Of a stretch of 35,598 bases of DNA, positions 1 to 35,598 are shown in pieces. A program made the translations under genes and the position numbers. Each line of letters starts with the position of its first letter. The stretch's first letter is position 1. Origin of the DNA: a virus; IMG/VR virus record IMGVR_UViG_3300042691_033953, positions 1 to 35,598 of that record; one strand, written 5' to 3'. A model generated the notes under the pieces. The model saw only the letters and a program-made list of their open reading frames with translations. It did no database searches and had not been told where the DNA came from.

Positions 1-70
1 ATGTTATTGCATCCGTACTAGAAGCTAAAGCATTTCCAACACCACCATAAACATATAGACCTCCGCCATA
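1..70. repeat. Terminal direct repeat, left copy (circular overlap)
   Basis: Identical base for base to 35529-35598. The reading frame of the fibre gene is continuous through it, which is what a circular assembly opened at an arbitrary point would give. Related but non-identical copies of this stretch occur inside the same gene (for example near 34600), so a collapsed internal repeat is the alternative explanation. Confidence 0.9.
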
Positions 71-310
71 AACTAAAGAGGTAATATTAAATGCTGTTCC
101 AGATGTTCTTCGCGTCCATTGTGTTCCACCAGCATTTAATAAACCTAATCTAGAAAATAGAATTGGATATGTTGCCTGTAAATAAATTGATCCGTCGCAT
201 TTTAGCCAATTTTGATCTACATATGAGCTATCAGTTCCACCTGTTGAGTAATATTGAACTGCTCCGATCAAAGGGGCGTTATTATTTATAGAATTATTTA
301 TTAGCGCCAT
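1..310 (-). CDS. Tail-collar/fibre protein, N-terminal part (gene crosses the window ends)
   Basis: Read leftward from ATG at 310-308, the frame is open to base 1. It continues in the same phase from 35528 down to 33919, because bases 1-70 equal 35529-35598. The whole product is 639 aa. A good ribosome site (GAGGTG) lies about 4 bases before the start. Residues about 15-60 look like a phage tail-collar domain: a W-L-K-C-D-G motif at 35-40, then Y-P-I-L-F at 48-52, the pattern of phage and microcystin-dependent-protein collars. The first WT-R-RTSG repeat of the C-terminal array follows directly. The role is probably a receptor-contacting fibre anchored by its collar. The collar call is from motif memory; the joined frame is read directly. 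Confidence 0.8.
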   Translation of the reverse strand, partial: MALINNSINNNAPLIGAVQYYSTGGTDSSYVDQNWLKCDGSIYLQATYPILFSRLGLLNAGGTQWTRRTSGTAFNITSLVYGGGLYVYGGVGNALASSTDAIT

Positions 311-367
311 TTACACCTCTTTTTAGACCCTCCGAAGAGAGCATAATTTATGCTAAAATCAAATTTA

Positions 368-913
368 CTAAGCCAATGTCCAATTTCCAATTGATGAAAC
401 AGAGAACCATTCACTGTTTGCAAATCGGTATACTAACTGTAGAGAATCACCTATAGCACTGCTTGTTGCCGTTCCAGCTGTTGTGCTAGTTATATTTCCT
501 AAACGTATAGTTTGACCCGTGTTTGCTTGAATAACAACAGCACTAGCCGTATCAACCGCAATATTGATTACATCTCCCTGGCTTGGGCTTGCAGGAAGTG
601 TTGCTGTCAAAGCAGCAGCGCAAAAGTATCCGTTTCCGGAAGCAGCTGCAAATGATGTTGCTTCATCTGTCCACGCACCAATTATTGATTTGTTTGTTTG
701 CAAAGTAATATTTGGAGTTGAAAATCCAACTACTATGGACGAATTCGGAGAAGTTATTGTTCCAACATTTATATGAGTTCCACCAACATTTAATGCAGTG
801 GTTCCAATAAGCATTTGACCATCTGTTAAAATGGTAGCATTTCCTCCTAAAGCTCCAGCCGTAGAGAAATCTAAGTTCGTTCCATATACAACGTCGTTGT
901 CAAAACCAGCCAT
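368..913 (-). CDS. Virion stalk/fibre protein, 181 aa
   Basis: No named family is certain. The protein is rich in Gly, Thr, Ser, Ala and Val with almost no Cys, in alternating beta patterns typical of trimeric phage fibre shafts. The C-terminal half (about residues 100-181) has the layout LPASPSQGDVINI ... V-I-Q-A-N-T-G-Q-T-I-R ... G-D-S-L-Q-L-V-Y ... W-F-S-V, which recalls the small beta-sandwich tips that end many fibre proteins. It lies 2 bases after the 188-aa protein and just before the collar fibre on the same strand, so it is most likely part of the adsorption apparatus. Function is inferred from composition and position. Confidence 0.65.
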   Translation of the reverse strand: MAGFDNDVVYGTNLDFSTAGALGGNATILTDGQMLIGTTALNVGGTHINVGTITSPNSSIVVGFSTPNITLQTNKSIIGAWTDEATSFAAASGNGYFCAAALTATLPASPSQGDVINIAVDTASAVVIQANTGQTIRLGNITSTTAGTATSSAIGDSLQLVYRFANSEWFSVSSIGNWTLA

Positions 914-915
914 TT

Positions 916-1482
916 TTAACTCACAAATATATAGGTTGAAATGCTATTCCAATTTATTGTTTTACCGGTAAGACCAGTAACCTGGATTATTACATCATTC
1001 CCAGAAACAACAATATTTGCATCTGCTGCAGATGTTCCTGCTTCTTCATTTACAATCTTATCAGGAGTTCCGCATATTACAGCTGTTGTTCCATCTGTTC
1101 TTGTTGTACCAAATATAGAGTATCCTATACCTAGTGAATCTGTGACGTCGAAAGCTGCAATATTTATATCATATGTATAAACACCTGGTGTTGTACCAAG
1201 ATTGAATGTTGTTATAGTTGTTGGATTATTGTTGTTTGTGGTTATTTTCGCTTGAATTCTATTTGTAAGCTCGACATACACAACATTTCCATTATCTGGA
1301 TCTGCATCTGTTTGGATACCTTTATCGTTATTTAACGATGTTTCTCTTCCTAAAAACTCCAGAACTCCTGAACCGTTAGGAGTCGCTGTACCAGGAGTTA
1401 TTGCTGAGTCTTCATCCGCAATATCTGTTTGAATAAATACACCGCTTCCGCCGCCGCTTGAATTAACAAAAAACTGACTCAT
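916..1482 (-). CDS. Virion fibre protein, 188 aa
   Basis: Starts MSQFFVNSSGGGSG, an opening I associate with phage fibre or baseplate-attached proteins: a short anchor and then a Gly/Ser linker. The rest is beta-rich, Thr/Asn/Gly-heavy, with repeated I-T-T-N and T-T-I-T-T-F segments at about residues 75-95. No enzymatic motif, signal peptide or membrane span is visible. It sits 13 bases downstream of the 121-aa gene and 2 bases upstream of the 181-aa stalk gene, in a tight run of four beta-rich genes leading into the collar fibre. Probably a fibre component. Confidence 0.65.
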   Translation of the reverse strand: MSQFFVNSSGGGSGVFIQTDIADEDSAITPGTATPNGSGVLEFLGRETSLNNDKGIQTDADPDNGNVVYVELTNRIQAKITTNNNNPTTITTFNLGTTPGVYTYDINIAAFDVTDSLGIGYSIFGTTRTDGTTAVICGTPDKIVNEEAGTSAADANIVVSGNDVIIQVTGLTGKTINWNSISTYIFVS

Positions 1483-1495
1483 TCTTTATTCCTTC

Positions 1496-1861
1496 TCAAC
1501 GATATCCGCTGATGTATAGATTTCCTGCTGTACTTGCTGTTCCCAATCCGTAAATATATTGTCCTTTTCTTCCATTCAAAGTTCCAGAACCATAAGCGGA
1601 ATTGCTAGCATGGTTAGCTTGCAAATCTATAATCTGAGTACCTTTTGCGGGTAAATAATCGTTTGGAACAATTCCATTGAAACTTAGAGTGATTCCTGTG
1701 TCTCCATCGTTATATAGCTTAAGAACTTTTATACTATCCTGGAAACCTTCAGAACCAACTACAGGTTGTTGTACAGCTGTATTTAACGGCTCAAAAGAAG
1801 CTGTTAAAGTTGTCATATCGAAAACAGCCATTTCGATACACTGAAATGTGTCTAGATTCAT
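1496..1861 (-). CDS. Small virion-associated protein, 121 aa
   Basis: The longer frame opens with TTG at 1867. The ATG at 1861 is preferred because an AAGG ribosome site lies about 7 bases upstream. The pattern I-K-V-L-K-L-Y-N-D-G-D-T-G-I-T-L-S-F-N-G, followed by G-T-Q-I-I-D-L-Q-A-N-H, resembles small beta-barrel proteins encoded beside fibre genes in podoviruses; these usually lack an assigned role. No catalytic motif is seen. It is preceded on its transcript by a strong hairpin (1892-1922), which suggests it may be translated from a processed or separately stabilised message. Confidence 0.6.
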   Translation of the reverse strand: MNLDTFQCIEMAVFDMTTLTASFEPLNTAVQQPVVGSEGFQDSIKVLKLYNDGDTGITLSFNGIVPNDYLPAKGTQIIDLQANHASNSAYGSGTLNGRKGQYIYGLGTASTAGNLYISGYR

Positions 1862-1891
1862 ATACAAGGCCTTTTTTTTCTTTTTGTAAGG

Positions 1892-1922
1892 AGGGAGTAC
1901 AATTAATTCATTTATACTCCCT
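1892..1922. other. Intergenic hairpin between fibre genes
   Basis: The arms AGGGAGTA and TACTCCCT pair perfectly (8 bp) around a 15-base AT-rich loop. The site fills the gap between two minus-strand fibre genes. No run of T follows on the minus strand, so it does not look like an intrinsic terminator in the direction of transcription. It may protect or expose a message end. Only the symmetry is observed. Confidence 0.45.
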
Positions 1923-1937
1923 TTCGAATATATTTTA

Positions 1938-2756
1938 CTAGTTAATGATCAAATAATTAACAGTAGACGTATCGCCGTTTGCAGAAGAAAGGATTTGAAA
2001 GCTTGTTCCGTTTACTATCGTTCCAACAGATAGAAAACCTCGAGTACCGCCAGCTGTAGCAACGGATAGAAATATTTTAGATGACGATGTAACAGCTGTT
2101 GTTGAAACCACCAACTGAGAAGGTGAAGCACCATCTAAAGCAGCTGATGTACCAACAGAGTCAGAAGCAGCTGTACTTGCATGAATAACAAGCTTGTTTC
2201 CCGCTCCATTTAAAACTAAATTTCCATTTGTTGCTGTTACGTTACCTGTTGTTGCAGTAACTCCTGTTCCAGCTGTTACAGTAGTTGCAGCAGACACAGA
2301 ACCAGCAGATGATACGATGTTACCAAGAGTTGCGGTAATATCACCTGCAGAAGCTGTCACACCACCGGTTGTTGCTGTTACACCAGTTCCACCAACTAAT
2401 GCTGTTGTTGTTGTCAATGACCCTGGAGCTGTAATAGCTGAAGGTAAAGAAATTGTTGATGTTCCTGCAGCTGTTACTGCGCTAATTTGATTAGTTGTAC
2501 CGTTAACAGCAATAACATCTCCACTAGAGCTACCAAATACTGTCCAGACACCTATTGTTGTTCCACCAGATGGTTGACCACCACAAGAAATATAAAACGT
2601 GTGTGTTGTACCTGAAACATAATCCCAAATTGTACCAGATTGATAAACATCACCTGCACCTGGTGCTCTAACCTGATTTCCAATGAAAATAGGTTGTTGT
2701 AAAATATCAATCCCTTGATAGCCAAGGGGTTGAACTGAACCATTGAAATTTGTCAT
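1938..2756 (-). CDS. Tail fibre shaft protein with Gly/Thr/Ala repeats, 272 aa
   Basis: Residues about 1-80 form a possible attachment domain (V-Q-P-L-G-Y-Q-G-I, then Y-I-S-C-G-G-Q-P-S-G-G-T-T). Residues about 110-185 are a low-complexity array of T-G-x-V-T-A-T-x-G units, which should fold as a triple-stranded beta shaft. The C-terminal 45 residues (K-I-F-L-S-V-A-T-A-G-G-T-R-G-F-L-S-V) look like a compact tip domain found at the ends of several phage fibres. No enzyme motif is present. It is the first gene of the fibre cluster, 21 bases downstream of the KTSC-domain gene. Confidence 0.7.
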   Translation of the reverse strand: MTNFNGSVQPLGYQGIDILQQPIFIGNQVRAPGAGDVYQSGTIWDYVSGTTHTFYISCGGQPSGGTTIGVWTVFGSSSGDVIAVNGTTNQISAVTAAGTSTISLPSAITAPGSLTTTTALVGGTGVTATTGGVTASAGDITATLGNIVSSAGSVSAATTVTAGTGVTATTGNVTATNGNLVLNGAGNKLVIHASTAASDSVGTSAALDGASPSQLVVSTTAVTSSSKIFLSVATAGGTRGFLSVGTIVNGTSFQILSSANGDTSTVNYLIIN

Positions 2757-2777
2757 GATAACTTTCCTTTGTTAAAT

Positions 2778-3260
2778 TTAAGCAACTTTCTGGTATTTGT
2801 ATCCGCCCATTTTTATAAGAGCATTCATACTAGCACCTAAACTTGGAGCCATACCCTTTTTCCATTCATGCCAAGGGTTCCTGCCGCTGGTTTTGGGCGC
2901 AACCGCACCACGCATAAATAGTTTAGCTATATTTTCAGGAACATTATCATAAACGTATTGAGGCCCATTTTCCTGAGGATAGTCTCCCTGAAACTTAACG
3001 TGTAACTGTTTAGATTTAGGATCGTAATTAAATGCGTTTATTTGAGCTGAAGGATGTTGAGCTTTTTCTAATTGAATCGGCTGAACAGGCAAATTTTCTT
3101 GGTTCCTAAGTTGTTGTATACGGTTAGCGACATGTTCCATCACTTGAGTTAACAACAACTTAAGATCTTCAGATAATGGTTTACCCCTTTCTGCGATCAA
3201 CATCATGACGTCTCTCAACGCTTCTTTCAGATCGTTTATTTGTGATTCGTTGTCGTTCAT
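2778..3260 (-). CDS. KTSC-domain protein, 160 aa
   Basis: The N-terminal ~60 residues are charged and probably coiled-coil. Residues about 72-150 match the KTSC fold: I-N-A-F-N-Y-D then L-H-V-K-F-Q-G-D-Y, then Y-V-Y-D-N-V-P-E-N-I-A-K-L-F-M, then a terminal S-x-G stretch. KTSC domains occur at the C-terminus of lysyl-tRNA synthetases and as stand-alone phage proteins of unknown role. The gene lies between internal virion proteins and fibres, so a structural or morphogenetic function is plausible. The domain call is from motif recall. Confidence 0.6.
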   Translation of the reverse strand: MNDNESQINDLKEALRDVMMLIAERGKPLSEDLKLLLTQVMEHVANRIQQLRNQENLPVQPIQLEKAQHPSAQINAFNYDPKSKQLHVKFQGDYPQENGPQYVYDNVPENIAKLFMRGAVAPKTSGRNPWHEWKKGMAPSLGASMNALIKMGGYKYQKVA

Positions 3261-3276
3261 GTAAAACCGCTTTACA

Positions 3277-3924
3277 TTACATTTTTAGGATTTTATCTAA
3301 TGCAGCCATTAATTGAGCATCTACTCCACCACCTAGCTGACCTTGAGGTTGGATTTGTTGTTGCATTTCTGGTTGCTGTTGCATTTGTTGCTGTGGTTGC
3401 TGCATTTGCTGACCTCTATTACCAAACAACTCAAGCACGTAATCTATAAAGTTTTTTCCTGTTTCTTTTTCTAATTTCTTTATGTCTTTAGCAAATGAAC
3501 TAGAGTTTTTCAAAATAGCAGCTGCTGCATCAGGAGATTGTCCATTTTGCATTGTTCTTGCTAGTGCGCTTGCAATATCTGGGTATGTTGTTTCAAAGCT
3601 TTGTAAAGGATCAATAGGTTTTGATTCTTGCATTTTAGGCTCTGCTACAGAAAACTTTTCTTCCATATAACTTCTTACATCATCTAAGGAATATCCATTA
3701 TTTAAAGCGCCTTCAACAAATCCACCTATTTTAGGGTCTATTTTAGACAACCCTTTTCTCATCATTTCGCCAGGTATATATTTACTTAATAAAGGTAAAA
3801 CCCTTGAAGCAATTGCCCCTCCACCAGCTAATGAACCACCAATTGATACGGCTGTTTTTAAAATATTAGTTGGTTCTTCAGCTTGTCTTCTTACCGCTTC
3901 AGTCGCTTTTTGATATGGTTGCAT
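3277..3924 (-). CDS. Probable internal virion protein, Gln-rich tail, 215 aa
   Basis: A glycine-rich hydrophobic segment lies at about residues 25-50 (I-G-G-S-L-A-G-G-G-A-I-A). A helical middle follows, then a Gln/Met/Pro-rich stretch at about 170-200 made of Q-Q-M-Q-Q-like repeats. This composition, with membrane-active Gly segments and disordered Gln runs, is common in podovirus proteins ejected into the host with the DNA. The gene is 1 base downstream of the 433-aa gene, and the three genes 5917-3277 form one block. No enzyme motif is seen. The ejection role is inference from composition and place. Confidence 0.55.
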   Translation of the reverse strand: MQPYQKATEAVRRQAEEPTNILKTAVSIGGSLAGGGAIASRVLPLLSKYIPGEMMRKGLSKIDPKIGGFVEGALNNGYSLDDVRSYMEEKFSVAEPKMQESKPIDPLQSFETTYPDIASALARTMQNGQSPDAAAAILKNSSSFAKDIKKLEKETGKNFIDYVLELFGNRGQQMQQPQQQMQQQPEMQQQIQPQGQLGGGVDAQLMAALDKILKM

Positions 3925-3925
3925 A

Positions 3926-5227
3926 TTACTCCACTATTTTGTCTTGTCCACTTAATTTAAATAGCCAAAGATCGTCCATGGTAGGGACAAAATTTCTAGG
4001 TTTAGTTAATTCATTAACTTGTCTTAAAGATAAGTCTAGCTTTTCTTTATTCTCATCTAAATATCGAAGAAAAGTTGATGGGTCATACCCTTTTGAATAT
4101 ATTTCTTCTGCTATTGCCAAAGGGCTACCTGTTTTTCCCATATCTTTGGCTAATTTGGGAGCCATTTGATTTAAAATAACTTCTGGATTATATCCATATT
4201 CTTTTTCATATTGCTCTTCTCTTAGTGTTTTCTTTTGATTTACATCAGGAATTTTTTTAAGAGATTTGCTCAATTCTGGTATTTCTGAGTTTGGAAATGC
4301 TAAATAATATGCTTTGCTAGGAGAAAGTCCATTTTCATCTATTAATGTATCTGCAAAATTTTGTAAATCATCTCTTTTAGCAAATTGAGATCTTGCTGAT
4401 TTGATAGCTCTTAGGTTTTCTGATGGGCTTTTTGATATTAACGCCCAACCTCCAATACCTCTCAAAGCATTGTATTCTCTTGAAACTTGATCTAGTTTGT
4501 TTCCGTATTTAATTTTAGCTTCATCTTCAGTTAAACTTTCACCACCTTCTTCAACAGGAAGAATCGATTTAATCGCTCTTTGCTCGATATCGCTATAAAC
4601 TGTTCCTGGAACTTTTGCCCCCAATAAACCAGCTTGTGTTTGCAAATTTCCTTGTACAGATTTCTGTAAATCCTGTTGTCCTCTTCTCTGATTTTGATAA
4701 GCCTGATTAATAACTTGTTCTTGAGCTGCTTCGCTTTGAGCATATGCAATAGCATTTTCAGGGTTGTTTTTAAATCTTTGTGGATTTGAATTATAAAGCT
4801 CTCCTGCTCTTTTATCTATTTGCTGCATAGTTGGAGGAATATACCCCTTTCTAAGCGCTTCTTGTCCAGGTCTTGTTGTTAAACCAAATTCAGGAGACTC
4901 TTCTTTATTAAGTGATAAATCAAATTTTCTTTGCCTGTTTTCAGCTTCAGATTGATCTTTTAAAGATTGACCTAATTGCTGTTGTTTTAAAAGTTCAGGC
5001 AAAACTTGAACCATTTGAGGAGTAATTCCTGGTATACCAAATAGTTTTGTTGCTTGTTCAAGTGGAGACATGTTTGAGCTTTCTTTTGCAAATTGCTCAA
5101 GGCCTGTTTTTAGCCTTTCTCTTTCAAATTCTTTTGGTAGTTGTTCTGCTAGTCCTTTTCCAAGACCTGAACCAAGCCTACCAGCTAAGCTTCCTTGACC
5201 TACTGTAAATGATCCTGACTTAACCAT
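3926..5227 (-). CDS. Probable internal/ejection virion protein, 433 aa
   Basis: Unrecognised at family level. The N-terminus is Gly/Ser/Leu-rich (G-S-L-A-G-R-L-G-S-G-L-G-K-G-L-A) and could insert in membranes. Most of the remainder is charged, Gln-rich alpha-helix (about residues 60-260), with a possible coiled coil around the Q-Q-L-G-Q-S-L-K-D-Q segment. No catalytic signature is visible, including no lysozyme motif. It follows the 229-aa Gly-rich gene with no gap: the preceding stop is directly beside this ATG. This arrangement resembles the sets of three ejection proteins of P22-like phages, but sequence similarity to those was not established. Confidence 0.55.
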   Translation of the reverse strand: MVKSGSFTVGQGSLAGRLGSGLGKGLAEQLPKEFERERLKTGLEQFAKESSNMSPLEQATKLFGIPGITPQMVQVLPELLKQQQLGQSLKDQSEAENRQRKFDLSLNKEESPEFGLTTRPGQEALRKGYIPPTMQQIDKRAGELYNSNPQRFKNNPENAIAYAQSEAAQEQVINQAYQNQRRGQQDLQKSVQGNLQTQAGLLGAKVPGTVYSDIEQRAIKSILPVEEGGESLTEDEAKIKYGNKLDQVSREYNALRGIGGWALISKSPSENLRAIKSARSQFAKRDDLQNFADTLIDENGLSPSKAYYLAFPNSEIPELSKSLKKIPDVNQKKTLREEQYEKEYGYNPEVILNQMAPKLAKDMGKTGSPLAIAEEIYSKGYDPSTFLRYLDENKEKLDLSLRQVNELTKPRNFVPTMDDLWLFKLSGQDKIVE

Positions 5228-5917
5228 TTAATACCTCTGTTGTGAAATGAAAGATCCAGTTTGAGAAGAAGAAGGATTTTGATTTCCGTACGGACTAGAT
5301 TTGAATAAACTTCCTGCTATGTTTCCTAATCCTCCACCTATTGGGCCTCCTACAGCAGTTCCGATTGCAGTTCCAACTGCTGGTGCAATATTGCTAAGAA
5401 AACCTTCAGAACCAGGATTTGTTTGCTGATAGCTCGTATAAGGTTGTAGTCCTTGTGCACCTATATTACTTAGGCCTTGAGCTGCATTAAACCTTAGATT
5501 TTGTCTCATTGAAGCTAACCGTTCACTTAAATCTGTCCCTGCACCTATTGCAGCATTTCTGAATCCACTAGAAGATAAACCACCTGATCCCATTCCAGCA
5601 AATTGCTCTGCAAGATCTGGAATTACTCTTTCATTAAACTGTCTAAGCTCTGGAGCGTATAGATCTTCAAGAGATCCTTCCTTGTCACTGAGAACATCTC
5701 TATAAAAATCAGCAGATTTTCCAAATGCACCACCTGCCCCTCTTCCTCTTCCTGCTTTCAAAAGCTGTCTTTGGTTTCTTAACTGACCAGGTGTTAGATT
5801 TGATATTTGATCATATTCTGAAGGTGTTCCAGAGAGAAAGTCTCCCGCAGCATTCCTTGCGCTATCTGAAAAAACACCGCCTCCCAAAAAACCTTTAATT
5901 GAGTCCCATAATCCCAT
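5228..5917 (-). CDS. Probable internal/ejection virion protein, Gly-rich, 229 aa
   Basis: Starts MGLWDSIKGFLGGG, a short amphipathic helix. Residues about 85-120 contain the helical segment around S-L-E-D-L-Y-A-P-E-L-R-Q-F. A strongly glycine-rich hydrophobic segment at about 180-210 (A-V-G-T-A-I-G-T-A-V-G-G-P-I-G-G-G) is typical of membrane-inserting phage DNA-injection proteins. The C-terminus is polar and disordered. It is the first gene of the three-gene block 5917-3277. The injection role is inference; the Gly-rich segment is observed. Confidence 0.6.
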   Translation of the reverse strand: MGLWDSIKGFLGGGVFSDSARNAAGDFLSGTPSEYDQISNLTPGQLRNQRQLLKAGRGRGAGGAFGKSADFYRDVLSDKEGSLEDLYAPELRQFNERVIPDLAEQFAGMGSGGLSSSGFRNAAIGAGTDLSERLASMRQNLRFNAAQGLSNIGAQGLQPYTSYQQTNPGSEGFLSNIAPAVGTAIGTAVGGPIGGGLGNIAGSLFKSSPYGNQNPSSSQTGSFISQQRY

Positions 5918-5927
5918 CTTAAACCTC

Positions 5928-6458
5928 TCATGTTTCTAATAGATATTCTATAACAACAAAACTTCTGGTAAAACTTGTCATATCCGCATCTGTTGTTATT
6001 CTTATATTCACTCCACCCATTTCTAATTCAACAGACCCAGGTATTGCACTTCCTGGCAATTGATTAAACGGTATAGGTATTCCATAAAATACACCTGTGC
6101 TTAATAATTTTGTTGCACTTCCGTACATCTGAATCAATGTAAAATTATCGGTAATACTTAAACCGTGAGGAATAAATTTAATTGTGTTGTTTGGTAAAGC
6201 TCCAGTATCTATAACCTTTCTAAAAATTGCTCTGTACTGAGGAGCAGTTCCTTGAGTTATTCCAGTCGTTGCTGATGGTATAAATTGTTTTCCACTTAAC
6301 AGTTCTTCATCCAAAAACCATCCAATTTCTCTTGCATTTACTGCATTTGAAATCTTTTTTAGCTGCTCAACTAAAAACTGCCTAGCTTCATCCCATTTTT
6401 CAGGGCATGAATCATAAACTGGCAAATAACTTTCAAATATCTGTGAATTATTACTCAT
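5928..6458 (-). CDS. Virion-associated protein of unknown role, 176 aa
   Basis: Family not recognised. The N-terminal helix (residues about 1-50) includes W-D-E-A-R-Q-F-L-V-E-Q-L-K-K. After it comes a beta-rich domain with aromatic strands (F-I-P-H-G-L-S-I, F-T-L-I-Q-M-Y-G) that could be a jelly-roll or barrel. No Cys pairs, signal peptide or catalytic motif is seen. Its start overlaps the stop of the 213-aa gene by 4 bases (ATGA type), implying translational coupling, and the next gene starts 11 bases after its stop. Probably a tail or knob component. Confidence 0.55.
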   Translation of the reverse strand: MSNNSQIFESYLPVYDSCPEKWDEARQFLVEQLKKISNAVNAREIGWFLDEELLSGKQFIPSATTGITQGTAPQYRAIFRKVIDTGALPNNTIKFIPHGLSITDNFTLIQMYGSATKLLSTGVFYGIPIPFNQLPGSAIPGSVELEMGGVNIRITTDADMTSFTRSFVVIEYLLET

Positions 6459-7096
6459 ACTTGAATCCTAAGAAATTCCAAAGTCCAATAAACGTTATTG
6501 GCAGCATTACCGGATATATTTGATACCTGTAATATGTAATTATTTGTTTTTGTCGTAAGACTTGTTATGCTTCCTGATTGAGCAATAAAAAAATATGGAG
6601 TACCACCATTTACTTGAAACCATAAATTTGCAGTTGTTATATATTGTCTATTTAATATTGTTGACATATTTCCAACTGTTAACCTGGCAAAACATCTTGT
6701 AATTCCGGTAAAGTCAAATATGTCTATAGATGTTGGAGTAGGTGTCGTATAATTTATTGTTATGGCTGTTTCTGGTGATTGAATTGATGTCAAAGGAGTT
6801 GAAACCTGATTTCCTTCTATAGTCCTATCTTTTCCTTTTGAATACTGCAATAAACCAAGATTTGTAGTTGATTCATTCAATCCATAAATAGATGGGTAGG
6901 TAGCACCTGATGGATGAGTCGTTCTGTCAGGAGTCGTTACTTGTTTATGATATCCGCTTGGTGGTAATGCCAATGAAAACTCGTAATGATCAACACCAAA
7001 ACGCTCGTCTAAAGCATTGCAGTTATCTTGCAATATTCCTTGACTTGCTGAGAGTAATTGGTTCGCCTGAGGTGTGTTTAATGTGTAATCAGTCAT
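6455..7096 (-). CDS. Virion structural protein of unknown role, 213 aa
   Basis: Family not recognised. Residues 1-35 are helical (T-P-Q-A-N-Q-L-L-S-A-S-Q-G-I-L-Q). The remainder is Thr/Asn/Ser-rich beta structure with a short aromatic core (A-N-L-W-F-Q-V-N-G-G-T-P-Y-F-F). The gene is 7 bases downstream of the 776-aa tail protein, with an AGGTAAA ribosome site, and overlaps the following gene by 4 bases. The short spacing ties it to the tail module. Confidence 0.55.
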   Translation of the reverse strand: MTDYTLNTPQANQLLSASQGILQDNCNALDERFGVDHYEFSLALPPSGYHKQVTTPDRTTHPSGATYPSIYGLNESTTNLGLLQYSKGKDRTIEGNQVSTPLTSIQSPETAITINYTTPTPTSIDIFDFTGITRCFARLTVGNMSTILNRQYITTANLWFQVNGGTPYFFIAQSGSITSLTTKTNNYILQVSNISGNAANNVYWTLEFLRIQV

Positions 7097-7103
7097 TTTT
7101 TAC

Positions 7104-9434
7104 CTATATTTGTATATTTAATTGGCGACCAGCTTTTCTAACCCACATGATTTGACAATCAATTTGAACATCTTGTTGTTGTTCGTCTCCATTCAATTGA
7201 GCATTAGAAAGCGTGAATTGTGTTGTAATAAAAGAAGATCTTGTAGAGCAATAAATACGTTGCCAGTTTTTGGTTGACCCTCTTTCAAGTTTTATACCAT
7301 TATAAGATGGATTTGTAGTGTCTATTATAGAATTAAAAAATGTATCAGCTGCACCTGTGACTTGATTGTAATTTTTAGGATAGGTGTTTAATGGATCCTG
7401 TTCGTTATAATCACCGTATATATTCATTGTAACAGCGCCAGAATCCGTGACATTCATTAACACATCTATGTATCCAAGTTGTATATTCTCACCCTCATCT
7501 AAAAAGTTAAACTTTTTACTTTGTATTTTAAACCCATCTCTAACACGAATAACACCGCCTCCTATAAAGGTTCCTCCTGGAAATGGAACTGCTGTGTCGA
7601 AATCTTGAGTCGTTGTATTGAATGTAGATATTTTAAAGCTGTTATTATCAACTCTTTGTACCCCATATACTTTATCGTTTAAAGATGTGAATGGGTCAGT
7701 TAGATCTGTTAATTGAATGACCTGAAAATCCGAAAGGTTGTAATCAGGGCTTGTAATTAGTGTTGTCCCGCCAGAAGAGGTAATATTAGAGATGTAAAGT
7801 GTAGGATCATTGCTGACAAGCTGATCAAGTATTTCTATGAACCCTTGCTGATTACCCGCAACGATATAAGGAAATAACGCAGGAACCCCAGTCCAAGGAA
7901 AATTAGAATTATTCCATGTTGAATTTCCTTGAGCCCATGTTATTCCTGTTATACTTTGAAAATTTCCATAGTATGTAAAGCTATCTTGAAATGTCGCCCA
8001 TGAATCATTTTCATAATTATAAACTAATCTTCTATTAGGAAACTTTGGAGTATATCCTTCAGCAGTTATTGGATATGACCAGTAAGCAAGCCTTTGCTGA
8101 AAATCTCTTATTCCGACTACTCGATCGTTTCCATTGTCTTGATTTTCGATAGAAAACACAAGATCTGGTATCTTAACATCTATAGGTGCACTTTTGAACG
8201 AATCGCATTCAACTATAGCTTTATCTCCAAATCCCACTAATGAAGTATCAAATTGAACGGCACTAAATGTGCTTTCTGTACCTAATTCAGCATTAACCAT
8301 TTCAATTTGAAAAGGAGCAATAGATCTTCCTGTATATCTCAATTGCCATGTGCTTCTTTCGCAATAAATAACTAGATTGTCTCTAACCATACCGACGGAA
8401 ATAATGTCCTGATTTGTTGGGATATCAAGAAAACCACCTTGACCTCTTATATCGTCTTTCCAAGCATCTGTAGTTAATGGATTTCCAATAGCTGACCATC
8501 TAATTCTTTGTCTTCTTTGAACAGCTGTTGTTGTTGTTATGTTATTAGTATTTCCCTCGTATGTATTAAACGCGAGAAGTCTTCCTCTAAACGGAAGTAA
8601 TGCTAATGCTTGGTTTAAAAAAAGTGTTCCAGCTACATTGAGTGTAGGGGAAAAATTTGTCCAGGTAGTTCCATCTGTATATCTAATTGGATCAGCAGGT
8701 CTTGCCGTTGCAACATCTCCTAAATTAAAATTGGTCACCCAACACAATTTCACATTAGATGAACTAACCCAGTAATTTGTACCCCAAAATAATTGATAGT
8801 CGGTTCCGTTCCATGTAGTACCAGCAATATATTCACTGAACGTTGTTCCGCTATACCTATAAGCGTATTTAGTGTCAAAAAAGATTGTTTCTTCATCGTT
8901 TTTAGAATTAATTTCTCTATTTATTATACCTACAACTGGAAGGTTAGGGTAATAGCTATAAGAAATGTTAATGTTTGATGCTGCAGCAACTGGTTGATTA
9001 TTCCATACTAAATTTAAATCTCCTGTTATGTAATTAATTGTGCTTGATAAACTTATATTTATAGTACCTAAAATATTTCCAAAATCATCGTCTATACCTG
9101 TTCCATGATTTGCTGCATTTCCTCCAGTAATACTTATTAAAACGCTACCTGGTACAATTTGACCATTTCCTGGAACTATAACCGGACTAGTAGTAGAAAA
9201 TAAATTCACTATTTGGCTGCTTACTGAAAGTGTTGTTGTTGCTGCAACATAGCTTGCAATTGATCTTGTTAGACGACCTAAAAATCTACAACCTTTCTTT
9301 CTTTTAATTCTTTCCCTCCAAACAAAAGCATTTTGTAGCACTGGATAGGCGTCGTTTGGAAGAATAAATTCTTCCCTAGACTCTACTAACCCAGTAGACA
9401 TTCCTGCAATTTTGATTGGTTGGTATTTTGCCAT
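7104..9434 (-). CDS. Large tail/nozzle protein (T7 gp12 / P22 gp10-like role), 776 aa
   Basis: The largest single open frame. The N-terminal region (residues about 15-55: E-F-I-L-P-N-D-A-Y-P-V-L-Q-N-A-F-V-W-R) followed by I-K-R-K-K-G-C is the pattern I associate with podoviral tail proteins that begin with a line listing nodes along the tail tube. The body is beta-rich and likely propeller-like, with W-S-A-I-G-N-P-L, Y-C-E-R-S-T-W-Q-L and V-Y-N-Y-E-N-D-S-W-A-T strands. Its size is near that of T7 tail tubular protein B. It follows the adaptor gene, with an HNH gene between them. Role inferred from gene order, size and motif; exact family unverified. Confidence 0.65.
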   Translation of the reverse strand: MAKYQPIKIAGMSTGLVESREEFILPNDAYPVLQNAFVWRERIKRKKGCRFLGRLTRSIASYVAATTTLSVSSQIVNLFSTTSPVIVPGNGQIVPGSVLISITGGNAANHGTGIDDDFGNILGTINISLSSTINYITGDLNLVWNNQPVAAASNINISYSYYPNLPVVGIINREINSKNDEETIFFDTKYAYRYSGTTFSEYIAGTTWNGTDYQLFWGTNYWVSSSNVKLCWVTNFNLGDVATARPADPIRYTDGTTWTNFSPTLNVAGTLFLNQALALLPFRGRLLAFNTYEGNTNNITTTTAVQRRQRIRWSAIGNPLTTDAWKDDIRGQGGFLDIPTNQDIISVGMVRDNLVIYCERSTWQLRYTGRSIAPFQIEMVNAELGTESTFSAVQFDTSLVGFGDKAIVECDSFKSAPIDVKIPDLVFSIENQDNGNDRVVGIRDFQQRLAYWSYPITAEGYTPKFPNRRLVYNYENDSWATFQDSFTYYGNFQSITGITWAQGNSTWNNSNFPWTGVPALFPYIVAGNQQGFIEILDQLVSNDPTLYISNITSSGGTTLITSPDYNLSDFQVIQLTDLTDPFTSLNDKVYGVQRVDNNSFKISTFNTTTQDFDTAVPFPGGTFIGGGVIRVRDGFKIQSKKFNFLDEGENIQLGYIDVLMNVTDSGAVTMNIYGDYNEQDPLNTYPKNYNQVTGAADTFFNSIIDTTNPSYNGIKLERGSTKNWQRIYCSTRSSFITTQFTLSNAQLNGDEQQQDVQIDCQIMWVRKAGRQLNIQI

Positions 9435-9465
9435 TATTCTTCTCTATTTCTTTTTTGGAGGTACT

Positions 9466-9987
9466 TTATCCATATTGATTTCTTAATCTACCTTTTTTCT
9501 TTGCGTCCTGCATATTTTCTTTTGCAGTTCCAACCCACAAATGATCTGGATTTATACACTTTGGATTATCGCAATGATGACACACATATAATCCAAAAGG
9601 TATTTCTCCCTTAAAAATGATATAACTTGCTCTGTGAGCATGCATTTTCTTGTTGTTTTCATATATTGTAGTATATGCATAACCATTTGGATGTATATCT
9701 CCTTTCCACTCCCAGCATCCATTTACCCTTTCAATATTATTTATCAACTTGCACTTAGTTGAGCAAAAATCCCTTTTTAGACCTTTTCCAACAAATTCTA
9801 AGGAACAATTCTTGCATATTCTATTATGTTTTTGTCTCCACAAGAATTTTCTTCTTTCTGCATATTTTTCTTTATTTTTCTGTCTCCATTCCTTTCTATA
9901 TTCTTTGTCGCATTCAATACAATATGCACATCCACTCCAAAACTGATCCTGTTCTTTTTCTTTTTTACATCTATGGCATTCTTTCAT
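9466..9987 (-). CDS. HNH homing-type endonuclease with zinc ribbons, 173 aa
   Basis: Two Cys-rich zinc sites lie in the N-terminal half: C-H-R-C (4-7) paired with C-A-Y-C-I-E-C, then C-K-N-C (58-61) paired with C-S-T-K-C. The C-terminal half carries the HNH core: H-A-H-R-A-S-Y, then V-C-H-H-C-D-N-P-K-C, then N-P-D-H-L-W-V-G-T and a K-E-N-M-Q-D-A tail. Such enzymes nick DNA and spread their own gene into related phages. It stands free between the adaptor and large tail genes, not in a recognisable intron, and can be regarded as an insertion splitting two genes that are otherwise adjacent. Confidence 0.88.
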   Translation of the reverse strand: MKECHRCKKEKEQDQFWSGCAYCIECDKEYRKEWRQKNKEKYAERRKFLWRQKHNRICKNCSLEFVGKGLKRDFCSTKCKLINNIERVNGCWEWKGDIHPNGYAYTTIYENNKKMHAHRASYIIFKGEIPFGLYVCHHCDNPKCINPDHLWVGTAKENMQDAKKKGRLRNQYG

Positions 9988-10042
9988 ATAACCCTCCTAG
10001 GTTATTTAAATAATACCATTTTACATAATTATTGCCACCATT

Positions 10043-11131
10043 TTATCCCCCATAAGGATTTCCCCAACCTTGGTTCCATCCTAGATTTTGTGTTGTAGCT
10101 GTAAAAATTGTATTGTTGCGCTGTCCAATCTCCTCCGTCCCTTGCCTCTCTAAAACAAGAGCTTCTTGGCGTTTGAATCCTTCCATAAGATTATCTATGC
10201 TATCTTGGTCTTGGCGTTCTCTAGCTATCTCTAGTGCGCTTCCGTACGCAAGATACTGCCACCATTGCAATAATATAGGATTATCACTGGTTTCAAGAAA
10301 TTGAACGGGTGTCAAATATGTCTCAACTTCAATTTTATGAATCAATTTAGGTATAGGTCTAATCTCAAAATAATTATTCCAAAACAACAAAGAATAAGGA
10401 CGCCCTGGCTGATATTGTGAAACAAAAAGGTTAAATTCAGAACCGCTAGCAGGTACAACGTTAGCTAAAGAAAAGTCAATAATGAATACACCAGTTACAT
10501 AATCTACACTTCCTACTCTAGTTTGTTGCTCATCGCCTGGCCCTAATTCTCCAGTTGCAGGAGCGTTATTTAAGTTTTTCATACCCGAAACGTTAGTTGT
10601 TATCGATGGGTTTGAAACTTGCGGTACTGAAGATTGATAGTAAAGATTACCTTCTCCATCGTCAGCAATTCTTATTGCAGAACCACCAACAGCCAAACCA
10701 CCAAATGTTACGTTTCCTGGGAGAAATGGAACTGTTGGACAAGTGAAGGTAATTAAAATATTGGATGAATTTGTTGTGCCATCTCCTACAAAAGGCTTGG
10801 ACAATGTCGGAAATCTAGGCCACATTCTGTAAAAATCATTACGATCTTTAAAAAATGTTCCATTAATTCCATCTACATATACTGGCGCCCTGATACCCTG
10901 ATTAAAATTAACGTTTAAAGGGTATCTTCCTTGGTATGGAGCAGTATAAAATGTGTAAACGCTCCTCATCTGATCAAGTTTTATTCCGTAAGGAAAATCA
11001 TTTTGATAAAATGTATTGATAGCTTGGTCAATAGTGGTTGTAGTTAATTGCTGTTCTGATGGAGAAGCAATAAGTCTACGAACTTTTAGACGTATAGCGT
11101 TTAATGTTGAATCAGGAGGAGCGATTGCCAT
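10043..11131 (-). CDS. Head-to-tail adaptor protein (P22 gp4 / T7 gp11-like role), 362 aa
   Basis: The N-terminal helical segment (L-N-A-I-R-L-K-V-R-R-L-I, residues about 10-45) and the C-terminal helical segment (W-W-Q-Y-L-A-Y-G-S-A-L-E-I-A-R-E-R, about 295-340) flank a beta-rich insert. This is the architecture of tail adaptors that dock under the portal. The C-terminus ends Gly/Asn/Trp-rich. Its position, downstream of capsid and decoration-like genes and upstream of the large tail protein, fits. The call rests on layout and helical motifs, not on an alignment. Confidence 0.6.
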   Translation of the reverse strand: MAIAPPDSTLNAIRLKVRRLIASPSEQQLTTTTIDQAINTFYQNDFPYGIKLDQMRSVYTFYTAPYQGRYPLNVNFNQGIRAPVYVDGINGTFFKDRNDFYRMWPRFPTLSKPFVGDGTTNSSNILITFTCPTVPFLPGNVTFGGLAVGGSAIRIADDGEGNLYYQSSVPQVSNPSITTNVSGMKNLNNAPATGELGPGDEQQTRVGSVDYVTGVFIIDFSLANVVPASGSEFNLFVSQYQPGRPYSLLFWNNYFEIRPIPKLIHKIEVETYLTPVQFLETSDNPILLQWWQYLAYGSALEIARERQDQDSIDNLMEGFKRQEALVLERQGTEEIGQRNNTIFTATTQNLGWNQGWGNPYGG

Positions 11132-11141
11132 ATTTACCTAA

Positions 11142-11546
11142 TTAAAATGAAATTGGGACAAGTTCATGGATTTTTAATGGGTTTTGGTCTTTAGCCATCA
11201 CCTTATCATCAATAACTCTATCAGCTCTTTGTGCTAAGCCTTTATGCTCATTGATTTCATCTACAAAACCTTTAGGTAAATCATATGTCTTACCTGGAAT
11301 CAAATGATAAATTTGAATTGGATCTCCTGCGTATCTCATATATGGTTTATCTAATCTTTCATGCATTCCACGATGATTAATATAACGTGCTTTTACAATA
11401 CGGCTATCTTCTTTTTTTTGTTTTTCAGCCTTAGATTTCATTTCAGGTTTCATTGAAGCAAATCCATCATCTGCTACTGAGTTAGGAAGTGTATTAATTA
11501 AACCGTGTTCTTCTCCAGTTTCTGTTACCATTACAATTTGTGCCAT
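11142..11546 (-). CDS. Conserved-looking virion-module protein, 134 aa
   Basis: Family not recognised. A charged linker (about residues 33-50: M-K-S-K-A-E-K-Q-K-K-E-D) precedes a compact segment with Y-I-N-H-R-G-M-H-E-R-L-D-K-P-Y-M-R-Y-A-G-D-P-I and L-I-P-G-K-T-Y-D-L-P-K-G-F-V-D-E-I-N. The conserved-looking R/Y/P/G residues suggest a small folded domain. No membrane span or catalytic triad is seen. The gene lies between the FCCH-like protein and the adaptor, 14 and 10 bases from its neighbours, and may be a head-completion or decoration factor. Confidence 0.55.
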   Translation of the reverse strand: MAQIVMVTETGEEHGLINTLPNSVADDGFASMKPEMKSKAEKQKKEDSRIVKARYINHRGMHERLDKPYMRYAGDPIQIYHLIPGKTYDLPKGFVDEINEHKGLAQRADRVIDDKVMAKDQNPLKIHELVPISF

Positions 11547-11560
11547 ATTTCCCTCTTTGT

Positions 11561-11950
11561 TTAGTTTCCGATGTTGTTTAAATTTTGAAATGGGACTCTT
11601 TGGGTATTATTATTTATTACAAGGTTTCTAGAACCTGCAGGACTCAGTGAAGCTGGTTTTTCTACTGCGCTCAACGTGGGAGGAACTGTAAATACATCAA
11701 AATAAGTTGAGTCTATAGCTACAGTAAAATCTAATGCATTTATGTTTGTTATTTCTCCAGTCAAACCATTAGCCTGAATCATTCCATAGTTTTTTGGAAC
11801 TGTGAATCTTACCAATTGACCGACAACGTAAGAATTCACTGCTGAATCTACAATAGTGACAACCATTTGATAAGCATTAGTCATATTGGATATCAAAAGG
11901 GATCCAGGTATGACCAAGGTTCCCGGTAAATACGTATTGGCTTCTGGCAT
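11561..11950 (-). CDS. Capsid-associated protein sharing a domain with the 350-aa neighbour, 129 aa
   Basis: Residues about 40-90 (V-V-G-Q-L-V-R-F-T-V-P, then Y-G-M, then N-G-L-T-G-E-I-T-N-I) closely parallel residues about 215-270 of the neighbouring 350-aa protein (V-V-G-M-K-V-H-F-S-V-P, F-G-M, S-G-L-T-G-T-I-V-A-L). The two genes therefore share a duplicated beta domain. This gives no enzyme function; decoration or head-surface proteins are the likely class. A 9-bp hairpin lies just upstream (11966-11990), and an AGGTAAA ribosome site precedes the start. Confidence 0.6.
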   Translation of the reverse strand: MPEANTYLPGTLVIPGSLLISNMTNAYQMVVTIVDSAVNSYVVGQLVRFTVPKNYGMIQANGLTGEITNINALDFTVAIDSTYFDVFTVPPTLSAVEKPASLSPAGSRNLVINNNTQRVPFQNLNNIGN

Positions 11951-11965
11951 TTTTACCTATTAATT

Positions 11966-11990
11966 GGGTAAAGGCATTAAACCTTTACCC
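11966..11990. other. Intergenic hairpin before the 129-aa capsid-associated gene
   Basis: GGGTAAAGG and CCTTTACCC pair perfectly around a 7-base loop. No T run follows on either strand, so a standard intrinsic terminator is not supported. It may be a processing or stability element separating the abundant 350-aa message from downstream genes. Only the symmetry is observed. Confidence 0.45.
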
Positions 11991-12012
11991 TTATTAAATT
12001 ATATAAATTCAA

Positions 12013-13065
12013 TTAGTTTTCCATTTTATACGCTTGCCATACAATTACATCAGATGTACTACCAGCTGGAGATTGTGCGCCAGCAGCTAAGTACATAAAT
12101 GGAGTAAATTGACCTGTATGAAATGGTTGCTTTTGAAATTCATAACCAGTTTGAACCAATGTGATAGGATCAAAGCTAGTTTGAGCACCTGCAGGAGCCA
12201 ATGTAGCAAATAATTGTGCTGTTGGTGACAATGCACTTGCTGGGAATGTAAAAGGTGTAAAGGAAGAACAATCAATATCAACAACCATGTTATAGGCTGC
12301 AACAAAGTTTGTTAAACCTGTATTAGATACATTTAAAGCAACGATTGTGCCAGTCAAACCGCTCATTTGAGACATTCCAAATGATGTAGGAACGCTAAAA
12401 TGAACTTTCATACCAACAACGTAGTATGCTGAAGGGTCTACAGATACAGAAACAACGCTTTTTCCAACGTATGGTGTTGTTAAACTTCCTGCATTTGAGA
12501 TACCAGTGATATATAAATATTCTGGATCTACAGCAGCGTATTTTGAAACACGTCGTGTATTACCTGCTGTTGCAGCTGCAAGACCGTTTTGTGATGTGTT
12601 TGGCAAACCTAATAAAGTATAACCTGAACCAGAAGAAGAAGAAATTTGAAATACCATACCGCCGATTGTTAAATCGCCTGTTGTATTGTAAATTCTTACT
12701 AGATCTCCATCAGAATATGTATTTGTTTGGGTCACAACTGCAGGGTTTGCTGCTGTAATACCTGTAATAGCTGCTGCTGCTTGAGCTTCTACAATAGGAG
12801 CTGTTTCAACATACGTAAACCCACCAGATGAAACTTGTGTCAAGTTCATTGCATTTGTTGAGTTTGTTTTTAGCCATTCAATAGCTGCACCAGCAGGAGT
12901 TAGATTCTTATACCATTCAAACATCACTCCACGACCAGTACCTTGTGTAGTAGCTAATTGTGTAAGGTTTTGAACTTTAAAATAATCTGCTGAACTTGGA
13001 AGTGGAACTTTAACACCAACACCAGTAGAAGTGAAAGATCCCTGAGTAACGATAGTAAAAGCCAT
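12013..13065 (-). CDS. Capsid-associated/decoration protein with FCCH-like repeats, 350 aa
   Basis: Follows the capsid gene by 10 bases. Residues about 95-160 (I-T-G-I-T-A-A-N-P-A-V-V-T then Y-S-D-G-D-L-V-R-I-Y) resemble the FCCH-like beta domain (named after ubiquitin-activating enzyme E1) that occurs in many phage structural proteins. A second domain at about 215-270 is shared with the 129-aa neighbour. The protein is Ala/Thr/Ser/Gly-rich with few charges, as expected for an abundant virion component. Likely a head decoration or auxiliary capsid protein; the domain assignment is from motif recall. Confidence 0.65.
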   Translation of the reverse strand: MAFTIVTQGSFTSTGVGVKVPLPSSADYFKVQNLTQLATTQGTGRGVMFEWYKNLTPAGAAIEWLKTNSTNAMNLTQVSSGGFTYVETAPIVEAQAAAAITGITAANPAVVTQTNTYSDGDLVRIYNTTGDLTIGGMVFQISSSSGSGYTLLGLPNTSQNGLAAATAGNTRRVSKYAAVDPEYLYITGISNAGSLTTPYVGKSVVSVSVDPSAYYVVGMKVHFSVPTSFGMSQMSGLTGTIVALNVSNTGLTNFVAAYNMVVDIDCSSFTPFTFPASALSPTAQLFATLAPAGAQTSFDPITLVQTGYEFQKQPFHTGQFTPFMYLAAGAQSPAGSTSDVIVWQAYKMEN

Positions 13066-13075
13066 GATCTTACTC

Positions 13076-13739
13076 CTAGTTTAAAGTTGCTGTTACGTTT
13101 AGGCCACTAATCCAGTTTTGGTTAGTAATCGCTCTAGCGATTGCAAACTTAGCATACAACTGGCTGTTTTGTGCCACAGATGACACTACGTAAGGAGGGC
13201 GATAACCGAGAATAGCTGTATATCCGTTTTGTTCAATTTTAGCAGCAGCTTCTAAACCAAACATTGGAATAGTGTAAACTGTATTTCCTGCTAAAGAAGC
13301 TCCTGGAATCTTTGCTGCTTTAGAAGAAACAAAGAAGCGGAATCGGCTAATAGAGCAATATTCTTCTGGTCTCAATCCTTCTTGATGAGGATAGCTATTC
13401 TTGAGCACAACACCGTTTACGTTTTGTAGATCGGATGTGATGTCTGTGCTAGCAAGCGCAATAAAAGCATCACGAGTCGGGCTTGTACCAAACTTGTCCA
13501 TAGCTTCGTTTACAGCAAGCATTGTGCGAGCATCATTACCCAATAGGATACGTTCGATATTGTTGACGCTTGCTCGGTTGATGTTACTTGGCTGATCTCC
13601 GTTACCACCACCAACAGCATTGATGTAAGATACAGAAGAAGCGTAAAGATCGCGCATTAACAAGTCTTCTTTTTCACGTAACCATTGACCTAACAGAGCT
13701 GTAAACTTTGTAAGAACTTTATCGTTTTCGTAGAGCGTA
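13076..13739 (-). CDS. Major capsid protein, exon 2
   Basis: The 3' exon of a split gene. Joined to exon 1 it gives a 960-base, 319-aa frame. The start T (13739) is fixed by an intron-final G at 13740 and by pairing of the first five exon bases (UACGC) with GCGUA beside the internal guide (P10). Continuing from exon 1, the product reads I-N-E-Q-V-T-L-Y-E-N-D-K-V-L, then A-L-L-G-Q-W-L-R-E-K-E-D-L-L-M-R-D-L. This is the helical signature I associate with N4-gp56/P22-fold capsid proteins of podoviruses. Abundance, size and position after scaffold fit. An internal TTG start at 13663 is not needed. Confidence 0.85.
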
Positions 13740-13928
13740 CTACACTGTTACTTTCAGAGCTTTCGACTCGCTCTTACTGACCACATTGTTTAATCGTCTC
13801 GCAGGACGTTTTATTGTGGCGGAGGGTCTTGTTAATCCCCTCGCAATGGCTTTCACCATTGATCGGACTATCACTTCACCTTATGGTGTCATCGGGGTTA
13901 GTCTCTGCGGGTGCAATTTAATCATGTT

Positions 13929-13940
13929 TTCTGGTATACT
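13929..13940 (+). promoter_or_regulatory. Possible extended -10 promoter for the antisense endonuclease gene
   Basis: TATACT at 13935-13940, preceded by TG one base upstream (TGG-TATACT), forms an extended -10 element about 30 bases before the endonuclease ATG. No good -35 is seen. Some promoter on this strand is needed, because the capsid message cannot encode the endonuclease. A weak call. Confidence 0.4.
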
Positions 13941-13970
13941 GTTACGTAAACATTTACCAAAGGATTTTAT

Positions 13971-14477
13971 ATGGCTAAATATGGAAAAGAACAATATATT
14001 CGAAAGACATACGAACCGACCGTTTTGGCTTACTTGGCTGGAATTGTCGACGGTGAAGGAAGTATCAGCGCTGGTAGTTACTCTGCTAGTAGCATTGGAA
14101 CGAGACAACACACCACTTACCTTTCTGTGACTAATACAGACAAATCGCTTATTGATTGGCTTGTTTTTCATTTCGGATCTAAAGCTCACCCATTCACAAG
14201 TAAGCAACTTTCTAAAAACTCTAGAAAACCTGCTTGGAGATGGCAAGTTAGCGGAGATAGATTGTTGCACATTTGCGAAGAGATCCTTCCTTATATCGTT
14301 GCCAAAAAGAAACAAGTTGAAATTATGATTAAGCTTAGAGAAACCTACACAAAAAGAACTTATGAAGTGGGTCAAAGAGGTCCCAAGATTTCTCAAGAGA
14401 TTATTGATCTTCGCGATTCTTATGTTAGAGAACTTAGAGCTTGTCATATTCGAACTTCATCCATTAAACACTTTTAA
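13971..14477 (+). CDS. LAGLIDADG homing endonuclease, antisense inside the capsid intron, 168 aa
   Basis: Residues 21-30 (Y-L-A-G-I-V-D-G-E-G) are the LAGLIDADG motif with its acidic catalytic Asp. A single motif at this length implies a homodimer. The sequence then follows the family plan: S-I-S-A-G ... L-S-V-T-N-T-D ... L-I-D-W-L, a W-R-W-Q-V-S-G strand and a Lys-rich helix. AAAGGA about 7 bases before the ATG is a ribosome site. Family members cut the intronless allele so that the intron spreads. The odd point is orientation: the gene runs opposite to the intron and the capsid transcript, so it must be expressed from its own antisense RNA, which would also cover intron 5' parts and exon 1. 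Confidence 0.9.
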   Translation: MAKYGKEQYIRKTYEPTVLAYLAGIVDGEGSISAGSYSASSIGTRQHTTYLSVTNTDKSLIDWLVFHFGSKAHPFTSKQLSKNSRKPAWRWQVSGDRLLHICEEILPYIVAKKKQVEIMIKLRETYTKRTYEVGQRGPKISQEIIDLRDSYVRELRACHIRTSSIKHF

Positions 14478-14570
14478 AGCTTCCCTCTGGTTACCATGAG
14501 CTTTTTAGGCTTTTAGGCTTTCCAAGGTATTTACCGACGATTTATAGCAGGCTACGCAGCTAATAATTCA

Positions 14571-14866
14571 ACCTGCTCGTTAATTACAACAGTCTTAGCG
14601 TAAATCTCCATTGTAGCATCGATATCTGTACGAACTACAACTTCTGGAGCTGGATCAATACCAGAACCGTCTAATTGTCCTCCGTCAGTTGAAAGACGCT
14701 CATAACGAGACATACGAGTTGTTTTACCGATATAAGCATCAGCAAAATGAAGATCGCAACCAAAACTATGAATCAAATTGAACTGTGGTGTAGATAATAA
14801 GTCTTCAGAAAATTGCAAAGGCAATTCTGGAGCCATATTCTGGATATTTGTAATTCCAGTAGCCAT
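14571..14866 (-). CDS. Major capsid protein, exon 1
   Basis: The 5' exon: ATG at 14866 with a GAGGTG ribosome site, ending after two bases of a Val codon at 14571. Without splicing the frame would run six more codons into the intron and stop at 14552, making a 104-aa fragment. The encoded residues 1-98 include T-P-Q-F-N-L-I-H-S-F-G, T-T-R-M-S-R-Y-E-R-L and V-R-T-D-I-D-A-T-M-E-I-Y-A-K-T-V-V-I-N-E-Q. These match the N-terminal arm and early beta strands of N4-gp56/P22-type capsids as I recall them. The gene is downstream of scaffold and a tRNA. Confidence 0.85.
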
Positions 14867-15021
14867 ATTGGCACCTCTTTTTTAAATGTGGTTATCCGTT
14901 TTATCCTTGGCGAAAAGACATTACAGCCACACTGACGAAGTGCAATACAGTCTAGAATTTAAGGCTAGCGAAGCCAGTAACTACTGCTTAAATCAAGATA
15001 TTATCATCATTAATTTAAAGT
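14867..15021 (-). other. Capsid-gene leader, no coding content seen
   Basis: About 155 bases lie between the tRNA terminator and the capsid start. There is no credible reading frame. The minus strand holds the GAGGTG ribosome site and an AT-rich stretch (GATAATAT near 15000) that could be a promoter -10, but no convincing -35 is placed. Because a terminator stands directly upstream, a capsid promoter in this leader is expected. A GGCTTCGCTAGCC near-palindrome lies in the middle (about 14965-14977). Confidence 0.4.
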
Positions 15022-15053
15022 AAAGAAAAACCCAATGAAACCGATCATTGGGT
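15022..15053 (-). terminator. Intrinsic terminator after scaffold/tRNA-Asn
   Basis: On the minus strand, ACCCAATGA and TCATTGGGT form a perfect 9-bp stem with a 6-base loop, followed by TTTTTCTTT. It ends the transcript that carries scaffold and the tRNA, before the capsid gene. Confidence 0.85.
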
Positions 15054-15092
15054 AATGAATTATGACCGCCGTCACTCATAACCCATTTTTTA

Positions 15093-15164
15093 CTCCGGAA
15101 GAAGGATTCGAACCTACGACCAACGGATTAACAGTCCGCTGCTCTACCGCTGAGCTATTCCGGA
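15093..15164 (-). tRNA. tRNA-Asn (anticodon GTT)
   Basis: A full cloverleaf is readable on the minus strand. The acceptor arms TCCGGAA and TTCCGGA pair over 7 bp. The D arm is GCTC..GAGC. The anticodon arm GCGGA-CTGTTAA-TCCGT has GTT in the loop. The T arm contains GGTTCGAATCC with the TTCGAAT loop. The discriminator is G (15093) and no CCA is encoded, so host CCA addition is needed. It lies between the scaffold gene and a terminator. Phage tRNAs usually offset codon differences or host tRNA cleavage, and Asn codons are frequent in the virion genes here. Confidence 0.95.
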
Positions 15165-15172
15165 TTGTGGTT

Positions 15173-15868
15173 TTATCCTGGCGTTTTCATAATTCTTTGC
15201 ATTCTTTCCCAGTTTTTCTGTCTTGTTGTATCATTCAATATTCTTGGGGCTTGATCACCTGATTGAGTCATTCCAGGTCTAGACATTGCTACTGGTTTTG
15301 CTAAATTAGCATCGGCCTTTTTTGCTTCTTTTGCAGCATCTTTATTAGGTATAAATCTTTTTAAAGCTTTATAAATACCGGCCCACTTGTCATACCCTTC
15401 TGGCATATGCTTATATGGTTCGGCTACTTCTGGATAATGGTATTCAAGATAGTCTAAATTTTCAGGAGTGCAAATGGTGTCAATATCTGAAAAGTTTTTG
15501 CGAAGCATTTGAGGATATTCTTTTTGCTCTTGTGCTTTTCTTTCTTGATCGTATCTTTCACGCTCTCTTTTTAAAGCTTCTTGAACTCTTTTTTCAATTA
15601 CATCTTCTTCTGTTTGTTCTCTTTCGTATTCTTGATGAATAGGCTTTTGCATAAGTGCTGCCATAGCTGCTTTTAAAGCTTCTGCTTCTTTAGCTTTTTC
15701 AATAGCTATTCTTTCCGCTTCTTCTTTTGCTTTTCTTTGCGCTTCTTTTTCTTGCCTAAATCTTCTCCAATTTATTTCCTCTGGATTTTCTTGAATTTCT
15801 TGCGTCTGTACGGGTTCTTGTGCTATAGCATTTTCTTTAATTGGTGTTTCAACGTTTTCATCTGACAT
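15173..15868 (-). CDS. Capsid scaffolding protein, 231 aa
   Basis: Very charged and almost entirely helical: residues about 35-125 are Glu/Lys/Arg/Ala-rich (K-A-K-E-E-A-E-R-I-A-I-E-K-A-K-E-A-E) with coiled-coil spacing. A short basic C-terminal tail ends Q-R-I-M-K-T-P-G and could contact the coat protein. There are no catalytic residues. It is the gene before the capsid gene and after the portal set, the usual scaffold position, and the length is in the normal range. The C-terminal coat-binding role is known for P22 scaffold; here it is inferred. Confidence 0.8.
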   Translation of the reverse strand: MSDENVETPIKENAIAQEPVQTQEIQENPEEINWRRFRQEKEAQRKAKEEAERIAIEKAKEAEALKAAMAALMQKPIHQEYEREQTEEDVIEKRVQEALKRERERYDQERKAQEQKEYPQMLRKNFSDIDTICTPENLDYLEYHYPEVAEPYKHMPEGYDKWAGIYKALKRFIPNKDAAKEAKKADANLAKPVAMSRPGMTQSGDQAPRILNDTTRQKNWERMQRIMKTPG

Positions 15869-15877
15869 GGTGTACCT

Positions 15878-16147
15878 ATGAGTGAAGTTAATGAAGTTAT
15901 TGTAAGAAGAGATTTAATAAAAAAAGAATTTGAAAGATATGAAAAAGTGATGAAATATTTAGAATGTGACGTTCCTATTCAAGCGCTATGTCTCCCAAAA
16001 GCAATCGAAAAGTGCTTAATTAGCGCGGGCTGTTTTCGTGTCTTCGATATGATTGATTGCGACCTTACTAAAATCAAAGGGTTGGGAAAAGTCAGAAGGA
16101 CACTCCTTCGCACCAGACTTAATGAGTTTTTCCCGATTGGCTTTTAG
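15878..16147 (+). CDS. RNA polymerase alpha C-terminal-domain-like protein, 89 aa
   Basis: Residues about 33-84 follow the bacterial alpha-CTD pattern: P-I-Q-A-L-C-L, then A-I-E-K-C-L, then A-G-C-F-R-V-F-D-M-I, then D-L-T-K-I-K-G-L-G-K (helix-hairpin-helix loop at 66-71), then L-L-R-T-R-L-N-E-F. Residues 1-30 form a charged helix. The alpha-CTD binds UP-element DNA and activators, so this protein could bind DNA or polymerase partners; that is inference. The start has only a weak GGTG site. The gene lies on the plus strand inside the minus-strand virion operon, 9 bases from the scaffold start, and its last 132 bases overlap the 200-aa gene antisense. HhH proteins of other kinds are the alternative. 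Confidence 0.68.
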   Translation: MSEVNEVIVRRDLIKKEFERYEKVMKYLECDVPIQALCLPKAIEKCLISAGCFRVFDMIDCDLTKIKGLGKVRRTLLRTRLNEFFPIGF

Positions 16148-16618
16148 GAATTCTATTTCTGATAAGTGAGAAAAATTGTTTTCTTTTCTTATTAATTCCC
16201 AAAATTCTCCTTTAAAAAAAGCGTCTGACCAAGCTTTTGTACTTCTCCATTTCTTTTCGACAAAAGGAGTTTCTGAGATCATAGCCATTTGAGCTGCATT
16301 TGGCAAACTCCAAAGCCTTTTTAGTTTTCCTGTAATTTTGTTATACAGAAAACACATTTGTTCAGGTCTAGGAGAAGGCAAATAAAGAAATGCAGCGTAT
16401 TTATGCCTACGAACCCCTTTAATCAAAGGGTCTGAAGCTACGAATAGACACACAAAATATTCTGGTTCATCAAATATTTGATGATGTCTTAATGCGCATT
16501 CGATGATATTAGGCATAACATCATCGGTTAGAGCATATCCTAATTCTAGTGGATCGTAAACGTGGGAGTCGCTACGCGCTTTTAACGATAGCTCTCCCGC
16601 GGTCTGTCTTTTTTTCAT
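16016..16618 (-). CDS. Virion-module protein of unknown function, 200 aa
   Basis: Family not recognised. A structured domain is suggested by E-P-E-Y-F-V-C-L-F-V-A-S, F-L-Y-L-P-S-P-R-P and C-F-L-Y-N-K-I-T-G-K-L-K-R-L-W-S-L-P. The C-terminal 44 residues are encoded by DNA that also encodes the alpha-CTD-like protein on the other strand, and they look like unstructured Lys/Glu/Asn-rich tail. The start overlaps the stop of the 73-aa gene (TAATG). It belongs to the group of small genes between portal and scaffold that many podoviruses carry. Confidence 0.6.
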   Translation of the reverse strand: MKKRQTAGELSLKARSDSHVYDPLELGYALTDDVMPNIIECALRHHQIFDEPEYFVCLFVASDPLIKGVRRHKYAAFLYLPSPRPEQMCFLYNKITGKLKRLWSLPNAAQMAMISETPFVEKKWRSTKAWSDAFFKGEFWELIRKENNFSHLSEIEFLKANREKLIKSGAKECPSDFSQPFDFSKVAINHIEDTKTARAN

Positions 16619-16839
16619 TAGGTATCCGTTTCATTCACTGGGTTATAAACTCTATAACGATCTTTTGTATTCATCGGATCAAAATCTCCACCCATAACCT
16701 GGTTTTTTCTATTCTTAGCAGGATCTGGATCATATTTGATTTCCCAATGATCTTGATGCATATTATAGGCCTTCCCTTCACGCTTATATCCAGGGTGAAA
16801 CTCTGGACTTTCTTTAGAATTGAATGGAATTTTAGCCAT
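16618..16839 (-). CDS. Small virion-module protein, 73 aa
   Basis: Not recognised. Polar, with many Asp/Lys/Asn/Pro and aromatic residues (F-H-P-G-Y-K-R-E-G-K-A-Y-N-M), and no hydrophobic core, so probably disordered or bound to another virion part. Good ribosome site (GGGGCC) at 5-7 bases. Its stop overlaps the start of the 200-aa gene, indicating coupled translation; it starts 9 bases after the 69-aa gene. Confidence 0.5.
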   Translation of the reverse strand: MAKIPFNSKESPEFHPGYKREGKAYNMHQDHWEIKYDPDPAKNRKNQVMGGDFDPMNTKDRYRVYNPVNETDT

Positions 16840-16848
16840 ATTGGCCCC

Positions 16849-17058
16849 CTAGTATTTCATCTTATGAGAACGAACGTAGTTTTTTAGTCCTTCATTTGCT
16901 CTATGATACTCTTCTGCTGCGTTCATCTCTGAACAGTATTTCATATCTACACCATCCATATTTGAGTAGCTTCTCTCAAATTGATGCTTAGGCATAGTAG
17001 GAGATTTCATCCCTGCTTCGCCTTTAGATCTTCCTTTTTCGATTTCATCCCTTTTCAT
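16849..17058 (-). CDS. Small basic protein, 69 aa
   Basis: Not recognised. Highly charged, with M-K-R-D-E-I-E-K-G-R-S-K-G at the start and a Lys/Tyr-rich C-terminus. Its ATG overlaps the TGA of the upstream HNH gene (ATGA), and a GGGGG ribosome site lies inside the HNH coding end. This implies that the ribosome site was there before the endonuclease gene was inserted. A small head-assembly or accessory protein is plausible. Confidence 0.5.
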   Translation of the reverse strand: MKRDEIEKGRSKGEAGMKSPTMPKHQFERSYSNMDGVDMKYCSEMNAAEEYHRANEGLKNYVRSHKMKY

Positions 17059-17786
17059 AATGCCCCCATGGTTTGCATCGTTGATGCAGTTTGTTGATTA
17101 TATTCCAATATTGTTTTTATCTGATTTATCCATTCTTTGTAAGACATTTCTCGCTTCATTAAGTTACATATGTTACAACACGAAACACAGTTATTAGTAA
17201 CATAGCCTATTTCATTATTCACTCTATCAATTCCGTTGTAGGCATAAAATCGATTTTTAATTTTTTTTGTGTTTTTCATTTTAAATTCATTGGATTTTGT
17301 TTTTCCGCAATAAACACACTCTTTTTCTATAATATCTTTCAACTCTTCTTTAGATAATTGAAAATCGATTCCTCTTTTTTTTGAAGCTTGCTTGTAATGG
17401 TTGTACACCCTATTTGGTCCTATCTCATTTGCTTCTTTTGATAGATAACATCCGCATGATTTACGTTGACCATTTAAAAGGTATGCTCCTCGTGTTATTT
17501 TTTCCTCTCCACACTCACACACACATTTGAAATTTGATAATGTATTGCACTTTTTCCCTAGTTTTTCTAAAACAATCAACATTCCAAATTTTTTTCCGAT
17601 TATAGAGTTTGAACATCCACAATCTGTAGGTTTCCATACTTTTCTTATGTAATAGCTATCTAAAACTTTTTCTTTTCCGCATTTACATCTACATACCCAA
17701 CTATGATACTTCCTTTTTCCATCAGGAGACCTACCTACTACAATCCAATCACCATATTTTTCACCTGTTAGGTCTAAAAGTTGCAT
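17055..17786 (-). CDS. HNH homing-type endonuclease with zinc-cluster modules, 243 aa
   Basis: The longer frame begins at 17819. The ATG at 17786 is preferred because AAGGTGG stands just before it and the product then starts M-Q-L-L-D-L-T-G, the usual opening of this endonuclease group. Residues about 30-125 carry two C-x-C-G...C-G-C zinc modules (C-R-C-K-C-G ... D-C-G-C; C-V-C-E-C-G ... S-C-G-C). The C-terminal half has E-K-E-C-V-Y-C-G and a long G-I-D-R-V-N-N segment then N-C-V-S-C-C-N-I-C-N, the HNH-like nuclease core with its Asn/Asp pair. It lies between portal and the 69-aa gene, a free-standing homing insertion. Confidence 0.85.
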   Translation of the reverse strand: MQLLDLTGEKYGDWIVVGRSPDGKRKYHSWVCRCKCGKEKVLDSYYIRKVWKPTDCGCSNSIIGKKFGMLIVLEKLGKKCNTLSNFKCVCECGEEKITRGAYLLNGQRKSCGCYLSKEANEIGPNRVYNHYKQASKKRGIDFQLSKEELKDIIEKECVYCGKTKSNEFKMKNTKKIKNRFYAYNGIDRVNNEIGYVTNNCVSCCNICNLMKREMSYKEWINQIKTILEYNQQTASTMQTMGAL

Positions 17787-17827
17787 ACATCCACCTTTTT
17801 TTATAGGTGATTTTAACATCTTTTAGA

Positions 17828-19831
17828 CTAAACTGAAAGCATTTCATTGGGTATATTACTTGTATTTTGATTCTTAATTGCCATTGCTATTTCGTAAGAT
17901 CTTTGAATCATTTCTAGATCCATATTTTCAAGCTCTAACATAGACTTTACTAAATTCATCTCAGTCTGCGCTTTTTTATGGTCTGCTGAGGCTTCAATCT
18001 CATCAATTTTTGCCATCTCACTGTTTGTTTTAGCGCGCTTAAGAAGAATTTCTGCCTGCGCTTTTTGTTCTTCAATCTGTAGTTTTTGTTGCTCCATCTG
18101 AGCTTGCTGTTGCTGTGCTTGTTGTTGTCCTTGCGCTTCTTCTTGCATGTCTTCAATCACTTGCTTTTTGTTAGTGATCATAGCAGCGTTCAAAATTGTT
18201 TTATTGGCTATTGGAATACCAATTTCTTTGAAATGAAGCAATTGCTGAAGCTCAGTCTGTCTTTGTGTAGCTGTGTAATTTCCCTCTTCAACTTCAATAG
18301 AATATTTCTGACTGTAATTTGAAAAGAATTTAGGATCTGCGTCATGTCCTAATATACTACGAATTTTACCTTTAGAAAAGTTCTTTCTAATAGCTTGTAA
18401 ACGTATTGATCCAAATATTCTTTGCGTATAATCTGCTTTATCTAAAATACTTTGTAGAGTTGTAAGACCAGCAGATTGACGAAGCATGGATAATATTCCA
18501 GCCTTATCATCATCAGCAGATCCTAATAATTCTTCGTTAACACCTGATATCTTTGTAATATCGTCTGAAAGTATTCTTGAAAGCTCTATCATACTTGCTG
18601 GTATATTTGGAGCCTCTATTCTTTGAATTTCATTGGCTGATCTTCCAGCTTTTAATGGAATCACGAACCCTTGACCAGATTGTCTAAACGCTTTTGGATC
18701 AACAACAGCATCAATTGGATAAATCCACCCTGAGTTAATCTGAGATTGCATAATATCCAATTCAATAACTTTTCTCAAATTGTACAAGTATTGACTGTCT
18801 CTCAAATTTCTAACCATACCCATGATACGCCATTGATAGGATTGAATATCAGGCTCGTGATAACAAACCATTGGAGCCATAGGATAAGCGTCAATATGCA
18901 ATAAATTATCCCCGTGATACATCGTTTTGCCGCCAATATCAATCATTAGCTTAACAGTTGGGATTTGCATCTTTTTGACTTTAAGCCATGGTTGTTGCCT
19001 GAGAACCATTTCTAGCTCTCCTTCCATCATATCTTTGTCTTCTTCCCATTCAGTAGATTCCCCTGAAATAGGATCGATAATCATAGTGGCTTCACGTGTA
19101 CTTCTATAATGGATTTCATCGTAAGTATAAAGTCTATTTGTATCAAGATTCAACAGCTCAGCCTGCAGAGGAAACTTCCCGTCCTTCATAGATGATGGGC
19201 TCATCTTATCTATTTCTTTCTCTCTGCCTGGCAATAATGCTTTTGCTGCATTCTTGTTAACCCATCTTCTTCTCCAAATAAATTGGCAATCTGAGAAATC
19301 CATTTTACGCCAATAAGGATCAATCAAGAAATTATTGTAAGAAACTTGATCAGTAAAAAGATCACCAGATATCGGATCCAAAGTGTAGTCTGGATACAAA
19401 TGCAACAAAGTGAGGCCTGTATCAAGAGCCCCCTCAAATGCTTGAGAAAAATATTCTTGAAATCCATCGCGATTTTCACACCATTTTATAACGGCGTTGT
19501 AATCATCTGAAAGAACATCGTTTTGTAGATTAGGCATCGTAATAGTTGATTTACGATGTTTTCTTTGATAACCGGCCACCATATTTATATGTCGGCGAAT
19601 CAGGTTAAAAAACCATCTTCTAGAATTTTGGTATTGATTATCTCCGTAGACCATTGTATAAAGTGATTGATCGCCTACTTTATACCTTTTATCAATCGAT
19701 CCCTGCTGCCAATATGAAGCATTAGCAGGATAAGCATACTGATAAAAGTGCTCCTTCATTTGCTGTAAGTTTTTAGAGCTTACTTCGCTAGGATCAATAT
19801 AGCCGGAAGCTTGATTGTCGTAAGATCCCAT
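17828..19831 (-). CDS. Portal protein, P22 gp1-like, 667 aa
   Basis: The length fits P22-type portals. The N-terminal half has aromatic-rich segments (Y-A-Y-P-A-N-A-S-Y-W, W-F-F-N-L-I-R-R-H-I-N-M-V-A-G-Y-Q-R), then a long core with D-P-Y-W-R-K-M-D-F-S-D-C and F-I-W-R-R-R-W-V. Residues about 560-640 are a long Gln/Lys/Glu coiled coil (Q-Q-Q-A-Q-M-E-Q-Q-K-L-Q), as in the barrel of P22-like portals. Position after terminase and before scaffold fits. An AGGGG ribosome site is about 6 bases before the ATG. The portal forms the dodecameric DNA gate of the head. Confidence 0.85.
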   Translation of the reverse strand: MGSYDNQASGYIDPSEVSSKNLQQMKEHFYQYAYPANASYWQQGSIDKRYKVGDQSLYTMVYGDNQYQNSRRWFFNLIRRHINMVAGYQRKHRKSTITMPNLQNDVLSDDYNAVIKWCENRDGFQEYFSQAFEGALDTGLTLLHLYPDYTLDPISGDLFTDQVSYNNFLIDPYWRKMDFSDCQFIWRRRWVNKNAAKALLPGREKEIDKMSPSSMKDGKFPLQAELLNLDTNRLYTYDEIHYRSTREATMIIDPISGESTEWEEDKDMMEGELEMVLRQQPWLKVKKMQIPTVKLMIDIGGKTMYHGDNLLHIDAYPMAPMVCYHEPDIQSYQWRIMGMVRNLRDSQYLYNLRKVIELDIMQSQINSGWIYPIDAVVDPKAFRQSGQGFVIPLKAGRSANEIQRIEAPNIPASMIELSRILSDDITKISGVNEELLGSADDDKAGILSMLRQSAGLTTLQSILDKADYTQRIFGSIRLQAIRKNFSKGKIRSILGHDADPKFFSNYSQKYSIEVEEGNYTATQRQTELQQLLHFKEIGIPIANKTILNAAMITNKKQVIEDMQEEAQGQQQAQQQQAQMEQQKLQIEEQKAQAEILLKRAKTNSEMAKIDEIEASADHKKAQTEMNLVKSMLELENMDLEMIQRSYEIAMAIKNQNTSNIPNEMLSV

Positions 19832-19894
19832 TAAACACCCCTAATAAAAGAAAATTCAATATAGAGAATTCTTTAAGAGATGTCTAGTAGAGAT

Positions 19895-20116
19895 TTAGGG
19901 TTTTCTACTGAATTCGTTTTCCCTTCTTCGTTGTAGATGAGAGAATGTAAACTTTTCAGGATCTAGAACATATTTTGACTCGTTTTCTTTAGAAAACTTT
20001 TCTGCTTCTTCTCTTGTTGAGAAACTTGTTATAAACGATTTTATGCCTTTTCTTCTTATTTGCAGTCTCCAAACAAAAGACCCGTCTTTATTTTTTCTGG
20101 GAAATATTGAAGCCAT
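19895..20116 (-). CDS. Arm-DNA-binding-like small protein (integrase N-terminus-like), 73 aa
   Basis: F-V-W-R-L-Q-I-R-R-K-G-I-K-S-F, then F-S-T-R-E-E-A-E-K-F, is the three-stranded-sheet-plus-helix pattern of the arm-DNA-binding domain at the start of tyrosine integrases and of AP2-like phage proteins. No catalytic domain follows: the frame closes at 73 aa and the portal gene begins 63 bases later. It may be a free DNA-binding regulator or a remnant of an integrase. It follows a small membrane-protein gene by 4 bases, with AAGAAA as a weak ribosome site. Confidence 0.55.
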   Translation of the reverse strand: MASIFPRKNKDGSFVWRLQIRRKGIKSFITSFSTREEAEKFSKENESKYVLDPEKFTFSHLQRRRENEFSRKP

Positions 20117-20120
20117 TTTA

Positions 20121-20291
20121 TCATTTCTTCCCTTTTATGTTTTTATTAATTTTCGCATGAATTTCCTGACCTGAACTTACGGCGTGAAATATCGCATCGA
20201 TTTTTTTGTCTGCTTGTATGTACAAAAATATGATAGTGGCTAAATTTGCTGAAACTACAGATATAGAAATAATAAAATAGATCCAACACAC
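20121..20291 (-). CDS. Small membrane-anchored helical protein, 56 aa (GTG start)
   Basis: Below the length of an ordinary ORF search. GTG at 20291 has an AGGGGG site 6-10 bases upstream and reads to TGA at 20121. Residues about 3-25 (W-I-Y-F-I-I-S-I-S-V-V-S-A-N-L-A-T-I-I-F) are one membrane span; the rest is a charged helix (A-D-K-K-I-D-A-I-F-H-A-V) with a Lys-rich end. It has the same plan as at least four other tiny proteins in this genome. Confidence 0.6.
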   Translation of the reverse strand: MCWIYFIISISVVSANLATIIFLYIQADKKIDAIFHAVSSGQEIHAKINKNIKGKK

Positions 20292-20319
20292 GAAATAACC
20301 CCCTATCAGTTACCCCTTG

Positions 20320-20375
20320 AAAAAAAACAAGCCGCGGTTAAGGGAAACCGTTTTCGAATGCCTTCTAGGCTTGTT
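20320..20375 (-). terminator. Intrinsic terminator after the lipoprotein gene
   Basis: On the minus strand AACAAGCC and GGCTTGTT form the outer 8-bp stem, an inner CGGTT/AACCG stem stacks inside, and eight T bases follow. It would end the transcript carrying the 55-aa and lipoprotein genes. Confidence 0.75.
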
Positions 20376-20387
20376 TGATGGTATATA

Positions 20388-20609
20388 TTATAGGTTTTCT
20401 GGCATTAATTCAACTTCTTTTTGTTCTTCAACGTGTGTTTGTTTTTGCTCTTGTTCTATTTCAAATTTGATTTTACAAATAAGATCTTTTTCAGCAGTTT
20501 TTGATAGACTATCTGCTTGAATTGACATTAATGAGTACGCAGAAGCTGCCGATCCAACAGAGCAGGAGCTAAGCGTTAGAAAAATTGAGAAAAATAATAA
20601 AACTTTCAT
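20388..20609 (-). CDS. Small lipoprotein, 73 aa
   Basis: The long frame starts at 20678, but the ATG at 20609 is preferred: AAGGACGG stands before it and the product begins with a lipoprotein signal, M-K-V-L-L-F-F-S-I-F-L-T then the lipobox L-S-S-C (Cys16). The mature part is Ser/Ala-rich, then charged and Gln/Glu/His-rich, without further membrane spans. Small phage lipoproteins may be outer-membrane spanin subunits or surface-exclusion proteins. No inner-membrane spanin partner is identified next to it. Its start overlaps the stop of the 55-aa gene (ATGA). Confidence 0.7.
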   Translation of the reverse strand: MKVLLFFSIFLTLSSCSVGSAASAYSLMSIQADSLSKTAEKDLICKIKFEIEQEQKQTHVEEQKEVELMPENL

Positions 20610-20773
20610 ATTCCGTCCTTTATATTTCGTTCTTTCAATAAATCCGCTGTTTTTTTGCACCAGCCACATATCGGACAATAATTAACTATTTGCGTGCTAA
20701 CCTCACCTTTAGGAGAAGTGTATATCATCAAATTATCTTCAACTAATATCTTATCGTATTCACAGCAGTGCAT
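20606..20773 (-). CDS. Small Cys-rich protein, 55 aa
   Basis: Read directly: ATG at 20773 with a GGAG site 8-12 bases upstream, ending in TGA at 20606 that overlaps the lipoprotein start. Residues about 1-5 carry C-C (M-H-C-C-E-Y), and residues about 33-40 carry C-P-I-C-G-W-C. The four or five Cys could hold one zinc ion. No family recognised. The coupling to the lipoprotein gene argues that it is translated. Confidence 0.55.
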   Translation of the reverse strand: MHCCEYDKILVEDNLMIYTSPKGEVSTQIVNYCPICGWCKKTADLLKERNIKDGI

Positions 20774-20850
20774 TTCAGATCTCCTGTTTTTTCGGATAAC
20801 TTAATCGCTTTTTTTATCCAGCTAAATAAGCAGTAGAATTATTTAAGACA

Positions 20851-21465
20851 CTAAATGCATATATCAAATAAATCTTCTGTAAGCTCAAAATATATTATAT
20901 ACTCCATATCATATGGCAATCTAGCTACGCATCTCTTTGTCATGATGTTTGAATAAAATTGAGTTACCTTGCAATACCCAAACTCTACCGGAAAACTATC
21001 CATTGTAATTATTGGAGGATTTTTAAATTTTATGACACCATCTTCAGCAAAGTTTCCCCCGCGAAAGTAGGCGTCAGTTACCCCCATTCTAGTACAATCA
21101 ATATAACTCTTTAGGAGTTGGTCATTTTCAGATATCTGTTTGTCTTTTTGACATGGTGGTGTTTCTTGTATCAAATACTTCATTTTTCCTTGAAGTATAT
21201 ATTGCCATAAAGTTGCCGAAAGAACTTTTTGTAAATATGTGTCGTATTTTAAATCTATTAATTGCTGGAAATACGGCTTAACATTAATTTTTATTTCATT
21301 TTCTTTATCGCCTAAAAGATTACCAAATAAATATAAATCGTTTTTATTGTAAAAATTTGTGTATGAAACAATTTTTCCTTCATCGTTTTCAAGCCATCTT
21401 TCGACCATTTCAAGTATTTCTCTGTGTAGCATATATTTTATATTTTTTTTTAAACCTTTTGACAT
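20851..21465 (-). CDS. Hypothetical protein coupled to the recombinase, 204 aa
   Basis: Family not recognised. Lys-rich start, then a mixed helix/strand domain (Y-F-Q-Q-L-I-D-L-K-Y-D-T-Y, L-W-Q-Y-I-L-Q-G-K-M-K-Y-L-I) and a C-terminal beta part (P-P-I-I-T-M-D-S-F-P-V-E-F-G-Y-C). Its start lies 16 bases inside the recombinase gene in another frame. An in-frame alternative start (Met12, 21432) exists with no ribosome site. Overlap and order suggest it works with, or is controlled with, the recombinase. Confidence 0.55.
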   Translation of the reverse strand: MSKGLKKNIKYMLHREILEMVERWLENDEGKIVSYTNFYNKNDLYLFGNLLGDKENEIKINVKPYFQQLIDLKYDTYLQKVLSATLWQYILQGKMKYLIQETPPCQKDKQISENDQLLKSYIDCTRMGVTDAYFRGGNFAEDGVIKFKNPPIITMDSFPVEFGYCKVTQFYSNIMTKRCVARLPYDMEYIIYFELTEDLFDICI

Positions 21466-22142
21466 TTTTGATTAAATCTTTTTACCATTATCCATACTGA
21501 ATTGTGTTTCCAGTTTTTCCCTTTTCTGTTTTTGTATTTTTTCCTATTCAACTCATCTGAAATATACCTTAAAGAGCAACTATCTTTCATTTCGTATATT
21601 TCCTGTAATATTTTTTGCTCTTGTTCATCAGGTTCAATATGTATGGAATCAGAAGACAATCTATAACCATATGGAATGTATCCCACTCGTTGCCCTTTTT
21701 TTTTCTTTACTTGCATCGCTGCTTTTGTTCGAGCTCCTATAATAAGGCGTTCATATTCCCCAAATGCATCAACCATTCTTTTCATTAATATTGAAGATGG
21801 ATCATTTGCATCACTAACATCTCCACTAGCGCTTATTAATCTCGCCTTTTTTCTTTCTACCGCACGCTCAATCATTGCGTTAATTATTGGATCTCTTCCA
21901 ATACGGTCACGTTTGGCAATTAACAAGACATCTCCTTTGTCAAGTGCATCTATTGAAAGAAGTAAATTTGGTCTTCTGTCTATAGAAAGGGATCCGCTAT
22001 AACCTTCATCAATAAATTCAATAGAGTCGTTATCTCCGTTGTTTTTTATATAACGATGACAAATTTCACGTTGAGATTGAAGGCCGAGGCCTGATTCGAC
22101 TTGCTTATCAGTGCTTACTCGAAGATATATTACATACTTCAT
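21450..22142 (-). CDS. Serine recombinase (resolvase/invertase type), 230 aa
   Basis: Begins M-K-Y-V-I-Y-L-R-V-S-T-D, with the nucleophile Ser10 and Arg8. I-A-K-R-D-R-I-G-R-D at about 75-84 is the second catalytic motif, and F-G-E-Y-E-R begins the long dimer helix. After about residue 140 comes a Lys-rich linker and a short recombinase-like DNA-binding region (Y-I-P-Y-G-Y-R, then I-S-D-E-L-N-R-K-K-Y). It is far smaller than large serine integrases (over 450 aa), nearer to resolvases and IS607-like or small phage recombinases. It may resolve multimers or invert or integrate DNA; no crossover site was found beside it. No clear ribosome site. Confidence 0.9.
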   Translation of the reverse strand: MKYVIYLRVSTDKQVESGLGLQSQREICHRYIKNNGDNDSIEFIDEGYSGSLSIDRRPNLLLSIDALDKGDVLLIAKRDRIGRDPIINAMIERAVERKKARLISASGDVSDANDPSSILMKRMVDAFGEYERLIIGARTKAAMQVKKKKGQRVGYIPYGYRLSSDSIHIEPDEQEQKILQEIYEMKDSCSLRYISDELNRKKYKNRKGKNWKHNSVWIMVKRFNQKCQKV

Positions 22143-22228
22143 GATTTATATTTTACTGTGTTTGTTTACGGGGCGGTTATTGAACACTTTATAAAAAAAA
22201 TTTTTATATTTATGGGTTATCGGACATG

Positions 22229-22414
22229 TTATTTGTTTTTGTAATCCGTTTCGTAAAATCCAGATCCTTTAAAATGCAGTCCGATCCCAGCGCTTATGCA
22301 TTTGCTTAGAATCCGACTGCAATCTGGACACGAAATATTTAACGTTTCGCTCATTTTATGTAGATGAGAAGTTATCTGCTCGCATTTTGGGCATTTATAG
22401 TCGTAGGTAGGCAT
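22229..22414 (-). CDS. FmdB-like zinc ribbon protein, 61 aa
   Basis: M-P-T-Y-D-Y-K-C-P-K-C at the start, then I-S-C-P-D-C, form a four-Cys zinc ribbon (Cys8, Cys11, Cys29, Cys32). The end, I-S-A-G-I-G-L-H-F-K-G-S-G-F-Y-E-T-D, is the characteristic tail of bacterial FmdB-family regulators, which is notable in a phage. FmdB proteins are poorly understood regulators, named from formamidase operons. It may be a captured host gene. It starts 1 base after the stop of the HNH gene. Confidence 0.85.
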   Translation of the reverse strand: MPTYDYKCPKCEQITSHLHKMSETLNISCPDCSRILSKCISAGIGLHFKGSGFYETDYKNK

Positions 22415-22415
22415 A

Positions 22416-22601
22416 TTATTTATTATGTTTCTTTTCGATTACGATAAGATTTTCGATTCGATTATCTTTGCTATTTGCATTCACGTGATAAACATGCTCA
22501 TGTTTTTCAAGATTTCGACCCAATGCTTCTTCCATTACATGACGGTGAATACCTTGCTTTTTTCCGTTAATTGTTTTGAAAAGATATTTATTTTTGCTCA
22601 T
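22416..22601 (-). CDS. Small HNH-like protein, 61 aa
   Basis: A longer frame begins at 22670 but runs through a terminator hairpin, so ATG 22601 is preferred. The product carries H-R-H-V-M-E-E-A-L-G-R, then E-H-V-Y-H-V-N-A-N-S-K-D-N-R-I-E-N-L, the HNH finger order H...H-x-N...N seen in small phage HNH proteins. The usual Zn-coordinating Cys pairs are absent, as in the Cys-less HNH subgroup. It may be a homing nuclease or a packaging-associated HNH; its place just after the terminase gene favours the second. Confidence 0.7.
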   Translation of the reverse strand: MSKNKYLFKTINGKKQGIHRHVMEEALGRNLEKHEHVYHVNANSKDNRIENLIVIEKKHNK

Positions 22602-22610
22602 TTGACACCA

Positions 22611-22640
22611 TAAAAAAGCCCCTGTATTTCTACAAGGGCT
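22611..22640 (-). terminator. Intrinsic terminator after large terminase
   Basis: On the minus strand AGCCCTTGTA-GAAA-TACAGGGGCT is a 10-bp stem with one U-G pair and a GAAA tetraloop, followed by TTTTTT. Confidence 0.9.
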
Positions 22641-22718
22641 AACCAAAAACCTCAAAAAGTCCGAATTCAATATGTTTTAACACGCATGTAGTATACAAAC
22701 ATTCGTTGATTTTGTCTA

Positions 22719-23990
22719 TCAGAAACCTATTTGTCCATTTCCGTAAAAATCTTTGTTGTAGTTTTCTTCATATATCTGCTTTCTTATTTGATCGATTGTA
22801 AGATCTTCTCCGATTCCAGATAGTTCACCTTGAGGAAATGCTGAAGCACAAGCATATCTAAGAGCATCTAATATGTGATCGTTTACCTTTACAGGCTTAT
22901 CTTCTCCTCGATCAGCTGCTTTTGCATCCCAGGCATACGATTGAATATGCTCTAGTAATGTCTTGCATGATTTATGAATAACAAGATTCAAATTAGAAAT
23001 AAATTTTGACGTAATTTTTATACCTAATATGACATCATTTTCAGCATCTAAAACAGGAAGATTTGCTTGTCTCATAGCTATTTTTAAAGATGCAGCAGCT
23101 GGATCTATATAGATAGATCGAATTCCTCTCCATCCGATAAAGCTTTTGATATCCTCTACAAGTTCTTGATCAGTCTTAGATCTGCCGTGTTTAGCAGCAT
23201 CGTAGTAAAATTCTTCCTCAACTCGCAATTGCGGCCATTGCTTTGGAGTGACAGCTATAATAACAGCGGCTGTAGGGTTTGTTGTGCCGTAATCTATACC
23301 CATTATGTAATAGTTCGGATTCGAATTAGATGTTTCGTAGATATTGTCATTTGTAAAAGAATCATAGATTAATCCATGAGCGACAGCCCACTGACCTAGA
23401 ATGTATCGGGCGTACCACATTCCCGTGTATTCTTTCTTTAGATTTTCTTTATATGAATCATCTAATGAAGGATTGTCATCTAGCTCGAAGTTCCAATAAA
23501 ATAAGTCAAGATCTTTTGCGCGATCAATAAAGTCTTTTTTTAGCCAGTGTGCAGGCCCTTCTGGGTTGCAAGTAGCAAAAAGTTGTGATCCTGTAATAGA
23601 AAGACGAGATAGAAGCATACGCCAAAATGGGAGCGGAATACATGTAGCTTCATCGACATAGGCAAAAGCAAGAGTAGATCCTTGTATTTTTCGAACGCTT
23701 GATTCGTCGTGAGCTCCTACAAAATATATTGTTCTCCCATACAATGTTGTTTGCATTGTCTTTGCTGTAGGTAATGGGAATCCAAGGATTTTATATAGGT
23801 TGGGAAGAACGTTTCTTTGTATCGAGTCACGAGAAACTCCTATAATCATTCCGTCGCCTTTGGGGCCACTTCGAATGAAATCAATCATTTTATATATAGA
23901 ACTATGAGTCTTGCCTGATCTAACCGCTCCGCACCAAATATTTAATCTTTTATTCGCTTGGTATATGCTCAACTCTTGTTTCGGGCTCAT
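22719..23990 (-). CDS. Terminase large subunit, 423 aa
   Basis: The ATPase half has Walker A G-A-V-R-S-G-K-T (21-28), Walker B F-A-Y-V-D-E-A (Asp113, Glu114) and the coupling segment L-F-A-T-C-N-P-E-G (137-145). The nuclease half has G-I-D-Y-G-T-T-N-P-T (Asp233), Y-I-D-P-A (Asp296) and N-D-H-I-L-D-A-L-R-Y (Asp375), the RNase H-type metal site. The length fits PBSX/SPP1-type large subunits. It packages DNA into the procapsid through the portal. It overlaps the small terminase by 41 bases. Confidence 0.96.
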   Translation of the reverse strand: MSPKQELSIYQANKRLNIWCGAVRSGKTHSSIYKMIDFIRSGPKGDGMIIGVSRDSIQRNVLPNLYKILGFPLPTAKTMQTTLYGRTIYFVGAHDESSVRKIQGSTLAFAYVDEATCIPLPFWRMLLSRLSITGSQLFATCNPEGPAHWLKKDFIDRAKDLDLFYWNFELDDNPSLDDSYKENLKKEYTGMWYARYILGQWAVAHGLIYDSFTNDNIYETSNSNPNYYIMGIDYGTTNPTAAVIIAVTPKQWPQLRVEEEFYYDAAKHGRSKTDQELVEDIKSFIGWRGIRSIYIDPAAASLKIAMRQANLPVLDAENDVILGIKITSKFISNLNLVIHKSCKTLLEHIQSYAWDAKAADRGEDKPVKVNDHILDALRYACASAFPQGELSGIGEDLTIDQIRKQIYEENYNKDFYGNGQIGF

Positions 23991-24405
23991 ATTTCTCTTT
24001 GAGTTTTTTGTTTTCTTCGATAATTCTTGTGTTTTCTTCCCTGAGCCTTGTGTTTTCTTTTGCGTTACTTAAAACTTCTGTTATTTGCTCATCTTTAGCT
24101 GAAGCGTCTTGTTTTGGGCTATCTGTTTGGTCAAGTCGATTCTTTCCAAGCCAAATCAACATCATATTATCGCCTTTATCAGAAGCCCCTATAGCCTTAG
24201 CGAATTGGGTCGCTTTTAAAATACTTTCTCCCTTTTGTCTCTTAATAGCAGAATAAGCCGTGAAGGTCATTCCTTTTTCCGAAACTATTCTATTATATAA
24301 AGTATCAGGATGAACACCGAAATAACCAGCGACTTGAGTTCCTGTACATCCAGCTATTAGCAAATCATCAACTTTTTTCATGTCTATTGGTATAAGTTCT
24401 GCCAT
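23950..24405 (-). CDS. Terminase small subunit, 151 aa
   Basis: Residues about 10-45 form a helix-turn-helix (V-D-D-L-L-I-A-G-C-T-G-T-Q-V-A-G-Y-F-G, then D-T-L-Y-N-R-I), the DNA-recognition end. Residues about 110-140 are a coiled coil (E-N-T-R-L-R-E-E-N-T-R-I-I-E-E-N-K-K-L-K) for ring assembly. The overlap with the large subunit gene and the gene order are standard. It starts 2 bases after the ParB-like gene's stop. Confidence 0.88.
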   Translation of the reverse strand: MAELIPIDMKKVDDLLIAGCTGTQVAGYFGVHPDTLYNRIVSEKGMTFTAYSAIKRQKGESILKATQFAKAIGASDKGDNMMLIWLGKNRLDQTDSPKQDASAKDEQITEVLSNAKENTRLREENTRIIEENKKLKEKYEPETRVEHIPSE

Positions 24406-24407
24406 AT

Positions 24408-24881
24408 TTAAAACTCATGTCCGCAGTTTGGGCATTCTTTTTTTTTCTTTTCTTTTTCTTCTTTGTCTTCTGATTCAATTTCTTGTGGAGTTAAGTTTAA
24501 ATGAAGTTCTTCTGGAGTAAAGCCGCATTCGACTAGCATTTCTAGATCATAATCTCCTGCTAAAATATCATAATCCCAAATACCTGAATGTCGATTGTCT
24601 TTTAGAATTCGCTGCTTAATAAGTTCTTCGGAAAGATTTTCTTCAATTATACAAGGAACTTCTTTCCATTTAAGTTTTTTAGCAGCTTGAACTCTTTGGT
24701 TTCCAGCGTAAACATTTAGCACTCCATCTACTTGATTAACAAGTATTGGTCTGTTTTTTAAAAACCCTGGGTCATTTATTAAGGAATCACAAAGTTTATC
24801 TAAGTCGTCTTTTGTTATTTTTCGTGGATTTTTTTGACAGAGTTTTAGTTTTTTTATTTCTATCATTTGAATTTGGTTCAT
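24408..24881 (-). CDS. ParB/Srx-fold protein, 157 aa
   Basis: Residues about 5-90 follow the ParB N-terminal pattern: I-E-I-K-K-L-K-L...N-P-R-K-I, then L-C-D-S-L, then G-F-L...R-P-I-L-V, then Y-A-G-N-Q-R-V-Q-A-A-K-K-L-K-W. In ParB such residues bind CTP or act on DNA. Phage copies beside terminase genes are common and often nuclease-like. The C-terminus ends in a zinc-like C-P-N-C-G-H-E-F after an acidic/Lys tract. The start is uncertain: 24881 or 24866. It overlaps the twin-HTH gene by more than 80 bases. Confidence 0.8.
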   Translation of the reverse strand: MNQIQMIEIKKLKLCQKNPRKITKDDLDKLCDSLINDPGFLKNRPILVNQVDGVLNVYAGNQRVQAAKKLKWKEVPCIIEENLSEELIKQRILKDNRHSGIWDYDILAGDYDLEMLVECGFTPEELHLNLTPQEIESEDKEEKEKKKKECPNCGHEF

Positions 24882-25287
24882 CAGCAAATTTACCAGTTTT
24901 TTTTCTGTTTTTTAAAAAAAGTTTGTGGATTTTCTCAAATTCATTTTTTTTTATTACATATGCAAACCCAACTCTCTCGTAAGGCAAAATATTTTTTCGT
25001 ATGATGTAATATATTTGCTGGATTTTAACATTGTATTCTTTAGCAATCATCGATGGAGAAAGAACACCTGTTTCAATATCGTAAATATGTCTTCCATTTC
25101 TAACGCTATGTTTTCTATCATATCTAGAATTGTGATACTTATCCCAGTCTTCCTGAGTAAAATACCAATGTTTTTTGACTTTTACAGCGTTAAGTCGCTT
25201 GCTTTTTATAGCGATTGCAATTGCTTGTCTTGTTATATCATAAATATTTGACGCTTGAGTTATTGTAAGCGTTTTGTGATTTTTCAT
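24796..25287 (-). CDS. Twin helix-turn-helix DNA-binding protein, 163 aa
   Basis: Two similar winged/MerR-type HTH units follow each other. The first is at about residues 8-55 (I-T-Q-A-S-N-I-Y-D-I-T-R-Q-A-I-A-I-A-I, then H-W-Y-F-T-Q-E-D-W-D-K-Y). The second is at about 75-120 (S-P-S-M-I-A-K-E-Y-N-V-K-I-Q-Q-I-Y-Y-I-I-R, then A-Y-V-I-K-K-N-E-F). The C-terminal ~45 residues are a Lys/Arg/Asn-rich tail for non-specific DNA contact. Possibly a regulator or excisionase-like factor. It precedes the ParB-like and terminase genes in one transcript. Confidence 0.75.
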   Translation of the reverse strand: MKNHKTLTITQASNIYDITRQAIAIAIKSKRLNAVKVKKHWYFTQEDWDKYHNSRYDRKHSVRNGRHIYDIETGVLSPSMIAKEYNVKIQQIYYIIRKNILPYERVGFAYVIKKNEFEKIHKLFLKNRKKTGKFADEPNSNDRNKKTKTLSKKSTKNNKRRLR

Positions 25288-25296
25288 TTTACACCG

Positions 25297-25431
25297 CTAA
25301 CATTTGCCTTTCATTTTCGCTTTAGCTTTATCGACTATTTTATCGTTTTTGCGATCCGCTTTTAAAAGAGCAGCTTCCTTTTTCATTAATTTCTGCGTGC
25401 TTTTTTGTAGTTCTTTTATTTTTTTGTCCAT
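25297..25431 (-). CDS. Lysine-rich helical microprotein, 44 aa
   Basis: Missed by length-based ORF finding. ATG 25431 has AGGG 6-9 bases upstream. The product is about 40 percent Lys/Arg (M-D-K-K-I-K-E-L-Q-K-S-T-Q-K-L-M-K-K) with a heptad-like Leu spacing, ending K-M-K-G-K-C. The first part overlaps the zinc-ribbon gene in another frame. It sits 9 bases before the twin-HTH gene. A DNA- or RNA-binding helper is possible; function unknown. Confidence 0.55.
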   Translation of the reverse strand: MDKKIKELQKSTQKLMKKEAALLKADRKNDKIVDKAKAKMKGKC

Positions 25432-25534
25432 TTTGTCCCTCGTATATGTATATTTCATGACATTCTCTACAAAAATAAAAAGAATTATATATTTCTGTAG
25501 GGTAAATATTCTCGTTGCATACTGAACACTTCAT
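25340..25534 (-). CDS. Small zinc-ribbon protein, 64 aa
   Basis: M-K-C-S-V-C at the start and F-C-R-E-C at about 21-25 form a four-Cys zinc ribbon. The rest is Lys/Gln/Ser-rich and probably disordered. It overlaps the 62-aa lipoprotein gene by 4 bases (ATGA) and the Lys-rich microprotein gene by 92. The second half of this protein may only be tolerated because the overlapping frame is under selection. Role unknown. Confidence 0.6.
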   Translation of the reverse strand: MKCSVCNENIYPTEIYNSFYFCRECHEIYIYEGQNGQKNKRTTKKHAEINEKGSCSFKSGSQKR

Positions 25535-25719
25535 AATGCTGGAATACTTAAATTTGTTTTAATATCTGGATTGGCTCTTTGTGTTTCGTCTACTACGTCA
25601 GATGCAGAACCTTCTGTATGCACCATGTTTATGCTGTAGGTACATCCAGTTAAACTAGTCGCTAACATACCAGCTAAAAAAGCCATCACAAAAACAGAAA
25701 ACATTATTTTTAACAACAT
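25531..25719 (-). CDS. Small lipoprotein, 62 aa
   Basis: Starts M-L-L-K-I-M-F-S-V-F-V-M-A-F-L-A-G-M-L-A, then the lipobox L-T-G-C at residues 23-26. The mature 37 residues are polar (Y-S-I-N-M-V-H-T-E-G-S-A-S-D-V-V-D-E-T) with a hydrophobic C-terminal end. This fits a Gram-negative lipoprotein such as an outer-membrane spanin or exclusion protein. It is the second lipoprotein in the window. A GGAGG ribosome site precedes the start. Confidence 0.72.
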   Translation of the reverse strand: MLLKIMFSVFVMAFLAGMLATSLTGCTYSINMVHTEGSASDVVDETQRANPDIKTNLSIPAL

Positions 25720-25764
25720 GGACCTCCTGGATTAGTATATTTTTCTAAAAATTCGATAAATTTT

Positions 25765-26154
25765 TTAAACAATTTTGTTAGAAACATTTTCCTCGATTTT
25801 TACCTCAACTGCATACTCTCTGACCTTACCTTTTTTTTGAGAATATTTCCAAGTAATTTCTTTGCAATCGTCGGCTCTACCTGCTTGTTTTATTCCTGTA
25901 ATCTCGGCAGCGAACTGGTCAAGCATATATTTGAAACAGCAAGGTAAATTGTCATGTTCGTCCAAAAGTCTAGGTGCAATTCGTGTAAATGTAATTTCAA
26001 CAGGCAGTTTAATATTCAACTCGTGGTCTTTAAAGGCTTTTTTAACCATCCACTTTTGAAGTTTGTGTCTATTTGCTTTTTTCACCCAATGCTCTGATGA
26101 GTTTGCTTCGCTAACGGTTTTTGCCGGAATTTGAAATATTGTTGTTTTTGTCAT
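25765..26154 (-). CDS. rusA: RusA-type Holliday-junction resolvase, 129 aa
   Basis: Start chosen at 26154; an earlier in-frame start at 26187 has no ribosome site. The conserved acidic cluster is visible: L-L-D-E-H-D-N-L (Asp65, Asp68) and G-R-A-D-D-C-K-E-I (Asp95/Asp96), with the family end W-K-Y-S-Q-K-K-G-K. RusA dimers cut four-way junctions during recombination. The length is normal (about 120 aa). It complements RecT and the exonuclease on the other strand. Two Cys (C-C at 72-73) are unusual. Confidence 0.8.
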   Translation of the reverse strand: MTKTTIFQIPAKTVSEANSSEHWVKKANRHKLQKWMVKKAFKDHELNIKLPVEITFTRIAPRLLDEHDNLPCCFKYMLDQFAAEITGIKQAGRADDCKEITWKYSQKKGKVREYAVEVKIEENVSNKIV

Positions 26155-26222
26155 ATTTTTTCTTGAGTGTAATGTTGCTACCTGCAATATTGAAATTGCA
26201 TATATTCCTTTTGAACTAAAGT

Positions 26223-26411
26223 TTAGGGCTCTGAGATTGTCTCAGGGCCTTTTTCATTTCTAGTCTTTCTATTTTCAATGTGCATGAAATGCTTACACGG
26301 CAATTCAATGAATGCGTCGTATAGCTGAAATTCGCTAGGAACCGCCATAAATCGATAGCACAGGCTTTTCTTTTTGCAATCGACATTTGAGCACATCGTG
26401 ATATCACACAT
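26223..26411 (-). CDS. Small Cys-rich protein, 62 aa
   Basis: M-C-D-I-T-M-C-S-N-V-D-C-K-K-K-S-L-C-Y-R-F has four or five Cys in the first 18 residues, a zinc- or cluster-binding layout seen in small phage proteins. A competing frame (26216-26407) is less well patterned. Its stop lies inside a hairpin (26227-26255). It overlaps the preceding gene by 8 bases. Confidence 0.6.
   Translation of the reverse strand: MCDITMCSNVDCKKKSLCYRFMAVPSEFQLYDAFIELPCKHFMHIENRKTRNEKGPETISEP
26227..26255 (+). terminator. Intrinsic terminator, plus-strand direction
   Basis: GGCTCTGAGA-TTG-TCTCAGGGCC is a 10-bp stem with one G-U, followed by TTTTTC, in plus orientation. No plus-strand gene lies upstream nearby, so it would stop stray antisense transcription into the minus-strand operon. 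It also lies over the end of the 62-aa gene. Confidence 0.6.
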
Positions 26412-26727
26412 CGCTAATCAGACGTTTTATAACATCATGTAAAGTCATTCTCTCTTCGCTCATGATGTTTCTAACTAGCAAAATCAAAGTATTTATATCA
26501 GAGTATCTCATTGCATCTCGAATCTCTTCTTCATCATTCTCACAGAAACACTCATCCATTTCGTTATCGAATAGCAAGCTGTCTACTTTGTTGTCTAACT
26601 CAATTATCGCGCTTCTATGGTCGTTTATGTAAGAATGCAAGCGTTTTGCCATGAATTCTAGATTATCTACTTTGTCGGATAAGGATTTGTACCCGTCATA
26701 AATCATTTTGCTGTTGATGTCGTTCAT
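26404..26727 (-). CDS. Helical protein of unknown function, 107 aa
   Basis: The start at 26727 has GAGG 5-8 bases upstream; the longer frame from 26775 runs through an inverted repeat. Residues about 10-55 are heptad-like (L-S-D-K-V-D-N-L-E-F-M-A-K-R-L). Then an acidic stretch (D-E-C-F-C-E-N-D-E-E-E) precedes a C-terminal helix. Family not recognised. Confidence 0.5.
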   Translation of the reverse strand: MNDINSKMIYDGYKSLSDKVDNLEFMAKRLHSYINDHRSAIIELDNKVDSLLFDNEMDECFCENDEEEIRDAMRYSDINTLILLVRNIMSEERMTLHDVIKRLISDV

Positions 26728-26749
26728 TTTTCCTCGTAATTGCTCATAA

Positions 26750-26776
26750 ATTGACCGCAAGAAACTTACGGTCAAT
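26750..26776. repeat. Inverted repeat upstream of the 107-aa gene
   Basis: ATTGACCG and CGGTCAAT are perfect inverted arms separated by 11 bases. It may be an operator or an RNA hairpin; neither T-tract nor known protein site is seen. Confidence 0.4.
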
Positions 26777-26785
26777 GTTTATTCT

Positions 26786-27079
26786 TTATACATAAAAAAG
26801 TTTTGCAGATGAAATATGAATATCAAACACCACTTGACTTTTTGATCCTAGGTATTCTTCAAATTTAAACTCTTCAAAGAGAATATCTATTCCATAGAAA
26901 ATTTTATCGTTAAACCGAAACTTAACAGATTTTCTAAACCTTGAATATTCTATTTCTTTTAAATCATCTAACTTTAAAAAAAATATCTCCAAACTTCCAC
27001 CAGGATTATCCCCTAAATCTTCAAGTGAATCTGATGTTTTATCATCTCTTCTATCAAAGTAGATTTTGATGTATTTCAT
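26786..27079 (-). CDS. Hypothetical protein, 97 aa
   Basis: Not recognised. Mixed charged and aromatic strands (I-F-F-L-K-L-D-D-L, F-R-F-N-D-K-I-F-Y-G-I-D-I-L-F, V-V-F-D-I-H-I-S) suggest one small beta domain. Its start overlaps the stop of the replication gene by 4 bases (ATGA), so it is co-translated with it. Confidence 0.5.
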   Translation of the reverse strand: MKYIKIYFDRRDDKTSDSLEDLGDNPGGSLEIFFLKLDDLKEIEYSRFRKSVKFRFNDKIFYGIDILFEEFKFEEYLGSKSQVVFDIHISSAKLFYV

Positions 27080-28065
27080 ATTATTTTTTCCTTATTTTGA
27101 ATATTTTTTATGTAATTATCGAGTATTGATGCAAATGTTTGCTCGGGTAAATTGAGTGAAATCGATTCTGGTTTAGACCCGTCTTTTTTGTCGAGCTGAA
27201 CGACTGTTTTCATTATTTTCATTCCATCCAAATTCATATCTTCCTTTACAAACCTAGCGTAAAGCAGGTTGGATGCGCTTCCATTTTCTTTCGCTGCGTA
27301 GTTTTTTGTTATTGCACTTTGAAGGTAAGCTTCATGCTTTCTAGGGGTATTTCCTTTTTGAATCTGGCTTTCGTACCACGAGACATTAGCTAGAATTATA
27401 GGCAAAAGCTTTGGATCTTTCATTTGCTTAGATAAAGTTTTTGCCATAATAGGACTTAATGTCTTTCCATCGGCTAGCTGATAGGTAAACGGATCAAAAA
27501 AAACGATTTCTTGCCTTTTTGAAGAAGACGAATCTTTTGAGGGAGCAGGAGGATGAGGAGACAATCGAATATTAGTTTCTTTCTTAGATTCGTTATTAGA
27601 TTCGTATGTTTGCGGGTTTCCGCAAATTGATTTGCGGGTTTCCGCAAATTGTTTTGAGGAATTCCGCAATTCAGTAAAATTAATTTGAATTGTCCAATCG
27701 TATATTGCTTCAAAATCAAGCCTAAAATACCTTCTGGGTGGCCAACCAAACAAAACGTAATCTTTTATAAATCCCAGTTTTATGAACAATTTTATTCCAG
27801 AATCATAAGAATCTTTGTTCATAGCGCATCTTATATAAGCTTTGTCTATAGTGTAATACATCAATCCGTCACCATATTTTGGATGGGAAATAAGCGATTC
27901 TTCAACATCAAAATGAAAAAATTGATCAATCATGTCAGTCAAAAGAACCGCATATTCAATTTTTCCAAGTGCTTTTGCTATGGGAATATTGTATTGACGG
28001 TAGTTTTTTGACTGTAAAAATAATTGAAGTATTTTCGTTTTATAATCAGATTTTTTACTTTTCAT
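27076..28065 (-). CDS. Replication initiator-like protein with internal origin, 329 aa
   Basis: Residues about 10-130 resemble a double winged-helix of phage replication organisers (A-K-A-L-G-K-I-E-Y-A-V-L-L-T, then D-S-Y-D-S-G-I-K-L-F-I-K-L-G-F-I). A polar linker lies at about 135-185 (S-P-H-P-P-A-P-S-K-D-S-S-S-S). After it comes a helical domain with the D-P-K-L-L-P-I-I-L-A-N-V-S-W-Y segment, as in primosome/helicase-loading proteins. Three 22-bp iterons lie in the linker part, as in lambda O. Good TAAGGAGG site. Family membership is inferred from layout. Confidence 0.62.
   Translation of the reverse strand: MKSKKSDYKTKILQLFLQSKNYRQYNIPIAKALGKIEYAVLLTDMIDQFFHFDVEESLISHPKYGDGLMYYTIDKAYIRCAMNKDSYDSGIKLFIKLGFIKDYVLFGWPPRRYFRLDFEAIYDWTIQINFTELRNSSKQFAETRKSICGNPQTYESNNESKKETNIRLSPHPPAPSKDSSSSKRQEIVFFDPFTYQLADGKTLSPIMAKTLSKQMKDPKLLPIILANVSWYESQIQKGNTPRKHEAYLQSAITKNYAAKENGSASNLLYARFVKEDMNLDGMKIMKTVVQLDKKDGSKPESISLNLPEQTFASILDNYIKNIQNKEKII
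27609..27674. repeat. Three 22-bp tandem iterons inside the initiator gene (candidate origin)
   Basis: Units at 27609-27630 and 27631-27652 share 21 of 22 bases, with an inner palindrome TTTGCGG-gttt-CCGCAAA; a diverged third unit is at 27653-27674. The period is 22 (two helical turns) and not a multiple of 3, so selection is on DNA and not on the protein. An AT-rich stretch follows from 27675 to 27720. The layout is like the lambda ori within gene O. Confidence 0.75.
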
Positions 28066-28104
28066 GATATAACCTCCTTAAGGTTAGTTAATGTCAAGGA
28101 GGTG

Positions 28105-28133
28105 TTGCAAAGATATTTACCGTATGGTAATAT
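28105..28133 (+). promoter_or_regulatory. Promoter candidate for the small RNA at 28140
   Basis: TTGCAA (28105-28110), 17-base spacer, TGG-TAATAT extended -10 (28128-28133). An inverted repeat TTACC-gtat-GGTAA lies in the spacer and -10 and could be an operator. Each hexamer matches consensus at four of six positions. Confidence 0.5.
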
Positions 28134-28139
28134 TTAGAC

Positions 28140-28227
28140 AACACCTGGGGGTGTTAATTAGAAACTTAAGTCATCTAAGTCCTAAGTTTCGATAAACCGC
28201 AGCTAGATACTGCGGTTTTTCTTTTTT
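28140..28227 (+). ncRNA. Candidate structured small RNA, about 85 nt
   Basis: Predicted from promoter and terminator on the plus strand in a 204-base gap between minus-strand genes. It could fold in three hairpins: AACACC/GGTGTT (28140-28155), GAAACTTA/TAAGTTTC (28161-28190) and the terminator stem AAACCGCAG/CTGCGGTTT (28194-28218) with TTTTTCTTTTTT. No reading frame is present. It is antisense to the leader of the initiator gene but does not cover its ribosome site. Role unknown; regulation of replication or of a distant message is possible. Confidence 0.5.
28194..28227 (+). terminator. Intrinsic terminator ending the candidate small RNA
   Basis: AAACCGCAG-CTAGATA-CTGCGGTTT is a perfect 9-bp stem, followed by TT, C and six T on the plus strand. 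Confidence 0.85.
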
Positions 28228-28269
28228 CTAGAATGTTAAGTGTTAACACAATCTTAACATTTCAGTAAA

Positions 28270-28503
28270 TCATTTCTTTGATCTTTTTTCTTCGATTACG
28301 CAAAGTCTTGCGTGAAAATCCTTTAACTCGTCTTTAATTTCTCGAATTAAACTCAAAAAATCTCGTCTATCGGCAGCAGATTCTTGTTGGATTTGCCTTC
28401 TATCAGCATTTGCCTCAGCTCGAAGCCAAAAAAATATTCCTAAATTTGCACCTAACATTGCAAAATTCCCTAAAATTATTGCTAAAACTTGTGTCCAGTC
28501 CAT
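28270..28503 (-). CDS. Small membrane protein with cytoplasmic-type coiled coil, 77 aa
   Basis: Residues about 6-27 (L-A-I-I-L-G-N-F-A-M-L-G-A-N-L-G-I-F-F-W-L) are one membrane span. Residues 28-75 are charged coiled coil (A-D-R-R-Q-I-Q-Q-E-S-A-A-D-R-R-D-F-L). Similar in plan to the other tiny span-plus-coil proteins. Possible holin-like, or membrane tether for another protein; not recognised. Confidence 0.6.
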   Translation of the reverse strand: MDWTQVLAIILGNFAMLGANLGIFFWLRAEANADRRQIQQESAADRRDFLSLIREIKDELKDFHARLCVIEEKRSKK

Positions 28504-28508
28504 TTATG

Positions 28509-28733
28509 CTACCTTTTGTTTTTTATATTACTATTTATTTCATCAAATCTCAGATTTGTCCTAAATTTATTGTATTCATATTCTTTTTTTATGATTTCAT
28601 GATGTGATTCAAGTTTGTGATCTATGTGATATGCAACAATTAATATCAAAGCTACGCAAAAAATAAATTTAAAATGATTATGCATAAACCTTCCTATAGC
28701 TCTTATACCTAAAGCGTTGTCTAATGCGTCCAT
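28509..28733 (-). CDS. Small membrane-anchored coiled-coil protein, 74 aa
   Basis: A basic/amphipathic N-terminus (L-G-I-R-A-I-G-R-F-M-H-N-H-F), a hydrophobic span at about 22-38 (F-I-F-C-V-A-L-I-L-I-V-A-Y-H-I) and a His/Glu/Lys-rich helix after it. It stands between the repressor gene and the other small span-plus-coil gene (5 bases from it). No named family. Confidence 0.55.
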   Translation of the reverse strand: MDALDNALGIRAIGRFMHNHFKFIFCVALILIVAYHIDHKLESHHEIIKKEYEYNKFRTNLRFDEINSNIKNKR

Positions 28734-28756
28734 TACTTCACCTCTTCGATTATTTC

Positions 28757-28984
28757 TTAATCTGAATCAAGCTTTCTCGTTTTATATCTCTTATCGTTTT
28801 CTTTCATCAAATCAATAGCCTTTAGCTCGCCGTCTGTAAACTTCTCAATCCTTTTAGCTAATTTTATACCCGCCGTTGCTGTCCCATTTACAATAGATGA
28901 CATATGAGTCCTACTGTAATCCATGATCTGACTGAACTCTTTGACTGTCATTCTTTTAAAGAAAAGGTACTCTTTTAAATTCAT
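28757..28984 (-). CDS. Cro/CI-type HTH repressor, 75 aa
   Basis: Residues about 10-40 are a helix-turn-helix (M-T-V-K-E-F-S-Q-I-M-D-Y-S-R-T-H-M-S-S-I-V-N-G), the Cro/CI or YdaS form. A charged C-terminal helix (F-T-D-G-E-L-K-A-I-D-L-M) follows. It is the first minus-strand gene next to the divergent early promoter, the classical place for a Cro-like switch. A second, CI-like repressor is not seen. Confidence 0.78.
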   Translation of the reverse strand: MNLKEYLFFKRMTVKEFSQIMDYSRTHMSSIVNGTATAGIKLAKRIEKFTDGELKAIDLMKENDKRYKTRKLDSD

Positions 28985-29073
28985 TGTATTACCTATGTTT
29001 TATTTTTAAGGTTACCAATATGATATAACAGAAGCTGTTTTTTGTGCACGTGAAAATAAATGACCACAAAAAC

Positions 29074-29102
29074 TTGACTTTAAATGTTGTTTTGTGTTAA
29101 AT
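29074..29102 (+). promoter_or_regulatory. Early promoter of the recombination operon
   Basis: TTGACT (29074-29079), 17-base spacer, TTAAAT or TAAATT -10 (29097-29103) preceded by TG. It faces the plus-strand operon beginning at 29198 and leaves a leader of about 88 bases. Confidence 0.75.
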
Positions 29103-29113
29103 TATGTACATAA
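29102..29113. promoter_or_regulatory. Perfect palindrome overlapping the early promoter start
   Basis: TTATGTACATAA is a perfect 12-bp palindrome over the -10 and the likely transcription start. Its place is that of a repressor operator, perhaps for the Cro-like protein at 28757-28984. Confidence 0.5.
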
Positions 29114-29132
29114 CAAAGCGCAAGTCTCCCAA

Positions 29133-29148
29133 TTTAGTCTAGACTAAA
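29133..29148. promoter_or_regulatory. Perfect 16-bp palindrome in the early leader
   Basis: TTTAGTCTAGACTAAA is self-complementary with no loop, so it reads better as a DNA-protein site than as an RNA hairpin. It lies about 25-40 bases downstream of the early transcription start. Confidence 0.55.
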
Positions 29149-29197
29149 CGGTTGTAGCGGCGCAAAGTTAAGGATTAACAAAAAAAATAGGTAAATC

Positions 29198-29395
29198 ATG
29201 AAAACAGACTTACAAGAATTGATCGATACAGCAAAAACATTGTGCGAAAGACTAGAACAAGCTGCTAAAGACGAACAGCAAATGTGTCAGGAATTACAAG
29301 ATGAATTTGAAATGTTATCTTGGCAAGCATTTAAAGTTATGGAAGACATCAAGTTGATCAAGCAATTTAAACAAATACAAGAAAAAGCGAGTTGA
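29198..29395 (+). CDS. Small coiled-coil protein, first early gene, 65 aa
   Basis: All-helical and charged (L-Q-E-L-I-D-T-A-K-T-L-C-E-R-L-E-Q-A-A) with heptad spacing, and Met/Cys/Trp near the middle. TAGG ribosome site. It is the first gene after the early promoter. Possibly an accessory or anti-repressor factor; not recognised. Confidence 0.55.
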   Translation: MKTDLQELIDTAKTLCERLEQAAKDEQQMCQELQDEFEMLSWQAFKVMEDIKLIKQFKQIQEKAS

Positions 29396-29397
29396 TC

Positions 29398-29703
29398 ATG
29401 TACAGCTACCAAGAAAGTTACGAGGATTTTATGAATGATTTTCATGACTCAATGTCATATCAAATGGAAGAACACAAAAAGAAATGCTTGAAAAAACTTT
29501 CTTTTGTATCAAAAGACGAAAATATACAAGAAAAGTTTGCAAAGATGATGATTGACGCAGAACAAGAAGGTTGCATTTACGCAGATGATTTTATGAGTTA
29601 TTTTGACATTGACGAATTGGATAGATACGCAATTTTGGAAGATTTAGAGAATTTTATAATAGAATATAAAGAGCAAAAAGAAAATGAGGTTGATTATGAA
29701 TAA
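29398..29703 (+). CDS. Acidic helical early protein, 101 aa
   Basis: The start at ATG 29398 is preferred over TTG 29392. Strongly acidic and helical (Y-E-D-F-M-N-D-F-H-D-S-M-S-Y, D-E-L-D-R-Y-A-I-L-E-D-L-E-N-F). Acidic small phage proteins often mimic DNA or inhibit nucleases, but no such family is recognised here. It overlaps the RecT gene by 8 bases. Confidence 0.55.
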   Translation: MYSYQESYEDFMNDFHDSMSYQMEEHKKKCLKKLSFVSKDENIQEKFAKMMIDAEQEGCIYADDFMSYFDIDELDRYAILEDLENFIIEYKEQKENEVDYE

Positions 29704-30484
29704 CGAATTGGTAACGCAAGATGATTTTAGCAAGCAATTGGCAGAATTAGACAAAATTCAAGAGACTTGCAGAAAGCTAATGAATACCAAACATTATGCT
29801 AAAATGGGAGAAGATGGAATTCATACAATCATAGCTCGTTGCAAATCGTTAGGAATTCATCCATTTGAAGGCCTTAACGGAGGTTTCTACATGGTAAACG
29901 GTAAAATGGGCATGTCAACTGAGATGATGGCTGCATTGGTCAGGAAACGCGGTCATTCAATAACGAAAGATCCTAAATCAAATGATGAGGTTGTTATACT
30001 GCACGGTAAACGTGCTGATTCAGGTGATACTTGGACATGCTCATTTTCAAAAAATGATGCTTTGAGGGCTGGTTTATGGGATGGACCAACATGGAAAAAG
30101 TACCCACAAATTATGATGTACAACCGTTGTATGTCTATGCTGTTCAGACAGTTATTTCCAGACTTAAGCATGGGCGCGGGCTACGTAGAAGACGAACTTA
30201 AAGAGATCGCTAGAGTCGACGAGTATAAGCTCCCCGTGACTGAATGCGAAGTTGTACAGCCTGTTGTTATGAAAGAGACTGCTCCCCTTGTTAATCGTGA
30301 AGAGATGATTATTCAGCTTGGAGGAATTCTAGAAGATTGTGGAACTGACTACGAAGATAAAATCTGCGAGCATTACAAAATAAAAAATATTGATGGCATT
30401 CCTGATGCTGATTTAAAAAAGGTCATTCAAAAAGCGTTAGCATTCAGAGAAATTAAAATTAAACAAGCTGAATCGCAAGGATAA
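29696..30484 (+). CDS. recT: RecT-family single-strand annealing protein, 262 aa
   Basis: Start at ATG 29696, with GAGG 8 bases before. The core C-K-S-L-G-I-H-P-F-E-G, then G-G-F-Y-M-V-N-G-K-M-G-M-S-T-E-M-M-A-A-L-V, then Y-P-Q-I-M-M-Y-N-R-C-M-S-M-L-F-R-Q-L-F-P-D, is the RecT/Bet-like recombinase pattern. It anneals single strands at replication forks and works with the downstream exonuclease. Length is typical (260-300 aa). Confidence 0.88.
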   Translation: MNNELVTQDDFSKQLAELDKIQETCRKLMNTKHYAKMGEDGIHTIIARCKSLGIHPFEGLNGGFYMVNGKMGMSTEMMAALVRKRGHSITKDPKSNDEVVILHGKRADSGDTWTCSFSKNDALRAGLWDGPTWKKYPQIMMYNRCMSMLFRQLFPDLSMGAGYVEDELKEIARVDEYKLPVTECEVVQPVVMKETAPLVNREEMIIQLGGILEDCGTDYEDKICEHYKIKNIDGIPDADLKKVIQKALAFREIKIKQAESQG

Positions 30485-30487
30485 ATA

Positions 30488-30652
30488 ATGAAAGAAAATA
30501 AATGGATATCACATTTGGAATGGATAACGATTATGGTCACATTGATAGGTGGATTTTATATATTAGACGGAAAGATCGATAGGCAATCTTCTCGTACTGA
30601 TAGGTTGTATGAAATGTTTATTGATTTAATCAAGGAAACCAGAAGCAAGTGA
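30488..30652 (+). CDS. Small membrane protein between recT and the exonuclease, 54 aa
   Basis: Too short for routine ORF calling. ATG at 30488. Residues about 10-26 (L-E-W-I-T-I-M-V-T-L-I-G-G-F-Y-I-L) are a membrane span, followed by a charged helix (D-G-K-I-D-R-Q-S-S-R-T-D-R-L-Y-E-M-F). Its TGA overlaps the GTG start of the exonuclease gene, so it is co-translated. It belongs to the tiny span-plus-helix set. Confidence 0.65.
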   Translation: MKENKWISHLEWITIMVTLIGGFYILDGKIDRQSSRTDRLYEMFIDLIKETRSK

Positions 30653-31488
30653 ATGAACTTAAACAAGGCTCTAGCGATTGGCTAGAGCTTCGAAAAACAA
30701 AAATAACAGCAACAGATAGCGGAGTGATTCTAGGGTTGTCTCCTTTTAAAACTCCTTTTGCACTGTGGCGTCAAAAAATGGACTTAGATCCACCTGAAAT
30801 TGAAACACCCGCAATGGCAAGAGGAACTCTTCTTGAACCGATAGCAAGAGAGTGGCTAGAAAAGAAACGCGGCATAAAATGCGAGCCTATTGTAATTATT
30901 AAAGACTTTATGATGGCTTCATTAGACGGACTTACAAGCGATAAAAAGACTGTAGTTGAGATTAAATGCGGATCAAAGTCTTTTGCGCAAGCAGAGCGCG
31001 GGGAAATAGCGCCCTATTATCTTAGTCAATTATACCATCAAATGCATTGCGCCGATGTTGATCAATCTCTATTTGTTGCGTTCAACGGAGAACACGGCAT
31101 AGTAATACCCGTTGAAAGAGATCAGGATTTCATAAATAACATGATCGAAAAAGAACGGGAATTTTACGAATGCCTCATAACATTTACTTCTCCTATGATG
31201 ACTACGCGGGATTATCTGACGAGGTCAGATTCACAATGGATCAGCTTGTCAGAGAAATATCGAATTGCACACCAGAATCTGAAGAATGCGGAAGAACTGG
31301 AACAGAACTTGAAACAGGAGTTGATTGCATTGTCTCAGTCAAAATCAACGATGGGAAACGGGATAAAACTATCAAAAGTAGTGAAAAAAGGGTTAATCGA
31401 TTACTCTGCAATTCAAGAAATAAAAAACGTAGACTTAGAAAAATACAGAAAAAAACCGATTGAATATTTTCGAGTCTCAATTGATTAA
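30649..31488 (+). CDS. YqaJ/lambda-type exonuclease, 279 aa (GTG start)
   Basis: The GTG at 30649 is the only start that keeps the conserved N-terminus Q-G-S-S-D-W-L-E-L-R then I-T-A-T-D-S-G-V-I-L-G. The catalytic set is visible: Glu63 (L-L-E-P-I-A), Asp93 (A-S-L-D-G), Glu104 and Lys106 (V-V-E-I-K-C), then Y-L-S-Q-L-Y-H-Q-M-H. The enzyme resects double-strand ends 5'-to-3' to give the substrate for RecT. The C-terminal ~80 residues are a Lys-rich helical extension. Confidence 0.9.
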   Translation: MNELKQGSSDWLELRKTKITATDSGVILGLSPFKTPFALWRQKMDLDPPEIETPAMARGTLLEPIAREWLEKKRGIKCEPIVIIKDFMMASLDGLTSDKKTVVEIKCGSKSFAQAERGEIAPYYLSQLYHQMHCADVDQSLFVAFNGEHGIVIPVERDQDFINNMIEKEREFYECLITFTSPMMTTRDYLTRSDSQWISLSEKYRIAHQNLKNAEELEQNLKQELIALSQSKSTMGNGIKLSKVVKKGLIDYSAIQEIKNVDLEKYRKKPIEYFRVSID

Positions 31489-31499
31489 AAAGGAATTGC

Positions 31500-31580
31500 A
31501 TGTCACAAGAACACATCTTAGATTTTGTTTGTTTTGTTGTTTTTTTATGCGTTGTTTCGATTCTTATATCAAATGAATAG
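31500..31580 (+). CDS. Possible membrane micropeptide, 26 aa
   Basis: ATG at 31500 has AAGGA 6-10 bases upstream. The product is one hydrophobic helix (F-V-C-F-V-V-F-L-C-V-V-S-I-L-I) with polar ends. It lies between the exonuclease and the next small membrane gene. Holin-like or regulatory; short enough to be chance, but the ribosome site is good. Confidence 0.45.
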   Translation: MSQEHILDFVCFVVFLCVVSILISNE

Positions 31581-31642
31581 CATTCACAAACTTATTGACT
31601 TTTACTTGTTCTAATTTTAAAATCTTTACCCTAGAGTTTTTT

Positions 31643-31831
31643 ATGGAATTTAGCAAGTCTATTTCTTTTATTTTTGGTGGAATTTTTTCTATATTTTTAA
31701 TGTCAATTTTGTATTTTTTCACATCTAATGTCATGCTGAAAGAAATACATAGAGAAATAAAAGAAATTAACGAATTTGTGAAAGATATGCATGAAATAAC
31801 TCATTTAGAAATCTCAAAACGAAAACATTAG
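31643..31831 (+). CDS. Small membrane-anchored helical protein, 62 aa
   Basis: The start at 31643 is preferred over 31595, which has no ribosome site. Residues about 7-28 (I-S-F-I-F-G-G-I-F-S-I-F-L-M-S-I-L-Y-F-F) are the span, then H-R-E-I-K-E-I-N-E-F-V-K helix. Another member of the tiny span-plus-coil group. Confidence 0.55.
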   Translation: MEFSKSISFIFGGIFSIFLMSILYFFTSNVMLKEIHREIKEINEFVKDMHEITHLEISKRKH

Positions 31832-31836
31832 GTTGT

Positions 31837-32034
31837 ATGGCGCAGTTATTTTTATTTGAAGAAACACAAGAAGATCGATTAGAACGAAAAATGAGACAGT
31901 TAGAAGAAAAATATGATGTTCTTCGAAAAGGTCAATACGCAAAAATCACAAGTCTTCAAAAAGAAGTCAAAACCTTGATAGAGCAAATGGAGTTTTTGCA
32001 GTCTAACATTGCAAAAAAAGGGTATTATCTATAA
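31837..32034 (+). CDS. Coiled-coil early protein, 65 aa
   Basis: Charged helix throughout (D-R-L-E-R-K-M-R-Q-L-E-E-K-Y, Q-K-E-V-K-T-L-I-E-Q-M-E-F-L) with a short hydrophobic start (M-A-Q-L-F-L-F). Ends 1 base into the next gene. No known family. Confidence 0.5.
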   Translation: MAQLFLFEETQEDRLERKMRQLEEKYDVLRKGQYAKITSLQKEVKTLIEQMEFLQSNIAKKGYYL

Positions 32035-32219
32035 TGGAATGGTTTAAAAAACATGTAGATTTAGTGATTATGTTATCCGCTTTTGCAAGTTCCGTTTTAT
32101 GGATGAACGGAAAATTTAATGAAATAGAAAAGGACATAGCAATAATTAAAACAGTGCTTGTTTTACGAAATATAATGCCCGCAGAGCTAGCAAATCATCA
32201 AGAAAAGGAGTGTAAATGA
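32034..32219 (+). CDS. Small membrane-anchored helical protein, 61 aa
   Basis: Residues about 9-24 (D-L-V-I-M-L-S-A-F-A-S-S-V-L-W-M) form a span, then G-K-F-N-E-I-E-K-D-I-A-I-I-K helix. Overlaps both neighbours by 1-4 bases, so it is part of one coupled series. Confidence 0.55.
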   Translation: MEWFKKHVDLVIMLSAFASSVLWMNGKFNEIEKDIAIIKTVLVLRNIMPAELANHQEKECK

Positions 32220-32413
32220 ACGAATCCATAAGCAAAATTTCAGTTTTAAAAAGACGAATAAAACAAATCATTGAAGACGATCAATTGCAATCACCGACAA
32301 TTTTAACATACAGCGAAGGCTTTTCAATGCCTAATTTTAAGATTACCGTTGAATTGGTGCCACAAGATTCTTTTGTAGACGCAAAAGGGGTACGCTGGAT
32401 TCGTGAACGATGA
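32216..32413 (+). CDS. Hypothetical early protein, 65 aa
   Basis: Not recognised. Lys/Arg-rich helix at the start, then a beta-like part (P-N-F-K-I-T-V-E-L-V-P-Q-D) ending K-G-V-R-W-I-R-E-R. It overlaps neighbouring genes by 4 bases on each side. Confidence 0.5.
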   Translation: MNESISKISVLKRRIKQIIEDDQLQSPTILTYSEGFSMPNFKITVELVPQDSFVDAKGVRWIRER

Positions 32414-33000
32414 ACATATTAATATACTCATCAATTTTGACTAGCGCTATATTTTTAGCGCATTCTTTTTTCCTAAAAGGGAAAAGGTCTTTTTTGTATT
32501 ACATTGGTCTTTTTGTCATATTTTCTGTAATAGAATTTTTTTTCACATTCCATAAATGCCATGGCGATGTTTTTGATAAATATTTAGCAAACAGTGTTGT
32601 TGTATATACTGGTGAAAACACAAAACCTAAAGACACTATTAGAGAAGCAAATAAAGACTTTCTTAATAAATGTTGGGAAATGGCTGAATATCACGAAAGT
32701 GAAGCTAAAAGATGCTTTTTTCAAGCAGAAGATTCTTGCCTTTTATTGCCGAACGTAGACTGTAAAGAAAAAGCTAAGGCTTGTTTTGCTACAACCATAG
32801 CTCTTCTTTATCCAGCTAGCCCCTCTTATAGAATCATTGCTGGAATCATAACTGCAAGCGGGCAATATGGACTTTCTGTAATGGATGAATGGCAATACAT
32901 TGAAAGCAAGCTTACTGAAGCTAAATATCATTACGAAATGCAAAGCCATTATATTCTTTTATACAACCATCAAGTTCATTTGTTAAACGCGAAAAAATAG
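32410..33000 (+). CDS. Membrane protein with helical Cys-rich domain, 196 aa
   Basis: Two hydrophobic spans lie at about residues 3-20 and 28-48 (L-Y-Y-I-G-L-F-V-I-F-S-V-I-E-F-F-F). A soluble alpha domain of about 145 residues follows, with paired Cys (K-C-W-E, R-C-F-F, S-C-L-L, D-C-K-E, A-C-F-A) and R-I-I-A-G-I-I-T-A-S-G-Q-Y-G near the C-terminus. It resembles a family I know only as hypothetical. Possibly an exclusion or membrane-signalling protein. Confidence 0.55.
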   Translation: MNILIYSSILTSAIFLAHSFFLKGKRSFLYYIGLFVIFSVIEFFFTFHKCHGDVFDKYLANSVVVYTGENTKPKDTIREANKDFLNKCWEMAEYHESEAKRCFFQAEDSCLLLPNVDCKEKAKACFATTIALLYPASPSYRIIAGIITASGQYGLSVMDEWQYIESKLTEAKYHYEMQSHYILLYNHQVHLLNAKK

Positions 33001-33005
33001 AAAAA

Positions 33006-33033
33006 TTGACAAATATTACGGAACGGATATCAT
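33006..33033 (+). promoter_or_regulatory. Strong promoter before the small Cys-rich gene
   Basis: TTGACA (6 of 6) at 33006-33011, 16-base spacer, TATCAT (5 of 6) at 33028-33033. It would start transcription near 33040, about 30 bases before the small gene with its GGAG site. Confidence 0.7.
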
Positions 33034-33070
33034 GAGGTTATACGGCCCTCTTGAAAAAAAGGAGCTCGAT

Positions 33071-33253
33071 ATGATCTTAGATCCCGTTCCACCCATTCAT
33101 TCAGATATCACTATAGTAATTGACAACAGCTGCAATTCGTGCTGTTGCATTCCTTGGATTCGAAACAAATCCCCGACTAAAAAAATCCAGGATATTGCTA
33201 AAAAATGTTTAGAAAAAAAAGATGAAACAAAGAATCACTTTTGTGAGGGATAG
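33071..33253 (+). CDS. Small protein with Cys cluster, 60 aa, own promoter
   Basis: ATG 33071 is preferred over 33032, since AAGGAG stands 7 bases before it and the promoter -10 overlaps the upstream ATG. The core S-C-N-S-C-C-C-I-P-W-I-R has four Cys in six positions, then a Lys-rich tail. The stop touches the stop of the convergent glycosyltransferase gene. It may be a regulator or toxin-like peptide; unrecognised. Confidence 0.55.
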   Translation: MILDPVPPIHSDITIVIDNSCNSCCCIPWIRNKSPTKKIQDIAKKCLEKKDETKNHFCEG

Positions 33254-33922
33254 TTACACTGGTTTTTCTTGAGTTAACATTTCTGCAAACATTCCAATAT
33301 TTCCAGCATGATCAAATTGAATTAAAGGGTCTATCCAAATGTCAAAACCACATTCCCTCACTCTTCTACAAAAAACGTAGTCTTCACCCCAAAATTCTCC
33401 ATCTTTGACTTCTGTTTCAAACAAGCAATGACCCCATTCGTCTTTAAGTTTTTCTGCTTTTGGCTGAAAATATAAATGTGAAAAGTGTTCTGTCATTTTT
33501 TCTAATACACATTTTTTTATTAGCATGAACCCAGCTGGGATATATTGCATTTTCAATAATCCTTTTCCATTACTCTGTAAAGCACCATCTTCATTATGAC
33601 ATCCTCTAAAAAGAAATGTTTTTTCTCCTCTTGCTGGATATAAACCCCCAACAAAATCTACTTCATGCTCTAACATTTTTAAAACTGCTACTGGAGGCCA
33701 CCCTAAATCAGAATCTATACAAAGCATATGAGTGCAATCTGACTCAAGAAATGCTTTGTTTAGCCTATTTCTTTCTGCTATTAAAAGCGATCCACTACAA
33801 TTAACAGATATTTTATACTCAATTCCATTTGTAGCTAATAACATACATGTTTCAGCCAAAGCAATTGTGTATTGTACGTGTGTTTTCCCATCAAAAGCAG
33901 GTGTTGCAATAAATATTTTCAT
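33254..33922 (-). CDS. GT-A family glycosyltransferase, 222 aa
   Basis: M-K-I-F-I-A-T-P-A-F-D-G, then E-R-N-R-L-N-K-A-F-L-E-S-D-C-T-H-M-L-C-I-D-S-D-L-G-W, gives a nucleotide-sugar-binding Rossmann-like start and a D-x-D (Asp70, Asp72). Y-I-P-A-G-F-M-L-I-K and the later W-G-E-D-Y-V-F-C-R-R segment fit the acceptor/base part of small GT-A enzymes. Its ATG overlaps the stop of the fibre gene (ATGA), so it may modify the fibre or a host receptor. Confidence 0.75.
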   Translation of the reverse strand: MKIFIATPAFDGKTHVQYTIALAETCMLLATNGIEYKISVNCSGSLLIAERNRLNKAFLESDCTHMLCIDSDLGWPPVAVLKMLEHEVDFVGGLYPARGEKTFLFRGCHNEDGALQSNGKGLLKMQYIPAGFMLIKKCVLEKMTEHFSHLYFQPKAEKLKDEWGHCLFETEVKDGEFWGEDYVFCRRVRECGFDIWIDPLIQFDHAGNIGMFAEMLTQEKPV

Positions 33923-35598
33923 GTTGCCTTAATGTATAATGATCGTTCGTAATTTGTTAATATTTCTGTTGTAATAGATAATTGCGCATCCGTCGGAACT
34001 TGAAATTGTGTAGCTATATTATAAGGGTAATCTGTGTTAGATGTTTGTATAACACCAGCATTCCCACCTGACACAAAAACTGTTCCACCTGATATTAAAG
34101 ATAAAATAGAAGTAGATGGGGTTGACTGTAATTCAAAAGCACTTAAATTTGTGGATGTATAAATACCGAATGACCCTCCAGCAACCATATATCCATTACC
34201 ATAAGCTAAATAGGTATCTGAACTAAATGGAACACCTTGATTTGTCCATGACACAAGATCTGTAGATGTATAAACTCCACTTGCTCCAGCAAAATAACTA
34301 CCAAATCCGTATGATAATGAATTTATTGTTACTGCTGTTCCTAAAGAATATGATGTAAATGTATATCCGTCAGTTGTTGTATAAATATTACCAGCGGTTG
34401 CCCCCAAAATAAATTGGGAACCAAGAGTGTCATAATAAACAGAACTTACTGTTGTCAAATATGTTCCTGTTGGATTCCATGTTGTACCATCAGTGGATGT
34501 TGTTACAAATCCAACACCACCTGCAACAAACAAACTTCCATTATACGTTAAAGAAGAAATAGTAGAAGTAGTGCCAGAAGTTCTTGCAGTCCATGTTATT
34601 GCATCCGTACTAGAAGCTAAAACACCTCCAACACCACCGTAAACGTAAATACCAGATCCGTAGGTTAAACTAATAATACTACTGGTAGTACCAGAAGTTC
34701 TTGCAGTCCATGTAACAGCATTCGTACTAGAAGCTAAAGTTCCTCCTACACCACCATAAACATATAAACCTCCGCCATACGTCAAACCAAGAATAGCTGA
34801 AGCTGTACCTGATGTTCGAGCTGTCCATGTTGTTCCATCTGTACTTGTTCCTAGTTTTCCAGCGTTTCCTCCATAAACAAATAAACCAGAATCATAAATA
34901 ACTGAAAATATACTAGAAGTTGTTTGTGATGTTCTAGCAGTCCAAGTGATTGCATCTGTACTAGAAGAAATATAACCAGCCCACCCTCCAACAACATACG
35001 CACTATTTCCATAAGCTAGTGATGTTAAATTAGTTGAAGTACCAGAAGTTCTTGCAGTCCACGTTACTGCATCTGTACTGGTTGAAATACCTCCTAATTG
35101 CGTACAATAAACATATATACCACTTCCATACGTCAAACCAATAATAATTGATCCAGTCCCTGAATTTTCACCATACCATGTTATAGCATCTGTAGATGTT
35201 GAAGAAATACCAGATCTACCAACACAAACAAATTTAGAATTTAGATAACTTAAACCCATTCCACCATGCGGAATAGAGTTTAAAGTTACACCTGTTATTG
35301 GTTGTCTGGTTTGCCACGAAGTTCCATCAGTAGATGTTGTTATAGAAGACCCAGCACTTAAATATATTCCATTTCCATAAGCTTGAGCTATTCCATCTCC
35401 ATTATTTGGTGGGTACCTTGTTGTCCATGTTATGGCATCTGTGCTAGTTCTGATTCCTGAAATTACATAAAGTCCGTTTCCATAAGTTAAGGATCCTACA
35501 CTTGCACCACTTGCGCTTCTTGCAGTCCATGTTATTGCATCCGTACTAGAAGCTAAAGCATTTCCAACACCACCATAAACATATAGACCTCCGCCATA
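33919..35598 (-). CDS. Tail-collar/fibre protein, C-terminal part with Asp-box-like propeller repeats
   Basis: Continues the N-terminal part at 1-310 across the circle joint. About 13-14 units of roughly 40 residues each carry S-T-D-x-x-T-W then T-A-R-T-S-G and L-x-Y-G-x-x-x-Y-V-x-G-G, the S-x-D-x-x-T-W Asp-box (BNR) pattern of sialidase-like propellers. The last units are more diverged, and the C-terminal 40 residues (P-T-D-A-Q-L-S-I-T-T-E-I-L) are different. A receptor-binding propeller is likely; no catalytic sialidase residues were seen. The internal Met at 35259 is not the true start. Confidence 0.82.
   Translation of the reverse strand, partial: YGGGLYVYGGVGNALASSTDAITWTARSASGASVGSLTYGNGLYVISGIRTSTDAITWTTRYPPNNGDGIAQAYGNGIYLSAGSSITTSTDGTSWQTRQPITGVTLNSIPHGGMGLSYLNSKFVCVGRSGISSTSTDAITWYGENSGTGSIIIGLTYGSGIYVYCTQLGGISTSTDAVTWTARTSGTSTNLTSLAYGNSAYVVGGWAGYISSSTDAITWTARTSQTTSSIFSVIYDSGLFVYGGNAGKLGTSTDGTTWTARTSGTASAILGLTYGGGLYVYGGVGGTLASSTNAVTWTARTSGTTSSIISLTYGSGIYVYGGVGGVLASSTDAITWTARTSGTTSTISSLTYNGSLFVAGGVGFVTTSTDGTTWNPTGTYLTTVSSVYYDTLGSQFILGATAGNIYTTTDGYTFTSYSLGTAVTINSLSYGFGSYFAGASGVYTSTDLVSWTNQGVPFSSDTYLAYGNGYMVAGGSFGIYTSTNLSAFELQSTPSTSILSLISGGTVFVSGGNAGVIQTSNTDYPYNIATQFQVPTDAQLSITTEILTNYERSLYIKAT
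35529..35598. repeat. Terminal direct repeat, right copy (circular overlap)
   Basis: Identical to 1-70. The unique genome length is therefore 35,528 bp if the molecule is circular. Confidence 0.9.

Follow-up and report, generated by a model that had tools for sequence, protein, structure and literature searches.

A phage capsid group I intron with an antisense LAGLIDADG endonuclease gene and two candidate ways of carrying transcription through it

The capsid gene is split by a group I intron

The window, by which we mean the whole 35.6-kb virus record analysed (35,598 nucleotides), contains a P22-like portal gene and, on the minus strand, a capsid gene interrupted by an intron. A homing endonuclease gene lies within the intron on the plus strand. 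The features of the locus are as follows.

13076-13739, minus strand: capsid gene exon 2, placed by its ORF, its relatives and the spliced frame
13740-14570, minus strand: group I intron of 831 nt, starting UGAAUUAUUAGC and ending GUGUAG, with the omega G at 13740; missing from allele L003 and from most relatives
13866-13903, minus strand: P7 (GACUA 13903-13899 with UAGUC 13870-13866) and P8 hairpin CACC/GGUG, from sequence and P7 covariation
13881-14447, minus strand: stop-free sense ORF of 188 aa, codon-aligned opposite the endonuclease gene and ending in the P8 region
13932-13940, plus strand: extended -10-like TGGTATACT of a putative antisense promoter with a weak -35, from sequence and promoter-like hexamers in relatives
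13959-13964, plus strand: putative ribosome-binding site of the endonuclease gene, AAAGGA, from sequence
13971-14477, plus strand: antisense LAGLIDADG homing endonuclease gene, 168 aa, predicted I-CreI-like fold, from motif, PHROG search and AlphaFold/Foldseek
14546-14552, minus strand: internal guide sequence GCCUGCU, pairing with AGCAGGU (14577-14571) at the end of exon 1 to give P1, from sequence
14553-14557, minus strand: GCGUA, P10 partner of UACGC (13739-13735) at the start of exon 2, from sequence
14571-14866, minus strand: capsid gene exon 1, within the ORF at 14552-14866; its junction after GAGCAGGT is fixed by intron-less relatives and by the restored spliced ORF

Joining 14866-14571 to 13739-13076 gave a single capsid ORF of 319 aa. 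Of 80 capsid relatives that were read in viral contigs, 71 had no insert at this site, among them a near-identical allele, L003, and the intron-less site reads AACGAGCAAGT/AACTCTATACG. L003 and the window differed at nine of 861 compared bases, and four of the nine mismatches lay within 10 nt of the intron site. Co-conversion during homing is expected to leave mismatches clustered at the insertion site, and predicted cleavage of the intron-less allele by the endonuclease is consistent, if indirectly, with this mobility footprint.

The pairings of the predicted RNA are those of a group I intron: P1 has a U.G pair at the 5' splice site, P1 and P10 pair exactly, the intron ends in G, and the P7 pair covaries among relatives (A-U, U-A and G-C). 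Self-splicing is predicted. The P1 loop of the window is just 18 nt long and contains no boxA. At gathering score, Rfam detected no intron in the window, where the intron reached only 18.8 bits against Intron_gpI, probably because the ORF breaks it up. An intron at the same site in L016, which has no homing endonuclease gene (HEG), scored 75.6 bits; this compact relative and the intron-less relatives establish the intron despite its sub-gathering score.

The intron encodes an antisense LAGLIDADG endonuclease

The original prediction placed a LAGLIDADG endonuclease on the strand opposite to its host intron, and both its identity and its orientation were confirmed: the ORF occupies exactly 13971-14477 on the plus strand, and the capsid gene and group I intron lie on the minus strand. 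The product matched phrog_5046 (E 1.8e-26, PHROG search), a family labelled 'HNH', yet its motif YLAGIVDGEG corresponds to LAGLIDADG, and AG..DGEG was invariant in 36 relatives. The match to Pfam LAGLIDADG_3 stayed below the cut-off (17 bits vs 22.5). An AlphaFold model built with the 36 relatives as input had a pLDDT of 87.8 and matched I-CreI and I-MsoI (Foldseek E 5.6e-8, probability 1.00, TM 0.68/0.76). Motif and predicted fold point to a single-motif LAGLIDADG homing endonuclease, which is under purifying selection.

An antisense promoter of its own, which the prediction required, is apparent at TGGTATACT: promoter-like hexamers 5' of the endonuclease gene scored better than shuffled sequence in 93% of relatives, and most relatives had a ribosome site. 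A better-scoring endonuclease on the sense strand would have spoken against the prediction, and none was found. The 188-aa sense ORF is no such candidate, since it had no Pfam match above cut-off and no PHROG match at E 0.01.

The antisense layout recurs in related phages

Loci were collected by two endonuclease-alignment searches, a capsid search and a DNA pattern. The same arrangement was looked for in related phages, as had been proposed, and the first endonuclease set contained 58 distinct loci that have it, each with capsid HMM pieces on the minus strand and an adjoining plus-strand endonuclease; none of the 58 had the sense orientation relative to capsid. One later locus, L277, carried the endonuclease and a capsid fragment on the same strand, with 11 opposite-strand stops. 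Searches of phage records returned only distant capsids and a freestanding LAGLIDADG gene of Streptomyces phage Faust, which lies on the same strand as its neighbours. At about 613-893 of L018, a group I intron contained what appears to be a decayed antisense-endonuclease remnant, and the adjoining capsid exon was arranged differently.

Most introns avoid sense-strand stops opposite the endonuclease gene

Almost every copy had a long sense ORF in the phase that is codon-aligned with the endonuclease. In this phase a sense stop arises solely where the endonuclease uses TTA, CTA or TCA, and we compared the number of these codons with an expectation based on codon usage in neighbouring genes. Loci were divided by the presence of a conserved boxA-like element in the P1 loop (see below). 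In the 46 countable loci among the 52 without the element, 20 such codons were observed vs 385 expected, a roughly 19-fold avoidance; in six loci with the element, 37 were observed vs 35 expected. Other A-ending codons were at most mildly reduced, GTA, CCA and GCA being mildly so. Endonuclease relatives for which no capsid gene was found had mostly ordinary stop numbers. Stop avoidance in introns lacking the element, the main feature of these loci, was absent from the original prediction.

The open sense frame extended a mean of about 113 nt past the endonuclease start, vs 30 nt in the other frames. A sense ATG with a ribosome site was present in 83% of open loci, vs 13% and 4% in the other frames, and in none of the first six boxA-like loci. 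(The open set in the start-signal and tree analyses numbered 53, including the freestanding control L156, whose endonuclease sequence equals that of L155; the proper count is 52.) The sense AUG of the window, at 14447, had no clear ribosome site. The introns of L016 and L052, which have no HEG, showed no long sense ORF.

The phase of the sense ORF relative to the exon frames was random, and the idea that the ORF must join the capsid frame was rejected on this ground. In L114, L116, L213 and L226 the sense ORF ran without a stop through the 3' part of the intron into capsid exon 2.

A boxA-like element accompanies closed sense frames

Among the first 58 loci, a conserved GTTCTTTGAAATTTCTTG-like element occurred in the P1 loop of all six loci with a closed sense frame, and only in those. 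The element, GUUCUUUGAAAUUUCUUG, was found in relatives of the window and not in the window itself. Its 11-nt core, GTTCTTTGAAA, is one base off the gamma-proteobacterial boxA consensus GYTCTTTAANA (PMC5725501), with G for A at position 8; we therefore call it boxA-like. The exact 18-mer had 14 copies in 2.9 million viral contigs, and 13 of the 14 were in this capsid context, at the P1 loop. The DNA pattern alone brought in five new distinct loci with an endonuclease, each of them closed (8-15 stops). The association was perfect in the loci compared: the frame was closed in 11 of 11 boxA-like loci (4-15 stops) and open in 52 of 52 loci without the element (0-3 stops; Fisher about 1e-12). A later search added ten distinct loci; two with boxA-like variants were closed (10 and 13 stops) and eight without were open (0-3 stops).

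On the endonuclease tree the boxA-like loci were polyphyletic. Five changes were needed, at least four of them on well-supported branches, and a constraint to monophyly was rejected (p 0.016). Independent contrasts on supported branches numbered only four; all four were concordant (sign test p 0.125), although a set of this size cannot give p below 0.05. The element could nevertheless mark one intron lineage, which would count against the explanation that we favour below, as does its retention in L176 though no endonuclease was detected there. Decay of the endonucleases at boxA-like loci was rejected as the cause of their stops, the codon-position pattern being the same in both groups. When genome contigs were scanned for the 18-mer, in search of host rRNA leaders, the matches were scattered and none had a 16S start sequence close by.

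Transcription polarity as the likely cost of the intron

We think it likely that these introns are protected from transcription termination, either by translation of a sense ORF whose content is immaterial or by boxA antitermination, and that Rho-dependent polarity is the force behind both. In the mechanism that we propose, a mobile group I intron carries an I-CreI-type endonuclease gene expressed from its own small antisense promoter and ribosome site. Because this gene is backwards, its translation would leave about 800 nt of the capsid transcript uncovered. Such bare intron RNA would invite Rho-dependent termination ahead of exon 2 and the downstream genes, a costly outcome since capsid genes need strong transcription. 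In most introns, including that of the window, the sense strand would be held free of stops in one frame, so that ribosomes cover the RNA. The frame used would be the one in which synonymous endonuclease codons permit openness, usually with an AUG and a ribosome site, and the amino acids would be irrelevant. In the remaining introns the boxA-like element of the P1 loop may recruit NusB/S10 for antitermination, leaving the sense frame free to gain stops. Common to both would be that transcription keeps going through RNA otherwise bare of ribosomes.

Precedent exists for the second route: boxA relieves polarity on long untranslated RNA, and the boxA upstream of a Legionella CRISPR array, GTTCTTTAAAA, does so in a synthetic array (PMC7862264). 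The HEG-less introns L052 (244 nt) and L016 (325 nt) had neither a long ORF nor a boxA-like element, as expected if short introns need no help. Two points from the literature count against the proposal. Nus factors were reported to be unnecessary against Rho at E. coli rRNA (PMC5725501), and the usual view is that translating an intron interferes with its splicing (PMC3073962). Of our own results, the lack of a clear ribosome site at the sense AUG of the window, the base by which the element departs from the boxA consensus, its absence from rRNA leaders in the one genome-collection scan and the small number of independent contrasts also weigh against it.

Other explanations of the open frame were weighed against this one. 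Codon bias can yield antisense ORFs, and the mild reduction of GTA, CCA and GCA would fit a by-product of endonuclease codon usage or protein family; the strong avoidance, however, is specific to the three stop-complement codons, is missing from the endonucleases of boxA introns and from most related ones away from capsid genes, and is accompanied by openness that continues into non-coding DNA upstream of the endonuclease start. The boxA-like controls already contradict such a by-product, which we regard as extremely improbable. A functional protein overlapping the endonuclease gene, such as a splicing helper or an antagonist of the endonuclease, would account for the length of the ORF and for the ribosome site and AUG that it has in most copies. 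Yet the fourfold sites of the endonuclease, which are the first codon positions of the sense frame, were near saturation: 50-70% of them differed between many relatives whose endonucleases are 80-90% identical. Codon-position substitution ratios were also alike in open loci (1.40:1:2.44) and in boxA-like loci that have no ORF (1.45:1:2.56). No constraint on the sense amino acids was detected, and they are not visibly under the purifying selection by which a functional overlapping gene would be recognised. Since the ORF is, in addition, missing from boxA-like and HEG-less introns and without a family match in the window, a functional sense protein appears decidedly unlikely.

The remaining alternatives concern the antisense RNA. 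About 500 nt of the antisense RNA are complementary to the sense RNA, and sense ribosomes might clear duplexes between endonuclease mRNA and capsid pre-mRNA, averting RNase III cleavage or intron misfolding; the protection would then be against antisense interference and not against Rho. This is unlikely, as it gives no account of why a boxA-like element in the P1 loop lifts the need for an open frame. The original prediction had proposed that, early in infection, the endonuclease RNA could reduce splicing or the expression of the capsid gene. Such a role agrees with the promoter-like sequences that the window and relatives carry on the antisense strand, but a transcript from near 13945 would reach exon 1 only if unterminated, no down-regulation is evident from the sequence or required by the data, and the features that persist look like means of keeping the sense transcript going. 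We consider this role very unlikely.

With slightly less confidence than in protection from termination itself, we suggest that the open frames are probably content-free genes and form a class of their own: with about 180-200 codons, a ribosome site and a start, they would be selected only for being translated, would let transcription pass a backward intronic gene and would be evolutionarily interchangeable with a boxA antiterminator. The relatives may be read as a natural experiment on why bacterial protein genes rarely keep introns; the cost that they suggest is transcription polarity, with two interchangeable remedies for it. If true, this would offer a direct test of how an untranslated intron survives under coupled transcription and translation and a way of predicting which antisense genes are tolerated. 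It would also caution that an ORF may be conserved and have a good start without encoding a useful protein.

Comparison with known systems

I-CreI, a group I mobile-intron endonuclease (PDB title 1bp7), resembles the window enzyme in predicted fold and in its single LAGLIDADG motif; the window enzyme is about 20% identical to it, lies in a phage capsid gene and is antisense. Introns of eukaryotic nuclear rDNA are known to carry antisense endonuclease genes (PMC9548176). According to excerpts of PMC9548176 and PMC3073962, Didymium I-DirII and I-DsqI, of nuclear rDNA group I introns, are likewise antisense with their own promoter; they differ in being His-Cys enzymes of eukaryotic rDNA, with no problem of coupled transcription and translation, and these excerpts report no sense-ORF/boxA pattern for them. 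Antisense endonuclease genes go unmentioned in a review of group I introns of bacteria (PMC3984707), and T4 segD is opposite to the capsid gene, yet freestanding (PMC2988022). We found no description of an antisense homing endonuclease gene in a bacterial or phage intron in the open-licence papers that made up the literature covered, and novelty is judged within that limit.

The T4 td intron with I-TevI (PMC2988022, PMC3073962) is also a phage group I intron with an endonuclease promoter of its own and an ORF creeping into the P7 core; unlike the present case, it has a GIY-YIG enzyme in sense orientation, and its splicing is protected by keeping the intron from being translated. In relatives of the window, as in the boxA/NusB-S10 system of rRNA and CRISPR arrays (PMC5725501, PMC7862264), the core GTTCTTTGAAA lies where a long untranslated RNA begins, but here the element is boxA-like, one base off the gamma-proteobacterial consensus, and sits in a predicted self-splicing intron of a phage protein gene. 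The ShiLan element, an HNH gene hidden out of frame within a phage methylase (PMC11855218), shares an endonuclease ORF overlapped by a second stop-free frame; there the second frame is that of the host gene on the same strand, and no intron is involved.

Further interruptions of the capsid gene

Frame-breaking insertions of about 28-56 nt were seen at FYG/FFG codons of the first capsid exon, some 35 nt before the intron site, in relatives and not in the window (L097, L098, L102, L109, L113, L114, L116, L117, L134, L141, L164, L166, L168, L169, L175 and L176; a second variant in L103, L108, L137, L138, L140, L142 and L144). In a first hairpin the exon pairs with the insert (TACGG..CCGTA); many copies have a second one, between the insert and the downstream exon. 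The hairpins showed compensatory changes between loci (for example GTTTATTTGT/ACAAATAAAC, GTTTAACGTT/AACGTTGAAC and GTTGATCTG/CAGATCAAC), and early in-frame stops were present. These insertions may be a translational bypass element like that of T4 gene 60, or a tiny intron.

In L111, L127, L140, L143, L108 and others, the capsid gene was apparently split at further sites, near HMM positions 147, 183, 220 and 263, by inserts of about 67 nt to several hundred nt. L013 had a frame-breaking 44-nt insertion in the capsid gene, around 2650-2710, near the intron site and unlike the intron. In the window, two further HNH-type endonuclease genes lie among the structural genes, at 9466-9987 and 17055-17819, both on the minus strand.
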